A stretch of 64,000 bases of DNA, taken from NCBI GenBank assembly GCA_037355855.1, contig CM074760.1, positions 4,828,501 to 4,892,500 on the forward strand. Direction: 5' to 3'. A program made the position numbers and the translations under genes. Below are positions 1-64,000 of the stretch, piece by piece. The DNA comes from Pseudo-nitzschia pungens. Taxonomy: Eukaryota; Bacillariophyta; Bacillariophyceae; Bacillariales; Bacillariaceae. Position 1 is the stretch's first letter. Each line of letters opens with the position of its first letter. Under the pieces are notes generated by a model. That model was not told where the DNA came from. It saw nothing but the letters and a program-made list of their open reading frames with translations, and made no database searches.

Positions 1-2966
1 CTACAGTCTGAATTCCCTGAGTCATCTTCAACAATCCAGTACAGAGCTTGCTTTGCATGAAAATCATTGTACAATTCAAATACATTAGCAGCCACAGAAA
101 GCTTCTCCATCATGCAGACAGGAATGGTCAAGAACGACACACTTCCTTCCTCGCCACTGTTGCCTTCAAGGATCTTCCAATTATTTGGAACACTGCTGCT
201 GCCTTCAATGTAAATGGAATAGTCAAAATACCAGATGGTATTGGTTTTTGCAGTTTGATTCTTCACAGTCATTAGGCAATTTGCACGATCACTGACATGA
301 ACAGTCTCATTACCATTTGTCATGTTTTCATTGATGACAAGTGATAAAACAATTTTTCCCTCACACTCAAGGATAAGATAAGGATTGTCAACAGGATTGC
401 CTTCTTCATACCACGTTGGATCTTTTTCTGATTCTGTAACGTTACCAAGATGGATTGTGATTGGAACCATGCTTGGATCCCTGCAGTTGGGAAATCCATT
501 GCCAGTTATATTTGACATATTGAAAGCTTCTGTAATGGAACTAATCCCACAGACAGGATCAGAACATGTAGCAGAGCAGCAATCTCCACCATCGTATCCC
601 AACGCCAAGTTGTTCAGATCATTATTGCATTCTCCATTACCAATCAAGTAGCAATTTTTCTCCTCATCTTGTTTCCATTTCAAAACAGACACATCAATAG
701 GCGTGCCAGAAGCACTGTACCATCCCTCATCAAAAGCAGTCAATATGTCAAAGGTGTCCATCTTGGATGAAAATGCAAGCCCATCATCCTTTGCCTCTTT
801 CTGACATGCATCAGTATCATTCGAGGATAGTGTCCAACGGCGATCCTCAATGCAGTACTGAAACCTTGCTGTGTCATTGTCAGCTTCTACCAGAAAATAG
901 ACATCTCTCTTGTGTAGCTTCAAGCCTGATGACTGGCTTTGATTCATCTGTTTGTAACATCCACTGAAACCCTGGAGTTCTGTTGTCTGGAAGTTAACCC
1001 TGAAAATATAAGTACGCCATTTATTTGGGTCTGATTGGTTAAAAACAATTCCACCTATGAATGCAACAAAAATAGCACCCAGACATACCAAAGTGAAATG
1101 GAATCGAGTATGCTTCCGTCGTGACATGCAAGGTGGAAGTTGAAGTTTGGTGATTCTTTTTGCTTCGTGTTCAATTTCTGTACCATATTTCCCGCTCAAG
1201 GCCAACTGAAAGGCCGCATTATCCAAGCTACTTATGAAATTCTTTCCAAGAAGGCAAATGAAAGAAAGTTAATGAAGAGCAAGTGTCCAGGAAATGGAGA
1301 ACAGAGGAAAGTAGTGTGAGACAACATCTGTAATCTGATTGCAATCTGGTGTCAATTGGAAACGTAATATGGCTCTCACCACTGCAGAGAAGTTTAGGAC
1401 AATCTCAACTGCAGTTTCCGATGTTACAATTAGTAGAAAAGCTGCAAGCGTTGCCAACAAACCTTGAAGAAAACGAAGCATGCAAGAAAATACCATGCAT
1501 CCAACTTTGTCACCATGGTTGGTTTTGGAGAAATTGGGGAATTTCTCAATAGCAGTAGTAATGTCCAGCATAGATGCATCTGCAAACAAGACATAGGCCG
1601 AAATAGCTATGAACTGTGTTGCTTGTACGACTGGATCTGCATTGGCGGCAACAATTCTCGCAAGCACATCATCATCTTCTGGATTGTCATCATGCTTTGT
1701 ACCCCAGTCTGGGTGAAGAACACTTAGTAACATCATACTAACAAGTAACACTTGAAAGATGGAAACCAATATTCCCATACCAAAGAAAAGGGGTTGATCG
1801 AGGGGCCCATGGAGGGACAAGAAAGAATAGGAGTCTTTTGGATACAATGGATGTGGATTGTCCTCAACATAAAAAAATTCACTGTCTCTATCTCCTGCTT
1901 TTGTCTTTCCTTCAATTTGAATGTCCTTGTGGAATTCATCGTCGAACGCATGTGCCCCAATAATGGTATTGATAGAGTCCCTGACAATATTTTTTGGAGC
2001 GCCACTCTTCATGTCATCTTTCAATAATTCCAATGAATTCTCATGCGAACATGAGTCCACCTTCTTTGCCTCGGAAGAGCACTGCAAAGAGGATCCCAAG
2101 GAGAGTGATTTGCTGCTCTGAGAAGAGGAGTCAGAAGACTGGAAAAAAGATCCTAAGGAGAGTCTGTTGCTGCCTCCACCTTGTCCCTTGGCTGTGTGTG
2201 CTGATCCGCCTTTGAAAACATTTGGAAGAGAAAACGCCTTCACTTTGCTCCCCATTGAATCCACCGAGCTGTTGCTATTTTTTCCATTGATGCTGGTCAA
2301 CGACTTCTCTGTGGTGCTTTTTTGGTCAAACCACTGCTCTGAGTCGCCCATGGACAATTCCAGCGAATTTCCACCCGTCTGTGTCTCAGTATTCTTGTGA
2401 TGCTGATCATCTCGTCTCTTGACACTGTCTTGGGCTTCAAAATCTTTCTGCACTGCTTCTGTCTCTTGTAAATGTCCGTCGCCGAGTACTCCAGAGTCTT
2501 TATTGTCGCCGAGCAATCCATAGTCTTTATTGTCGCCGAGCAATCCAGGGTCTTTATTGTCGCCGAGAAATCCAGAGTCTTTATTGTCGCCGAGAAATTC
2601 AGAGTCTTTCTTGTCGCCAAGCAATCCAGAGTCTTTATTGTCGCCGAGTAATCCAGAGTCTTTCTTGTCGCCGAGCAATCCAGAGTCTTCGTTGTTGCCA
2701 AGCAATCCAGATTCTTTCTTGTCGCCGAGCAATCCAGAGTCTTTCTTGTCGTCAAGCAATCCAGGGTCCTTCTTGTCGCCGAGCAATCCAGAGTCTTTCT
2801 TGTCGCCGAGCAATCCAGAGTCTTTCTCTCTGTCATCAACGCCTGCCTGTGGCGCTGAACCGTCAATCAGACCTGATACTTGCATGGAGTCTGTGTCACT
2901 TGCTTGTCCTGTTCTGGTCGTCGTAGTAGTACCGTACGAGATTGCTTTTTTCCCGTTATGTGACAT
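1..2966 (-). CDS. Multi-pass membrane protein with Lin12/Notch repeat, two exons, 3' end outside window
   Basis: Two exons (2966 to 1380 and 1241 to beyond 1) are read in one frame on the minus strand. I place the start at the ATG at 2966, because the open frame upstream lies in repetitive DNA. The N-terminal half is low complexity and holds 13 copies of a 9-residue repeat (consensus DSGLLGDKK), then a Ser-rich stretch. Next come hydrophobic segments (for example FGMGILVSIFQVLLVSMML and the stretch around MLRFLQGLLATLAAFLLIV), the conserved-looking motif NFISSLDNAAFQLALSGKYG, and another membrane helix near 1040-1090. The lumenal or extracellular part has a Cys-rich Lin12/Notch repeat at about 550-660 (CYLIGNGECNN, GYDGGDCC). 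Diatom genomes carry proteins of this layout; their function is unknown to me. It is probably a surface or endomembrane protein. The frame stays open to base 3. Confidence 0.75.
1242..1379 (-). other. Intron of the Lin12/Notch-repeat membrane protein gene
   Basis: Minus-strand donor GTGAGA (1379-1374) and acceptor GGAAAG ending at 1242, with a pyrimidine-rich tract just before it. Removing these 138 bases joins LNFSAV to NFISSLDNAAF in phase. It also removes an in-frame TAA at 1269-1271. Because 138 is a multiple of three, the exon otherwise reads into the intron as apparent coding sequence. The join fits what I remember of related diatom proteins. Confidence 0.75.
2472..2822 (-). repeat. 27-bp coding minisatellite, 13 units
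   Basis: Thirteen in-frame 27-bp units encode DSGLLGDKK and variants such as DPGLLDDKK, ESGLLGNNE and DSGVLGDGH inside the membrane protein gene. Because the unit is a multiple of three, gains and losses keep the frame. The array is also open in other frames, which produces spurious ORFs on both strands. Confidence 0.9.
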
Positions 2967-3159
2967 TCTTGTCGTACCCCCTGCCGCTATTGCTAGAAAG
3001 TATCTATTGTGACGTTTTTGTTGCACTCCCAAAAACGACTCCCTTGGTTGGTTCTGCCTGCCGTGCTGTGGAACGCGGGACGTGCTTCTCGCTGTTTTTT
3101 GGTGACCTTCTTGTAACGCAAAATTTCTGTACGTGGTTGGAAAGCCTGTTAAAATGTAG

Positions 3160-3859
3160 CTGGTTGGAAAGCCTGTTAAAATGTAGCTGAAACTGGTATC
3201 AGCGTTCGTGTGGTGTGGATAAAATCCGAGGAGGTTGTATCCGGGCAAAGGAACAGGGATATATTTGCCTGGTGGATACAAGGGTGAATGCAGGTGTATT
3301 CGGAGAATACAGGTCTATCAGTGGGAGGTTATATGTTGCTGCGTCGTTCGAAAACACCGTTGTTTGCTCAAAACTCCGTTGTTGTTTGAAATGCCGTTGT
3401 TGCTCAAAACGCCGTTGTTGTTTCGAAACGCCGGTGTTGCTCAAAACGTTGTTGTTCGAACCGCCGTTGTTGTTTGTGGGAAGCGCTACCGTTGTATGCT
3501 CCGTTGTTGAAACAGCGTCGTGTTTAGAACAGCACGATTGTAGTGTTTGTTGTGGTTAGCAGCAATATCGTGACGGGAGAAATGGGTGCAGCAGCAGTAG
3601 AATTTTGAAAAATTCTTTCTCCGTCAATTCTTGGAGTTTGGAGATGCCGTTTGTACCGTTGTATTCGCAATAACAAGGAGAACACTAATACCTGGAACGG
3701 CCTTGCAACAGGGATCTTGGTGTTCCAGTGTAGGATTAAAACTGTAAGCAGCGTCGATTCCGTCTTTCGTCGTCGTCGTCGTTGTTGTTCCTTGTTATTT
3801 TCGGGTTGCTTGTAGATCTCCAGCTTTGCAAGCTTAAAATAAGCTTGCGACTGTTAATC
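3160..3859. repeat. Dispersed leader/LTR-type repeat block
   Basis: No gene is seen. Bases 3200-3860 resemble 17175-17795 in the same orientation and 18367-18990 inverted. The shared block contains a stretch reading cctggtggatacaa, iterations of a GCCGTTGTTGTTCGAAA-like motif and a final segment ending gcttgcgactgttaatct. In the minus orientation the same block precedes a Copia gag start at about 16790, so it is probably retrotransposon LTR or leader DNA. Two short copies of the motif gttaaaatgtagctg lie at 3150-3190. The block sits directly upstream of the membrane protein gene and may supply or disrupt its promoter. Confidence 0.6.
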
Positions 3860-4010
3860 TGTTAAAATGTAGCTGAAACTGGTTTAAGCTGATAGATCCC
3901 AGGGCAAGCTTGGAGATATACAGCAAGAGCAAAGGCGTGCAAACCGGTTGAGGTGCCGGTCTGTTCTATCGATAGTCTCGGATTCACCACTACGATCGAA
4001 CGAATCGACC

Positions 4011-4423
4011 TGTTTGGACGTGACCTTCAGTCGTGCTTGAAACAGTGACTTGATCGATTGACATGCATGATTGAGAGGAAAGGAAAATTACCTTCTACCG
4101 GTCCAAACATTCCCAAGAACTAAAAATAAAAGGTTAAGTACCGAGTCCACAAGAGGTTAAGTGTAATTCCACAGAAGCCAGTACACAAATGTGTGGGGGC
4201 TTGGAATGGATGGACCGGAACAAAGAAACCAATAAATAACACGAGAATGCATGTAAGAAAATGAGAAATAACACGAGAATACGTGTGACCGAGAAACAAA
4301 ATTTAGTGAATTAGAAAATTAGAGTGGATTCATTTCTGCTCACAATTAAAGTAAGCAAAACATTAAAACAACAAAATCCCCAAACTTGTACAAAATCTAC
4401 CGACTCTACGAGCCCTCCAAACA
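4011..4423 (+). repeat. 5' LTR of the Copia element
   Basis: 413 bp, TGTTTGGACG to CCTCCAAACA, with inverted 8-bp ends. It is followed immediately by the perfect palindrome TTCTTCGAAGAA rather than a recognisable tRNA 3'-end complement. Confidence 0.95.
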
Positions 4424-4929
4424 TTCTTCGAAGAATTACGAAGCGCTCGTAAAGACGAATAGATCTACGTCCGAAAACTGTTTCGCGACCCCTCCCAAGA
4501 ATTTATTTAGGGGGGTCGCGATTTATTCCTGGCTCATTTTGACGTAGCTCCATTCGTAGCCCTCTCGCGATTCGCAACCCCAATCGCGACCCACTAACTA
4601 CCTCAATTACGAGAAAATACGAGAAAAAAAAATAAAATTCAAACTCGACCCAATTTTTTTTTCAATCTGACTCATTATTACCGACCCTACCATCATTATA
4701 TATTATGAGACTGTTGCAGAAATTCACTCCCAAAAATTGATTTCTCATCCCGACACAAAGTATTTCCCATCACACCCCTCAAGAAATTCATCACAAAAAT
4801 CACAATTATTACCCGAAGCCCAGGAATCGCGACCCCCATGAAAAAAAAATTTGAAACACTATGAAGCAAAATATAAGTCTTTCTTTTGATAAATATTGAT
4901 ATTACTCTAATAATTGTTTATTCTCTGTT

Positions 4930-7270
4930 CAATTTTCTCACACACGCACACACAAATTTTGGTTCGTTAGAAGAAGTCGTCGTCCTTGAAATCGTCGTCG
5001 CTCTTCGTTTCGATCGTCCTCGTCTTCGTCGTCCTTGAGTCGTCGTTGCTTCTCGCTTCGATCGTCTTCATCCTCCCTGAAGTCGTCGTTGCTCTTCGCT
5101 CCGATTGCCTTCCTCAGTGTCGTCCTCCCTGAAATCGTCGTCCTCTCTGAAATCGTCGTTGCTCTTCGTTTTCGATCGTCGTCGTCCTCATGCACACCAC
5201 ACAAATTTTGGTTCAAACAATTTTTAAATAATGGTCATCGTGATAATTTCATCCATACCGGTATCTGTACTGCCAGTAAAGGTCTCCTCACATCGCATCA
5301 TATTTCATCAGTTGCAATCGCATCATTTTGTCAGTTGCGATCACATCATATTTGTCTTGCGATCGCAATATGATGTGTCAGTTGCCCCGTCGCATCATTT
5401 TTCGCATCATTTTTCAGTTGCCCCGTCGCATTAAAGTTGATTCTTCCCTATCAGTAGTAGCAAGCAGGCAACTCAATGCAGAATTAGAACAATTGAAATC
5501 CATTATCAATACCCCAGATCTTGATGTGCTTCACTCACCGTTGCATTATATTTCATTTGCCGTTGCATCCTATTTCATCAGCAGTTGCAGTCGCCTCCCT
5601 ATCAGGAGCAAGCAGGCAAGTCAATGATGCACAGTTAGACGAATCAAAATCCATTATTAATACCTCCTCCAACCTTGATGTGGTTCACTTACCATTTCCA
5701 TCTCATTATATTTCAGTTGCCGTCTTTCTTGTTCCGTTCCGACCCAAAATTATGTGAAGTAAGATTTACGACACATGCATTTTCTGTCATGCATTTATTT
5801 GCTGAGAATTGATTTCTTCTACATGATAGCAGTAGAGTTACTACTAGTAGTATGTACCGTACCGAAGTAATAGTAGAAACCAGTAGAAACCTGATGGTGG
5901 TATCATTGCGCGCCACCTAAACCATAGAGAGCCAGCCCCGCTGCGCCATAATTTTGGACTACCTCTTATGTACTACTACCTACGCACTGCAGTAGTATGT
6001 AGCAGCAGTGTATAACTGTGGTACTACTACTACAAGCAGCAAGAATAGTACTACCTCAGTGAATATACCATCAAATCAAATATCTGAATGAATCTGGCCA
6101 ATCTTTGTGTGATTCCAATGTGAATATTTCTCATCCTATGCATGGGCAAGAGTATGCAAAAAGAAGTATTCAAAAATCACCAATGGTATGGATGTCACCA
6201 TTGAATAACTGAATAGATCACCTGATGACATGTGCTTCGCAGCAAAAATATTGCTATTGCATCGCGAAAAAGGCAATGCTACAACAAGATTCGAACCAAC
6301 AACCTTGCATCAGTTGCATCCAACAGTGCCACTATTACTGTCTACTGCTGCTGGAAGGGTGTTCTCTCTAACTTTAAATCGTACTACCATCTCGGGGAAG
6401 GCTCATCCTGTATAATATGTACCAACAGTAAGGTAAGGTTTACCGTATCTCCACCTCCACCACTTCGCGCCAAAAGATTTGTACCAGTACCGTACGTACA
6501 GTGTACACAGTACTGGAAACCTACACATCCCCTGCATACAAGCCTCTACAAACCACTAGTTTTTTTTTTGTACTGATCAGCGTGTACAGTTCCTACTGCA
6601 AGTTACGTACACTGATGTCATTTTTTCACGCAGTCTGTACACCCGGTACCGTAGACTACTGTAAAGTACGTAACTATCGCGGTGTTTATTTTCCGCCCCA
6701 CATCTCCCTCGTACAGGATGTGTCATAATTTTCGATTTCGTTTCCGTGTTGGAATTTTCTGGCCGGACCAGTTTAAAGTGGGAACAAGGCGCCTGGTACC
6801 ATCTTGGAGAGACAAATGGCAAAGAAAGTATAGAACTGATCACTCTTGAAATCCTTGCTGTTATCTTTTGCTATCAAGATAGGGTGGGCTGCAGACCTTG
6901 GGTCATCTGGCTTAACCAGACATCTACGAGTACAACGCGCGAACGAACCTGCAGAGGACGACAAAGACGATTGGAACAACGAAGACCGAAGACACTAAAA
7001 GGTACGACGAAGGTACAATCGTAGAAGAGGGGGACGACGGCGACGACCGGGACGACGACGACGACCAGGACGACGACGACGACGATGACGACTAACCGCC
7101 CGTTGTTTATTTTGTACAACCGTACAACCACACACAGATCGTAGCAAAGAGCAACGACGAAGACGATCGAAGCGAAGAGCAACGACGACTTCAAGGACGA
7201 CAAACACGATCGAAACGAAGAGCAACGACGATTTCAAGGACGACGACGACGACGAACGACAAACGACCGA
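4930..7270. repeat. Inverted pair of GAC/GTC-rich low-complexity tracts
   Basis: The tract at 4965-5200 (iterations of cgtcgttgctcttcg and gatcgtcgtcgtcc) is roughly the reverse complement of 6990-7260 (gacgacgacgac, gaagagcaacgacg). The interval between them holds scattered simple repeats of the type agcagtagtac and no supported gene. The several ORFs here come from the repeats. Confidence 0.6.
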
Positions 7271-7338
7271 TACGATTGTTGAAGAGGGGAATGACCGATA
7301 CGATCGAAAGACGGCGATAGTTCTTTAAAAATATTCTC

Positions 7339-8890
7339 GTGTATTATCCCCCCTGTATTATCGACGCGTTGCTGCTTGCTGTCCCCCCATGTATTATCAA
7401 CGCGTTTTGTATTATCGAGACGCGTTGCTGCTGCTTGCTGTCCCCCCCTGTATTATCGACGCAAGACTGCTGTTTGCTGTCCACCCCTGTATTATCGACG
7501 CGTTGCTGCTTGCTGCTGCTTGCTGTCCCCCCCTGTATTATCAACGCGTTTGTATTATCGAGACGCGTTGCTGCTGCTTGCTGTCCCCCCCCTGTATGAT
7601 CGACGCGTTGCTGCTTGCTGCTGCTTGCTGTCCCCCCCCTGTATGATCGACGCGTTGCTGCTTGCTGCTGCTTGCTGTCCCCCCTGTATTATCGACGCGT
7701 TGCTGCTTGCTGTCCCCCCTGTATTGTCGACGCGTTCGTTGCTGCTTGCTGTCCCCCCTGTATTTTCGACGCGTTTCTGCTTGCTGTCCCCCCTGTATTA
7801 TCGACGCGTTCGTTGCTGCTTGCTGTCCCCCCTGTATTATGGACGTGTTGCTGCTTGCTGTCCCCCCTGTATTATCGACGCGTTGCTGCTGCTTGCTGTC
7901 CCCCCCTGTATTATCGACGCGTTGCTGCTTGCTGTCCCCCTTGTATTATCGACGCGTTCGTTGCTGCTTGCTGTCCCCCCTGTAATGTCGACGCGTTTGT
8001 TGCTGCTTGCTGTCCCCCCCTGTATTATCGACGCGTTGCTGCTGCTTGCTGTCCCCCCCTGTATTATCGACGCGTTGCTGCTGCTTGCTGCTTGCAGTCC
8101 CCCCCCCTGTATTATTGACGCGTTGCTGCTTGCTGCTGCTTGCTGTTCCCCCCCTGTATTATCGACGCGTTGCTGCTTGCTGTCCCCCTTGTATTATCGA
8201 CGCGTTCGTTGCTGCTTGCTGTCCCCCCTGTATTGTCGACGCGTTCGTTGCTGCTTGCTCTCCCCCCTGTATTATCGACGCGTTGCTGCTGCTGTTTGCT
8301 GTTTGCTGTCCCCCCTGTATTATCGACGCGTTCGTTGCTTGCTGTCCCCCCTGTATTATCGACGCGTTGCTGCTGTTTGCTGTTTGCTGTCCCCCCTGTA
8401 TTAATTGTTTTCTACGTATATTCCTGTACAATTTGTACTGGAAAATTGATTTTTTTGATTGGCTCATTCACTCAGCACCTCTATCTGCTTGCTGTCCCCC
8501 CTGTATTACCGACACGTCGCTGCTTGCTGCTGCTTGCTGTCCCCCCTGGTGTATTATCGTCGCGTTGCTGTTTGCTGTCCCCCCTGCTGTATTATCGACA
8601 CGTTGCTGCTGCTTGCTGTCCCCCCTGGTGTATTATCGACGCGTTGCTCCTGCTTGCTGTCCCCCCCTGTATTATCGACGCGTTGCTGCTTGCTGCTGCT
8701 TGCTGTCCCCTCTGCTGTATTATCGACGCGTTGCTGCTTGCTGTCCCCCCTGCTGTATTATCGACGCGTTGCTGCTGCTTGCTGTCCCCCCTGTATTATC
8801 GACGCGTTTGTATTATCGACGCGTTGCTGCTGCTTGCTTTCCCCCCTGTATTATCGACGCATTGGTTGCTGCTTGCTGTCACTTTTGTGT
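7339..8890 (+). repeat. Large minisatellite, unit about 36-40 bp
   Basis: Dozens of imperfect units of the form gtattatcgacgcgttgctgcttgctgtccccccct differ in numbers of gctgct steps and in C-run length. The array is interrupted at about 8401-8485 by some 85 bp of unrelated sequence. The absence of stops in several frames gives long false ORFs rich in CCLLSPLYYRR-like repeats. Confidence 0.9.
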
Positions 8891-9176
8891 GATTGAAGTA
8901 AATCTGATTAAAAATTATTTGTTATGTTGAGTCAAATGTGTCAAATGTGTAAAATGGAATGAAAGGGTGACGAGGGACTGAATATCAGGGTCTAGATCAG
9001 AACATTTTCCTGAAAACGATGCGGGGATCGAGAAAAAGGAGAAATAAGGTTGAGAATAGTGGAAAAAAGGTTGTGAAATAAAAAATTGGGGTCGCATTTT
9101 TCTGAGACAAGTGGCGATTGGGTCGCGATCCGGTCGCGATTGGTCGCGATGGGTCGCGAAACAGTTTTCGGACGTA

Positions 9177-9546
9177 ATACAGGGAATAAGGATAAGGCTT
9201 ACGTATCTGCCTTCGACCGTATACGATAACGTCGGATCGATACGGAGGGGGTACGATTGCAGATCTATTCACCGTACGTCGACAACGGTGGATACGATAT
9301 AATTGTCATCAGATCGGTCCGGAGCATAGAACTTGGGCACGGACACGGTTTGGATCTGTCCAGCGGAAGCGGATAAGATTGCGGTGGACTAAGGGAGCAG
9401 ACCAAGAGGTATAAAGCCAGTCCTGCAGACAGCACTGATCAGCTGTGGATCGACTCTGGAGAGCGGAACGCGCTGAGTACGATCATTATCGACTTGCTGA
9501 GACGAGTACGATTGCGGAAGAAAGAAAGAAAATACGACGACGATTT
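9177..9546 (+). other. Copia leader, right part
   Basis: Continuation of the leader after the inserted transposon. The gag frame is open from 9439 (TGA at 9436) but its first ATG is 9547. No other gene is seen. Confidence 0.6.
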
Positions 9547-12500
9547 ATGGAAGATATACAACTACGAGCAGAATTAAGAGAACGTGGCAGACGACAACTC
9601 GCGGATGCACAAAGAAGAAGAGAAGAAAGAAGCAGAGAGAGGAACCAGAGAGATTTAGAAGAGGAGGAGCTGAGTATTGAAGATCCAAACGAGGAAGGTC
9701 TGGCGGCGGAGCTTGCGGCGGTGGATCAGCGGATTGGAGCTACGACGGATCAGCGGAGCGGAGTAGGAGCAGACGACCCATCGAACAGCAGCGACGACGA
9801 CGACGATGACGACGACGAAAGCAGCAGTGACGATTCCTCCGAGAGCGATTACGATTCAGAGGAGAGCGATTCGAGTGACAGTGACTCCAGTGATTCCAAC
9901 ATGCCATACACCAAGGTTCCGAAGCTGTCCAATGCAGGAGACGTTGATTTTGAAGGATGGTTCCAACAGTTTCTGGCTCATGCGAGCAGAAGCAAGTACG
10001 AGGGATTTGTAACGTCAAAGCAGCATCCAGACCTACCAAGCGACGGCTACTCAGTGTCCCACGAATCCATGACCCCAGAGCAGAGAAAGGCAATGAGAAA
10101 ACATATCAAAGCCATAAATGATTTGTGTACGGCATTCCAAAACAACAAGACGGGACTCGCCATCATTGAGAAATCCAAGCTTGACACCGGAGTGACCGAA
10201 GAGCAGAACACGATAAACAAGAAGAATTGGCCCCAAGGCAGAGTGCATAGGATCTTTGACGAGCTGTTCAAACTGTACAGAAGGACCGACACGTCAGATA
10301 GGATTCAGCTGGACAAGGACCGAAGGGCAATCAAGATGGGGGCTTTGGACCATCCCAAAGAGATTTTTGAGCAGATATATGGGCTAATACAGAAGTATCA
10401 GCACAAGACAATTCAACCTACGAATGAAGAGTTATTTGCCACATTGTTGCATGCGATCCCACCATACTTGGTGATTACAATCACCAACCAGCTGAATGAA
10501 TTAAAGGAGAAGCCTGGAGTGAACGACTACGAAATTTGGGAACGCCTTGAGAGGACAGCGACCAACTTGTACAGTTCCGTGGTGGTATTAAAGGGGAGAG
10601 GAGCGAGCAGCAACGCCAGAGACATGAGCCTGATTGGGGCTGACGCATTCCGGGATCCCAGAGACCAGTGGACGAGCAAGATCATCTGTTATTATTGCCA
10701 AGGCGAGAACCACAAGGCCTTTCAGTGCCCAAGAAGACAGGCTGGATTACCCAGAATCCAACCAGGTGACAACAGCAGCAATATTGGAGGTAACAATGGA
10801 GGCAACAACGGCGTGAACAATGGAGGAAGCGGTGGAGGCAACAGAAGAAGGAATGGCAATGGCGGGGCAGTTTGCAGTATCTGTGGGAAGCAGCATCCAA
10901 CTGAAAAGTGTTGGGAGGATGAACGAAACAAGGACAAGCGCCCACGCAACTGGAAATCATCTTTGAAACGAGACATGCAGGGAGCTGCTATGAGCATGAA
11001 TCACAACAATGTCCAGTGTGATTTCATTTTGGCGTCCATCATGTTGCCCTCCTTGCAAACCAAAATAGCATTGCAATTATGGAATACTCAGCAGTCAGGT
11101 GAGGATGCGCCCAAAGGATTTGATCTGCTTTATGATGACAATGTGTTTGTGTTTGACAGTGGAGCAACCAGCCACAGTTCCAACAGTTTGAGAGGCGCCA
11201 TCAACCTCCATAACAACTCAACCACCATTACAACCCAGAGTGGAGATATGCAATCCTGTACAGTTGGTGATTTATTCTGTGAGAAATTGGATAACAAAGG
11301 CAAGTTTCAAAACCGGATGATGTTGAGCAATGTGAGTTTTAATCCAAAGTTTGCATTTAATCTGTTCTCAGCCAATGTTGCCATGGAAAGCGGATGGAGC
11401 GCTGAAGGCAGCAAGTGCAAAGGCTGGACCCTGAAGAAAGGCAATATGGAGTTGAGGTTTGATATCACAGTTCCTACGTTGACAAGCTGTGTGTGGGTGG
11501 GCTATTTCAGACGACTTGAAGACACCCAAGGCCTGGAAGTGAATGCAGCTGCAGTTGGAGACGTCACAGGACCAGGGGTGAAGATGAGCATCAACCAAGC
11601 CCACAGACTCCTGGGACATGCCAACGAGAGGAAGGTACAAGCGACAGCCCAAGCACTGAAGTGGATCATAAAAGAAGGACCTCTACAACCTTGTGAGGAT
11701 TGTGCCAAGGCTAAGGCAAAGCGAAAGGTGTTTCCCATCATCAACACCCACCAAGTTGCAGGGCAACCAGGAGGGCGGCTGTTTCTGGATATGGCATCAG
11801 TGAAGAAGCCACAAGATGGATCCCCATTTATTGCCAAGCCAAATTTCCGGATGATTGTGGATGAATACTCTGGATGCAGATTTGTGCAATTCTTCAAGCA
11901 CAAGGATGATATGGTTGAGCCAACGTGTGAATTAATTCACCACTGGAATGTGAAGGGCCTGCAAGTTCAACGAATCAGATGTGATCCTGCAGGCAAAAAT
12001 GAAGCTCTTGAAGACAGAATGAAGTCAGCGGCTTGGAAAATTCCTGCTGATTTTGAGTACACATCTGTGGATACCCCTCAGCAGAACAGTGTTGCTGAGA
12101 CGGCGATTTACACCACAGTGTGTCGGGCTATGGCGTTATGCAGCCATGCCCAGGTTCCCCGTAAGTACAGATACAGGATGTTTCCCCTGGCTGTGCATTG
12201 TGCTGTGCAAGTGGACCGATTGGTGGTCACCAAGGTAAATGGAGTTTGGGCCACCAAGCATGAGCATTTTTCGGGCAAGCTACCACCATATACACACCAC
12301 CTACGAGTGTTCGGTGAGGCCGGTGTTGTAAGAAGAAAGAGGAAGACAAGCCCTAAAACCAACTACAGGGGCAAGACCTACATGTTTGCTGGGTATTGTC
12401 CAAACAAGCCGGGTGATTGCTATCTAATGTATCACCCCGAGTCGAATACCATGACAGAAACACGAGATGTTCTTTGGTTAAATCGCCAATATTTTGCAAA

Positions 12501-12780
12501 CGCCCCAGCTGAGCTCCCGTTTGACTATTTTGAATCCCTGGATGGCAAGTACGGTGCTATTCAACGTCAGCCCGAACATGAAGGTGTCACTCGCTACGGC
12601 TCCAGGAAGGTCCAATTTCAAGCTGCAAGTGGGGGAAGTGAGCGTGTGCAAGTGCAATCCACATTGCATCCTGAATTTGAAGCGTTTGAAGCCCTGGAGG
12701 CCACCATGAGTGGGGGGCACAGTGACAGTGACAGTGAAGATGATTTGGACATCGAGATGTATGAAGATGCCAACCGATGA
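9547..12780 (+). CDS. Copia gag-protease-integrase polyprotein
   Basis: About 1077 aa from the first ATG. The order is a charged N terminus, an acidic Asp/Ser tract (about 9785-9900), the gag core, a CCHC knuckle (CYYCQGENHKAFQC), a Gly/Asn linker and a second knuckle (CSICGKQHPTEKC). Then come the aspartic protease motif DSGATSH and integrase with the HHCC zinc site (HRLLGH, CEDC). The integrase catalytic D, D and E appear to lie in FLDMASVKK, IRCDPAGKN and QQNSVAETA. Gag packages the RNA, protease cleaves the polyprotein and integrase inserts the cDNA. The frame ends with TGA after an acidic stretch, and RT continues in a shifted frame. Confidence 0.93.
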   Translation: MEDIQLRAELRERGRRQLADAQRRREERSRERNQRDLEEEELSIEDPNEEGLAAELAAVDQRIGATTDQRSGVGADDPSNSSDDDDDDDDESSSDDSSESDYDSEESDSSDSDSSDSNMPYTKVPKLSNAGDVDFEGWFQQFLAHASRSKYEGFVTSKQHPDLPSDGYSVSHESMTPEQRKAMRKHIKAINDLCTAFQNNKTGLAIIEKSKLDTGVTEEQNTINKKNWPQGRVHRIFDELFKLYRRTDTSDRIQLDKDRRAIKMGALDHPKEIFEQIYGLIQKYQHKTIQPTNEELFATLLHAIPPYLVITITNQLNELKEKPGVNDYEIWERLERTATNLYSSVVVLKGRGASSNARDMSLIGADAFRDPRDQWTSKIICYYCQGENHKAFQCPRRQAGLPRIQPGDNSSNIGGNNGGNNGVNNGGSGGGNRRRNGNGGAVCSICGKQHPTEKCWEDERNKDKRPRNWKSSLKRDMQGAAMSMNHNNVQCDFILASIMLPSLQTKIALQLWNTQQSGEDAPKGFDLLYDDNVFVFDSGATSHSSNSLRGAINLHNNSTTITTQSGDMQSCTVGDLFCEKLDNKGKFQNRMMLSNVSFNPKFAFNLFSANVAMESGWSAEGSKCKGWTLKKGNMELRFDITVPTLTSCVWVGYFRRLEDTQGLEVNAAAVGDVTGPGVKMSINQAHRLLGHANERKVQATAQALKWIIKEGPLQPCEDCAKAKAKRKVFPIINTHQVAGQPGGRLFLDMASVKKPQDGSPFIAKPNFRMIVDEYSGCRFVQFFKHKDDMVEPTCELIHHWNVKGLQVQRIRCDPAGKNEALEDRMKSAAWKIPADFEYTSVDTPQQNSVAETAIYTTVCRAMALCSHAQVPRKYRYRMFPLAVHCAVQVDRLVVTKVNGVWATKHEHFSGKLPPYTHHLRVFGEAGVVRRKRKTSPKTNYRGKTYMFAGYCPNKPGDCYLMYHPESNTMTETRDVLWLNRQYFANAPAELPFDYFESLDGKYGAIQRQPEHEGVTRYGSRKVQFQAASGGSERVQVQSTLHPEFEAFEALEATMSGGHSDSDSEDDLDIEMYEDANR

Positions 12781-14785
12781 AGATGCAGATGATGATGAAG
12801 AGGATGCAGAGGAGGCCGGAGACACACCAGTTTCAATCCTCCGAACATCCAGATTTGGCAGAGTGGTGAGAGACCCAAGGCATTCCAAGTCCAACGCCAT
12901 GTATGAATATGCTGGATATGCATGCGCGTGGACCCCAGCAGAAGCCAAGTTCCATAAGGACATGACCAGTTTGAACGAACTAAACCTACTCAATGTGTCC
13001 CTACCAAGCAAGGATGCAGGTATGAATGAGCTCGCGCTTGTCGGTGCAACCGGAACTGCATTTAAGAATACTGATGAGCTGAGAACTATGAATTATCAAG
13101 AGTCCATGGCAAGCCCTATGCGAGAGGCATTTGAGAAAGGTATTGATGCAGAGCATGACAAGATGGTGAAGTATGGAGTGTTTCAGGAAGTGGATGAAAA
13201 GGATGTTCCACCCGGAACCAAGCTGATGGATACTACATGGGCCAACAAGATGAAGCCAGATGGCACTGTGAGATGCCGAAATGCTGTGAGAGGATTCAAG
13301 CAAGTTGATGGCAAACATTTTGACTCCCAGGACAAGTCAGCGCCCGTTGTAAGTGATATCACAATCAGACTGTGCATGATTCTAATGGTGATGGCCAACT
13401 GGATGGCATATATTGTGGATGTTGAAGGCGCTTTCCTAAATGGAAGATTTCAGAATGGAGAGCAGATTTTCACCAAGGTTCCAGAAGGATATCAGAAGTA
13501 TTACCCATCCTATGTTGTTCTCAAGCTGATGAAGACTTTGTATGGTACAGTCCAAGCCGCCATGCAATTCTGGAGAGAAGCACGGCAAGCAATGTCAGCA
13601 ATGAGAATGGAAAGGTGCAAAGCAGACCCATGCTTGTTTTTCAAGTGGATTGAAGGCAAGCTCCTTTTGATGTTGGTGTGGGTAGATGATTTTTGCATTA
13701 TGGGTCCTGATGAAGAGGTGCTGAGGCACAAAGAGCAACTGAAGAAACTCTTTGAGTGTAAGGACGTTGGAGAAATGGATGAGTATGTGGGTTGCCATGT
13801 TGAGCGCGATCGGAAGAAAAGGACTATGCATTTGACACAACCCGTGAAGATCAAGAGATTTTCTGATGAGTTTCAGCTGGATGAGTGCAGAGGCAATCCT
13901 GTCACTCCAGCTGAACCTGGTTCTGTATTGAAGCAAGAGGGAGAAGGCCCGACAGATGCTGTGCTGTCAAAGGAAGAGCAGACTACCTACAGATCTGGTA
14001 CAGCCATTCTCCTGCACATGATGAGATGGACCAGAATTGAGACGCAGAATGCGGTCAGGGAACTGTCTAGGTTCATGACGACTGCAAGGAAGTCTCACAT
14101 GAAGGCACTGAAGAGAGTGATGAAATACTGTGTTGGTACAGCCAAGAGAGGTTTGACATTGGCCCCATTTGGTAAGTGGGACGGTACCAAGGATTTTGTG
14201 TTTGAACTGATTGGAATGAGTGATTCAGAATATGCCAAAGATGAATCAAGACACAGTGTGAATGGCTGGAGCACCTGGCTGAATGGTGCAAACCTGTCTG
14301 CAAGATCCAGGATGATGCCAATCATAGCCTTGTCTGTTATGGAAGCAGAGCTGTATTCAGCAATTCAGTGTGTTCAGGATATGTTGTATGCGTGGCGTGT
14401 GATGATGTGTCTGGGGCTTGCAATCAAGCTCCCGATGGTGTTGTATGTTGACAACAAAGGAGCAGTTGATTTTTGCAACAATTGGTCTGTTGCTGGAAGA
14501 ACAAGACACATTGAAGTCAAACAGTATTTTCTGAGAGAGCTAAAGGAAATGGGTTTGGTGAGAGTCAAGTGGAAAGAGGGTGATGACATGACGAGTGATA
14601 TCTTCACCAAGAACCTACCAGGTATGTTGTTTGAGAAGCATGGCTCCAAGTTTTATGGCAAGGATGAATATTATGAGAAGGCGAATGAACCCAAGCAACC
14701 AACCAGAGATGTCAGTGGAGTATCTGTTCAGGCAAAGGAAGCCTGCGATGAGTACACTGCATTCTGGAGCAGTATGGTTGATTAG
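12710..14785 (+). CDS. Copia reverse transcriptase-RNase H
   Basis: About 691 aa, overlapping ORF1 by 71 bp in a different frame. RT motifs include YIVDVEGAFLNG and the catalytic MLVWVDDFCIMG (WVDD in place of YVDD). RNase H follows with GMSDSEYAKD, SVMEAELYS, YVDNKGAVDF and the C-terminal KWKEGDDMTSDIFTKNL. The product makes cDNA from the element RNA. The Asp/Glu-rich linker after integrase runs from ORF1 into ORF2 at about 12760-12785, so translation needs a programmed shift or this copy has an indel. The given start is only the edge of the open frame. It ends with TAG, 27 bp before the 3' LTR. Confidence 0.92.
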   Translation: MGGTVTVTVKMIWTSRCMKMPTDEDADDDEEDAEEAGDTPVSILRTSRFGRVVRDPRHSKSNAMYEYAGYACAWTPAEAKFHKDMTSLNELNLLNVSLPSKDAGMNELALVGATGTAFKNTDELRTMNYQESMASPMREAFEKGIDAEHDKMVKYGVFQEVDEKDVPPGTKLMDTTWANKMKPDGTVRCRNAVRGFKQVDGKHFDSQDKSAPVVSDITIRLCMILMVMANWMAYIVDVEGAFLNGRFQNGEQIFTKVPEGYQKYYPSYVVLKLMKTLYGTVQAAMQFWREARQAMSAMRMERCKADPCLFFKWIEGKLLLMLVWVDDFCIMGPDEEVLRHKEQLKKLFECKDVGEMDEYVGCHVERDRKKRTMHLTQPVKIKRFSDEFQLDECRGNPVTPAEPGSVLKQEGEGPTDAVLSKEEQTTYRSGTAILLHMMRWTRIETQNAVRELSRFMTTARKSHMKALKRVMKYCVGTAKRGLTLAPFGKWDGTKDFVFELIGMSDSEYAKDESRHSVNGWSTWLNGANLSARSRMMPIIALSVMEAELYSAIQCVQDMLYAWRVMMCLGLAIKLPMVLYVDNKGAVDFCNNWSVAGRTRHIEVKQYFLRELKEMGLVRVKWKEGDDMTSDIFTKNLPGMLFEKHGSKFYGKDEYYEKANEPKQPTRDVSGVSVQAKEACDEYTAFWSSMVD

Positions 14786-14800
14786 ACAAGTAAGTTCCAA

Positions 14801-14811
14801 GCAGGGGAGAG
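14801..14811 (+). promoter_or_regulatory. Polypurine tract of the Copia element
   Basis: GCAGGGGAGAG abuts the first base of the 3' LTR, the expected place for the plus-strand primer of reverse transcription. Confidence 0.75.
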
Positions 14812-15224
14812 TGTTTGGACGTGACCTTCAGTCGTGCTTGAAACAGTGACTTGATCGATTGACATGCATGATTGAGAGGAAAGGAAAATTACCTTCTACC
14901 GGTCCAAACATTCCCAAGAACTAAAAATAAAAGGTTAAGTACCGAGTCCACAAGAGGTTAAGTGTAATTCCACAGAAGCCAGTACACAAATGTGTGGGGG
15001 CTTGGAATGGATGGACCGGAACAAAGAAACCAATAAATAACACGAGAATGCATGTAAGAAAATGAGAAATAACACGAGAATACGTGTGACCGAGAAACAA
15101 AATTTAGTGAATTAGAAAATTAGAGTGGATTCATTTCTGCTCACAATTAAAGTAAGCAAAACATTAAAACAACAAAATCCCCAAACTTGTACAAAATCTA
15201 CCGACTCTACGAGCCCTCCAAACA
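14812..15224 (+). repeat. 3' LTR of the Copia element
   Basis: 413 bp, matches the 5' LTR base for base as far as I could check, and is followed by the target duplication CGACC. Confidence 0.95.
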
Positions 15225-15711
15225 CGACCAGATCTATTCTAACTACCTTTGGGCTCAGTCAGTTAGACCTTAGGCTTGTAGTTCTACAGGGAGTCGCTCA
15301 GCAAGGAGCAGGATATAAGTATCAAGGTATTCAAATCGGAGTTAAACTAAAGATGTGAGGACAGCAAGCTTGTCGAGGATTCGACGTTGCTGTCTTGTTA
15401 GTGCTACCCAGGGGTCATAATAGGAGGGGGTCCGACACGATGCGCGCTTCAGTACAAAAACTTCGTTCAAATCTGGAAAAAAAAAATTACCTATGCGTGG
15501 CACAAACAGCAAAAAGAGTACAGCCCCAACAACCCCAACCCCAACAATCATGTGTTAATGATTTGTCTTCATCATGCAAAATTAATTCAAGAGCCAGTAA
15601 TAATGATAAAAATGTCAGTTTAGGGGGTAGATTGGAAAATGGCGCACTCCGAGTATCACCGGGGGAAGGTTCCGGATTCCAGTTTTCTGTTTCTTCTATA
15701 TATGGATAGTA

Positions 15712-16792
15712 TTAAATTGTAACCGTGACACGATCCACTCCATACGCGCGGAGCTGTGATTGTCCAGCCACATCAAATTCATGAGTGTGTGTGGATTCGC
15801 GAAGTTTGAGGAACTCAAAGTAGGCAGCTCTTCCATCGCAGGTGCTGGTGTGACTCTGGACACAGGTGTAGGAAAGGTCAGAGCGAAAGACTCGAAGTAA
15901 GAGGACCCAAAAGAATTTACATTGTTTGTCGAACAATTTCTTTCCAAATGGGGTAAGAATGGAATGGTCCCAGTCAGGGTCAAGGAAGGTGTCGACATCA
16001 ACATCGTATTCAGCCAGCTGGGCACGAAATCCAGTGACCCAGGTTTCAAAACGGGCGTCATTTTTATAAACATTGAAAACAGTGACGTCATGGGATCGTT
16101 TGCTCCATTGTTCAAACTTGACTTGGTCTTCGCTTTTAGAGGTCCTGAGAGTGGAAGGGGAAACGGAGCTGGGGGAAGGAACAGATGACCGAGGAGGACA
16201 CATGATAGTACCATCGTCGAGATTGTCAACAAAAGCATCAAATGCGTCAGCCGTGTAAAGAGTGACATCACGATAAGGTTGTTTCGAGGCGTTGAGGTGG
16301 TCACGGAATTTGACAAATTAAAGCAGTTGGATAGAGGTGAAAGGGGGAAGGTCAAAGTAGTTGTTGCGAGTATCACGGTACTGGAGTTGGTTGACAATGG
16401 GCGCAGTCAATCGAATGAATTTTCGCCATGTGGTAATGCCAGAAGCAATGAGAGCATTACAGAGTAAGGATTGCGGATCACTGACGTCAAACAGTGCAGC
16501 AAGGGCACAGGCACAATGATGATCGAAAGTGTGTGGTAAGGTTGCTGGCAGCCCTTGGGAGTGGGCTGGCGGCGGTATCATCAGGTGTGCTTTCAGTTGG
16601 GGTGTTGTTGGTGGGGGCATCAGCGATTGCTGTGTCTGCGGGAGGCTCAGCGGACATGTTGTCGGATTCGTCAGAGGCCATTGGGCAATCAAAAAGAGAA
16701 TGGGATGCAGTGATAATAGACCGGAGGTCTCTGTATTGATCTTGGTAGGATGGGGGAAAGGGAGCGCTTTGTCGGGTGCGTCGACGAGGCAT
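15712..16792 (-). pseudogene. Broken Copia gag
   Basis: Reading starts at MPRRRTRQSAPF (16792) and continues through a Thr/Pro-rich N terminus. It goes on with a segment ending PPFTSIQLL (16318), then shifts frame to a part containing FEQWSKRSHDVTVFNVYKND and FFWVLLLRVFRSDL, the layout of diatom Copia gag. At about 15750 the frame runs into LTR sequence, so protease, integrase and RT are missing. At least one frameshift is visible near 16320. The sequence upstream (16800-17500) is the leader or LTR block of the same family. Confidence 0.65.
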
Positions 16793-17795
16793 AAAGGAAT
16801 TGTCTGAAATTCGAAAGAATAAGATCCAGGAACAGGGAGTTTATATGCCAGGGGGAATACAGAGGTTATTGCAGCTGTATTTGGGAACTCAGTGGAGGTT
16901 ATATATTGCTGAGCGCTGTGTTGTTGTCGTGCGAAAACACCATTGTTGTTCGTAAACGCCGTTGTCGTCGGAAAACACCGTTGAAACACCGTAGTTATTC
17001 GAAAGCGTCGTTGTCGATTGAAAATACCGTTAAAACAGCAGTTGCTGAGCACTGGATTGTATTGAGGGACGTTGTTGTTGTTCGAAAATACTGTTGTTGA
17101 TTGAAAAACGCCGTTATCACTCGAAAACGCCGTTGTCAGTTCGAAAAAACGCTGTTGTCGTTCAAAAACACGGTTTGTGTGGTGTGGATAAATCCGAGAA
17201 AGGTGTATCCGGCAAGGGAACAGGGGTATATTTGCCTGGTGGATACAAAGGGGGATACAGCTGTATTCGGAGAACACAGATCTATCAGTGGAAGGTTATA
17301 TGTTGCTGCGTCGTTCGAAAACACCGTTGTTTGCGCAAAAACGCCGTTGTTGTTCGAAATGTCGTGTGGGCGCTGTGGTTGTGGAGCACCGTTATAGGCG
17401 CTGAAGCTTGGGAACACCTTTGTAGTTCGAACACCGTTGTAGTTCAAAACACCGTTGTGGTTCCAAAAGCGCCGTAGCAGCAATAACAGAGGCACGTCGT
17501 GTCGGGACGGCGAAATGGGTGTGGCAGCAGCAGTAAGAATTTTAAAAAAATCCTTTCTCCGTCAATTCTTGGAGTTTGAAGATGCCGTTTGTATGATTAT
17601 ATCCGCAATAACAAGGAGAATAAGAATACTTGGAACGGCTTTGCAACAGGGAGCTTGGGGATCCAGTATAAAATTATTCCTGTAACAACGACGTTTCGTC
17701 CTTTCGGTCTTCGGTCGTTGTTGTTTTCTTGTTGTTCTGCGATGTTTGTAGATCTCCAGCTTTGCAAGCTTAAAATAAGCTTGCGACTGTTAATC

Positions 17796-18002
17796 TATTA
17801 AAATGTAGCTGAAACAGGGTTTAAGCTGATAGGTCTTAAGGCAAGCTTGGAGATATACAGCATGAGCAAGGGCGTGCAAACCGGTTGAGGTGCCAGTCTG
17901 TTCTATAGATAGTCTCGGATTCAGTACTGGAAACCCTGTAGAAAACTATTTTGCGCATGGTGCGCATATGGAGTGGATCGTGTCACGGTTACAATTTAAT
18001 AC
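17796..18002 (+). repeat. LTR fragment, plus copy, internally deleted
   Basis: Same LTR family as 3860-20415 and 21289-21712: begins tattaaaatgtagctg and ends ttacaatttaata, but lacks the middle (a jump at about 17922 after gtctcggattca). Confidence 0.7.
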
Positions 18003-18366
18003 TACAGGGTTTCCAGTACTGCTTGTAAACAAGCAGCAAACACAACAAGACAGCAACGTCGATTCCCCGACAAGATTGCTGTCATCACTTCTTTAGTTTA
18101 ACTCTGATTTGAATACCTTGATACCTACATCCTGCTCCCTGAGCAACTTCCTGTAGAACTACAAGCCTAAGGTCTAACTGACTGTGCCAAGTGGTAGTTA
18201 GAATAGATCTGACCAATTGTCTTCCCCTTTGGTCGTAGCGGTGATCTGAGACTATCGATAGAACAGACCGGCACCTCAACCGGTTTGCATACTTTTGCCA
18301 TTACAACCAACAATATCTCCAAGCTTGCTCCTTATTCCCTGAGCTAAGTTCAGCTACATTTTAACA
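18003..18366 (-). repeat. LTR fragment, minus copy
   Basis: Reverse-orientation copy of the TGTTAAAATGTAGCTG LTR, nearly identical to 21289-21712 but missing its last about 60 bp, where it meets the plus copy head to head. Confidence 0.75.
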
Positions 18367-19431
18367 GATTAACAGTCGCAAGCTTATTGTAAGCTTGCAA
18401 AGCTGGAGATCTACAAACGCCGCAGAACAACAAGAAAACAACAACGACGGAAGACCGAAAGGACGAAACGACGTTGTTACAGGAATAATTTTATACTGGA
18501 TCCCCAAGCTACCTGTTACAAAGCCGTTCCAGGTATTATTAATCTCCTTGTTAGTGCGGATGTAACCATACAAATGGCATCTTCAAACTCCAAGAATTGA
18601 CGGAGAAAGAATTTTTTAAAAGTTCTTACTTCTGCTGCTGCTACTCCCGACACAACGTGCCCCTGTTATTGCTGCTACGGCGTTTTGCTGCTACAGCGTT
18701 TAGTAACAACCGCAAAACAACAAACACCACCACATCCACACGAACAACAGCGTTTCAAACCACAACGGCGTTTCGAGCCAAACAACAACGACGTTTCGAA
18801 CAACCACGGCGTTTTGCGCAAATAACGGCGTTTCGACGACGCACAAACATATAACCTCCCACTGATAGATCTGTGTTCTCCGAATACAGCTGTATTCCCC
18901 TTTGTATCCACCAGGCAATTATATCCACCAGGCAAATATACCCCTGTTCCCTTGCGGGATACACCTTTCTCGGATTTATCCACACCACACGAACGTTGTT
19001 TTCGAACGACAACAACGGCAGTTTTTCCAACGACAACAACGTCCCTCACCAATACAGCGCTCAGCAATATATAACCTTCACTGAGTTCCTGAATACAACT
19101 GCAATAACACCTGTATTCTCCCAGGCATATAAACTCTCTATTCCTGGATCTTATCCTATCTCTGGATACTGGATCCTACACCACCGAGAAGACACCTACG
19201 TCCCGACAACAGCGACAATTCCTTTATGCCTCGTCGACGCACCCGACAAAGCGCTCCCTTCCCCCCATCCTACCAAGATCAATACAGAGACCTCCGGTCT
19301 ATTATCACTGCATCCCATTCTCTTTTTGATTCGTCCAATGGCCCCTGACGCATCCCACAACATGTCCGCTGAGCCCCCCGCAGACACGGCAATCGCTGAT
19401 GCCTCCACCACCACCACAGCTACATTTTAAC

Positions 19432-20234
19432 AGATAGAGGAGCGCTGGAGGTCCAGTTGCTTAAGACTGAGTGGAACCATTCCAACCAGAGGTGCCATTT
19501 ACACTCAGTATGCCGTGTTATAAGTGATTTTCATGTGAATTCTAGTATTTCTAGACTCGGGATTAAACAAGAGAAACTATCACCCGGCGCGTGGCGTGCC
19601 AAAATTATCTAAGCCTCATATAAGCCGATCTTGTAAAAATTCGAGTCCCGTTGAAAAAACGTCACTCTTTTCTGTTGAAAATAGGTGATAAAGTGAGGTT
19701 GATAATGGTTGGATTATCAACACTTTCATAGAACCTCCTTTGGGCGCATAGACTAAAAGACCACTATCTAAAGGGCTGTGGTGGTGCGCTGGTCTGAGAA
19801 GATTCTGCAGAAATTTTGAAAATTCCTACGCTGGGTCCCAAGTGACAGGTTTTTTGCTGGGACGGGCTCTCAAATAATTTTTGAATGAAATCAATCATAT
19901 GTTTCATACCTAGTAAGGGTATCTTCCGCAAAAAAAGCCTAAAAATGGCCTTCAACTTTGTATCAGTAATAGATGACTTTAGACACATCATTCAAAACCT
20001 GACTTTTATTGAATATTCTTGTTTAAAACACTTTAAACTATAATGTAGGTATTTGAAATAAAGATTAGGATTGATTTTTGATTGAGTTGTTACTATCTGA
20101 AGTTAAGGTATTTTAACTAGTGTTTGTTAGTTAAAAACAAATTTAAAAAAAATGAGGGTACTCTTTTTGCTATTTGTGCCACGCATAGGTAATTTTTTTT
20201 CGTGCAGTGTCGCACCCCCCTATTATGACCCCTG
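19432..20234. other. Right subterminal part of the hAT-like element
   Basis: About 800 bp with no gene I can support. It includes the right TIR region (about 20155-20234). Confidence 0.5.
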
Positions 20235-20415
20235 GTGCTACCAGGTTTTCTGCTTGCTGTTCATGTACAAATAGTACTGTATTTTGTTGTGTCTGTACAA
20301 GCAGTACTGGAACCCAGTAGAAAACTATATTCGTGCACGATATGCAAATGGAAAATATGTAACGTGCGACTGGATTGAATCCAGTCATGAATCGTGTTAC
20401 GGTTACAATTTAACA

Positions 20416-21288
20416 AAGCCGATTGGAATAAATAATCGTTAGTTGGGGGTCTCTCGAAAGAAAATAATCAACATCGGCATCATCTAGCACTAACCTATCT
20501 ACCTATCTTCCTCTGTATGGGGTTTGTCAACCGGATGAATACAACAAAAATGGAACAAGAGGAGCGCGTCGCTTCTCGGGCAAATTGGGTAGCGAAAAAA
20601 TTCTTTCCCGATCAATCCCCGGAGTTTGAGGACCGGAGTGGTACCGTTGTGTCCGCAAAAAGAAGGAGAAGATTAATCTCTGGTACGCCTTGCTGTAGAT
20701 CTTTTGAAAGTCCTTTTTCGTGACTATTAACACTGTGGCGTCGGTGTCGAGTTTTCTTTTTTTTTGGTAACGATGATCGTACGTGTTGTCCTCGCAATAA
20801 CTTCAAGATCTCCAAAGTTGCAAGTGTAACAAAGGCTTGCGACTGTCAATCTACTGACAAGGAATCGAACGTGGCGGTTTACTGATGGATCCAAACACAG
20901 AAATAAACAGCAACACGGAGAGCTGGGTACGCGACCGCTGTATGGTAGATGTATGTGTTTGGTGCCGACTCGACTTTTTTTTTACTGTTGTATCCACTAG
21001 TACGGCGACTCACTACCTTGTCGGCAAAGTCAGTTGGAAGTGAGGTATTGAATAAATCAAAGGCTTCCAGAGAGCAGATGGAGGTGGATAATCGAAGTCA
21101 AAGTTATGGAGGTGAGGAGAAGAAGGTTGCTTCCCAAGGAGTCGAGTTCTAACAGTCCTATCTTCGCGCTGCTGCTGTCTGTTTTCATCAGGACAGTACC
21201 GGTACGCTACTTCTGTACAGCACAAAGTAGAGTTTAAACTTGGATTCTCGTACGATACAACAAGAAGATACTGTGTAAAACTATCAGG
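20416..21288. other. Diverged retrotransposon leader, no gene
   Basis: Bases 20560-20900 keep the order of phrases seen at 3590-3900 (attctttc-cgatcaat-ggagtttg, then caagatctcca and gcttgcgactgtcaatct), but strongly diverged. They look like an old copy of the same LTR or leader type. The rest shows nothing recognisable. Confidence 0.4.
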
Positions 21289-21712
21289 TATTAAATTGTA
21301 ACCGTGACACGATCCACTCCATACGCGCACCATGCGCAAAACAGTTTTCTACAGGGTTTCCAGTACTGCTTGTAAACAAGCAGCAAACACAACAAGACAG
21401 CAACGTCGATTCCCCGACAAGATTGCTGTCATCACTTCTTTAGTTTAACTCTGATTTGAATAACTTGATACCTACATCCTGCTCCCTGAGCAACTTCCTG
21501 TAGAACTACAAGCCTAGGATCTAACTGACTGTGCCAAGTGGTAGTTAGAATAGATCTGACCAACTGTCTTCCCCTTTGGTCGTAGCGGTGATCTGAGACT
21601 ATCGATAGAACAGACCGGCACCTCAACCGGTTTGCATGCTTTGCCACTACAACCAACAATATCTCCAAGCTTGCTCCTTATTCCCTGAGCTAAGTTCAGC
21701 TACATTTTAACA
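21289..21712 (-). repeat. Complete LTR copy, minus strand
   Basis: Most complete uninterrupted copy (424 bp) of the TGTTAAAATGTAGCTG LTR. It runs on the minus strand from 21712 to 21289 and ends ttacaatttaata. No convincing 5-bp duplication flanks it. Confidence 0.75.
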
Positions 21713-21791
21713 TTGGGAGTGCTTCATGTATGGTTCTATATACGAGCTAGTAGGGGGCCGTAGGTTCAAGTCCCTTGACGGACAATCTGTT

Positions 21792-22100
21792 CGTCCGAAA
21801 ACTGGTTCGCGACCCATCGCGACCAATCGCGACCCGATCGCGACCCAATCGCGACTTGTCTAAAAAAAATTCGACCCCAATTTTTTATTTCACAACCTCT
21901 TTTCTATTATTCTCAACTTTTTTCCATTATTCTCAACCACATTTCTCCCTTTTCTCAACTCCCCCAACGTGTCGACGGAAATGTTCTCTTCTTGACCCTG
22001 ACATTCAGTCCCTCTTCACATTTTCATTCCATTTTTACACATTTGACACACTTGACTCAACACAACAAATAATTTTAAATCCAATTTACCTCAATCACAC
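21792..22100 (+). repeat. Left terminal and subterminal repeat of a transposase-bearing element
   Basis: Starts CGTCCGAAAACTGGTTCGCG, followed by five iterations of TCGCGACC-type motifs. It then continues with a segment that matches the reverse complement of 8930-9130 (the right end of the 4468-9174 transposon), including tttttatttcacaacct. I could not find the matching right end after the transposase gene. Confidence 0.75.
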
Positions 22101-22255
22101 CAAAGTGTTACGTCGTGCACCTTTGTGAACTTTTTTTTTCAGTGGTGTCACATCACATACCGGTACCCCAGGTAAGAATCATATCACAAAAACACACACC
22201 ACCATGCCGAAAGCTTCCTTGTCGAAAGCTTCGTCGGACCCAAGGCACTTTGCCA

Positions 22256-25012
22256 ATGAGCCCAGAATACCCAAGACATTCCATTGTCGCAACTGCATTG
22301 CCTCCGGAAGAAGTTGATGCCTCAGACCATTTTGATGCCAGTTCCGACACCGAAGTATCTGATTCCGAAATCATGAAAAACACCACCATTTCCATAAACG
22401 AAAGAGAGGAAACATTCCGGAATTGCACTCTGTTCCCACCCCGTCCGGAACTTATTGCTGAAATCAACCTCCTCAACATTATATCACAGCACAAGCTACC
22501 TCTTTCCACTTATCAAACCATTTTCAATTGGGCGAAAGCCAGCAACAATCTTCCTGGTTTCGATTTCAATGTTACACCAACAAGAAAACGTGACGCCATT
22601 TTCCAAGAAATAAAAAAAAATCTTGGCATATGGTCGGAACCAAAATTTGAGCCCAAAATTGTGAATTGGCTTCCCGACAACAAACCTGCTCAAATATACG
22701 TCCGTCCTTTTTTGGATGCTTTGTATTCCCTTCTGTCGAACCCAGATTTAATGTTGGAAGAAAATCTGTCATTCCCCAACAGCAACACCCCCTTGTCACC
22801 AGAGCATCTCCCGGTTCGAACTGATTCCTGTCCCATCACAGAGTTGCATCACGGATCATGGTGGTCGGATTCCTGGAGATCCCTTTGCATAGAAGAAAAT
22901 TCTGAAATCCTTGTTCCCATCATTTTTTACATGGATGGAATTAGCTTGGATGCGCACGGAAGACTATCACTGACTCCACTCAACATGACCCTAGGCATAT
23001 TCAACATCGAAACAAGGAAAAGGCTGGACGCATGGACAACAATATATTTTCATCCCGACTCCGATTTGGAGAGCATCCACCATTCAAGAAAACCATCTCC
23101 AAAAGAATCAATCCAAAACCTCCATAATGCCCTAGAAGTGGCGCTCCGATCTTTCAAAGAAGCATGTGAGTCCACCCTTGAAGGCATCCAATGGGATTTT
23201 CTCCCTTATGCCGGCCAATTGTGGCAAGTCAAAATGAAATTTGCAATAGCCTATGTCATCGGTGACACCGAACTGCATGATAAATTATGTGGCAAATATG
23301 GTTCCCGGTCGGGTGGTGTACAAAAGCTTTGCCGACACTGTAACTGTTCCACCAAGGACATAAATATTCCATCAGCACAACAAACAGCCTCTCTTTGGGT
23401 CCCATCAGATTTTCATACATTTCCAGACTCAGATGACACCACCACCAAGGAATATTTCAACAATATTTCTCACCACCAAATCAGAAATGCATTCCACCGT
23501 CTCAACTTTGGTACCAATGTAAACAACATCCACTTAGCCTCCCCTGGTGAATGCCTTCATATGCACCAGCTGGGGTGTGCCAAACGAGAGGTAGAATCCC
23601 TGGAGCAACTGATGAAGGGTTCAATACCATGCCCGTATGCTGATCACCTAAAGACCGGTGTTTCCACAGTAAATACAATTGGGCATGTCTCTCAAAAATA
23701 TGGAGCCCTACTCTCAAGGCAGTCAGATCGTGACTTTCCCAGAACTAAATTCAGCTCCAATCTTCTGTCTGTCACTAAAAAGGAGGGGCACGATTACAGT
23801 GGTATGCTGATTTCGATTCTTCTAACATTGGTTTCTGAATCCGGCAATTCAGTTTTGAGCGACCCCTCATTTGTGAAGAAACACATTGATGTCATCGAAC
23901 AAATCATCTCTATGGAAGAATTTCTCAAACACGGCCGGCCTACCACTAAGTGCATCAAAAATCTTCCCAAAACCATCATTCACTTCCTCAACTCTATCAA
24001 TGGCACCTGCCGTCGGAAGGGTATGGGAACAAAACTGATCAAAAATCACCTCTACTTTCACATTCCAAAGTACATCAGTCTGTGGGGTCCAACATTAGGT
24101 TTCGATTCTGCATATAGTGAAAGTCACCACAAGACAGAAATAAAAGCACCGTCCAAAAATACTCAACAAAATGCCGCAACCTTAGTCCATCAGACAACCC
24201 GTCGGAAAGAAGAACAAGCATCTCTCCTTCGACTCGCAACCTCTCATTACAAGTTGAAGAAAGTGGGTGGTGATCCTAAAGTCATACCCCGCAGGCCATC
24301 ACAGTATGGTGCCCGTTTCACCATTTTTCTGGATGGAACCAAAAGTTCGATGCGATGGATCAGACAACGGAACTACAACAAACCATTTCATTCATCAATT
24401 GTGCTAGATTTTGTTTGCAACTCTGTCCTTCCTTTGCTCAATGACACATCCAGCATATTTGGGTTCACCGAACACAACAGATGGGATTCTGTGAATCGTG
24501 TCAACTACCTGTTCCGATGTCACCCCTCATACAGGTCTGATTCAGGCCAAGTTAACAGTGTATGGTTTGACTGGGCAATGTTTGCAGTCGATGATAACAC
24601 TGAAATCCCCTGTCAAATGCTGTGTTTACTGCATGTGAAAGATTTGAAACAACCCACATCGGCTGTGAATGGCTACGACGTTGATTCAGATGGCATCTAC
24701 GCGGTTGTCAGAAAGTTTAAAGAGGATCCAAGGTCTACATCATCTCACTTTGCAAAAAGTGGCTATCTTGACAATACTTTATATTTATTCAACACTGACA
24801 CTATTCTTTCGGAACTGGCAGTTGTTCCTGAACTGGACGAGAATGCGGAACCAGTAAACAATGGTCGGTGGTTGGTTGTTCACAATCGATTGCAATGGCT
24901 CGAATTCTTCGAAAAGAGGAATAATTCTATGACATATACTACCTATGAGAGCCTCTACTCCGCCTGTCCTGTACAACGAGAGGAATCAGACAGCACCGGC
25001 ATTGCTCAATGA
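22256..25012 (+). CDS. Transposase-like protein, probably Plavaka/CACTA-related
   Basis: 918 aa from the first ATG in frame (the frame is open from 22115 without ATG). A central segment reads ILVPIIFYMDGISLDAHGRL and then LTLG-type text (NMTLGIFNIETRKRLDAW), the arrangement I know from Plavaka-like transposases around the first catalytic Asp. A Cys/His cluster (KLCRHCNCS) and the phrase ASPGECLHMHQLGCAKREVE follow. A late DNA-element-type tail ends in NNGRWLVVHNRLQWLEFFE. It lies just inside a TIR and subterminal-repeat end shared with the non-autonomous element at 4468-9174. The exact superfamily is inference. There is no internal stop, so it may be active or recently active. Confidence 0.65.
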   Translation: MSPEYPRHSIVATALPPEEVDASDHFDASSDTEVSDSEIMKNTTISINEREETFRNCTLFPPRPELIAEINLLNIISQHKLPLSTYQTIFNWAKASNNLPGFDFNVTPTRKRDAIFQEIKKNLGIWSEPKFEPKIVNWLPDNKPAQIYVRPFLDALYSLLSNPDLMLEENLSFPNSNTPLSPEHLPVRTDSCPITELHHGSWWSDSWRSLCIEENSEILVPIIFYMDGISLDAHGRLSLTPLNMTLGIFNIETRKRLDAWTTIYFHPDSDLESIHHSRKPSPKESIQNLHNALEVALRSFKEACESTLEGIQWDFLPYAGQLWQVKMKFAIAYVIGDTELHDKLCGKYGSRSGGVQKLCRHCNCSTKDINIPSAQQTASLWVPSDFHTFPDSDDTTTKEYFNNISHHQIRNAFHRLNFGTNVNNIHLASPGECLHMHQLGCAKREVESLEQLMKGSIPCPYADHLKTGVSTVNTIGHVSQKYGALLSRQSDRDFPRTKFSSNLLSVTKKEGHDYSGMLISILLTLVSESGNSVLSDPSFVKKHIDVIEQIISMEEFLKHGRPTTKCIKNLPKTIIHFLNSINGTCRRKGMGTKLIKNHLYFHIPKYISLWGPTLGFDSAYSESHHKTEIKAPSKNTQQNAATLVHQTTRRKEEQASLLRLATSHYKLKKVGGDPKVIPRRPSQYGARFTIFLDGTKSSMRWIRQRNYNKPFHSSIVLDFVCNSVLPLLNDTSSIFGFTEHNRWDSVNRVNYLFRCHPSYRSDSGQVNSVWFDWAMFAVDDNTEIPCQMLCLLHVKDLKQPTSAVNGYDVDSDGIYAVVRKFKEDPRSTSSHFAKSGYLDNTLYLFNTDTILSELAVVPELDENAEPVNNGRWLVVHNRLQWLEFFEKRNNSMTYTTYESLYSACPVQREESDSTGIAQ

Positions 25013-25089
25013 ACCATTCTACACTAGGCAGGTAACTAAACAATAAAAAATCTTTGTATCATTTGCTTCCGTCGTGATTGAAATCGATT

Positions 25090-25225
25090 GTCTTTGATTG
25101 TATGTTCGTCTGTTCGTCTTCTGTACGATCGTATGAACAGACGAACAGACAAACAAACGAACAGAAGAACATACGAACAGACGAGCAGACGAACATAAAA
25201 TCGTATGAACAGATGAACGTATGAA
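25090..25225. repeat. Short tandem array (cgaacagacgaa type)
   Basis: Iterated 8-12-bp steps such as gaacagac and acgaacag. A related array resumes at 25975-26135 beyond the inserted hAT-like MITE. Confidence 0.8.
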
Positions 25226-25233
25226 GTATGAAG

Positions 25234-25962
25234 CAGGGGTCATAATAAGAAGGGGTGTGCCACGATCGCTAAAAATCGGTGATTCATATTCCATGTGTGG
25301 TCTAATTTAGAAAAATTTCCCTCAACCTCAATTTTTTTTTCCACTTTCACTGCATAATACTAACAAAAACTATTACACTTCAATCTATAACAACTCCATC
25401 AAAAATTGTAACAAAATCATATGTGAATATTGTAACTAGCCCAATTTTTTACAAGGATTATGAATATGTAACTGCTTTTCACTCTAGATGGATGGAAGAT
25501 AAAGTAAGTTATTCGGATGGATGGTCCAAATTTTGGTTCCAAGTGGAAGCTTTTAATTGAATGAAAATAAAACGGATGACGGACGGACGATCCGATTTTG
25601 TATTTTATATTCCAGGTGGAAGGCACAGATCACTGGTAGTTTGAATCAGCAATATCAGACAGCAGATGGATGTAAACTGAAAAAGGTACTTACTACTTGA
25701 CTCTCAACTATATACGTGAACTGCATATCGAATTTTAAAGTTGGAGAGTGATTGGAAGTGTACTTGGTAAGTTGCTTTATCAGGTACACTTTTACTAGTG
25801 ATATGCAGTAAATTATGAGAAGAAAAAAATTGACTGAGGGAAATTTTTCTAAATTGGACCACACATGGAATATGGAGTGCCATTTTTTTTTACTAGTATT
25901 TGTACGTCAAACACGGACGACGGACAGACGTCATGGCACACCCCTTCTTATTATCACCCCTG
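25234..25962. mobile_element. Short hAT-like non-autonomous element (MITE), 729 bp
   Basis: Inverted ends CAGGGGTCATAATAAG (left) and CAGGGGTGATAATAAG (right, complement), followed by a further matching segment (aaggggtgtgcca, attccatgtgtggtc). An exact 8-bp duplication GTATGAAG flanks it (25226-25233 and 25963-25970). Termini match the 4.8-kb element at 15409-20234. No coding capacity. It split a pre-existing tandem array. Confidence 0.88.
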
Positions 25963-25974
25963 GTATGAAGACTG

Positions 25975-26135
25975 GTGTCAACAGACGAACAGACGAACAT
26001 ACAATCATACAATCATACGAACAGACCAACATACCAGTGTATGAACAGACAAACGTATGAACAGACAAACAGACGAACAAACGAATATATGATCATACGA
26101 ACAGACGAACATACCAACGTATGAACATACAAACA
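25975..26135. repeat. Tandem array (gaacagac type), right part
   Basis: Continuation of the array at 25090-25225, units acgaacagacgaac and gtatgaacagac. Confidence 0.75.
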
Positions 26136-26142
26136 TGCGAAC

Positions 26143-26265
26143 ACCGGTGTCGGCTGGTATCTACTGGTGTCTACTGGTGTCTACTGGTGTCTACTGGTGT
26201 TGACTGGTGTCGACTGGTGTCAACTAGTGTCAACTGGTGTCAACTGGTGTCGACTGGTGTCGCAG
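26143..26265. repeat. 12-bp tandem array tgtctactggtg
   Basis: About ten units of tgtctactggtg and its variants tgtcgactggtg and tgtcaactggtg, ending before a run of G. Confidence 0.9.
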
Positions 26266-26452
26266 GGGGGTTTCAAGAATTTAATTTTTATTTTCAAATT
26301 TGCGTCGCGCGCAGAAAGATTGGATCGTTTGCGATTTTTGGGATGATCGAAGAATTTAATACGTGTATCTACGAAGTACGAAGTAGTAATTTTTTTTCCA
26401 AAAAATCAACCATGTTCCTGGCAGATTCGTCATGTTTTATTCACCGTTCACC

Positions 26453-27498
26453 GGGGACTTATAACAGTAGATAGTACATAACGATTTGAAATTTACTTTG
26501 GTTCGGTACAAAATTCGGCGAACAAAAAATGAGTAAAACCTTACTTGCGATCAGACACACACGCTCCAACAGGCTCTAAAAATGACTTGGAATCGAATTA
26601 CTAACGGTTTAAAACGTCAATAAAACGTCTATCGAATACTTAATACGGTGATTCATTATGAAATAATAACACGTTGATTCAATACGGTACAGTAAGAATA
26701 CTCATAAACTTCTATCGATCGAAAACGTCAATAAAACGATACGGTGATTCATTATGAAATAATAACACGTTTATTCAATACAGTAAGACTACTCATACAC
26801 AAAGTACTTTTTTTAACACGGTGATTCATGTTTCAACATCTATTTAGATAATAACACGTTGATTCCGTCTATCAAATAATACTTAATACTAATACGGTGA
26901 TTCGATTCATGTTTGAACATCTATTTAAACATTAATTCAAAAAGCATGTCGATTAATTATTGATACACATCTATCTAATATTATTTAAGACGGTGATTCA
27001 AATAACATGCTCAATCATCTATCGTTTAAAAGACGTTGATTGATTGAAACAACATCATATTCATGCGTACTAGAGTATTGAATATTTAAGACGGTGATTC
27101 GAAATTTAACACAGTGATTTGTTATCTAGAGTATTGAATATTTAAGACGGTGATTCATACTGTCTTAATCTTGAATTTGATGTTTGAATCACCGTCGTTC
27201 CCTAATTAATTAAAAATGTAATTAGGTGAGTTTTAACCGTTAAAAATAATAATAACGTTTAGAAGGGTCCGATCTAAAGTAACGACTGCACCTCGATGGG
27301 CAGAAATGTCCGATCCCAAGTAACTTTCTGACTCGGGATTAAAAATAGGATTTGGGGTTGTGTAGTACGAAGTATTTTTTTGACTCGGGATTCAATATGG
27401 TCCGATCGCTAGTACAATATTATATTTAACCGTCAAATTTTGTACCGAACTGAAGTAAATTTCAAATCGTAATGTACTATTTACTGTTATAACTCCCC
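26453..27498. mobile_element. Non-autonomous TIR element, 1046 bp
   Basis: Inverted ends GGGGACTTATAACAGTA (left) and GGGGAGTTATAACAGTA (right, complement), with similarity inward for about 65 bp (tacgatttgaaatttactt). TTCACC flanks both sides (26447-26452, 27499-27504). The interior is AT-rich with repeated acggtgattca motifs, many preceded by tttaag or ataata, and carries no gene. The superfamily is unclear. Confidence 0.75.
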
Positions 27499-27592
27499 TT
27501 CACCGGTCTGGGTAATCATGGATGCATAACAAAGTACAAGTATCTGGTCTTTAATACAGCATTCTGGATTTTAAAAAATTACGTTGGAATCG

Positions 27593-28468
27593 ATGTCGAG
27601 TCCATATGCATTTAAACTCTCGAAGTTGCTGTTGCTATCAGTAGGATATTCTTCGACAGGATTATCAGTTGCGTTCAGCACGAAGAACCTTTCTGAATCA
27701 TTCTTGACACCACAAGTCGTGCCTGGGAAGTACTTGAATCCGAATCCAAGTGCTGAAGGATCTTTTTCTTTGAATTGCGCTGCAAAAAATACCGGAACTT
27801 CGACGCCGAGAAGAAACGGGGAGTCATTTCCAGAGCGACACGAGGGAGAGCCGTGGTATTGGATTGACGACGACGTCCGGGACGCATTCGGGGTGATCTA
27901 TCGAAAGCGAGATGAAAACGTAAAGAACAAAGAAGACACCCCAAATCGAATCTCGAATATTTATTTCAAAGTTCGTGGTAATCCTCGTCCTTTACAACGA
28001 CATCGCACTTCACGAGGACACGTGTACAATCCTTCTCTCAAGTATCAGAGGTCTTTTCTGGACGCCTTCGAAAATTTGATGACGAACGTTCATGCGCAAA
28101 CGATTGACACCCCTCTTTTTGGCGCAACAGACCACTTGGGTATAACAATAATTTTCCGGATGAAGCGTCCGAAGAGTCACTTTGTGAATGGTCGACCTGG
28201 GCCCGACAGATTGAAGAAAAATGCTCCGTCTCAACTGTCTTCGATCCGTACGGATGTGGACAACTTGACAAAGTTTGTACTTGATTCCATGAACGGGATA
28301 CTGTATGAGGATGATCGACAAATAGCATCAATTCACGCCACGAAACTACTCGATAATGATGTACTTTGCGAGGGTTCAATAGAAGTGCACGTTCGCTCAA
28401 TCAAAGACGATGATGTAGAAAAGATACTTCAATCATTTTCTTTTCCTGTCGAGCAGGAGGCCGATTAA
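27593..28468 (+). CDS. RusA-like Holliday junction resolvase with predicted plastid presequence
   Basis: 291 aa from the first ATG (the frame opens slightly earlier at a TTG). The C-terminal half has the RusA signature: GNPRPLQRHR near the start of the domain, then RTDVDNLTKFVLDSMNG and YEDDRQIASIHATK. This places the metal-binding Asp pair at 221 and 223, Lys227 and Asp240/241, equivalent to D70, D72, K76 and D91 of bacterial RusA. Such enzymes cut four-way DNA junctions. The N terminus (MSSPYAFKLSKLLLLSVGY, then TGLSVAFSTK) looks like a signal peptide with Phe after a VA cleavage site, the pattern of diatom plastid preproteins, so action on plastid DNA is likely. Single exon, ends TAA. Confidence 0.85.
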   Translation: MSSPYAFKLSKLLLLSVGYSSTGLSVAFSTKNLSESFLTPQVVPGKYLNPNPSAEGSFSLNCAAKNTGTSTPRRNGESFPERHEGEPWYWIDDDVRDAFGVIYRKRDENVKNKEDTPNRISNIYFKVRGNPRPLQRHRTSRGHVYNPSLKYQRSFLDAFENLMTNVHAQTIDTPLFGATDHLGITIIFRMKRPKSHFVNGRPGPDRLKKNAPSQLSSIRTDVDNLTKFVLDSMNGILYEDDRQIASIHATKLLDNDVLCEGSIEVHVRSIKDDDVEKILQSFSFPVEQEAD

Positions 28469-28668
28469 TAATTTTTTAACACTTTTCGTAAATCGATTTG
28501 ATCGCTACACGTACACGTAGATTTGGTGATGAGTGGGGTGAAGCAAAGGAGCCAATTATTGACCGTCGAAAGTGAACGTTAAAAATGAAACCAGAGTGGT
28601 CAGATTGAAAAGGGCACTGGTATCAATACATCATTGTCCAAAAGTTTTCAGTGATGAATATGCGAACT

Positions 28669-29698
28669 TCATTTTTTTCGTATTGACGAAGATGCAAATG
28701 TAAATCCGGCTACAAAACCAGCAGCAATATACCACACTGAAGATGGGACGACAAAATAACTGAATATTGTTTTGTCTTTCGATAGCCTTTTTGAGCCAGG
28801 TACTGTGTGAGCCTTTCGATAAGCTAGCTCTAACTTCAAGTGAGCCTTGTCGAGCTCAGCCTTACTGTGACAGCGAGATTCAATGATCTCGGTCTCGTCC
28901 AGAGCTCTACATACTAGTTGGGAATTGGAGGAAAATTATGAATTTGGGAATTGAGTGGAAGGTGTACAAATCTTGTTTTTGAACTCGGTAGAAAGAAAGT
29001 CAAACTCCAATCTTACCGATGATTCTATTTTGAGGCGTGATGGTTGGATCAATGCATTTCAGACGGACGTTATGTGAGCCCAGAGCCATTATTTTCCCGC
29101 ACTGTAGAATGTCCATGACTGTCGCAAAAGAAATTGACATATTCTTGCTTGCTGCTTTCCATGTGGAACCGGTAGAGTGATCCTTTTGACAACAAGGCAT
29201 AACAGCGACGTGAACACCAAACTGACAAGCGATTTCCAACGTCTCGTCGGACAAGTGTTGGCAAGCATGACACGCAACGACGAGGATACGGTCTCGCGTT
29301 GTCGACTTCAACGCTAGTCCGAGTTCATCGGGCAACCCCGTTCTCAGACACTCTCTCCGATAGATCAAATCTTTCCCAGCGCCAATGAATTCTCCCCAGA
29401 TATCTTTGATCTTCCCACCACCAACATCGGCAGGGTCAAGAATCATTGCCTTAGAAGCTCGAGTACAAATCAAAAACAAAGCACCCAGAGCTCCGTGACC
29501 TCCTGCGACGTCGATCACTATGTCAAAGTCGTCACGTTTCCCTTTGTTTTTGACCAAAGTTTTCCGGACAGCATTACAAAACGCGTAGCATTCTTTGAAT
29601 TCTTTAATCGAGAATACATTCCGATTCTTGTGTAGATTACTGAAAAGTCTTTGCTCCAGCGTATACTCACTCTTCTTGTTTTGATTACTCATATCCAT
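28669..29698 (-). CDS. Methyltransferase-like protein with C-terminal membrane anchor, two exons
   Basis: Exon 1 is 29698-29017 and exon 2 is 28913-28669, giving about 308 aa. Exon 1 carries a Rossmann-type SAM-binding loop (VIDVAGGHGALGALFL, then MILDPADVGG). A downstream block (ILVVACHACQHLSDETLE, AVMPCCQKDHS) has the look of methyltransferases of the Methyltransf_32 kind; the substrate is unknown. Exon 2 adds a charged helix and one hydrophobic segment (VWYIAAGFVAGFTFA) just before the end, suggesting a tail anchor. The gene converges with the RusA-like gene; about 200 bp separates them. Without splicing the protein would end five residues after the exon and lack the anchor. The stop is TGA. 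Confidence 0.75.
28914..29016 (-). other. Intron of the methyltransferase-like gene
   Basis: Minus-strand donor GTAAGA (29016-29011) and acceptor CAACTAG ending at 28914, 103 bases, phase 1. The join reads NRII-VCRALDETEI and stays open for 80 more codons. Confidence 0.7.
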
Positions 29699-29936
29699 GC
29701 TTGATGATTTCCAAAAAGATGGAAGTGAATTTCAATTTTTCATTTTTTGGTGTCGCGTCTCGATGATTTTGATTTCTTTGCGATGGGCAACAATAAAATG
29801 CATTTTAAATTTTAAGACCTTATCGTAAGGCTTTACCGTATGAATCGCATTTTAAGCAATGCCTGTTTTTTGGCGCACCCAATGGACATGCATTGATGAG
29901 CAGAAGTAAATGAAATACCGACAACAACAACAACCA

Positions 29937-30370
29937 AATCGACAACGAAATCGACAACGAAATCAAGAACGAAATCGAGAACGAAATCGAGAACGAAATC
30001 GACAACGAAATCGACAACCAAATCGACAACCAAATCGACAACGAAATCGACAACGAAATCAAGAACGAAATCGAGAACGAAATCGACAACCAAATCGACA
30101 ACCAAATCGACAACCAAATCGACAACCAAATCGACAACCAAATCGACAACCAAATCGACAACCAAATCGACAACCAAATCGACAACCAAATCGACAACCA
30201 AATCGACAACCAAATCGACAACCAAATCGACAACCAAATCGACAACCAAATCGACAACCAAATCGACAACCAAATCGACAACCAAATCGACAACCAAATC
30301 GACAACCAAATCGACAACCAAATCGACAACCAAATCGACAACCAAATCGACAACCAAATCGACAACCAAT
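29937..30370. repeat. 12-bp tandem array AAATCGACAACC, about 36 units
   Basis: Very regular array; the left third mixes aacgaaatcgac and aagaacgaaatcgag variants, while the right two thirds are almost pure. It reads through in several frames on both strands (RQPNRQPN, VVDLVVDL, SIWLSIWL, GCRFGCRF), none supported as a gene. Confidence 0.95.
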
Positions 30371-30538
30371 TGACAACAACAACCACCACTACTATCATGA
30401 TGACACTCTAAATAATTTGCATCTACTACTACTACTACCATCAAAAATACAGAGCTCCTTATTGTTATAATTTTAGCCAGTTATCCCCTGAAGAAAGAAG
30501 AAGAAGAGACATAAGAACTCCTCAAATCACCGTCTGAC

Positions 30539-31331
30539 GTGTCATCCCCCTTTGCTTACATGCTTGCATCTGGGGATGAACAAGCCCTTTTGAATTGCTG
30601 TGGAGTTGATCATAAGGTCTTTGATGAGTTGCTTCTTGGTATCTTTGAGCCCTACTTTGACATGTACAAACAAAATGAGTGTTGTTCCAAAACCTCAAAA
30701 GATGAAAGGGATGAAACACAATATGGATGCTGCTGGTTGCCTTGGGCATTTCTTGTTCTGGCTTCAAATGCAAGACTCAGCAGCAGGATCAGTCAGTCTA
30801 GCATTTGGATTAACTGCTACTCCTATGTACAAATGGCTTACATTTGGCAGGAAAGTCCTTCTTTTTGCTATACAAAATAATCCTTCTGCCATTGTTTCAT
30901 TGCCAAAGGAAGAAGAAACTGAACATTATATCAAAGTAATTGCTGCCAAGTACCTTCTATTAGGACAGCACTGAGTCTGGGCTACTTATTGCAATGGGCT
31001 GAAACTTGATCTACAGAGGTCTTCAAACTGGAGGATTCAGAACAGATTCTACAATGGTTGGACCGGAAAAACACATGTCAACTCTGTTCTTGTGTTTGCT
31101 CCAGATGGAAGGATCAGGGCATGTACACTGAAAAGTCCAGAGAGTTGGCATGAGAGTACCCAAGCTGAGTATGACTTATATCAAAAGATGGAGCATGTCT
31201 ATGATCAATTCAATGCGAAAGTGGTGGTGGACTCGGCATTCCACGTGAGCTCTAAAGATTTTCTTATTAAAAGTTCTCAGAGCGATTTAGACACACTGGC
31301 AGCAACAAGCTGTCAACAGATATCTGAGTAG
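30539..31331 (+). pseudogene. Decayed PIF/Harbinger transposase
   Basis: Reading begins MSSPFAYMLASGDEQALLNC and shifts frame near 30690-30720 to a part with GCLGHFLFWLQMQ, FGLTATPMYKWLTFGRK. It crosses an in-frame TGA (30972) and continues NRFYNGWTGKTHVNSVLVFAPDGRIR and KVVVDSAFH. The FYNGW, VFAPDG and VDSAF phrases are those of Harbinger DDE nucleases (DDE_Tnp_4 type). It has at least one frameshift and one stop, so it is inactive. The partner Myb/SANT-like gene lies on the opposite strand at 36487-37193, beyond the inserted Tc1-type element. Confidence 0.75.
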
Positions 31332-31858
31332 GAATGAGACAGACCAAAGAGACATTTCTGCAAACAAGCAAGATATAGGTCAACACCATACAAACTGAGT
31401 GTTTTGATTGATTGCTGTGAAACTTATCAACAACAGCAGCAACAACAGCAGCAGCAGCAACAACAACACATCTCTTGACAGAAAAATACTTCATCTTAAA
31501 ATAATAGAAAGCAAAAGCAATACTACAAAATTGATAAACAATCCACATAGAGGTGCTCTAGAGCAAAATAATTTATTAACTGGTTCAATTGATTAATTAG
31601 AGAGAGAAAATTAACTGATATAGATATAAAATGATAAATTGACTTCTTGTTCCAATTGATCAGTTAGATTTGAATCATTTGAATTGTTATCAATCTGCTT
31701 GTTTGAATTGTTCAAATTGATCTGTCAAGCAATCATCTTGTTAAATTGATTGGCTTGTTTGTTTTATCAATTGTTCTTTTGATTCATTATTCAGTCACTA
31801 GTACTACTGCTGAGTTGCCAGCCCAAAGAGCATCTTTTTTTCCTTTTGCTGGTGTTAG
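31332..31858. other. Harbinger 3' flank, no gene; holds the C terminus of the Myb-like ORF
   Basis: AT-rich with a short CAG/CAA run at 31430-31470 and iterated ttgattg-type sequence. The last 60 bases, read on the minus strand, continue the Myb-like ORF once the Tc1-type element is removed. Confidence 0.5.
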
Positions 31859-31860
31859 TA

Positions 31861-31984
31861 CTACGGAATTCCTATCAGCTGATCCCCCCACCTTTTTAAT
31901 CAGATTAAAAAGCTTTTTTACGTCGATTCGACGCAAACCCTCAAAAACTCTGTAGTACTCAATTTCTACGTAATTTAGTGTAGG
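31861..31984 (+). repeat. Left 124-bp terminal inverted repeat of the Tc1-type element
   Basis: Starts CTACGGAATTCC after TA and ends gtgtagg. It contains an inner short palindrome tcgattcga. Confidence 0.93.
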
Positions 31985-32250
31985 ATCAATCGTGCTCTAT
32001 TGTGCTCTGTTTTGACACCCGCTTCCGAAAACTGATTTCGTCATTCTTTTCCTTCGCAGCTCCTGCTTTCACCCCGGACCATGGTGATTGCCCAAATCCT
32101 GTTGCAACAGCTCCTTTGAACCCATTTTTCTTGTCCAGAGCAACCCTTGCATCGAGAGTGCATCTGAGCCTTTTTTCTGCTCAAAAATTGACCGCGGAAA
32201 GCAAAAATACCCCCTCCTTCTTTTTCGGCCGACAATCCGACAATTCCACC

Positions 32251-33510
32251 ATGGCCAACGTCAATCAGAATTCCACTGCTGGGACGAGTCTCAAGCAAGA
32301 GATCGAGCGCCAACTGAACCACAGAACTCAAGTGGATGAAAAACCCATGCAAATTGCAGTGAAAAAGCTTGCAAATAACAAGAAATTCTTGGGGACGAAA
32401 AGTGAGAAATTGGCGCACATCAAGAAGATTGGCGATGAGATGATAATTGGATTCTTGAGACAGAAGAAAAGAAGGAGAGCAGCCGATGACATCAAACTAC
32501 TCACTAAACTACCACTTCTGCACAGAGCCAAGACGTCAAAAGAAGACGTGGCATTGGTTGTTTTCTACGTTGCAGAAATTCTATACTCGTGCGACATCAG
32601 GGTAGGAGGGAACAAAGAAATTGGTGATTGCGTCAACCCCTTCAGAGACGCTTATGCTGCATTAATGAATGAGACCAGGCAGCAAATCGAAGCGAACAAC
32701 AAGAATTACCTTATCAAGCAGTCTCCAGAAGAAGTCAGTCGGCTCTTCTTGGAAGGGGGGGGGAAACTACCAGACGATCCTGCACTTCGGACGTGCCCAT
32801 TTTGCTCGCATTCCTACGTCGATGAACCGGCTACCAATGCGGCTGTAATGGATAGAAATAGAGCGTTGGCAGCTGATTTCGACGCAAAAATGAGGGAATA
32901 CAATAGCAACAATGGGCATTATACTAATGCGCTTGGAGAGAGGAGCAATCGAACTCCGCCAAAGCCACAATACAAGCATGAAGTCCTCCAATGCCATTGC
33001 CATCAGATCACTTGCGTCAGCGCTGCTGGAAATGGATCTTGTAGGGATTGCAACGCGAATGGTGCAAAACTGGATAGCAACAACAATTGCAAGTGCCCGG
33101 TCTGTTCTTGTACTTGCAATTTCGCTTACAAAAAAAATTCTGTAGACATGATTTCCACCAACAAGGGAGCAGAGAAGATTGCTGACAAGGAAAACATCGA
33201 CACTGGCAATGCCGCTGCTGGAAAAGCGATTGGATCGATCTTTGCTGCGTCTGCAGTGGAAGCGCACGCTGCTCATGCTGCAGTTATCCATGCACGAAAT
33301 GGAAAAACTGACGATAGTGATGCCATTTGTATGGAAAATCTGTATTTCCAGGGAGCAAGCCGAAGATTGATGGAGGATCCTTCTATCAACCTGTCATCTC
33401 TGCGGGATTTTGCTGGGACTGCCGTCAATATTGCCCTCCCTGGCGGTTCTGTTTTCGATACGCGTCTCCTTGGCAAAGAGAACGGAGGATTCCGGGCAAG
33501 AAACAATTGA
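32251..33510 (+). CDS. Accessory protein A of the Tc1-type element, Cys-cluster protein
   Basis: 419 aa from the ATG at 32251 (context ccaccATGG). The frame is open upstream to 32002, but that part lies in the subterminal inverted repeat. I do not recognise the family. The first third is Lys-rich and helical (KLAHIKKIGDEMI, RQKKRRRAADDIKLL). The middle holds CPFCSHSYV, then a dense Cys/His region (CHCHQITC, CRDCNANG, CKCPVCSCTCNF) that could bind two or more zinc ions. The C-terminal part contains ENLYFQG at 33334-33354, the exact consensus of a potyviral protease site. The frame ends at TGA (33508) and continues open into protein B. A role in DNA binding or transposition control is a guess. 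Confidence 0.7.
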   Translation: MANVNQNSTAGTSLKQEIERQLNHRTQVDEKPMQIAVKKLANNKKFLGTKSEKLAHIKKIGDEMIIGFLRQKKRRRAADDIKLLTKLPLLHRAKTSKEDVALVVFYVAEILYSCDIRVGGNKEIGDCVNPFRDAYAALMNETRQQIEANNKNYLIKQSPEEVSRLFLEGGGKLPDDPALRTCPFCSHSYVDEPATNAAVMDRNRALAADFDAKMREYNSNNGHYTNALGERSNRTPPKPQYKHEVLQCHCHQITCVSAAGNGSCRDCNANGAKLDSNNNCKCPVCSCTCNFAYKKNSVDMISTNKGAEKIADKENIDTGNAAAGKAIGSIFAASAVEAHAAHAAVIHARNGKTDDSDAICMENLYFQGASRRLMEDPSINLSSLRDFAGTAVNIALPGGSVFDTRLLGKENGGFRARNN

Positions 33511-34227
33511 CTTGCTGAGAAACCTGCTGTAGCTGCATCAAATGGACATGGTTTTCTTGGGATGGGGCCTCCAGCGCCAAGAAATGCCACTTCGGCTGCA
33601 ACAATCAGTCCGATCCCGGCGTCGACAGCTGTCGTGGCAACTCCACCGGCAGCAACGCTCCGTACCCTTGGTCCGTTCGATCCATCCAGCGAGATGAAAA
33701 AGCCACCCCCCAAGAAATCGCAGCATAAAATTCCGGTCTCTGCAACCATGAAGACTTTTCTTTCTGTCAATGCTGCAGTGAATGGAACCGTAAAGATGCC
33801 ATCTGCAGTGTCGCAAGCAGAGGTGGACCAGCTTGTGACAGCAAAAGAGCGAGGGGAAGTGATTGATTTGGATGATGACGATTCTGTTGTCTCTTTTCTT
33901 TCTTTTGATAAAAAGCCGTCCAAAAAGAAGAAGCCTGCTGTCAACACGCCACGTTCTTCTTTTGTTAGGCGAACCCGGATCCGGTTGATTGGTCGCGCCA
34001 CTGAACCAGTGATGAACGTTGATACTGATATCCCCTCTTCTCCAGAATCGACTATTGTACAGGATGCCATCCATTTCTGTGAGCTTCCAATCGAAAGAGT
34101 GAAGGACATTGCCGAATGTGTCTTGGACTCGGACAAGAATGCGAGTCCTGATCAACTCAAGCGCGCTGTTGATCAGTTCTTTCCCTTCCCTTCCACATTG
34201 AAGAAGAAGGCAAAGAAGAACAAGTAG
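33511..34227 (+). CDS. Accessory protein B of the Tc1-type element (same frame as A, after a TGA)
   Basis: The frame is open from the codon after the TGA at 33508; the first ATG is 33562, giving 221 aa. I do not recognise it. It is Ala/Pro-rich at the start, with basic clusters (MKKPPPKKSQHK, KKPSKKKKP), an acidic patch (VIDLDDDDSVVSFLSFD) and a helical C terminus ending KKKAKKNK. The acidic patch VIDLDDDD followed by Val/Ser is reminiscent of SUMO-interacting motifs. Either this is the C-terminal half of A reached by read-through, or A carries a nonsense mutation. It converges with the transposase gene. Confidence 0.6.
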   Translation, partial: LAEKPAVAASNGHGFLGMGPPAPRNATSAATISPIPASTAVVATPPAATLRTLGPFDPSSEMKKPPPKKSQHKIPVSATMKTFLSVNAAVNGTVKMPSAVSQAEVDQLVTAKERGEVIDLDDDDSVVSFLSFDKKPSKKKKPAVNTPRSSFVRRTRIRLIGRATEPVMNVDTDIPSSPESTIVQDAIHFCELPIERVKDIAECVLDSDKNASPDQLKRAVDQFFPFPSTLKKKAKKNK

Positions 34228-34229
34228 AT

Positions 34230-35008
34230 TGTCGAGTCTCCACCATTGTCGATCGATTGTCGAGTCTCCACCATTGTCGATTGTCGAGTCTCCACCCGTC
34301 CCCACCCTCTGTATATTGTTGTGTCTCCACCAGTCGATTGTCGCGTCTCCACCATTGTCGATTGTCGCGTCTCCGGCTCCGGCTCCGGCTCTGGCTCCAC
34401 CATTGTCGATTGTCGATTTTGGTTGTATTTCTTAGTGGTAGTTTATTGGATTTTGCTTTTGCAATTTCCAAAAATAGAAATAATGAATTAGTGTTTGCTC
34501 CAGTTTGCTCCAGTTTATTTGTAATAGGTTTTCGATTGTACCCAATAGCGCCGGCTGTCGATCACTCCCACGTCTTAAGTATCTAACACTTGTGGGAATC
34601 GATTATATCCATCTCCATTGGTGGATATCGAACATAGGTACAATAGAAAACCTTGGACGTCCGGATGGTGGGATTGAAGTCGACCGGCGCCGCAAAGTAT
34701 AGAAGAACTCCTGGGATTGAAGTCTGACATGCTTGTAATCTGATAGGTTAGAGTTGTCTTTAGGTATTATTTATTTACAGGGGTGGATATCGAACATATG
34801 TTACATCCGAAAAGCGCTCATAGCGCTCAGCAACTCTAATTCATTAATTCTATTTTTGCAACTTGCAAAAGCAAAATCCACTAAACAACCAAATCGAAAT
34901 CGACAATGGTGGTGGAGACGCGACAACCGACAATGGTGGAGACGCGGCAATCGATCGACAATGGTGGGAACTCGACAATCGTCCGGTGGAGACTCGACAA
35001 TACACCAC
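34230..35008. repeat. Interrupted palindrome between the convergent genes of the Tc1-type element
   Basis: The left arm (34230-34500) has iterated gattgtcgagtctccaccattgtc-type steps and then ttttgcttttgcaattt. It is mirrored at 34830-35005 (gcaacttgcaaaagcaaaatcc, then cgacaatggtggagac steps). The loop of some 330 bp is unique apart from two copies of gtggatatcgaacata at about 34620 and 34784. No gene is seen. The position fits shared 3' untranslated or terminator sequence. Confidence 0.75.
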
Positions 35009-36106
35009 TCAGTTCGTATATCCGACGTTCGCAAAATAGTTTACAAACTCGGGGATTCCCCGTATAATTGCATACAGCTGCTGGCTCAGGTCAGCCTGGT
35101 TGGAGATATTGTACATCTTGTAGCTCAGCGCCATTTCGATGGTATTGAACACGTACTCAATGGGTCCATCCACTGGATAATAAGGGGCACGAAACACGAA
35201 TCGGTGCCCCGCCGCTAGAATTGCACCTAGCGTCAGTGGATTGTGGTGAGCCAACAAATTATCCATGATAAAACACTTTCTATTGCCATCCACACCCGGT
35301 GGCAGCGATTCCAGGATACTCTCAATGAAAGCAGCAAAGGAGATAGCGTCGGTCCCTGTGGTATCAAATCTAACCCAGCGGCGTCCCTTGGGATCCCCAC
35401 TGATTGCCATCTTGAGTGTATGATTTACACCATGCCCATAGTTCCCTCGCTGGCGCACTCGCCCGCAAATTGACGCTTTGCCCATTCTCCTGTTTGCGTT
35501 CTCCAGCTTGATTCCTGCTTCATCCACATCAATCATATCGTCCCTACGAATGTCCGCAATTCCGTGTGGATAATTCATGGTCCAGTATCGGAATCTCTTG
35601 TATCGATTTCGAAAAGTGAAGGCTTGATTGGCTGTTGTAGACCCCTTCTTCCTGTTGATTCCAATCGAATTCTCTGCTTCTGTAATATCCTTCAGGGAAT
35701 AGACGCGAGGGACAGGTAAGTAGCTGCTGTAGGATCTCCAGAGGAACGCGATACACTCGTATCGGGTTGCCTTTGGATAGATCTTTCTGTATACAGCAAG
35801 CAAGAACATTGGATATCCGTGGATCCCCTCCTTCATCTTGTTACCAGTGTGCCTCATTCTAACGTTTCTTCCCAACTCTCTGATTCGTCTGTTGTAGCGT
35901 TTGGCAGTTGACGAGTGTGGAAGAGTCTCGATATCATTGATATTCTTTCCAATTTCCTCGTATCTCACGACCGTGTGTCTCCTCATGTCTTCAGAATACC
36001 CATTCCCTCCATTTCTAGGGATAGGAATGTCAGTATTAGTGGCATATCTAGGCGTTTGCAGAGCAGGACGGACTGTATTGCTCTTCAGGGGATTGCCATT
36101 CACCAT
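35009..36106 (-). CDS. IS630/Tc1/mariner-type DD34E transposase
   Basis: 365 aa from the first ATG (36106). The N-terminal half should hold helix-turn-helix DNA-binding domains (RYNRRIRELGRNVRMRHTGN, then PRVYSLKDITEAENSIG). The catalytic triad is visible: Asp195 in DVDEAG, Asp282 in FIMDNLLAHHNP, Glu317 in YYPVDGPIEYVF, with 34 residues between the second Asp and the Glu. These motifs correspond to the VDE, LDNxxxH and PYSPDLNPIE motifs of the family. It cuts at the element ends and inserts at TA, matching the TA duplication seen. The frame is intact and ends with TGA. Confidence 0.92.
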   Translation of the reverse strand: MVNGNPLKSNTVRPALQTPRYATNTDIPIPRNGGNGYSEDMRRHTVVRYEEIGKNINDIETLPHSSTAKRYNRRIRELGRNVRMRHTGNKMKEGIHGYPMFLLAVYRKIYPKATRYECIAFLWRSYSSYLPVPRVYSLKDITEAENSIGINRKKGSTTANQAFTFRNRYKRFRYWTMNYPHGIADIRRDDMIDVDEAGIKLENANRRMGKASICGRVRQRGNYGHGVNHTLKMAISGDPKGRRWVRFDTTGTDAISFAAFIESILESLPPGVDGNRKCFIMDNLLAHHNPLTLGAILAAGHRFVFRAPYYPVDGPIEYVFNTIEMALSYKMYNISNQADLSQQLYAIIRGIPEFVNYFANVGYTN

Positions 36107-36360
36107 GGTGGAATCGTCGGATCGTCGGATTGTCGAATTCCCGTCGTTTTCGGTGAAATCAGAAGCAGTTCGAAAAATCACTTTCCGAGGTCAATTTCCC
36201 AGCAGAAAAAAGGCTCAGATGCACTCTCGATGCAAGGATTGCTCTGGACAAGAAAAATGGGTTCAAAGGAGCTGATGCAACAGGATTTGGGCAACCACCA
36301 TGGTCCCGGTCGAAATGAGAAGGAGTGGTGTGATGGTGTCAAAAAAGAAGAAGACTAGAG

Positions 36361-36484
36361 CCTACACTAAATTACGTAGAAATTGAGTACTACAGAGTTT
36401 TTGAGGGTTTGCGTCGAATCGACGTAAAAAAGCTTTTTAATCTGATTAAAAAGGTGGGGGGATCAGCTGATAGGAATTCCGTAG
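36361..36484 (-). repeat. Right 124-bp terminal inverted repeat of the Tc1-type element
   Basis: Reverse complement of 31861-31984; TA follows at 36485. Confidence 0.93.
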
Positions 36485-36486
36485 TA

Positions 36487-37193
36487 AAAGCAACGCAAAG
36501 TGATTTCATTACCATATGTCTGTCAGCCCATGCTTCTTCCCTTGCTACATGCCTCTCTTCATTTTGTTCTTCTCTTGGTTGCGGGGCTTCTTCTCTTGCA
36601 TTCCAGGCTTCTTCATTGCGTGCTAGTCTGTCATCACGTGATTCTTCCATTTGGTTTTTCACCACATCAATGATGGGGTTGTGAGCAGCAATTGATCTCA
36701 TTGTTCTGTAGGATCTCTTCAATGACATGGATGGAGTAGAAGGACTCAATGCTCTTTGTTCTAGTCCCAAGCCAGTTGAAACAGAGAGAGAGGAATTGGT
36801 GTTGCTGTTGTTAATGTTCCTGTGGTTCTTGCCACCTCTTCTTCTGTTCCTGCCTCTGTCATTGCAGTATCTGGTAGTGCTGGTTCATTGAGCGTCAGCT
36901 ATGAAGGTTGACCAAGAGGTGGACCAGCTTCAAATTGTTGTTGTGTTGGTTGGTGGGTCTGTGTTGGTTGTTGAGTTGGTGGCTGTTGAGTTATTCCCTC
37001 TGTTAAACTCTTTCACATACTATGGACACTTTGGATCTCCAGTGGGTGTTGTTCTCCTGTGGTAGTTTGCATATTTTCTACGGATAGAATCAATGTCTCT
37101 TCGAAGGAACTTTGCAGAGTGTTTATCAGCAACTTCCTGCCACTTGTCGGGTCCAATCAGTCTGACTTTGTCCAAGCAAACAAACATGTGAGT
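36487..37193 (-). pseudogene. Harbinger Myb/SANT-like accessory gene, broken
   Basis: On the minus strand a segment reads CLDKVRLIGPDKWQEVADKHSAKF and RRDIDSIRRKYANYHRRTTPTGDPKCP, the trihelix/Myb-like domain that accompanies Harbinger transposases and helps them bind the element. Further downstream comes a Glu/Arg-rich helix (RNEEAWNAREEAPQPREEQ). The C terminus is cut at 36486 by the Tc1-type element, and the N terminus at 37194 by the Gypsy LTR. Several frame breaks lie between 36770 and 37020. Confidence 0.7.
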
Positions 37194-37198
37194 CAGCT

Positions 37199-37366
37199 TG
37201 CCATGCACCGGAATACAGTTACAAGTTGGAATACAATTAGCGAGTCTCCTTATTGCCAACTACAGGAGGCCGCTCTTTGATCTGATAACAATAGACTAAT
37301 CCTCAGAGCTCACAATTTGCATATCACTACTATTCTAATCACTACTAGTAGACCTGGGGTATGGCA
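37199..37366 (+). repeat. 5' LTR of the degenerate Gypsy
   Basis: 168 bp with inverted ends TGCCAT/ATGGCA, immediately followed by the palindrome TGATTTTAAAATCA. Confidence 0.85.
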
Positions 37367-38076
37367 TGATTTTAAAATCAAGCTGAGCGCTGGTGACCAT
37401 GAGCAAAACAGCTGACCGATCGGCCAAAAAACCGACTGAACAGGAACTGCCAAAATGGAGGCACAAAGAAGCAAAACAGGGAGAAGGAACCACCAGTGTC
37501 TGCAGCACTAAGGAACACCAATCTCAGGAGCAGCTAGCACCATTAGATGGAGCAGCAGCAACAACAGAGACACCTAAGGACCTCAACAGGACCATGGTCG
37601 ACAAAAGAAATAATCGTGAAACAAAAGAAAAGTGTATCGAAAAAGTGACACATAACAGTGACTGGACTAGTTGGACCAATACTGAGTGGACAGACAGACC
37701 AACAAAGGACTGCCAACCAAAAAACAAACATATAGAATATACAGCCAGGTATATAAGGAGTACTTACCCCCCACACACAGTTCCCACGGGAATGAGGAAA
37801 GTGAGATCAACCCGGCGCAAGTTAAAGAGGAGAACAACACCAGAGAACCACGGGATTTGAATCCCGGTTCCTTAACAGAGAAGTAACTCCTATTTCTGTA
37901 CTAAAAACAAAACAACAATGACAGAACCAACGGTGGAGAACCCATGATGGACTGGAAAATATAGGAAATTCAGCTTTAACATGAAGGAAACTGAAGAAAA
38001 TCACTTTTCCTCAGTTCTAACACAAAAACAACATAAATATTGCAACTGAAACAACCAACTGATTAATCAACCCACC
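37367..38076 (+). other. Gypsy leader, no gene
   Basis: About 710 bp similar to 61271-62008 in the related element (shared phrases include accatgagcaaaacagctgacc/accatgagcagaaag and gagaaccacggga). It contains an ORF on the plus strand, but this is not conserved in frame between the two copies as far as I can see. Confidence 0.6.
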
Positions 38077-39486
38077 ATGGCGTCCAAACAGATCAAACAG
38101 TTGTAACATGCTAGCGTTACGATCCTACAAAGGCTCTAAATGATTATTGAATCCCGCATGTGCTCCAATACACAAGAATATATATGATATTCATGTACAT
38201 ATGCTGAATATCAACAAATATCAAGATAAATATTGAGAGTCCCATGACTCGCCGATTATTGATATTATGCCCGCCTAATAAAATACCATTATTCGATCAT
38301 TCATTCCATACTCAAGAAATCATTCCCATCTCGTAAAGTAAACCTTATTCAACCATTCTCTTCTCACAATGAATTTTATACAATTTTATAATCATTCATC
38401 TTTAAAATATCTCTATCCCGTATCACTGCAACTAATTCTACCGTAGAGTGTTACAACAGTTCCCTTTCAAGTTCACTCACAAGGATTGGCCGGAGGATGC
38501 CACCACAGTGAAGACGAGTGTTACCAGCAAGAAAGATGGAGGAGTGGCCTTCGGTGACTACCTGAAAGTACTCAATGGCACTGAAAGACCAGAACTCTTT
38601 CTTATCTGGAAGAGAAACTTCGACTGGAAGATCAATGACAATGACAAACTCAAAGATCCATACAGTCTTGAAGCTGGCTTTAGAGCCAACCTGAGGAAAT
38701 CCTTCTTCATGCAGAAAGAAGTGGAGTATTTGGAGTTTCTCCGGACTACAGAGGGTCTCCAGCCCCAGCCCAAGAAGCTGGAGGCGATGAAGCGCTTGGA
38801 GGCCCCCAAGAATACCAAGCAGTTGAAGATATTTCTGGGAATGGTCAACTTTTACAGGGACATGTGGAAGCACCGCTCCCACGTGTTTGCACCACTCAAC
38901 AAATTGGCTGGGAAGAAGGGGAAAATGAATTGGTACTGGGGTGCAGCAGAGCAGAAAGCTTTCATGAAGGCAAAGAGGATGCTTGCAGAGGAGGCAAAAC
39001 TTGCATTACCGGACTTTATGAAACCATTTCATCTCTACTCAGACGCCAGTGACTGACAGTTGAGCGCTACTGTGTGCCAAGATGGGAAACCTCTTGTTTT
39101 CTACACCCGGAAGCTGAACTCAGCACAACTCAACTATACCGTGGGAGAGAAGGAACTAAAGGCATTCAAAGGAACTGGCCCATCTGAAGGACTCATCAAA
39201 TGCAGCAGAAATTCAACGATTGTTGGACAGTACCTGGCTGGCAAGATACCCTCGACCGAAAGAAATCGGATTCGATGGTGGAAGTGAGTTCAAGGCAGAG
39301 TTCCAAGAGCTCTGTGACAACATGGGAATGAAAAGAAAGCCTAGTGGCGCTTGGACCCCCCAATCCAATGCTGTATTGGAAAGGATCCACCAAGTGCTGA
39401 AGGATTGCCTACTATCCTTTAACTTGGAACAAAGAGACCTCCACGAGAAGGACCCCTTTGAGGAATTCACCACCAAGGCAGCATAA
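38077..39486 (+). pseudogene. Gypsy gag-RT-RNase H-integrase remnant
   Basis: The gag start is at 38077 (MASKQIKQ), split by a solo LTR, then resumes as KDWPEDATTVK and LKVLNGTERPELFLIWKRNF, close to the intact gag at 62009. After about NDNDKLKD it jumps by deletion to the RT C terminus (FLGMVNFYRDMWKHRSHVFAPL) and RNase H (LYSDASD). An in-frame TGA (39054) is followed by QLSATVCQDGKPLVFYTRKLNSAQ. A second deletion leads to the integrase (GFDGGSEFKAEFQELC, PQSNAVLERIHQ) up to a TAA at 39484. It cannot encode a working enzyme. Confidence 0.85.
38102..38455 (+). repeat. Solo LTR inserted into the Gypsy gag
   Basis: 354 bp, TGTAACATGCTAGC to GAGTGTTACA, flanked by an exact 5-bp duplication ACAGT (38097-38101 and 38456-38460). 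Removing it restores the gag reading frame across the junction. It belongs to the same LTR family as 40620-40931. Confidence 0.9.
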
Positions 39487-39864
39487 GCTATCAGAAGTGC
39501 CATCCACACCACTTTGGGGTATTCCCCAGCACAGTTGGTGTTTGGCAGGGACATGTTCATGCCAGTGAACTTCCCAGTCGACTGGGAAGCAATCAAAGCA
39601 AGGAAGCAGAAGAGCATCCACAAGAGCAATATCAGGGAGAACCAGAAGAGAATCCCCCATGTCTATAAGGAAGGAGACTATGTCACCCTGGAAAGGAAGG
39701 GCATTATTCCAAAACTATCCTTCCCACGGCAAGGACCTTACAAGGTGGTCAAGGCCCATGGTAATGGAACTGTAACCATTGAGACAGCGCCCTTTGTAAC
39801 TGACCGGGTTAACATCAGGCGCGTCCACCCCTATTATTGCAAGAATTGCCCTGACTTGGAGTAA
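39487..39864 (+). pseudogene. Gypsy integrase C-terminal part
   Basis: The in-phase continuation after the TAA reads AIRSAIHTTLGYSPAQLVFGRDMF, the end of the integrase core. Next is KEGDYVTLERKG and SFPRQGPYKVVKAHGNGTVTI, the SH3-like C-terminal domain that binds DNA, ending with TAA shortly before the 3' LTR. Confidence 0.85.
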
Positions 39865-39888
39865 TCATTACAGTGCCATAGAGGAGCA

Positions 39889-40064
39889 TGACGTGCACCG
39901 GAATACAGTCACGAGTCCATTCATGATTGGAATACGATTAGCCAGTCTCCTTGTTGCCAACTACAGGAGACCGCTCTTCCACCTGATAACAATAGACTAA
40001 TCCTTAGAGCTTACAATTTGTATATCACTACTATTCTAATCACTAGTAGACCCAGGGTATGGCA
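39889..40064 (+). repeat. 3' LTR of the degenerate Gypsy
   Basis: 176 bp, TGACGTGCACCGG to GGGTATGGCA, followed by CAGCT. It differs from the 5' LTR at scattered positions, so the insertion is not recent. Confidence 0.85.
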
Positions 40065-40069
40065 CAGCT

Positions 40070-40619
40070 CAGCGTTGTTTTGGTATATGTGAATCCTCCA
40101 CAAGCCAATGCCAGAGCCAGCCAGCTCATGGATAATGCCCTTGCTACATGCATGCATGCCTCCCGATGTGCTGTCAATGCCTCCCTCCAAGCGTCTCCAG
40201 GCTCTCTAGTATTCAATCCGGACATGATGATAGATCTACCATTGACGTCCAATCTGTTTGCACTACAGAAGCTCAGACAACAAGGCATCAACAAAGCCCT
40301 GCTCGGAGACAATGCTAAAAGAATAAATCATGCCTTCAGAGCCAACAAAAAGGTATGGATGCAAGAGCCAGATCCAGACAAGCTACAACCCCAAAAATCA
40401 GGTCCCTTCCTTATCACTCGAGTAATGACAATGTGACTGTAAAACTGCAAAAGACTCCTTAAGTGGTTGAAACAGTGAACATCTGGATGGAAGATTATTC
40501 CCTATCTGGAACCAACCGCTGAATCAGTGGAGCTTCAGTTAAGCCATTCTGAAACGTTGGAGTTGTCAATGGATCACTGGAAGGCTTGGTTGTGAGATTT
40601 GTTCAATCATAAGGCACTA
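40070..40619 (+). pseudogene. Second Gypsy remnant: integrase C terminus
   Basis: The frame reads ANARASQLMDNALATCMHASRCAV, then SPGSLVFNPDMMIDLPL and FRANKKVWMQEPDPDKLQPQKSGPF. This is the end of a Gypsy integrase from a family other than its neighbour. It stops at 40436 and is followed by about 180 non-coding bases and an LTR. Confidence 0.75.
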
Positions 40620-40931
40620 TGTGACATGCTAGCATAAGCTAGTACTGTCACAACTGACTAATTAACCAAATCCCACATACAAATGGATATAAATGCTTGG
40701 TGTATGGATATATTAGTATATATATGGAACAAAGGTACGACAGGAGTTGTCTATGTGATTAAGAATACCTACAAGAGGTATATAATATACAATGATGTAT
40801 ATTATATAAACAAACCACGATGAGATCATCACTCATTATTCTCCCTCTTTATTTTAGTCCCATATTGTAAAGTATGAAATAACACACAATTATTTACTAC
40901 TACTCAGAAATTTCTAACTTAGAGTGTAACA
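40620..40931 (+). repeat. LTR, probably 3' LTR of the second Gypsy remnant
   Basis: 312 bp, TGTGACATGCTAGC to GAGTGTAACA. No matching 5-bp repeat flanks it, consistent with being one end of a longer, truncated element. Related to the solo LTR at 38102-38455. Confidence 0.75.
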
Positions 40932-41579
40932 ACTTGCAGGCCTAATTTTCTTGTACGAATCTTTCCGTACAAGCAAAGTTTGTAATGTAGTGTATTACTA
41001 TTTTCAATCATCAGTTTAGATTTCTGATGAATCCAGAATACAACACTGTTATTCACCTTTCCTAGTAAGTCACCTTGAATTCATAGGTTTCTATTCTGAG
41101 TTTTTGGTAAATGACGAAGGGCAATATGCTAGTGGTGATTCAGACAAGAACAAAAGAGATGCTCTGTTTTTTTTTGTTTTTGTTTTATGTCTACTCGAAT
41201 GCAATCCATATATCAAGAAAGAACACTTTTGTCTGATGTTTCCACTCTTTTTGCCATTTGCATAGGCATGATGACAAAACTGAACAATGATCATGGTGAT
41301 ATTTAGAGGTGGTGGGAGGGTCAAATTCACCTTTGTTGGTGTGACTTGTTGTGGGTACAAAAAGATTGACCTACCCAGGTACAGCAAGTAATTATTGGAG
41401 TTTGAATGTAGTGTTCGGCAGGATGGATTGACATACCAGCCCTTGTTGTCATTCTGACATTAGAAATGTAGATGCAACCCAAATTGTTGAATTTTGATGA
41501 ATGCCTTTTAAATAATGTTCGCCACTGTAGGCTAATGACTTCAAAGGTTTGTACGTGTAGATTCAAACATCAATACTGA
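40932..41579. other. Intergenic, no gene seen
   Basis: AT-rich sequence downstream of the Nudix gene. Small ORFs here show no recognisable motif. Confidence 0.5.
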
Positions 41580-42392
41580 TTAGTTTAATACCTTGTTTTG
41601 AATGTCCATGTAGTAGTGCAAGATTGTGTTGGTTTCCTGACAATTTTCTTTAAAGTGATACCATCCATTTATTTCGAGGGGTGTATGTGACGACAAAAGC
41701 ATCGGCAGCCACAACGAATCATCAGCAAACATGTTATCAAAAGGAATCGTACTCATGTCATCAAACCACTTTGGTGTGATTTCGTCGCATGCGGTGACAT
41801 TGTGACACCCATCCATGTTGTGTTCAGTGTTCTCCAAATTTATCCGAAAAAGATGCATAATCATTTCCACGGGATCATTTTCGAAAGTATAGCGTTGTAT
41901 TCCGACCTTTGATTTCGCCATCTCGTGCAGATGGACTTTCAAGTTGGTTTCTTCCTCCAATTCACGACAAGCACAGGCCTCTACAGTTTCCTCTTCGTTA
42001 AGAAATTTCCCCCCGAAGGAATTGTAGTATCCACGACCAAAGCCACGATTTTTCAAGCCTAAAAGGATTCGTGTATTCTCCACGTAAGATATGAAATTGT
42101 CGATGGGCGTGCCATCGCTATTTCTTGTGGACGTTTGCGATTCCGCCCTGGGTTGTGTTTCGGTCACCACTATCAACGTGTACTCCTTGGTGCGTTGAAC
42201 ATTTAGTCCTGATTCATTTACAACTCGACGGAAACTATCCAATGTTTGGTGTTGTTTCCCGAGCCTTGGATCCGGTAGACGTCTCGAAAAGGTGTAGGAA
42301 TGGCTTTTCATTATTTTGCCGAATTTACACTTTGCCAGCTGAAATGTTCCGGGTTGGCTTTCAGAAATTGAAATCGTTAAGAGAAGCAACAA
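41580..42392 (-). CDS. Nudix hydrolase of the MTH1/NUDT1 type
   Basis: 270 aa. The Nudix box is clear: GGKFLNEEETVEACACRELEEETNL, preceded by RGFGRGYYNSF as in MTH1 proteins (GxGR..NGFGGK). The C terminus DDSLWLPMLLSSHTPLEINGWYHFKEN, then ILHYYMDI, matches the MTH1 end (W.P.LL...F.GYF.F). Such enzymes hydrolyse oxidised purine nucleoside triphosphates such as 8-oxo-dGTP and protect DNA and RNA synthesis. It is longer than human MTH1 (156 aa) by an N-terminal extension of about 75 residues and an internal stretch; the extension starts hydrophobic (MLLLLTISIS) and could target an organelle. Single exon, TAA stop. Confidence 0.88.
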   Translation of the reverse strand: MLLLLTISISESQPGTFQLAKCKFGKIMKSHSYTFSRRLPDPRLGKQHQTLDSFRRVVNESGLNVQRTKEYTLIVVTETQPRAESQTSTRNSDGTPIDNFISYVENTRILLGLKNRGFGRGYYNSFGGKFLNEEETVEACACRELEEETNLKVHLHEMAKSKVGIQRYTFENDPVEMIMHLFRINLENTEHNMDGCHNVTACDEITPKWFDDMSTIPFDNMFADDSLWLPMLLSSHTPLEINGWYHFKENCQETNTILHYYMDIQNKVLN

Positions 42393-42671
42393 TCGGAGTT
42401 AAAATTGCCGTTTCACCTTCGACTTTCGGAAAATCCGATCACAGGCCGCAAGTCGCATGCGATGAACAATGCTTCGTACAGTATCATTATCCGTTCTCGC
42501 AATGACAATGAGCTTCTCAGCGGTAATTACCGGTAGACCTCAGGGATCTGGAAAAACGCGCAAACGGATTTTCAAGGGTTAATTTTTTTGATCATCAAAA
42601 ATAAAAAAATAGAGTACGCTACACGTACACGTATGAGTAACTTACCGGTATCTCGAGAACAACCAGAAGAT
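42393..42671. other. Upstream region of the Nudix gene
   Basis: Contains no gene; presumably the promoter. It is truncated by the start of the Copia element at about 42674. Confidence 0.4.
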
Positions 42672-42951
42672 TATGAAGATATCCAGTGTGCTACCATCTG
42701 TGCTAGGGCTCCTGTGTAGGAGAATGTACTGGGGCTACAGTCAGCAGCCTCCAGTAACTGACTAACAGGTGCTGAGCTGAGTGCTAGAGCTGTGTGCTAA
42801 TTGCTAGCATACAGGCCCAGCAACAGCAGGCTTAGCAACAGGCTCAGCAACAGGCTTAGCAACAGGCTTAGCAGCAGGCTTAGCAACAGGCTTAGCAGCA
42901 GGCTTAGCAGCAGACCTATCCTGTCTAGTATTGCTAGCAGAGTTTACTAGG
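42672..42951 (+). repeat. Direct repeat, start of the 5' LTR of the second Copia
   Basis: Identical to 51672-51972 apart from two fewer minisatellite units. Contains a 12-bp minisatellite (cttagcaacagg/cttagcagcagg) at about 42830-42915. Confidence 0.85.
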
Positions 42952-44530
42952 GTCGCCGCGTACGATTTGTACCAATCGTACGTACCCCGAGTAAAGCACC
43001 TTTTATGGTGTAGCTAAATGCTACAGGGTTAGGGTTGCTAAGGCTGCGAGATACTGAAAGTTGCTAGCCTACCATGATACCATGCTAAGATACGATGCTA
43101 CCGCCGGGGTCGGGTCATTGGTGTATAATGTGTACCATGACCGCATACCCGGCCCAAACAGTTACCCAACGCGCTAGCACACGATTCGGTCTAATTAATC
43201 GGAGATACCTACGATACTCCGATACGGTACGCTACTCGTAGGATACAGTACCAGAGCTACAGGAGTTCTGTTATTATACGAGTTAGCGAGTTAGCGAATC
43301 GATGTCACGATACACGATACAGAGCTGAGCGCTTTGGCTCAGCTCCCTTTTATTCACTCTTTATATTTCACTCTAAAATAAACACGCCTATCATGCCCTC
43401 CTATCGATCGATTCCGATGTACCTCTAGGGAAGTGCCTTGTATTGCCTAAGTGTATGCAATAGACCTTGAATGGTCCACTGTAGACTCACGATTTGCCAG
43501 GACTTTATGTATTGTTATTGTTAAGGCTTTCGCCTATTTTTACAGTACGCAGTATAAGCCGATTAAGTTCTACGATTAGACCACGAAGATCGCTGACGAG
43601 CGAATATCATCACAGTTTATCAGACCCACCGCTCGACCCACTACGAGCCGGGACGCCGGCTAGAGCGTGTGACGAAACCCAGCTGGCTGATCACCACTGG
43701 CATCCATGCCTACACTTGGATGTAAAACCTCAGCTGAAACTGGACCAGCGGCTGACATCGTGAGATCCCTGATGTTAATGGGGAGCCCTTCCCCAGCAGA
43801 CACGCGCAAATGACCGGAACCCACACATCCACCTCTGGGGTCTATTGGTACAGCCAGTAGCTGAGCGTCATGGTGGCACCATGGAGGCTCGGTCCGGTGG
43901 GGAAGGAGCAAGACGGACGTGGAGAAAGCAACGTCCATGATTCCCTGTTATTTTACAGGATTCAAGGGGACGTTTGCCGGGGATGGGACAACGCTGGAAA
44001 AGAATTTTCGTGGAAACAGACCACCACGTACTTTCCAGTGAAGACAGCGTCCAGCAGACCAAGGATGTGACGTCATGCCCATCCGAAACAACGAGGCGCA
44101 GACAACCTCGAACCTGCTATACCATCGAATTTCTTGATTTTAGCCAAGGGAACTTGGAATCAGACAAGCCAAGAACCCTGAGATCTGTCATATCTCGGAA
44201 TCAAATCGATTGGTCCAGAGCAGAGCAGAAAGACCAAATAGAATTCTTCTTTTGGTCATAACCAACCATCCAACCACCGAATCGGAACCATCGGTTTGGA
44301 TACCTTTCTAGCCAACCATCGAATCGGAACCATCGATGCGTATACCTTTTTAGACGTTGACACGAAAGTGTTGACACCAATGCTGACGTGATACATGATA
44401 CCTTTTCTTTCGAACGTCGACACGAAACCGATACAGACCTTCGATCGACAACTTGGATGGAAACAGTCCCCACCACAAAAGAATTTGATTTAGAAACTGA
44501 AGCAAATTAGGTAATCAAAGCAAGACAACC
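42952..44530 (+). other. Rest of 5' LTR and leader of the second Copia
   Basis: No gene. Contains tttatatttcactctaaaataaa near 43360, a possible TATA region, and repeated phrases around 44270-44440 (ccatcgaatcggaaccatcg, gacgttgacacgaaa). The LTR end could not be fixed. Confidence 0.45.
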
Positions 44531-46546
44531 ATGGCCAAGCAAACTAGAAGACAAATCGCTGCAGCCGCTGCCGGAGCCGGCGCTGCTGGAAACGTCCCTG
44601 AAGCTGGAGGCGCCATCCCTGGAGGCGACGCTGTCCCTGGAGGCGCTGCCCCTGGAGGCGCTGTCCCTGGAGTCGCCAATGGAGCCGGCGTTCCCCCTGT
44701 CGGAGCGCCTGGAACCGGCGTTCCCCCTGTCGGAGCGCCTGGAACCGGCGTTCCCCCTGTCGGAGCGCCTGGAGCCGGTGTTCCCCCTGTCGGAGCGCCT
44801 GAAATCCCTCCTTTTGCTCCTGCTGGAGCCTCCAGAGTCCAACAGGAGCCAAACCTTGACATCCAACCACGATCTGAGATGATCTTGCTTGCTGCTATTC
44901 AAGAACTGAGAGCAATGCGCAGCGAGAATGCAGCCCGGATTGCTGCTGACGCTGCTGCTGCCGCCGCTCGTGAGGATGCAGCCCGGATTGCTGCTGAAGC
45001 TGCTGCTGCTGCTGCTGCCGCCGCCGCTCGTGCTCCTGCTCCTGCTCCTGTCGCCGCCCCTACAGGAGCTAGTCCTGAAATCCTCCAAGCTCATGCCACA
45101 GCCCAGGCTAATGGTGGAATCTCTGGATACAAGAATGGAGCTAAGCTCAGCTCAAAAGAGTTAGACCTCCACAAGATCCTCTCTGGTTTCAGCAACAGTG
45201 ATACGGCGGATGAGTTATTCCGGAACGGCCTGAGCAGCATCCAGGCGATCCAACAGCTCTCTGCCAAGGAACTCCCCAAGTACCTTCGTGACTTCAATGG
45301 GGGTCGTCATCCGATGTGCCCCTACCACGAACGAGTATTCATCGGACTATCCTTCAGACAATCCTTTCAGCTTCTTTCGGAGTGGATCCGCTACCAACCT
45401 CTCATTGGTATCAAGCCTACAGCCCATACTTGGCTTAGTGATCCCCTCGCAGCCGACCGAACCCTCCAGCGCCTACATGAAAAGCAAACTGCTGACAAGG
45501 AGGCCGTCTCAGCGTCCATTACTCCGCCGAAGCTCACCAACCTTGACAACTTCTGTCAATGGGAAGAAAGTTTCCGTCAGTTCCTCCGCTTTCAGTACAA
45601 TGAACAAGGGTTCCCCCTATCATACGTCATTCGTCCGAGGGAGCAAGAGACGGTGACTGCAGCAGAAAGGTCCGCCACTGTTGGGAAGGACGGGACATTT
45701 TCCAACTGGATGGATTATAATGTTCGATGCGCCACGCTTGAAGGCCCGCAATTTGTCACCGACAACCACGACGTTTGGGTGTTGCTCTGCAACGCAGTCC
45801 GTGATGGCCCCGCCTGGGCCTACACTCGAAGGTACAAAGACGCGAAGAATCCGACTGGGAACGCCCGAGCGGCTTTCCTACATCTCTACGAGAATGCCTT
45901 CTCCGCAACCAACGTCGTGGCTATTCTTGACAAGGTCCGTACCGGCATGTACACCTCCCGCTACACAGGGGAATCTCGAACATACGACTTTGAGAAGCAC
46001 TGCAGAACTTGGTTGAATTTCCGGACTACGCTCTCCAACCACGACAAGTTGCAGGACGAAGAGGACTTCACCATGCGTTTCATCCACAGCATCCAAGACG
46101 ATCGGTTTGAGAACCCCAAGATCCAGATCTTTGAAACCGACAAGTACACCAAGGACTTCAACGAGTGCGTCTCGTACTTCAAGAGGTGCCTTGGCATACG
46201 AAAGATGGGTGCGGTTGCAACCAAGCGAGCGCGAAGTATCTCCTCTGTCCACCAAGGTGGTGGCAACCAAGGAAGCAAGGGTGGATCGTACGGCGGCAAG
46301 ATTGAGGACAAGCCTTATCCCTATGAAGTCTACAAGACCTTCTCCAAAGAACAACGAAAGCAGTTGTATGACCTCCGTCAGCAGAAGAAAGCTCGAACTA
46401 TTCAGTCCACTAGTTCTACCACGCCTGCTGCCTCCGCGAACGCGAATGCGACCCAAGGTGCAGGGAACAGTTTTGGGCCCAAGGGACGCAGAAAGAACAA
46501 GAAGAAGGGCAACGGCTCGAACCAAGGACAGACCCCCAAGAACTGA
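44531..46546 (+). CDS. Copia gag (second element)
   Basis: 671 aa from an ATG in good context (aaccATGGcc). The N terminus is Ala/Gly/Pro-rich with four near-identical 10-residue repeats (GTGVPPVGAP) from a 30-bp tandem at 44690-44812, then an Ala-rich helix. The core (FDFNGGRHPMCPYHERVF-like region onward, with FCQWEESFRQFLRFQYNEQG) resembles gag of a distinct diatom Copia lineage. No CCHC knuckle is present; the basic tail GRRKNKKKGNGSNQ may bind RNA. The frame stops at TGA (46544) and stays open into protease. Confidence 0.85.
   Translation: MAKQTRRQIAAAAAGAGAAGNVPEAGGAIPGGDAVPGGAAPGGAVPGVANGAGVPPVGAPGTGVPPVGAPGTGVPPVGAPGAGVPPVGAPEIPPFAPAGASRVQQEPNLDIQPRSEMILLAAIQELRAMRSENAARIAADAAAAAAREDAARIAAEAAAAAAAAAARAPAPAPVAAPTGASPEILQAHATAQANGGISGYKNGAKLSSKELDLHKILSGFSNSDTADELFRNGLSSIQAIQQLSAKELPKYLRDFNGGRHPMCPYHERVFIGLSFRQSFQLLSEWIRYQPLIGIKPTAHTWLSDPLAADRTLQRLHEKQTADKEAVSASITPPKLTNLDNFCQWEESFRQFLRFQYNEQGFPLSYVIRPREQETVTAAERSATVGKDGTFSNWMDYNVRCATLEGPQFVTDNHDVWVLLCNAVRDGPAWAYTRRYKDAKNPTGNARAAFLHLYENAFSATNVVAILDKVRTGMYTSRYTGESRTYDFEKHCRTWLNFRTTLSNHDKLQDEEDFTMRFIHSIQDDRFENPKIQIFETDKYTKDFNECVSYFKRCLGIRKMGAVATKRARSISSVHQGGGNQGSKGGSYGGKIEDKPYPYEVYKTFSKEQRKQLYDLRQQKKARTIQSTSSTTPAASANANATQGAGNSFGPKGRRKNKKKGNGSNQGQTPKN
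44690..44812 (+). repeat. 30-bp coding tandem repeat in gag
   Basis: Four units of ggaaccggcgttccccctgt-cggagcgcct, in phase with gag. Confidence 0.85.
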
Positions 46547-47464
46547 AACGACGGCCGGTGCCCGAAATTAAGTAAGGTTGGCCGGCTATTGTACCAGATG
46601 GATCTGCCGCGCGCGCGCCCGAGCCCTGAGGGACAGTGCGAGCTGGACAGCCACGCTGATACGACTGCCGCCGGTTCCAATATGATCTTGCTTGAAGACC
46701 AAGTCGTCAGCCACGTCGATGTTCATCCTTTTTCGCCTGAGCTCGAGCCTATCAAGAACATTCCTATTGGGACCTGTGTTACGGCCTACACAGATACCGA
46801 CGGGAAAGTTTGGTTGATTTATTTCCACGAAGCCCTGTATTTTGGCGACAAGTTGTCCCACAGCTTGATTTGTCCGAATCAGATACGGGATTGCCATCCC
46901 AACCGTGTCAGTGAAGCGCCCCGTCAGTATGATGAGCAGTCCAGTCACTCCATCCATATTGACAATACCGATCCTGAAGATCCCCATGCGGGCCACACCC
47001 TCGACATCAAGCTCCTGCTTGATGGGGTCGTGTCCTATTTCCCTTCCCGCAAGCCAACCAAACATGAAATGGCTACATGCGATCATGTCGTTGCTACCCG
47101 AGACTTCCCTTGGGATCCGAAGAGCAAGAAGTTCGAGCAAGCCGAAGAAGCCATCGACGGATCTCATCCGTTGAATCCTACGCTGTCTGTCCTTCGCGCG
47201 GCGCCGCCTATGGCGACGCCCATCGCGCCTGCCGAGACGACCACGAAGCAGTCCAAGAAGTCCAACAAGCGTAAGATGGAGCCCGTCGAAACACGGTCCA
47301 ACTTCAGTCCCCATTTGTACGACAAGCCTCTTCACAGCGACGAGCTGATCCTTCCCCAGCATGATTGTTATGAGAAGTACAAGCTGTGGAGTCTCCAGCA
47401 ACTCTGCACCCGCCGTGATCTGACCCCATGTGCGATTGCATCCGACTCTTGTCTGGATGCATGA
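46547..47464 (+). CDS. Copia protease domain region (second element)
   Basis: Open in the gag frame from 46547; the first ATG is at 46598. The aspartic protease site reads ELDSHADTTAAGSN, with DSHA in place of DSGA, a variant I associate with one diatom Copia lineage. SHSLICPNQIRDC follows. The region ends at TGA (47462-47464) with bases CTA next, then the same frame continues into integrase. Either this copy has a nonsense mutation or the stop is read through. Confidence 0.8.
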   Translation, partial: NDGRCPKLSKVGRLLYQMDLPRARPSPEGQCELDSHADTTAAGSNMILLEDQVVSHVDVHPFSPELEPIKNIPIGTCVTAYTDTDGKVWLIYFHEALYFGDKLSHSLICPNQIRDCHPNRVSEAPRQYDEQSSHSIHIDNTDPEDPHAGHTLDIKLLLDGVVSYFPSRKPTKHEMATCDHVVATRDFPWDPKSKKFEQAEEAIDGSHPLNPTLSVLRAAPPMATPIAPAETTTKQSKKSNKRKMEPVETRSNFSPHLYDKPLHSDELILPQHDCYEKYKLWSLQQLCTRRDLTPCAIASDSCLDA

Positions 47465-50400
47465 CTATCTTCTCTCTTTTCGGGCGATTCATTGAAGACT
47501 TGCGGGGACGATGATGTAGACGAGGATGCAAGTCTTACAATCAACGCCATGCATACCCCGTTGTACGAGCGCGCCTACACCGATGGACGCGAGCGCTTCG
47601 AATTGGATCCCCGCAGCAGTTCTCCCGTCTGCCTGTCTGCCGTTTACAAGCATGTTCGATGGGACGACGATGCAGTCGAACCAGTCGACCCCGAGCTCGA
47701 CACTATTGCCAGACGAGCCAAGTGGGGTCCGACGATTGACACCGAACGCTACTGCAAGATTGACTCCGACCGTCTGTCCAAGATCTGGGATGTGTCCCCG
47801 AGAAAGGCTGCGGATACTCTTCGAGTCACGACGCAGAAAGGGTTCCGCAACCCTATGCATCCCCTTGTCCGCCAATTGCCAACGCAGAGCTTCAGAAACA
47901 AGCGCATCGCGGCTGGCAAATGGTACACCGACACCTGGATGGCAAAGGTTCCGAGTATCATGCGACAAGATTCAGCCGCCCAAGTGTTCAGTAATGGTAA
48001 GGGCTACGATGAGTTCATACCTATACAGGGCAAGAAGCAAGCGTATGAAGGCCTGAAGATTTTCATCCACGATGTCGGCATTCCCGAGCATTTGATATCT
48101 GATGGCGCTCGAGAGCAAGGAGCCCCTGGTACTTACAAGACTCCATGGAATAAGGTCGTCAGCAAGAACCATATCCACCAGACTTTCATCCAGCCAAGAT
48201 GTCCCTTCCAGAATCGCGCGGAGCTCAGCATCGGCCATATCAGCAGAAGTATACGTAAGAAGACGGCTCGGAAGCGATCCCCCAAGCGCCTGTGGGCTTT
48301 CTGCGGAGAGCTCGTTGCTGCCATCCGACAGCGCACGGCTTCCAGTGATCCTACGATGATGGGTCGAACGCCGTTCGAAATTGTACATGGGTACATGCCT
48401 GATATATCTCTGTACCAAGCCCATGAATGGTATGATTTCGTCTATTGGGTTGATCTCTCTGACGGGACCGAGAAGCTGGGACGATGGCTTGGCCCGTGCG
48501 GTGAACGATTTGGAGGCGGAGACTGCCACTGGATCCTGAACGAGGCGGCCATGCCGGTAAGCACTAACACAGTCCGTGCTGTTACTGAAGAAGAATGGCG
48601 TTCCCATGACGTCAAGCGCTATATGGACTCATTTGACCAAGCAGTGGAATCCAAGATCGGGGACAAGGTTGAGGATAACGACGCAAAGTTCCAAGCTACC
48701 TACCCTGATCCCCCTGCGGAGTTATTTGAAGGACACCAAGAAAGATGGGAGCTCGCCGAGCCTGAAGCTTCCATTCCTGATATCGACGATCTCATACCTG
48801 ATGGGGATGACTATGATGAGTATATTGGTAATAATGTCATGATCCAGAAGGGCGACGAACGATTACGGTGTGTCGTGAAGAATCGTTCTGCTGATCTTAA
48901 TGGCAATCCGATTGGTAAGAGGAATGATAACCCTATCCTTGATACCAGAATGTATGACCTGCAGTTTCCAGATGGTTCCGTCGAGCAGTACACCGCCAAT
49001 ATCGTCGCTGAGAGCATGTACAGCGAAATCAAAGACGGATCCGCCGTTAGGAAGCAAGATGCGACGATCACCAACAAGTACGGTCGCAAAGTCCCCAAGC
49101 CTACAACGAAGGGATGGCGATTGCTCGTCAGTTGGAAAGATGGGACCGAATCCTGGTGTAAGTTGAGCGATCTGAAAGAGTCCTTTCCTGTACAGACCGC
49201 AGAGTATGCCATATCCGCCAAGATTTCAGAGCAGCCAGCATTCCGATGGTGGATTCACCATGTACTACGAAGGAAGAAGCGAATCCTCAAGGCCACCAAG
49301 CGAAACAAGTACTGGGATCGGACCCACAAGTTCGGAGTGGAGTTACCTCATTCTATTCCCGAAGCTCTAGCCATCGACCGAAAGACTGGAACGGACTATT
49401 GGGAGAAGGCAATCGCGAAGGAGATGAGAAACAACGAGATGGCGTTCGAGTTTGACTCCAGCTACACCGTCGAAGGTCTGAAGGCCGAAGGATTCAGCAA
49501 GATCACGACGCACATGATCTTTGATGTGAAGTTGGGGTCCTTGACGCGGAAAGCACGGCTCGTCGCCGATGGCCATAAGGTACAAGCGACAGCTAAGGAA
49601 CATACCTTCAGCAGTGTACCAAGCAGAGATTCAGTCCGTATCTTCTTCCTGTTGGCAGCGCTGAACAATTTGGACGTGCTGTCTGCGGACATTCAAAACG
49701 CCTATCTTACAGCGCCGATCAAGAAGAAGTACTATTTAGTTGCACGGGCTGAAGATGGTTTCCCCCAGCATTTGGTAGGTCAGGTATGTAAGATCGTTCG
49801 AGCACTGTATGGACTTCCTGTTGCAGGCGCGTCGTTCCGATCCTATTTGACCAAGCACCTACGAACGCTAGGATATCAACCCTGTAAAGCTGATCCTGAT
49901 GTCCATATGCGAGTGGAGACGCGAAAGGATGGTTCTAGGTACTGGGCTTACTTGATTGCATACGTCGACGATATCATCTGTTGCAGTGAGGACCCACGAC
50001 GGCAGTTGGAGAGTATCGAGCAGCGCTTCACGTTAAAGGACGGGACTATAGAAGTTCCAACCTTGTATTTGGGCGCTGATGTTCACTCGCATGTGGTTGA
50101 AGACGACCCAATCCCCAAGTGGGCGATGTCCTCCGAGAAATATGCCAAGAAAGCCATCGACGCAGTAGAGAAGGAGCTTGGCACCGAGCAGTATGGTTAC
50201 AAGTACCTTCCGAACAAGGTGTCTACCCCGTTGACATCCGATTATCGTCCAGAAGTTGATGTAACCGCCGAACTGGATCCAAGCAAGCAGAACTACTACC
50301 AGGGCCTGATTGGTGTCTTGAGGTGGTTGTGCGAACTTGGGAGACTGGATTTGGTCATGCCTGTATCTCTTATGTCTAGATATCTAGCACAAGCGCGAAC

Positions 50401-51052
50401 AGGGCATCTGAACCAAGTATTGCACATGTTTGCCTATCTCAAGGCGCATGCCCGATCCAAGTTAGTATTTGACGAGACGCGTCCTGAAGTGGACGAGTCC
50501 AGATTTCCCAACTGCGACTGGAGCGAGTTTTATCCAGATGCCAAGGAGGTGTTGCCACCAGATGCCCCCGAAGCCCTTGGGAAAGCAGTTATCATGAGCT
50601 GTTTCGTTGATGCGGATCATGCCGGATGCAAAGCAACACGAAGGTCCCATACAGGAATTATTATTTTCTTGAACAGGGCCCCAATCCTGTGGTTCAGCAA
50701 AAGGCAAACCACTGTTGAGACCTCAACCTTTGGATCTGAGATTGTTGCGCTTCGAATTGCCATTGAACTGATTGAGGGTCTTAGGTACAAGCTCCGGATG
50801 ATGGGTGTCCCTATTGAAGGTCCTACCAATGTGTACTGCAACAACGAATCTGTTGTTAAGAATACCACCAGGCCGGAGAGTCCATGCAACAAGAAGCACA
50901 ACAGTGTTGCCTACCACAAGGCGCGCGAGTCTATTGCTGCTGGGACAATTCGGATTGCAAAGGAGCCTGGTGAGACCAATATTGCCGACCTATTCACCAA
51001 GCTACTGAATGGTCCAGCGTTGAAAGACCACTGTGAGCGATGCATGTGGTAG
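47465..51052 (+). CDS. Copia integrase-reverse transcriptase-RNase H (second element)
   Basis: Same frame as gag and protease, open from the codon after the TGA; about 1190 aa. Integrase core Asp residues appear to lie in WYTDTWMAK and HLISDGAREQ, and Glu in QNRAELSIGH. RT motifs are LDVLSADIQNAYLTAP and the catalytic AYLIAYVDDIICC (YVDD). RNase H shows FVDADHAGCKATRRSHTG, STFGSEIVALR and YCNNESVVKN, ending in AKEPGETNIADLFTKLL. All catalytic motifs look intact. It ends with TAG. Confidence 0.9.
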   Translation, partial: LSSLFSGDSLKTCGDDDVDEDASLTINAMHTPLYERAYTDGRERFELDPRSSSPVCLSAVYKHVRWDDDAVEPVDPELDTIARRAKWGPTIDTERYCKIDSDRLSKIWDVSPRKAADTLRVTTQKGFRNPMHPLVRQLPTQSFRNKRIAAGKWYTDTWMAKVPSIMRQDSAAQVFSNGKGYDEFIPIQGKKQAYEGLKIFIHDVGIPEHLISDGAREQGAPGTYKTPWNKVVSKNHIHQTFIQPRCPFQNRAELSIGHISRSIRKKTARKRSPKRLWAFCGELVAAIRQRTASSDPTMMGRTPFEIVHGYMPDISLYQAHEWYDFVYWVDLSDGTEKLGRWLGPCGERFGGGDCHWILNEAAMPVSTNTVRAVTEEEWRSHDVKRYMDSFDQAVESKIGDKVEDNDAKFQATYPDPPAELFEGHQERWELAEPEASIPDIDDLIPDGDDYDEYIGNNVMIQKGDERLRCVVKNRSADLNGNPIGKRNDNPILDTRMYDLQFPDGSVEQYTANIVAESMYSEIKDGSAVRKQDATITNKYGRKVPKPTTKGWRLLVSWKDGTESWCKLSDLKESFPVQTAEYAISAKISEQPAFRWWIHHVLRRKKRILKATKRNKYWDRTHKFGVELPHSIPEALAIDRKTGTDYWEKAIAKEMRNNEMAFEFDSSYTVEGLKAEGFSKITTHMIFDVKLGSLTRKARLVADGHKVQATAKEHTFSSVPSRDSVRIFFLLAALNNLDVLSADIQNAYLTAPIKKKYYLVARAEDGFPQHLVGQVCKIVRALYGLPVAGASFRSYLTKHLRTLGYQPCKADPDVHMRVETRKDGSRYWAYLIAYVDDIICCSEDPRRQLESIEQRFTLKDGTIEVPTLYLGADVHSHVVEDDPIPKWAMSSEKYAKKAIDAVEKELGTEQYGYKYLPNKVSTPLTSDYRPEVDVTAELDPSKQNYYQGLIGVLRWLCELGRLDLVMPVSLMSRYLAQARTGHLNQVLHMFAYLKAHARSKLVFDETRPEVDESRFPNCDWSEFYPDAKEVLPPDAPEALGKAVIMSCFVDADHAGCKATRRSHTGIIIFLNRAPILWFSKRQTTVETSTFGSEIVALRIAIELIEGLRYKLRMMGVPIEGPTNVYCNNESVVKNTTRPESPCNKKHNSVAYHKARESIAAGTIRIAKEPGETNIADLFTKLLNGPALKDHCERCMW

Positions 51053-51671
51053 AATTGCTCCAGCTGCATTATTTGAGGTACTTCGACCCCCTGACAAGCA
51101 GCTCGGACGCAGAAGATTTTATGATTTCGATTTTTGGAACCAGTCGATTCCGGATTTCGATTACGAGTTCTTCGATCGTTACGATTTAGGTTGCGAATTG
51201 TTTCGGACGCTTCGATTTCGATCCTTATTGCAACCTTATTCCGAACACCGCAATCTTATTTTTCGGAACGCAGCAGATTGCGATCCGACATGATCCTATG
51301 TTATGCGTTATATTTGGGAAGTCTCCGGTACACCGGTTCCGGGGACTATAAACTTGAAAGACAATAGGCCGATTGATATGTCCTTATATGTGTTAAGGAA
51401 TCGGACCAAGGGCAAAACGCCTTTCGGTCCAACCCCCTCTTTTTTTTTACAACGAATCGGCCGGGCCTCTGATAGAAGAACTGCAATATTTGGTGCAGTT
51501 TTGACCTCTGACAAGTGATATGGATACAACCCTGAATTCTGTTATGATCCATCCAAGTGTCCTGGTACAACAAGCAAGAGTATTGGTGCTTCCCTGGGAG
51601 TATCTGTTTCCGGGGACTGGTATAGTTGCTCAGTTGCTCAATACAGGACCACTGGCATGAATCACGGGGAC
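51053..51671 (+). other. 3' untranslated region of the second Copia
   Basis: No gene. Repeated ttcgatttcg-type phrases at 51120-51230; three occurrences of ccggggact at about 51338, 51613 and 51665. Purine-rich cacgggga precedes the 3' LTR. Confidence 0.5.
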
Positions 51672-51972
51672 TATGAAGATATCCAGTGTGCTACCATCTG
51701 TGCTAGGGCTCCTGTGTAGGAGAATGTACTGGGGCTACAGTCAGCAGCCTCCAGTAACTGACTAACAGGTGCTGAGCTGAGTGCTAGAGCTGTGTGCTAA
51801 TTGCTAGCATACAGGCCCAGCAACAGGCTTAGCAACAGGCTCAGCAACAGGCTTAGCAACAGGCTTAGCAGCAGGCTTAGCAACAGGCTTAGCAGCAGGC
51901 TTAGCAACAGGCTTAGCAGCAGGCTTAGCAGCAGACCTATCCTGTCTAGTATTGCTAGCAGAGTTTACTAGG
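51672..51972 (+). repeat. Start of the 3' LTR of the second Copia
   Basis: Copy of 42672-42951 with two extra minisatellite units, cut at 51972 by the Gypsy LTR. Confidence 0.85.
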
Positions 51973-52019
51973 TGCCGTGCACCGGAAGACAGTCACGAGT
52001 CCACTCGGGACTGGATTAA

Positions 52020-52312
52020 TTAATTAATATACGTATTTAAATAACTTTAATCACCAAAGGTGAAACTAAATTACTCAGTCTGTAACCAGACTTTAACGTC
52101 GCCTCCATCATAGAGTCAGGACCCCAAGTGGCAGAACGACAAATTTTCAAACAAACCTTGAACATCAAGCAGGGGAAAGGACAAACAAGTCCCACAAAAG
52201 AGGGACCTGAGAGAAAGTGAAATGGGAATGAAGATATTGGGATAAGATCCAGTATCAAAAGGGATGGGACAGGATAAGAAGCAGGAACAGGAGACAAAAC
52301 CAAGTAAGGTAA
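52020..52312 (-). other. LINE 3' untranslated region
   Basis: About 290 bp after the ORF2 tail with no coding features, ending in a short TTAA repeat next to the target duplication. Confidence 0.7.
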
Positions 52313-53251
52313 TCAACCCTGAGGTCCAGTAAGCCAGGCTCTGAGAAGAGCAGCCTCTTGTTGATATGGCTGCACTGGTGGGACAGGCGCTGCATACTGC
52401 TTCCTTGCAAGGTGGATGGTTGCAAGCCACTGCCGCTTGGCAGTCAGGGTGTAACCTTGTAGGACGTGGAAAGGGGTTTGTAACAGGGAGTGTGACTGGG
52501 GAAGTGCACCAGCTGCACCAATTGCCAATTCTGAAGTGATGGAAGCATCAAGAGATTGGTGTTGTTCAGCATCAAGGGTACCCCCAGGACCATGGAGTCG
52601 TTCATTCCTATAAGTCCAAAGATCCCAGGAGGTAAGAAAGAACTGATGGATGACAGCTGTAGCCCAACGTTTGGGAGAGCGCTTGCTTCCAATGTGGGAG
52701 TAGTAGTCAGCCTGAATTTGGTACCAGCGAGGAGACCACCTACCAAGAAGCCAGTTGTGCCAGCCAATAGTCCTCTGTGCCCTGACAGCAGACGCAATTG
52801 CAAGTGAGTAGGATGATGGATAAATGGTCTGGCCCTTCCGAACTCTGGTGAGAAGATCCACAATGGCAACAACCAAGGATGGATCAGTTTGTTCAACTTC
52901 AAGCCTCTTCTGCAGGGGTCCCTTGAAAGCTGACACACTGTGCTGTACTGCCCCAGTGTCCTTGCAGGAGAGCACATGAGAGACCTTCTCGTTGTCTGCA
53001 TCACACAATGGGCACCGGGAGTGATCCTGATACTGGTAGTGAAGGAGTTGGTTGCCAACACCAATGCATCCAGAAGCAAATTTGACAAACCACCGTTGCA
53101 TGCCAGGAGGTAATCGCTTGAAGGCAGACAGATGGGCACACCAATGGATGGAACTCAAAACAGGTTGTGGAATGGGAATATCATGGTGGGTCTGCCAGTA
53201 TTTAAGAAGAGGAGGACCAGAAATGGCAACATGCAGAGCATTCTGATCAAA
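52313..53251 (-). pseudogene. LINE ORF2 C-terminal part, out of frame by one base
   Basis: From about 53251 the frame reads FDQNALHVAISGPPLLKYWQ, then SIHWCAHLSAFKRLPPGMQRWF and the zinc finger CPLCDADNEKVSHVLSC (CCHC, zf-RVT type), then a Trp-rich region. It is the direct continuation of the RT ORF: one A (plus strand) appears to be missing in the AAA at 53249-53251. The CCHC tail helps LINE proteins bind RNA. This copy therefore makes a truncated ORF2 protein. Confidence 0.8.
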
Positions 53252-56200
53252 CCTGTGGCCTCATCAAGTTGCGTGACAGGCATGGGGTATTCAACAGACT
53301 TCATGAAAGAATACTTGAAGGTGTAGAGGGATGCGCGCTTCTCACACTTGGAAGCCCTGAGTTGAGAGCCAAAAGACTGAGACTGTGACTTCAAGTGAGC
53401 AATCTGTGCTTCCTCATTGCCATCCATGGAGATAAAAACCCCAAGAGTCTTGTCAGCATGGTCAACTTCAAAACGATCCAGGGTAGCGCGATTGCCATTT
53501 TTGTCAGCAACTGAGAAGTCACCGGGCATGTCAGCAATGGAGCGATAGTCCCAACCGGATCCATTCCATTTGAAATCAATCAAATAACAGAAAGATTTGG
53601 CAGGTTCAATCGCACCACCAGTGGCAATAATCCCACCAGCCCATCGGTCAAGAGCTTCCTGAAAGTCAACAGCTAATTCTTCACCAGATGTTGAGGAATC
53701 AGAGCCAGCACAAAACAAATCTGTGTCATCCACAAAGGCAAAACCCACAAGAGAAACCAGTTGCAGTGACAAAGAAGTGATAAGATGGACACCATGCCCA
53801 GCCTGTTGCATCATTCGGAAGACAATGGTTGACACCAAAGCCCAAAGAGTTGGACCAATACCATTGCCTTGGCCACAACCACTGAGAGGAACAGGTTCAT
53901 CACCATACACAGGACCTGACCGACCAAAACCAGTTTTGATGTGGTGCTTAGCATGTTGCAGAGTAGACAGAAGAACTTCACACACATGTGCAGGAACACC
54001 AAAGCTCTGGAGAGTGAGACCTGCAATGGGATGAGAGATTCTATCATAACAGCCCTTGGCATCATTCATAGCAACAGCACCGGATCTGCGCTTCTGCCTC
54101 AACACATCACAGATGAGCTTCTTGTTCAGGCAGGTGTTGATGGCCTTGTGGTGTTTCCTGCTTCCATGTTGATCAACAGCCACTGCATTGGCACGTTCAG
54201 CGTAGGCAAGAATGCGTCTGCCAATCATCTTGTTGTTGATTTGGAACTCAGGAGACATCAACTGGATAAGCCTCATCTTATCCACTCTATATTCACCAGG
54301 TTTCTTGAAGATCTCAACATCAGTGGTGACCTGCCAGGCAGAAGGAGAGAAGCCAACAATCAATGGGACTGATCTCAGTAGAGTGTCAAACTTGTTCAAC
54401 TGGGGATCCAGGGCAAAAGCCTTGTGGTGGGCAAAACTCAAACATGAAGGTTCACTTGCTGTGCGTTCCCTCTGGTGTTTCCAGGCAGCAGCATTGTCAG
54501 CTGGACACACTGAATAGTCAAAGGGAGGCAAACTCAGAATAGAGGCAGGGACTTTGAGACAAGAAAGAAATTCAGACAGGTATTTGTCAGTGGCAGGAGG
54601 AGGATTATATGTGCCATCAAGAACTTGAGCAGAAGCATGGGCTGTGCCGAGGTAGCCAAAATCTTGAATGAAGGAGGGAGTCATGGAAGGAGTGCCAAGA
54701 CACTGCTGTTGACGCCGGACATTGGATTCAGCCATAGCTGGAACCATAGTGGACTGGGACTCCAAGACCTGTTCAGCACCATCAGGGCCAACTGCAATAG
54801 CTCGCAAGACAGCTGACTTGTTGACACGTCCCCGAATAGACCTAGCAGCAAGGCCAAGCTCTCTTTGAAGACGTTCCCTGCGCATCCGGGCACGAATCTG
54901 GGAAGCATTCTGGTTGTGAGGTTTGCCTTCAGCAAGAAGTGCATCCACCAGGCCTTGATTGAAGGAGTCTCTCCAAGAGGGGGCCAATTTTTTCACTGCC
55001 CGGTATTGCCTGTAAGCTTGTTTCAGGTGGAGGACAGCACTGGAAAGATCACAGTGTTCTCCTTTGTAGAGAGAAAGCTTGCATGCCAGCCTTTTCAAAA
55101 CAGTATGACTGGTGGACACACCCTGTCTCAGCTTAACAACACGCCGCCAAAAGTCAATTGTATCACGATAGACTTGCAGCTTCGGGGACCATGGAACCAG
55201 ACCAGCTCTTGTGTGGCAAAGGTTTTGTTCAACAGAGAGCCTGAGAGAGGTGGAGGTTTCATGGAGGACTTCATATGTGGTGATGAGAGCAGCGCGCACA
55301 GAAATATCCCCAGACTGAAACTGAGCCAGGAGGTGTTCCAGCTTAGCTTGGAGAGAAAACACTCCAGCCTTGAGAAAGCTGTGCCTGACACGCTTGAAAT
55401 ACCGTTGGCGCAGATAAGGGTGGGAGGACTGGAGTTTGGAATGAGAGAAGCTCACGGTAGGTGGCAGGTGTTTGCCCATGAGGCTGCAATTACAGGCTTC
55501 AATCCAAAGCATTCTGTGGTCCGATTCCATACCATAGGCGCCACCAAAGGGACAATACCCAGCCCTGAGAACATCAACATTCTCAGAGACCCAAATGGCA
55601 TCAATTGGTGTTCTGGTAGTGTTGCGGTTGTGAGTGGCAGGAGGAGAAGACTGACTATGAAGGGTAAGAATGGCATCTCTGAAACCAAGAGCCTTGAGCT
55701 CAAAAGACAAGCCATCAGTCCGAACATCAGCATTTTGATCAATCCCAAGAATGACCTGGTCACCTGCACCCAGACAGACCCGAAGGGCAGCAGTCAAATC
55801 CCTGTGAAAGAGAATACATGGGTTGGGACTGAAAAGATTTTCAGCTGCTTGAAAGTATCGGTACTGTTGATTCCAGACGGAACCAAGGTCCCTGTCATTT
55901 TCAACAGGGCAGTAAGCAGAAAACATAGTAACAGTGTAACCATCCCTGCCCTGAAACTTGACAAAGGACCATCTCCCAAGACCAGAAGGATCAGCCCCAT
56001 GGGCAATCTTGTGGGAACTGAGCAGTTGATCAATGGAAAACCCTGTACCACCAGGCTGAAGCCATGAACAGTCAGAAGCTTCATGCTTGTTGTTGGCAAG
56101 GTAGGAAAAACTTGAGGGACTGATATTCTTCATGCGCCGATTGAAAAGATCACATGGCAGGAGTTTGGATTCATTCAAACAATGTTCAGCAAAAAGAGCC

Positions 56201-56505
56201 ACACTGGCATTGCTCTTGACAAATTGACGGGAGTTGTGCTTGGACATGGACATAAAGGCAGCTCTGCGCTGTGGTCCAATGTTTTGGAAAGTGATGATGG
56301 TGGAGTTAGAGGATGGAGCTTGGGGGAAGGAGTGACCAAAACTGTCAGAATCCTTAGCAGCAAGAGAGTCTCCATGAAGAGTTAATTGGACAAACTGAGA
56401 GACAGGGGATGAGGCGGAGGAGGAAAAGGGAGAAACAGTAGAAGCATTGATAGGATTTGGAGTGGAAGGCATCCCATCAAACCTCATACCAGAAGAGCTA
56501 ACCAT
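53155..56505 (-). CDS. LINE ORF2: apurinic endonuclease and reverse transcriptase
   Basis: About 1116 aa from the ATG at 56505. That ATG overlaps the ORF1 stop (ATGGTTAG), so termination-reinitiation is likely; the frame is open back to 56577. The endonuclease has ALFAEHCLNES (catalytic Glu), VILGIDQNADVR and SDHRMLWIEA (catalytic His). The RT has GAVAMNDAKGCYDRISHP (first Asp), LSGCGQGNGIGPTLWALV and GFAFVDDTDLFCAG (FVDD). The enzyme nicks the target and copies the LINE RNA there. The last 32 or so residues are frameshifted and stop at 53155. Confidence 0.92.
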   Translation of the reverse strand: MVSSSGMRFDGMPSTPNPINASTVSPFSSSASSPVSQFVQLTLHGDSLAAKDSDSFGHSFPQAPSSNSTIITFQNIGPQRRAAFMSMSKHNSRQFVKSNASVALFAEHCLNESKLLPCDLFNRRMKNISPSSFSYLANNKHEASDCSWLQPGGTGFSIDQLLSSHKIAHGADPSGLGRWSFVKFQGRDGYTVTMFSAYCPVENDRDLGSVWNQQYRYFQAAENLFSPNPCILFHRDLTAALRVCLGAGDQVILGIDQNADVRTDGLSFELKALGFRDAILTLHSQSSPPATHNRNTTRTPIDAIWVSENVDVLRAGYCPFGGAYGMESDHRMLWIEACNCSLMGKHLPPTVSFSHSKLQSSHPYLRQRYFKRVRHSFLKAGVFSLQAKLEHLLAQFQSGDISVRAALITTYEVLHETSTSLRLSVEQNLCHTRAGLVPWSPKLQVYRDTIDFWRRVVKLRQGVSTSHTVLKRLACKLSLYKGEHCDLSSAVLHLKQAYRQYRAVKKLAPSWRDSFNQGLVDALLAEGKPHNQNASQIRARMRRERLQRELGLAARSIRGRVNKSAVLRAIAVGPDGAEQVLESQSTMVPAMAESNVRRQQQCLGTPSMTPSFIQDFGYLGTAHASAQVLDGTYNPPPATDKYLSEFLSCLKVPASILSLPPFDYSVCPADNAAAWKHQRERTASEPSCLSFAHHKAFALDPQLNKFDTLLRSVPLIVGFSPSAWQVTTDVEIFKKPGEYRVDKMRLIQLMSPEFQINNKMIGRRILAYAERANAVAVDQHGSRKHHKAINTCLNKKLICDVLRQKRRSGAVAMNDAKGCYDRISHPIAGLTLQSFGVPAHVCEVLLSTLQHAKHHIKTGFGRSGPVYGDEPVPLSGCGQGNGIGPTLWALVSTIVFRMMQQAGHGVHLITSLSLQLVSLVGFAFVDDTDLFCAGSDSSTSGEELAVDFQEALDRWAGGIIATGGAIEPAKSFCYLIDFKWNGSGWDYRSIADMPGDFSVADKNGNRATLDRFEVDHADKTLGVFISMDGNEEAQIAHLKSQSQSFGSQLRASKCEKRASLYTFKYSFMKSVEYPMPVTQLDEATGLIRMLCMLPFLVLLFLNTGRPTMIFPFHNLF

Positions 56506-59455
56506 GATCAGAAGGAAACCCAGTCTGTCGCAGGGATGGAAGAGTTGCCGGAGCTGATTTGGTGGAAACATTGGCATGGCTCAAATCACTGACACTAGCA
56601 TCATGGCTGGAGGAGAATGCAATTGCAGCAACTCCAAGCCTCAACGCAGAGGCTGCGTCTTCCCCACCACCGGCAGCAGGAACTGCAGTTGAGGAATCAG
56701 GAGAGGCCACAGGGAGGTCACCAGCCATGGCATTCTGGGGAGGGTCAGGAACTGCAGGGGGAACTTCAGGAGGAATACCAGGAGAGGCATCAGCCTTGGC
56801 AACATTGGAAGGATCACCTCCAGTAGGAACACCACCTGCAGGCGCTGAAGCCTGGACATCAGTGAGATTGGAAGTACCGGTTGCTAAAGTATCCATGGAT
56901 TGAGAATCATCAAATCCGCCACCACCACTGTCAGCACGGGCTTGGAGGTTAAAGTGCAGATCCAGATCAAAGGTAAGGTCTGGGGCAAGGTCAACTGACA
57001 AGTCATCATCAACAAGTTCCCAATCTCTTGCATCCCCATCACCAAAAAAGGGAAGAGAGTCATCCTGCATTGGATCTGCAGCAGGTTCAGTTTCCACAAC
57101 ACAATTGGCAGCAGCATCCCAATGGTAGGCTTCCATTTCAGTCAGGCACTCAGAAGAGAACCATTGTCGAACACAAGAACCATAATGAGCTTCCAGTATA
57201 ATAGGCAGGAAAGACAACATGGCCATTGCTTCAGCCTTGGTAGTGATATTGTACAAAGCAAGGATCTCGCCTCGGTATGAACTGGTATCGACAGAAAGAA
57301 AAAGAGGCCATGACCAATTGTCACGGGTTCTGATACCCAGAAGCACACTGCGCAGTGTCTTCAAACCCAGCCCTTGGCCCAGGTCAACTGGAAGATCAAG
57401 ATCAACTACCCCCAGAACAGGAGCAGTTTCATGGCTCTCAATAAATTTAGCTTGGCGGTGCTTAGCCTGGCGAACAGTCTTGAGCTTGGAGGGGGGAAGA
57501 GGTCTGTCAGAAGGATTTGTAGCTGTCTCAATAAACTTGTAGAATTTACCATCAGGGAGAGAGGCAATGTCTGAAGGTTTGCACCGATTGAACTGGGCTT
57601 TGAGGAGCTTAACAGTTTGGGCGCGCTTTGTAGCATCACACAAAACATGTGCAGCCTGAACAGGATTGGGATCAGGAGTTCTGGAGTTGTCAAGGCTGAT
57701 ATTCTTCCTGATAACAGCAATAGGACATGCCTGAAACCTGGGATGAGTTTGAAGCAATTCGTTGTAGTGGTCAAGATCAAAACTCTGCATGTAAGATCCA
57801 AGGAGAAAGCCACATGTGACAATAACTGGGGCCTGTATGTGGTCATATTTCAGGTCCATGTCACGGTCTCTGAGCCTCTGGAGCAATTGTGCTGAAAAGA
57901 GTTTCTCCAGGGAAGCACTGTGGCCCACAAAGAAGCGTAGATGAGGAGCAGTTCTACTGCGAAGCCAGAGCTGAGCAACATACAATTCCAAGGTCTTCCT
58001 GTCAGGAAGTGTCGTCCAAAACTTGGTAACAGGCTTGGCCTTGGGGTTGAGCCTGGCTCTGGAGGGAAAAACATACAACACCAGGCGCTTGTCAACAGTC
58101 CATAGAAGATCCAAAGCTTCCTTGAGAGACTTGAGCAGCTCATCATATAGTTCCCCAGGGTGTTGTGACATCAACCTTGGAAGGGACAGAGTGACATAAG
58201 AACGATGAGAACACTTGGTGCCAGCAGTGACATCCACTGGAGCTCTAGAATCACTGGAGCAAACCCCTCGGCGTTGGAGGAAATGCCCAGCAGAGGAGGA
58301 CAAGACAGTAGCATCACCACCACCAGGAAGAAAGGACACTGATTTGGAAGTGGAAGCATCATCAACTGCAGTTGGCGCAGGTGTAGGAGGTCGCTTCTTG
58401 AAATACCAGTGGGAGCCAAGCACCTGATTGGCTGCCAACCAAACTCGTCCTTCAGTGCTGGGCAAAAGGTTACCTTCACAATACAGGTCATCAAAACACT
58501 CAGGAGACATCTTGGCCAAACCAATAAGACATCTCTTCAGAGCATGGCCTGAAGGTTGCTTGGTCCAGTCTGCAGAGGCTTGAAAGCAGAGAGAAGCAAG
58601 GGAAACCAGGGACTCCACAGAAGCAGTTCTCCACTCAGGGTTGTCAGGAAAAGCTTGAGCATATGCTGGAGGGATGGCAGACTGACAGACATCATGGATG
58701 GATTTCTTGTCATTCCCATCTTTCTTGCTGAAGAAGTGAGTGGGGCTAGGACACCCAGTCCATAGCCGGGATCCTGCTGGAGTTTTACGAAGAGTGTGGA
58801 TAGGGGTGGGAATGGAAGCACGACCAGTAAAAGGCCCCTTACCGTAGAAGCACCAGAGGAAGGAATCTGAGTGAGCTTTGTTGGCAGCAGCCAGGGCTTT
58901 CTTGCGCAGGGCATGTCGCTCTGCAGACGGTGTGTCAGAAAGAAATGCAAGAGTAGCTTGTTTCAGACTAGACTTGGAAGGAGAGACCTTGGAAGGAGGG
59001 TGCTTAGAGTCTGAGTGCTCAGAGCCTGGCTGGCCATCCCTAGACGTCGCACTGTTGGACTTTCCACTGTTGGGCTTCTCACTGTTGGACGTCCCACTGT
59101 TGGAATTTCCACTGTTGGGCTTCCCACTGTGGGACTTCCCACTGTCAGACGTCCCACTGTCGGACTGCCCACTGCCTGAATGCCCTGTGTCTGAATGCCC
59201 AGTGCCTGACTGCTCAGTGCTCATATCAACATCATCTAGTGCACCAGTAGACACAGCAGAAGTGAAGGACATATCATCATCAGAAGGGAGTGAATCCCTA
59301 GCTGTACGGGGAGAGGGTGGGGGAGAGGGAGTAGCCTGAAGAACGGAACCAGCAGGTAGTCGGCGGGAAGGGGTCCCCGTAAAGGCGCGTTTGTTTGAAG
59401 GAGTGTTAGCCAAGGTAGACCTTTTTCGCCTGGAAGCTGGCGGGGGGGGAGGCAT
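56498..59455 (-). CDS. LINE ORF1 protein
   Basis: About 985 aa from the ATG at 59455 (MPPPPPASRRKRS); the frame is open upstream to 59653, but that part looks untranslated. The N terminus is Pro/Ser-rich with a tandem of Ser-Gly-Lys-Pro-Asn-like pentamers (59045-59215), then KHPPSKVSPSKSSLKQATLAFLSD. A globular middle has KRCLIGLAKMSPECFDDLYCEGNLLP. The C terminus is acidic then Ala/Pro-rich. I do not recognise a domain; by position it should be the RNA-binding partner of ORF2. Ends TAG. Confidence 0.75.
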   Translation of the reverse strand: MPPPPPASRRKRSTLANTPSNKRAFTGTPSRRLPAGSVLQATPSPPPSPRTARDSLPSDDDMSFTSAVSTGALDDVDMSTEQSGTGHSDTGHSGSGQSDSGTSDSGKSHSGKPNSGNSNSGTSNSEKPNSGKSNSATSRDGQPGSEHSDSKHPPSKVSPSKSSLKQATLAFLSDTPSAERHALRKKALAAANKAHSDSFLWCFYGKGPFTGRASIPTPIHTLRKTPAGSRLWTGCPSPTHFFSKKDGNDKKSIHDVCQSAIPPAYAQAFPDNPEWRTASVESLVSLASLCFQASADWTKQPSGHALKRCLIGLAKMSPECFDDLYCEGNLLPSTEGRVWLAANQVLGSHWYFKKRPPTPAPTAVDDASTSKSVSFLPGGGDATVLSSSAGHFLQRRGVCSSDSRAPVDVTAGTKCSHRSYVTLSLPRLMSQHPGELYDELLKSLKEALDLLWTVDKRLVLYVFPSRARLNPKAKPVTKFWTTLPDRKTLELYVAQLWLRSRTAPHLRFFVGHSASLEKLFSAQLLQRLRDRDMDLKYDHIQAPVIVTCGFLLGSYMQSFDLDHYNELLQTHPRFQACPIAVIRKNISLDNSRTPDPNPVQAAHVLCDATKRAQTVKLLKAQFNRCKPSDIASLPDGKFYKFIETATNPSDRPLPPSKLKTVRQAKHRQAKFIESHETAPVLGVVDLDLPVDLGQGLGLKTLRSVLLGIRTRDNWSWPLFLSVDTSSYRGEILALYNITTKAEAMAMLSFLPIILEAHYGSCVRQWFSSECLTEMEAYHWDAAANCVVETEPAADPMQDDSLPFFGDGDARDWELVDDDLSVDLAPDLTFDLDLHFNLQARADSGGGGFDDSQSMDTLATGTSNLTDVQASAPAGGVPTGGDPSNVAKADASPGIPPEVPPAVPDPPQNAMAGDLPVASPDSSTAVPAAGGGEDAASALRLGVAAIAFSSSHDASVSDLSHANVSTKSAPATLPSLRQTGFPSDHG

Positions 59456-61105
59456 GGTGGGGCTAGGATCGTCTGAATAGGCGTGTTGGCTCGGGCGCTG
59501 GTAGGCTGTCAGTATGAACCTGTATGGATATATACAGATGGGTGTAGCCTGGAAACAGGGTACAGCAGCAACAACAAGGGTAACCTTGGTCTGGACAAGG
59601 AAAAGGTCCCTGGGGATCCAAAAAATATACTGGAGCACACCCACAAAAGTCACCGGGGAACTCAGAAATTTTTGCTAAAAAACGAGCAAAATTTGTCTCA
59701 CACTTGGAGCACAAAAACTCTGTGCGCGGAAGAGCTCTGCAAATCGTGTAGGCTTGTACTCTGCAAATTGTACTCTGCAAATCGTGTAGGCTTGTACTCG
59801 TACTGTACTCTGTAGAAACCAACCACCGACAACTGGCTTGTATCAAAGACCTGGTATTAGGGACACTGCTTGCTTGAAAACAGGGGCTTTAGTAGGAACA
59901 CTTAGGGACCGGGGGATATCAATGCCAGGGCACACTTAAAAGGCTCAGGAGGGAACTTGAAGTTCAAACTCGCAAGGACTTATAAGCGGAAACAGTATCC
60001 AGGGGCAATTGGCTTGAAAACAGGGACCTTGAGCGAGACACTTAGGGACCAGGGAAGCAGTGGAAACAGTATCCGGGGGCAATTGGCCTGAAAACAAATA
60101 CCTTGGGCGAGACACTGAGGGACCAGGGAAGCTGCTTGCTTGAAAACAGGGGCTTTAGTAGAAAGACCTAGGGACCAGGGGGAGGCTTGTGTCTTGAAGA
60201 CAGTGTCGAACTTGAAGTTCAAGTGGGGTGCTTAATAGCGAAAACACTTAGGGATCAGGGAACTCGCGAACACTTAGGGACCAGGGAAATTGTAGTCTTG
60301 AAAACAAGGGGCTGTAGTAGCTGTAGTCTTGGAAACAAGAGTGCAATAAGTAGGAGGTACTTAAGGATCGGTTGGTCTTGTCTTGAAAACAGGTGTAGTA
60401 GGGGAAGCCTTAAGCGAAAACACTTAGGGACTAGGGGGCTTGGCTAGGAAACAGGGGTACTCTTAAGTGATAAACACTTAAGGAGCAGTGGGCAATTGGC
60501 TTGAAAATAAAGGGGGTAACTGGAAGATATGCTCGCGAACTTGCAAATACTTAGGGATCAGCGCGGAGGAACCTTCTAGAAGGGGGGTGTATATGTGTTC
60601 GATCTTGAAGAATGTAGAACGTTAAGTGGGTTCGATCTTGAAGAATGTAGAACGTTAAGTGGGTTCAACCTTGAAGAATGTAGAACGTTAAGTGGGTATC
60701 ACTTAAGGGGCTTGAAAGACTGTATAGCTTTAAATAATAAGGTAGCTTGAAAACAGATCGAAAAACAAACCGAGCTCGGAAGCGAAACAGAATCAGCTGT
60801 AGAATTAGTACTGGAACCACTGTAGGAAATTATGTGCCTTGTTTTCGCTTGCCGAAGCTTGTTGCTGCCGATCGACCGACCGACACGGAAACAAGCAACC
60901 AAAGCAACCAAAGGGAGCAAGGAGCAGCCAAACAAACAGCAGAATCAGATAGGGGAGGTTTCTGTTAATAGGTGTAGTGCTTGGTTTTGTTGTAGGAGCT
61001 TTAGAAGTGAGTGAGATATCAAAGGGGAAAGTTGTGTAGAAATCTACTTGTTTTAAGTACTGGAACATCGGAACGTCGGACAAAATGCGCGATGCGAAAA
61101 TTGTG
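59456..61105 (-). promoter_or_regulatory. LINE 5' region with internal repeats
   Basis: 1.65 kb without a gene. Bases 59860-60490 contain repeated steps of the form cttgaaaacaggg...cacttagggaccaggg, ten or so, irregularly spaced. Bases 60595-60700 hold three units of ttgaagaatgtagaacgttaagtggg. These iterated steps could be promoter monomers, as in some mammalian LINEs; this is inference. Confidence 0.6.
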
Positions 61106-61270
61106 CTCGGGACTGGATTAAGGATAAGGATAAAAGAAAACAAATGGCGAGCCGATGGAATCGCTGATTGCCAGAGAGCTCTTAGAACTGTAGCTTATAG
61201 ACTAACTGATAGAGCCCACAATTTGCATATCACTACTATTTCTAATCACTAGTAGACCCGGGGTATGGCA

Positions 61271-62008
61271 TGATTTTAAAATCAAGCTGAGTGCTGATGA
61301 CCATGAGCAGAAAGAAATCGATCGGCCAAGGGACCGACGAGATCGAAAGACTGCCGGAAAATGGAGGCACGGAGAAGCAAAACAGGGAGAAGGATATCCA
61401 GTGTCTGCAGCACAAGGAAGACCGACCCCAGCAGTGGTTAGCCCCAAAGAAGGGAGCAACAACAGCAACAGAGACACCTAAGGACCCAAACAGGACCATG
61501 GGCGACAGCAAGAATAATCGAAAAATTCGAAAATACACACTGAAAAAGTGACACATAATCCAGTGAGTGGACTAATTGGACCAACACTGAGTGGATGGAC
61601 AGACCGAAGAGGGTACGCCAACCAAAGCCGAAATATACGAGTATACGGAAAGGTATATAATAAACACCTGAACACCACTAATCCCACGGGAAACGGGAAG
61701 TGGGACCGGCCCGGTGACAGCTTAAGAAGGAGGCAACGCCGGAGAACCACGGGAATCGAATCCCACGAAATAAAAACAGAAACAACTCCGGGGGACCACA
61801 GGATTCCCGCGAGCTAAAGAGAGAAACAACTCCCACCACTGGACAAACCAGGGGGAAAATCAGTTATAACACGAGTTATCACGAGAAACAGTACAAATCC
61901 AGCAAAAGAACTGGAGGAACTGAACAATCACTTTTACTCAGTTTCAACACAAAGCAAAAGATAACAGAAATAGTGTAACTAAATAAATAGAAAACTGATT
62001 AACTCACA
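61271..62008 (+). other. Gypsy leader
   Basis: Starts with the perfect palindrome TGATTTTAAAATCA directly after the LTR. No gene. Similar to 37367-38076. Confidence 0.6.
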
Positions 62009-63439
62009 ATGGCGACCAAGGTAACCAAACTGAAACCTTTCAACATCACACGGGAGGACTGGCCGGAAGACGCCACCGCCATAAAGATGAACGTAGACAG
62101 TGAACAAGGTGGAATCGCATTCAGCGACTACCTGAAGGTTCTCAATGGTACTGAAAGACCAGAACTCTTCCTCATCTGGAAGAGAGACTTTGACCAGAAA
62201 ATTGCTGGCAATGACAAACTCCACGGAGACCAGAAACTGGACGTTCTACAGAGAATCCTCTCTAACGAGGCACTCGCACTTGTCCAGCGAACGCTCACTC
62301 GGACCTACTTGGCAGAACCGACCCACAAGATCCACAGCACCAAACGGGTGCAGAAAAAGATCCAGGAAATCGAACAACGAGACCAGGCAAACATCCTATT
62401 ATCAATGGGCCAAGATGCAACTCCCAAGGGAGCCGTCAAGGAAAAGGCAAAGGAGAAATCTCCAAACGCCGACAAAACCGAAACTGCCAAGGCGAGATCG
62501 GGCAACGAATCGGAGACCGACAACCTCGAGTCTCCAATCCCAAAGAAAAAGGTCGCAAGCGCCCTCACCCAGTACTACCAATCCCAGGAGTACAGAAAGG
62601 ATGTCTTGGAGGAATGCATGCATGCCCTCAAGCTCAAAATCTTTGGCAATGACCAAAACGGCAAACGCTCGTACATCGTCCTTCGACGATTCATGCGAGG
62701 CATGCGCGTCGACCTCAAACATGGCATCAGAGCCTGGGCCAACCAAATGGCCGAACTCCAAAGCTACCTCCCGGAATGCCTCTGGGAATGTGGCAGTGAC
62801 CAAATGGAAACGCCAAGAAGTTTCACCCAAGGAGAATTGAAGGAAATATTGGATTCCAACATGACCCACTCCCAACGCGAGAAGCTGGAACACATTAGTT
62901 GGGACCTCTACACCCACTCCTTTAACACCACCATCGACAAGCTCGAAAATCTGGAAATCACCATCCGGAAGGAGGCAATCATGCAACAACGCATCACCGA
63001 CCTCGAAAAACAGACCGGCGTCACCAAGAAGACCTCCAAGGCCGCATCTGGGGGAGGACACCAAGGGAAGTCCCCTGGCATAAAGAAGCGACCTGCGGAC
63101 AACAGCAACAAACAGCTATGCAAGACCTGTGGCAAGGTCCATGCCGGCAAATGCTGGAAACTAACCGGTGGTCCCCACAAGAAGGGGAAATTCAACCGGG
63201 AAACCATCAACTTGCTCAAGGAGCACTTTGTGGCAAAAGAACAAGACTCAGACTCTGAGCAGTACTCCAAACCCCACTGGGGAAGGAATCTATCGAACCA
63301 CGAGTACTCCTATGTACTGGCCACGGCCCAAGCTGACCATGACGTTTCCGATGACGAGATCGACATCTCCGAACGAGACCTCAAAGAGTACAGAAGAAAG
63401 TACAGAAAGACCTTCAAAAAGAAAGGATCCCACAACTGA
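62009..63439 (+). CDS. Gypsy gag
   Basis: 476 aa from ATG (cacaATGGCG). The N-terminal part (REDWPEDATAIK, LKVLNGTERPELFLIWKRDF) matches the degenerate copy at 38456. The middle is charged (KEKAKEKSPNADKTETAK). A Cys/His knuckle CKTCGKVHAGKC lies near residue 370. The C-terminal portion is acidic then basic (EIDISERDLKEYRRKYRK). Gag forms the particle and binds RNA. The frame ends at TGA (63437) and is open in the same phase into protease, whose ATG is the next codon. Confidence 0.88.
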   Translation: MATKVTKLKPFNITREDWPEDATAIKMNVDSEQGGIAFSDYLKVLNGTERPELFLIWKRDFDQKIAGNDKLHGDQKLDVLQRILSNEALALVQRTLTRTYLAEPTHKIHSTKRVQKKIQEIEQRDQANILLSMGQDATPKGAVKEKAKEKSPNADKTETAKARSGNESETDNLESPIPKKKVASALTQYYQSQEYRKDVLEECMHALKLKIFGNDQNGKRSYIVLRRFMRGMRVDLKHGIRAWANQMAELQSYLPECLWECGSDQMETPRSFTQGELKEILDSNMTHSQREKLEHISWDLYTHSFNTTIDKLENLEITIRKEAIMQQRITDLEKQTGVTKKTSKAASGGGHQGKSPGIKKRPADNSNKQLCKTCGKVHAGKCWKLTGGPHKKGKFNRETINLLKEHFVAKEQDSDSEQYSKPHWGRNLSNHEYSYVLATAQADHDVSDDEIDISERDLKEYRRKYRKTFKKKGSHN

Positions 63440-63844
63440 ATGGTTGATACCATCCACACCGGACCCCGGATCATCAACAGATTCGCGGACATCTGTGTGG
63501 AGGTATTGGACCACAAGGGAAGGGGAAGGATGCTCCGGGGCCTACTAGACTCCGGCTGCTCCAAATCCATCATACTACAACAGTTTGTCGACCGAAGTCA
63601 ACTAACGAACCGAGACCAAAGATCTGTCACCTACAACACGTACGGAGGCAAGTTCCAAACCAAGTCTGCGGCTTCAGTGGGACTAAGGCTGATAGAATTT
63701 TCAAACTCCAAGACCATCAAATGGACCTTCCAAGTGGATGAATATCACCACCATGAAGAAGTGCCCTACGACATGATCATAGGATCAGACTTGATGGCAC
63801 AACTCGGACTGGATATCAAATACAGCTCCCGAACAATCGAATGA
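63440..63844 (+). CDS. Gypsy aspartic protease, start of pol
   Basis: 134 aa up to a TGA at 63842. The active site reads LLDSGCSKSII (DSGC, where DSGA or DTGA is usual) and the second conserved loop reads MIIGSDLMAQLGLDI, the ILG-type motif of retropepsins. After the TGA the frame continues open to the window end (QGDSIPMKG, then AIFFANTQSPILQQEEERQ), where a Trp would be usual at the stop position. The pol continues outside the window. Confidence 0.85.
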   Translation: MVDTIHTGPRIINRFADICVEVLDHKGRGRMLRGLLDSGCSKSIILQQFVDRSQLTNRDQRSVTYNTYGGKFQTKSAASVGLRLIEFSNSKTIKWTFQVDEYHHHEEVPYDMIIGSDLMAQLGLDIKYSSRTIE

Positions 63845-64000
63845 CAGGGTGACTCCATCCCCATGAAGGGAATGGGGGAGCTAGCTGACCCGGACAAATG
63901 TGAGGCAATATTCTTTGCCAACACACAGAGTCCAATCCTCCAGCAGGAGGAAGAAAGGCAAGCCAAAATCCTGGATGCAGACTACTCCAAAGTCGATATA
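63845..64000 (+). CDS. Gypsy pol, continuation after TGA, partial
   Basis: 52 codons open in the protease frame, reading IPMKGMGELADPDK and QAKILDADYSKVDI, the linker between protease and RT (residues such as KILDADYSKVD precede the RT in this lineage). Cut by the window end. Confidence 0.7.

What the first reader, a model, noticed from the sequence alone, without database searches (positions are those of the whole stretch)
31861..36484. Tc1/mariner-type transposon with two unfamiliar accessory ORFs and 124-bp TIRs
Most elements of this superfamily carry only a transposase of about 350 aa. This one has perfect 124-bp TIRs, TA duplication, an intact DD34E transposase and, convergent with it, about 650 codons of accessory coding sequence (a protein with a dense Cys/His cluster, and a basic/acidic protein). 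The accessory sequence lies wholly inside the TIRs and looks maintained. It could form a multi-component transposition system in stramenopiles.
Basis: partly seen in the sequence, partly recalled or inferred. Interest (0 to 1): 0.75.

Follow-up and report, generated by a model that had tools for sequence, protein, structure and literature searches.

The report
Two-gene Tc1/mariner transposon in a diatom
A jumping gene in a diatom, of a kind that usually carries one gene, carries a second conserved gene for a cysteine-rich protein that stays paired with the jumping enzyme in three diverged families, so it is probably part of how the element moves or escapes control.

Summary
The element is real: 4,624 bp, perfect 124-bp TIRs, flanking TA, Mos1-like DD34E transposase. 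Correction: the "two accessory ORFs" are one frame cut by a TGA at 33508-33510; nine other copies carry one open ORF of 639-653 aa. The host is very probably a diatom. In its genome 58 of 70 longer transposase hits have the accessory gene converging within 6 kb (55 within 3 kb; 0.45 expected by chance). The pair occurs in three lineages whose accessory proteins are 15-20% identical (A against B/C) yet share 11 Cys and 1 His. Both genes are constrained (median dN/dS 0.22 and 0.09). Three of five Pseudo-nitzschia multiseries accessory models sit beside transposase models by number. Also found: mirrored untranslated regions, ATTGTCG arrays after both stops, and a central segment in either orientation. 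Best reading: a two-component Tc1/mariner system; that the accessory binds zinc and nucleic acid is inference. Multi-gene Tc1/mariner elements are known in ciliates; my ten paper searches listed none in diatoms. New variant of a known kind.

The parts
31859..31860 (.). TA flank, left (target site duplication)
31861..31984 (+). left TIR, 124 bp, begins CTACGGAATTCC
   Evidence: perfect to the right TIR for 124 bp; 40 scored of 175 candidate TIR matches in own genome
31985..32250 (+). inner flank / 5' untranslated region of the accessory gene; 32060-32235 is an inverted copy (84%) of 36147-36322, the flank of the transposase gene
   Evidence: other copies
32230..32244 (+). two CGACAAT motifs just upstream of the accessory ATG
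32251..33510 (+). accessory gene, first 419 codons, ending in an in-frame TGA in this copy
32794..33117 (+). Cys/His cluster (invariant C-P-x-C-x-H, then C-x-C-x4-C ... C-x2-C ... C-x2-C-x-C-x-C)
   Evidence: place read
33511..34227 (+). rest of the accessory gene, same frame (238 codons before its stop); one of two C-terminal tail types among copies
34228..34416 (+). array of ten ATTGTCG motifs directly after the accessory stop (24-bp tandem units)
34496..34831 (.). central non-coding segment between the inverted 3' arms; found in either orientation in other copies and shared between lineages
34901..35001 (-). array of five CGACAAT (+) = ATTGTCG in the transposase sense, directly after the transposase stop
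35009..36106 (-). transposase gene, 365 aa, DD34E, Mos1-like fold; frame also open from an upstream GTG at 36181
36107..36360 (-). inner flank / 5' untranslated region of the transposase gene, inverted copy of the accessory one; one CGACAAT motif (transposase sense) at 36129-36135
36361..36484 (-). right TIR, 124 bp
36485..36486 (.). TA flank, right (target site duplication)

Best explanation
This is one copy of a two-gene DNA transposon of the IS630-Tc1-mariner superfamily in a diatom. Shown: a mariner-fold DD34E transposase and one convergent accessory gene sit between TIRs with mirrored untranslated regions, insert at TA, and have diverged together through three lineages under purifying selection. 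Inferred: both genes are expressed together from the mirrored inner flanks; the transposase cuts and pastes at TA/CTACG ends; the accessory protein binds zinc with its Cys/His cluster and binds the element's own DNA or RNA, the ATTGTCG arrays being the leading candidate target, and so helps transposition (end recognition, synapsis or expression). The window copy has a broken accessory gene but keeps both ends and an open transposase.
For: Linkage and orientation: 58 of 70 transposase hits convergent with an accessory hit within 6 kb, 55 of them within 3 kb, against 0.45 expected by chance within 3 kb. Same plan in three lineages: lineage A, and four B/C loci read in full (chosen because both hits were there). 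11 Cys + 1 His among 34 invariant columns although lineage A is 15-20% identical to B/C. dN/dS medians 0.22 (accessory, 54 of 55 pairs) and 0.09 (transposase, 77 of 78 pairs) in lineage A. Accessory and transposase distances correlate over 9 linked pairs, Mantel r=0.88, p=0.0004. P. multiseries models 15854/15855, 19608/19607 and 21206/21208 pair a transposase with an accessory by number. Fold: Mos1 paired-end complex first in Foldseek, E=2.3e-10. Eight complete elements with TA on both sides. ATTGTCG arrays after both stop codons in 11 of 11 complete elements of three lineages; 10-18 motifs per element against shuffle means of 0.55-0.72.
Against: 12 of 70 transposase hits lack a partner within 6 kb (two have a convergent one at 10.4 and 13.3 kb); one (L066) is a short transposase-only deletion derivative. 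No fold or family for the accessory: model mean pLDDT 41, no convincing Pfam, NCBIfam or PDB match. Outside this genome accessory homologues were found only in P. multiseries (5 models; only the 7,999 best-sharing candidates scored); two of the five have no transposase neighbour by number, and none of the five models contains the second part of the Cys cluster, so that adding them leaves no invariant Cys - the models look fragmentary, which is my inference. Transposase relatives are listed widely and I could not see whether they have the gene. Nothing shows zinc binding, motif binding, co-expression or activity. Exchange between copies can inflate conservation, and the dN/dS pairs are not independent.
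Confidence: 0.6

Rival explanations
1. The accessory is not a transposition factor but an element-encoded regulator or anti-silencing protein: it binds the repeated ATTGTCG arrays in the untranslated regions of both genes and keeps the element expressed, as VANC proteins do for Arabidopsis VANDAL elements through tandem-repeat motifs.
For: Arrays right after both stops in 11 of 11 elements of three lineages, and motifs before the accessory ATG in 10 of 11; 91 exact 24-bp units in the genome against 0 for the reversed control; the accessory evolves faster than the transposase and has two C-terminal tail types that are exchanged among copies. VANC binds a short motif that accumulates by tandem repeats, with conserved and variable protein parts and a more conserved transposase (PMC5735166, passages seen).
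Against: No sequence relation to VANC was tested. Motifs before the transposase ATG are in 7 of 8 lineage-A elements but in 0 of 3 B/C elements. The arrays could equally be 3'-end or RNA-stability signals, and tandem duplication makes copies non-independent. No methylation or binding data.
Confidence: 0.18
2. The accessory is a passenger or captured host gene carried by a successful transposase, conserved for host reasons or only by hitch-hiking.
For: A transposase-only derivative exists (L066); transposase relatives of about 40-45% identity are listed from other diatoms and metagenomes without known partner; nine unpaired accessory places were not examined for TIRs.
Against: 57 of 71 longer accessory hits converge with a transposase within 6 kb; dN/dS about 0.2 between element copies with dS mostly 0.19-1.17; the same pairing in three diverged lineages.
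Confidence: 0.07
3. The pairing is kept by recombination among co-resident transposons: this family exchanges modules, so shared non-coding modules rather than joint function may hold the genes together.
For: Near-identical elements L011 and L013 differ mainly in the accessory tail and its 3' region; the centre is 82-93% identical over 230-244 bp between the window and three B/C elements although protein dS is saturated; 16 of 40 scored centre copies lie away from any listed gene hit.
Against: Accessory N-part and transposase distances track each other over the 9 linked pairs (Mantel r=0.88), and all 21 paired lineage-A transposases are beside lineage-A accessories, all 37 paired B/C ones beside B or C accessories.
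Confidence: 0.1
4. Two independent accessory genes.
For: Two ORFs by the strict ORF list.
Against: Same frame; nine other copies are one open ORF.
Confidence: 0.02

Closest known systems
TBE elements of Oxytricha (Tc1/mariner, ciliates)
   Same: Tc1/mariner DDE transposase plus extra ORFs inside TIRs, one extra ORF with a zinc finger and less conserved than the transposase, one ORF in reverse orientation, a region of short tandem repeats between ORFs, dN/dS 0.1-0.3 overall (PMC4724952, passages)
   Different: TBE has three ORFs (42, 22, 57 kD), an ANT target site and telomeric repeat in the TIR (shown for TBE1), and a kinase domain in the 57-kD protein; here one accessory gene, TA targets, CTACG ends and mirrored untranslated regions. 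Sequence relation not tested.
Tec, Sardine, Thon, Anchois and Tennessee elements (ciliates)
   Same: Tc1/mariner elements with extra ORFs beside a DD34E/DD35E transposase, some with long TIRs (PMC7325037 and PMC3464196, passages)
   Different: Tec, Sardine and Thon carry a recombinase; the passages I saw mention no Cys-rich protein, but several of their ORFs are only called hypothetical. Not compared by sequence.
TcMar-2_Ec32 of Ectocarpus (brown alga, also a stramenopile)
   Same: 4.4-kb autonomous Mariner-Tc1 element involving a possible zinc-finger domain (EsV-1-7) (PMC12477816, passages)
   Different: There the domain is N-terminal in the transposase; here it is a separate convergent gene. 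Whether TcMar-2 has a second gene was not seen.
Harbinger and Kolobok elements with a second protein
   Same: Transposase plus a second gene, tail-to-tail in Ectocarpus Harbingers; KolX and others in Kolobok
   Different: Different transposase superfamilies; Kolobok uses TTAA targets
VANC proteins of Arabidopsis VANDAL elements
   Same: Element-encoded non-transposase protein, target motifs as tandem repeats in the element, variable protein parts (PMC5735166, passages)
   Different: VANDALs are Mutator-like (recalled); binding is shown there and only proposed here

Membership tests
IS630-Tc1-mariner superfamily | TA target site duplication | tested here: met
   TA on both sides of the 8 lineage-A elements with both ends found, window included; a ninth (L014) lacked one end; TA also at the ends of L070, L071, L072 (read)
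IS630-Tc1-mariner superfamily | DDE/D transposase with short D-E spacing | tested here: met
   DD34E in lineage A, DD38E in lineage B (counted); Pfam DDE_3 over cut-off for the window, L070 and L071 and under it for L072; NCBIfam IS630 E=4.6e-11 to 7.5e-8, far below that model's curated cut-off
IS630-Tc1-mariner superfamily | mariner-like fold | tested here: met
IS630-Tc1-mariner superfamily | terminal inverted repeats | tested here: met
   124 bp perfect; 221-305 bp at about 92% in L070, L071, L072, none found in L069
TBE/Tec-type multi-ORF ciliate elements | accessory proteins homologous to the 22-kD/57-kD or recombinase ORFs | not tested
   no ciliate accessory sequence was at hand; no Pfam kinase, recombinase or zinc-finger match
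TBE (ciliate) | ANT target site and telomeric repeat in the TIR, as given for TBE1 | tested here: not met
   TA target and CTACG ends; TBE1 values
Known zinc-finger families | match to a described profile or solved structure | tested here: inconclusive
   no convincing Pfam, NCBIfam or PDB sequence match; structure model too poor to compare
VANC-like anti-silencing protein | binding to tandem motifs and loss of DNA methylation | not testable with these tools
   arrays present; no binding or methylation data

The most novel reading that the evidence does not exclude
The Cys-rich accessory protein is a sequence-specific anti-silencing or self-regulation factor of diatom Tc1/mariner elements: it recognises the ATTGTCG arrays that follow both genes, and it co-evolves with them by swapping C-terminal tails and motif arrays among copies. 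This would be a system working like Arabidopsis VANC but arisen separately in an unrelated transposon superfamily and in stramenopiles.
Probability: 0.15. Interest if true: 0.85.

Novelty: new variant of a known kind. Interest (0 to 1): 0.6.

Why it matters
Most Tc1/mariner elements manage with a transposase alone. A diverged, still partly intact two-gene group in a diatom makes testable why some need a partner protein, offers a candidate for a diatom transposon tool, and ties a conserved accessory protein to a conserved motif array in the same element.

Tried and rejected
Accessory structure: AlphaFold2 on 19 sequences gave mean pLDDT 41.2, pTM 0.23; not used for a fold search. Viral contigs: no relative of either protein. 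Region search with the Cys cluster of lineage B: 29 candidates, none at E<=0.01. Rfam on 34200-35050: one chance-level match, 12.7 bits against a gathering score of 65. Weak profile hits of the accessory (SigX E=0.00096 in NCBIfam with 19 bits against a cut-off of 260, H-NS E=0.3, HTH_SB E=0.012, DUF7376 E=0.016) were judged chance. In the structure comparison of the transposase many retroviral integrases follow the mariner rows at lower Z; read as the shared RNase H-type fold only. Dropped: recoding of the TGA (other copies carry sense codons there). An independent origin of the centre as its own element was thought less likely, because three of four gene-free centre loci read still carry element ends or subterminal parts; the fourth (L074) shows the centre with only one further 41-bp match, so this is not settled.

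The whole-genome DDE_3 search gave 44 matches; by eye 43 lie at places listed or 32 and one is a 66-bp fragment. I do not use it as proof that no transposase-only family exists: the profile catches few lineage-B copies and scored 50 candidates.

Literature: ten searches ran (PMC open licences only; one search found 0 papers, which says little since papers print a slash; two searches listed 12 of 19 and 12 of 33). No listed title or start of abstract describes this accessory gene or a two-gene Tc1/mariner element in diatoms. Repbase and subscription papers were not searched. Six papers were opened and seen as passages only.

Full report

HOST. A six-frame search with the silicon-transporter profile gives 11 matches, best E=4e-232, so the host is very probably a diatom. 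Named relatives of the accessory come only from Pseudo-nitzschia multiseries (that the label Psemu1 stands for this species is recalled). I did not identify the host species.

LINKAGE. The accessory query and the transposase query hit the window's own lineage (A) and, weakly, two more lineages (B and C) whose own searches extend the list. Of 70 longer transposase hits that I picked from these tables, 58 have an accessory hit within 6 kb and all 58 are convergent; 55 lie within 3 kb, where 0.45 would be expected by chance. By lineage: 21 of 29 for A and 37 of 41 for B and C. Of 71 longer accessory hits, 57 have a convergent transposase within 6 kb, one B accessory has as its nearest neighbour an A transposase in tandem, and 13 have none within 6 kb. 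Of the 12 transposases without a partner, two have a convergent accessory at 10.4 and 13.3 kb, and L066 is a short transposase-only derivative with a TIR on one side and a 41-bp piece of TIR on the other. The four distant loci that I read, chosen because both hits were there, carry both genes open and convergent: accessory 617-633 aa, transposase 317-398 aa, with TIRs of 221-305 bp at about 92% in three of them and none found in L069.

CONSERVATION. Between lineage A and lineages B/C the accessory proteins are 15-20% identical and the transposases 29-33%. Of 34 gap-free invariant columns among 10 accessory proteins, 11 are Cys and 1 His, within 110 residues (C182 to C291). Nei-Gojobori dN/dS within lineage A: accessory median 0.224 (0.127-0.366, 54 of 55 pairs, those with dS between 0.05 and 1.5), Cys part 0.181 (53 pairs), C-terminal part 0.245 (44 pairs); transposase median 0.090 (0.027-0.163, 77 of 78 pairs). 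Only open frames were used (the window's accessory as its first 419 codons, L016 as a truncated one) and pairs are not independent, so the numbers show constraint but not its strength. Accessory (first 415 residues) and transposase distances of the 9 linked pairs correlate (Mantel r=0.88, p=0.0004).

ELSEWHERE. In 5.8 billion proteins the accessory profile found five P. multiseries gene models (only the 7,999 best candidates were scored). The transposase profile listed 100 relatives, among them P. multiseries models. Model numbers 15854/15855, 19608/19607 and 21206/21208 pair a transposase with an accessory, 3 of the 5 accessory models; that numbers follow position is my inference. Against this: none of the five models contains the second part of the Cys cluster, and with them in the alignment no Cys stays invariant; I take them for fragmentary models of decayed copies, which I could not check. 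Other transposase relatives (Thalassiosira, a Synedr- transcriptome, metagenomes; mostly about 40-45% identity) could not be seen in context, so how old and general the pairing is remains open. A 225-aa MMETSP transcript product, 90% identical over 48% of the query, suggests that a related transposase is transcribed somewhere.

(1) Mirror symmetry: the inner flanks of the two genes (32060-32235 and 36147-36322, 84%) and their 3' regions (34227-34296/34911-34980, 91%; 34427-34495/34832-34900, 86%) are inverted copies; eight elements show end-and-flank symmetry, at 74-83% over the longest match. (2) A motif: CGACAAT/ATTGTCG occurs 10-18 times per element in the 11 complete elements, against block-shuffle means of 0.55-0.72 and maxima of 3-4; tandem duplication makes these copies non-independent. 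In lineage A, 115 of 116 are outside coding sequence: 12 before the accessory ATG, 60 within 220 bp after its stop, 34 within 250 bp after the transposase stop, 9 before the transposase ATG, each class in one orientation. In B and C, 28 of 40 are before the accessory ATG (3) or after the two stops (10 and 15), 12 are in coding sequence and none is before the transposase ATG; L072 has none before the accessory ATG and L015 none before the transposase ATG. So the arrays after both stops are general (11 of 11) and the motifs before the starts are not. In the rest of the window there are 11 copies in 59.4 kb, five of them in one 27-bp tandem repeat. The 24-bp unit ATTGTCGNGTCTCCACCATTGTCG occurs 91 times in the genome and its reversed control 0 times. 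(3) A central 0.3-kb segment between the arms lies one way in the window, L012 and L018 and the other way in L010, L011, L013, L015, L019, L069, L070, L071 and L072. The window's copy is 82-93% identical to those of L070, L071 and L072 over 230-244 bp; including the arms, the best matches of 350 bp or more between lineage A and B/C elements are 73-88%, while the proteins are saturated at synonymous sites. Of 40 scored copies in the genome, 16 are not near a listed gene hit; of four such loci read, three still carry ends or subterminal parts of the elements and one (L074) shows the centre with one further 41-bp match. (4) Module exchange: L011 and L013 are 95-100% identical over every other part compared but 79% and 46% over the last two parts of the accessory gene and 74% in its 3' region; two tail types recur among copies.

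HOW IT MOST LIKELY WORKS. Shown: anatomy, TA insertion, linkage in this genome, constraint, co-divergence. Inferred: co-expression from the mirrored flanks; cut-and-paste at TA/CTACG ends, as established for Tc1/mariner transposases; zinc binding by the invariant cluster; a nucleic-acid-binding role for the accessory, with the ATTGTCG arrays as a candidate target. The exchange and inversion are best explained by recombination or gap repair between copies, helped by the inverted arms; that is also inference. I put the two-gene system itself at about 0.9, a direct role of the accessory in transposition at about 0.55 and a role in regulation or anti-silencing at about 0.2.

COMPARISON. Multi-ORF Tc1/mariner elements are known in ciliates: TBE with three ORFs including a zinc-finger protein, all under purifying selection (PMC4724952), Tec (PMC7325037), Sardine, Thon and Anchois (PMC3464196). 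In the brown alga Ectocarpus a possible zinc-finger domain is N-terminal in a 4.4-kb Mariner-Tc1 transposase (PMC12477816). VANC proteins of VANDAL elements bind motifs that form tandem repeats in their own elements (PMC5735166). All were seen as passages only. The present element is therefore a new variant of a known kind: same superfamily and same general idea as TBE, with a protein matching no library family I searched, another layout, and a conserved motif system.

Noticed in passing
window 34496-34831; L010, L011, L012, L013, L015, L018, L019, L069-L072: Central non-coding segment found in both orientations relative to the genes and shared between lineages whose proteins are saturated at synonymous sites.
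   Followed up: partly
C9:2417887-2422500 (L011/L041) and C2:6943298-6947930 (L013/L040): Two nearly identical elements differ mainly in the accessory gene's C-terminal part and its 3' region: a module swap.
   Followed up: partly
G000 C1:5531450/5532206, C1:5688610/5689366, C1:8649501/8650091, C3:3677630/3678400: Inverted pairs of the 24-bp motif about 0.6-0.8 kb apart at places with no listed accessory or transposase hit: gene-free derivatives or a further lineage. Letters could not be fetched for the two places asked for.
   Followed up: no
window 2478-2827: 27-bp tandem repeat, 13 copies, inside a 670-aa minus-strand ORF (1269-3281) coding for repeats such as KDSGLLGDK; it contains five ATTGTCG by its own repeat unit.
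   Followed up: partly
G000 C3:7803825-7808126: One 1,696-aa open frame with four silicon-transporter matches in a row: a multi-repeat silicon transporter.
   Followed up: no
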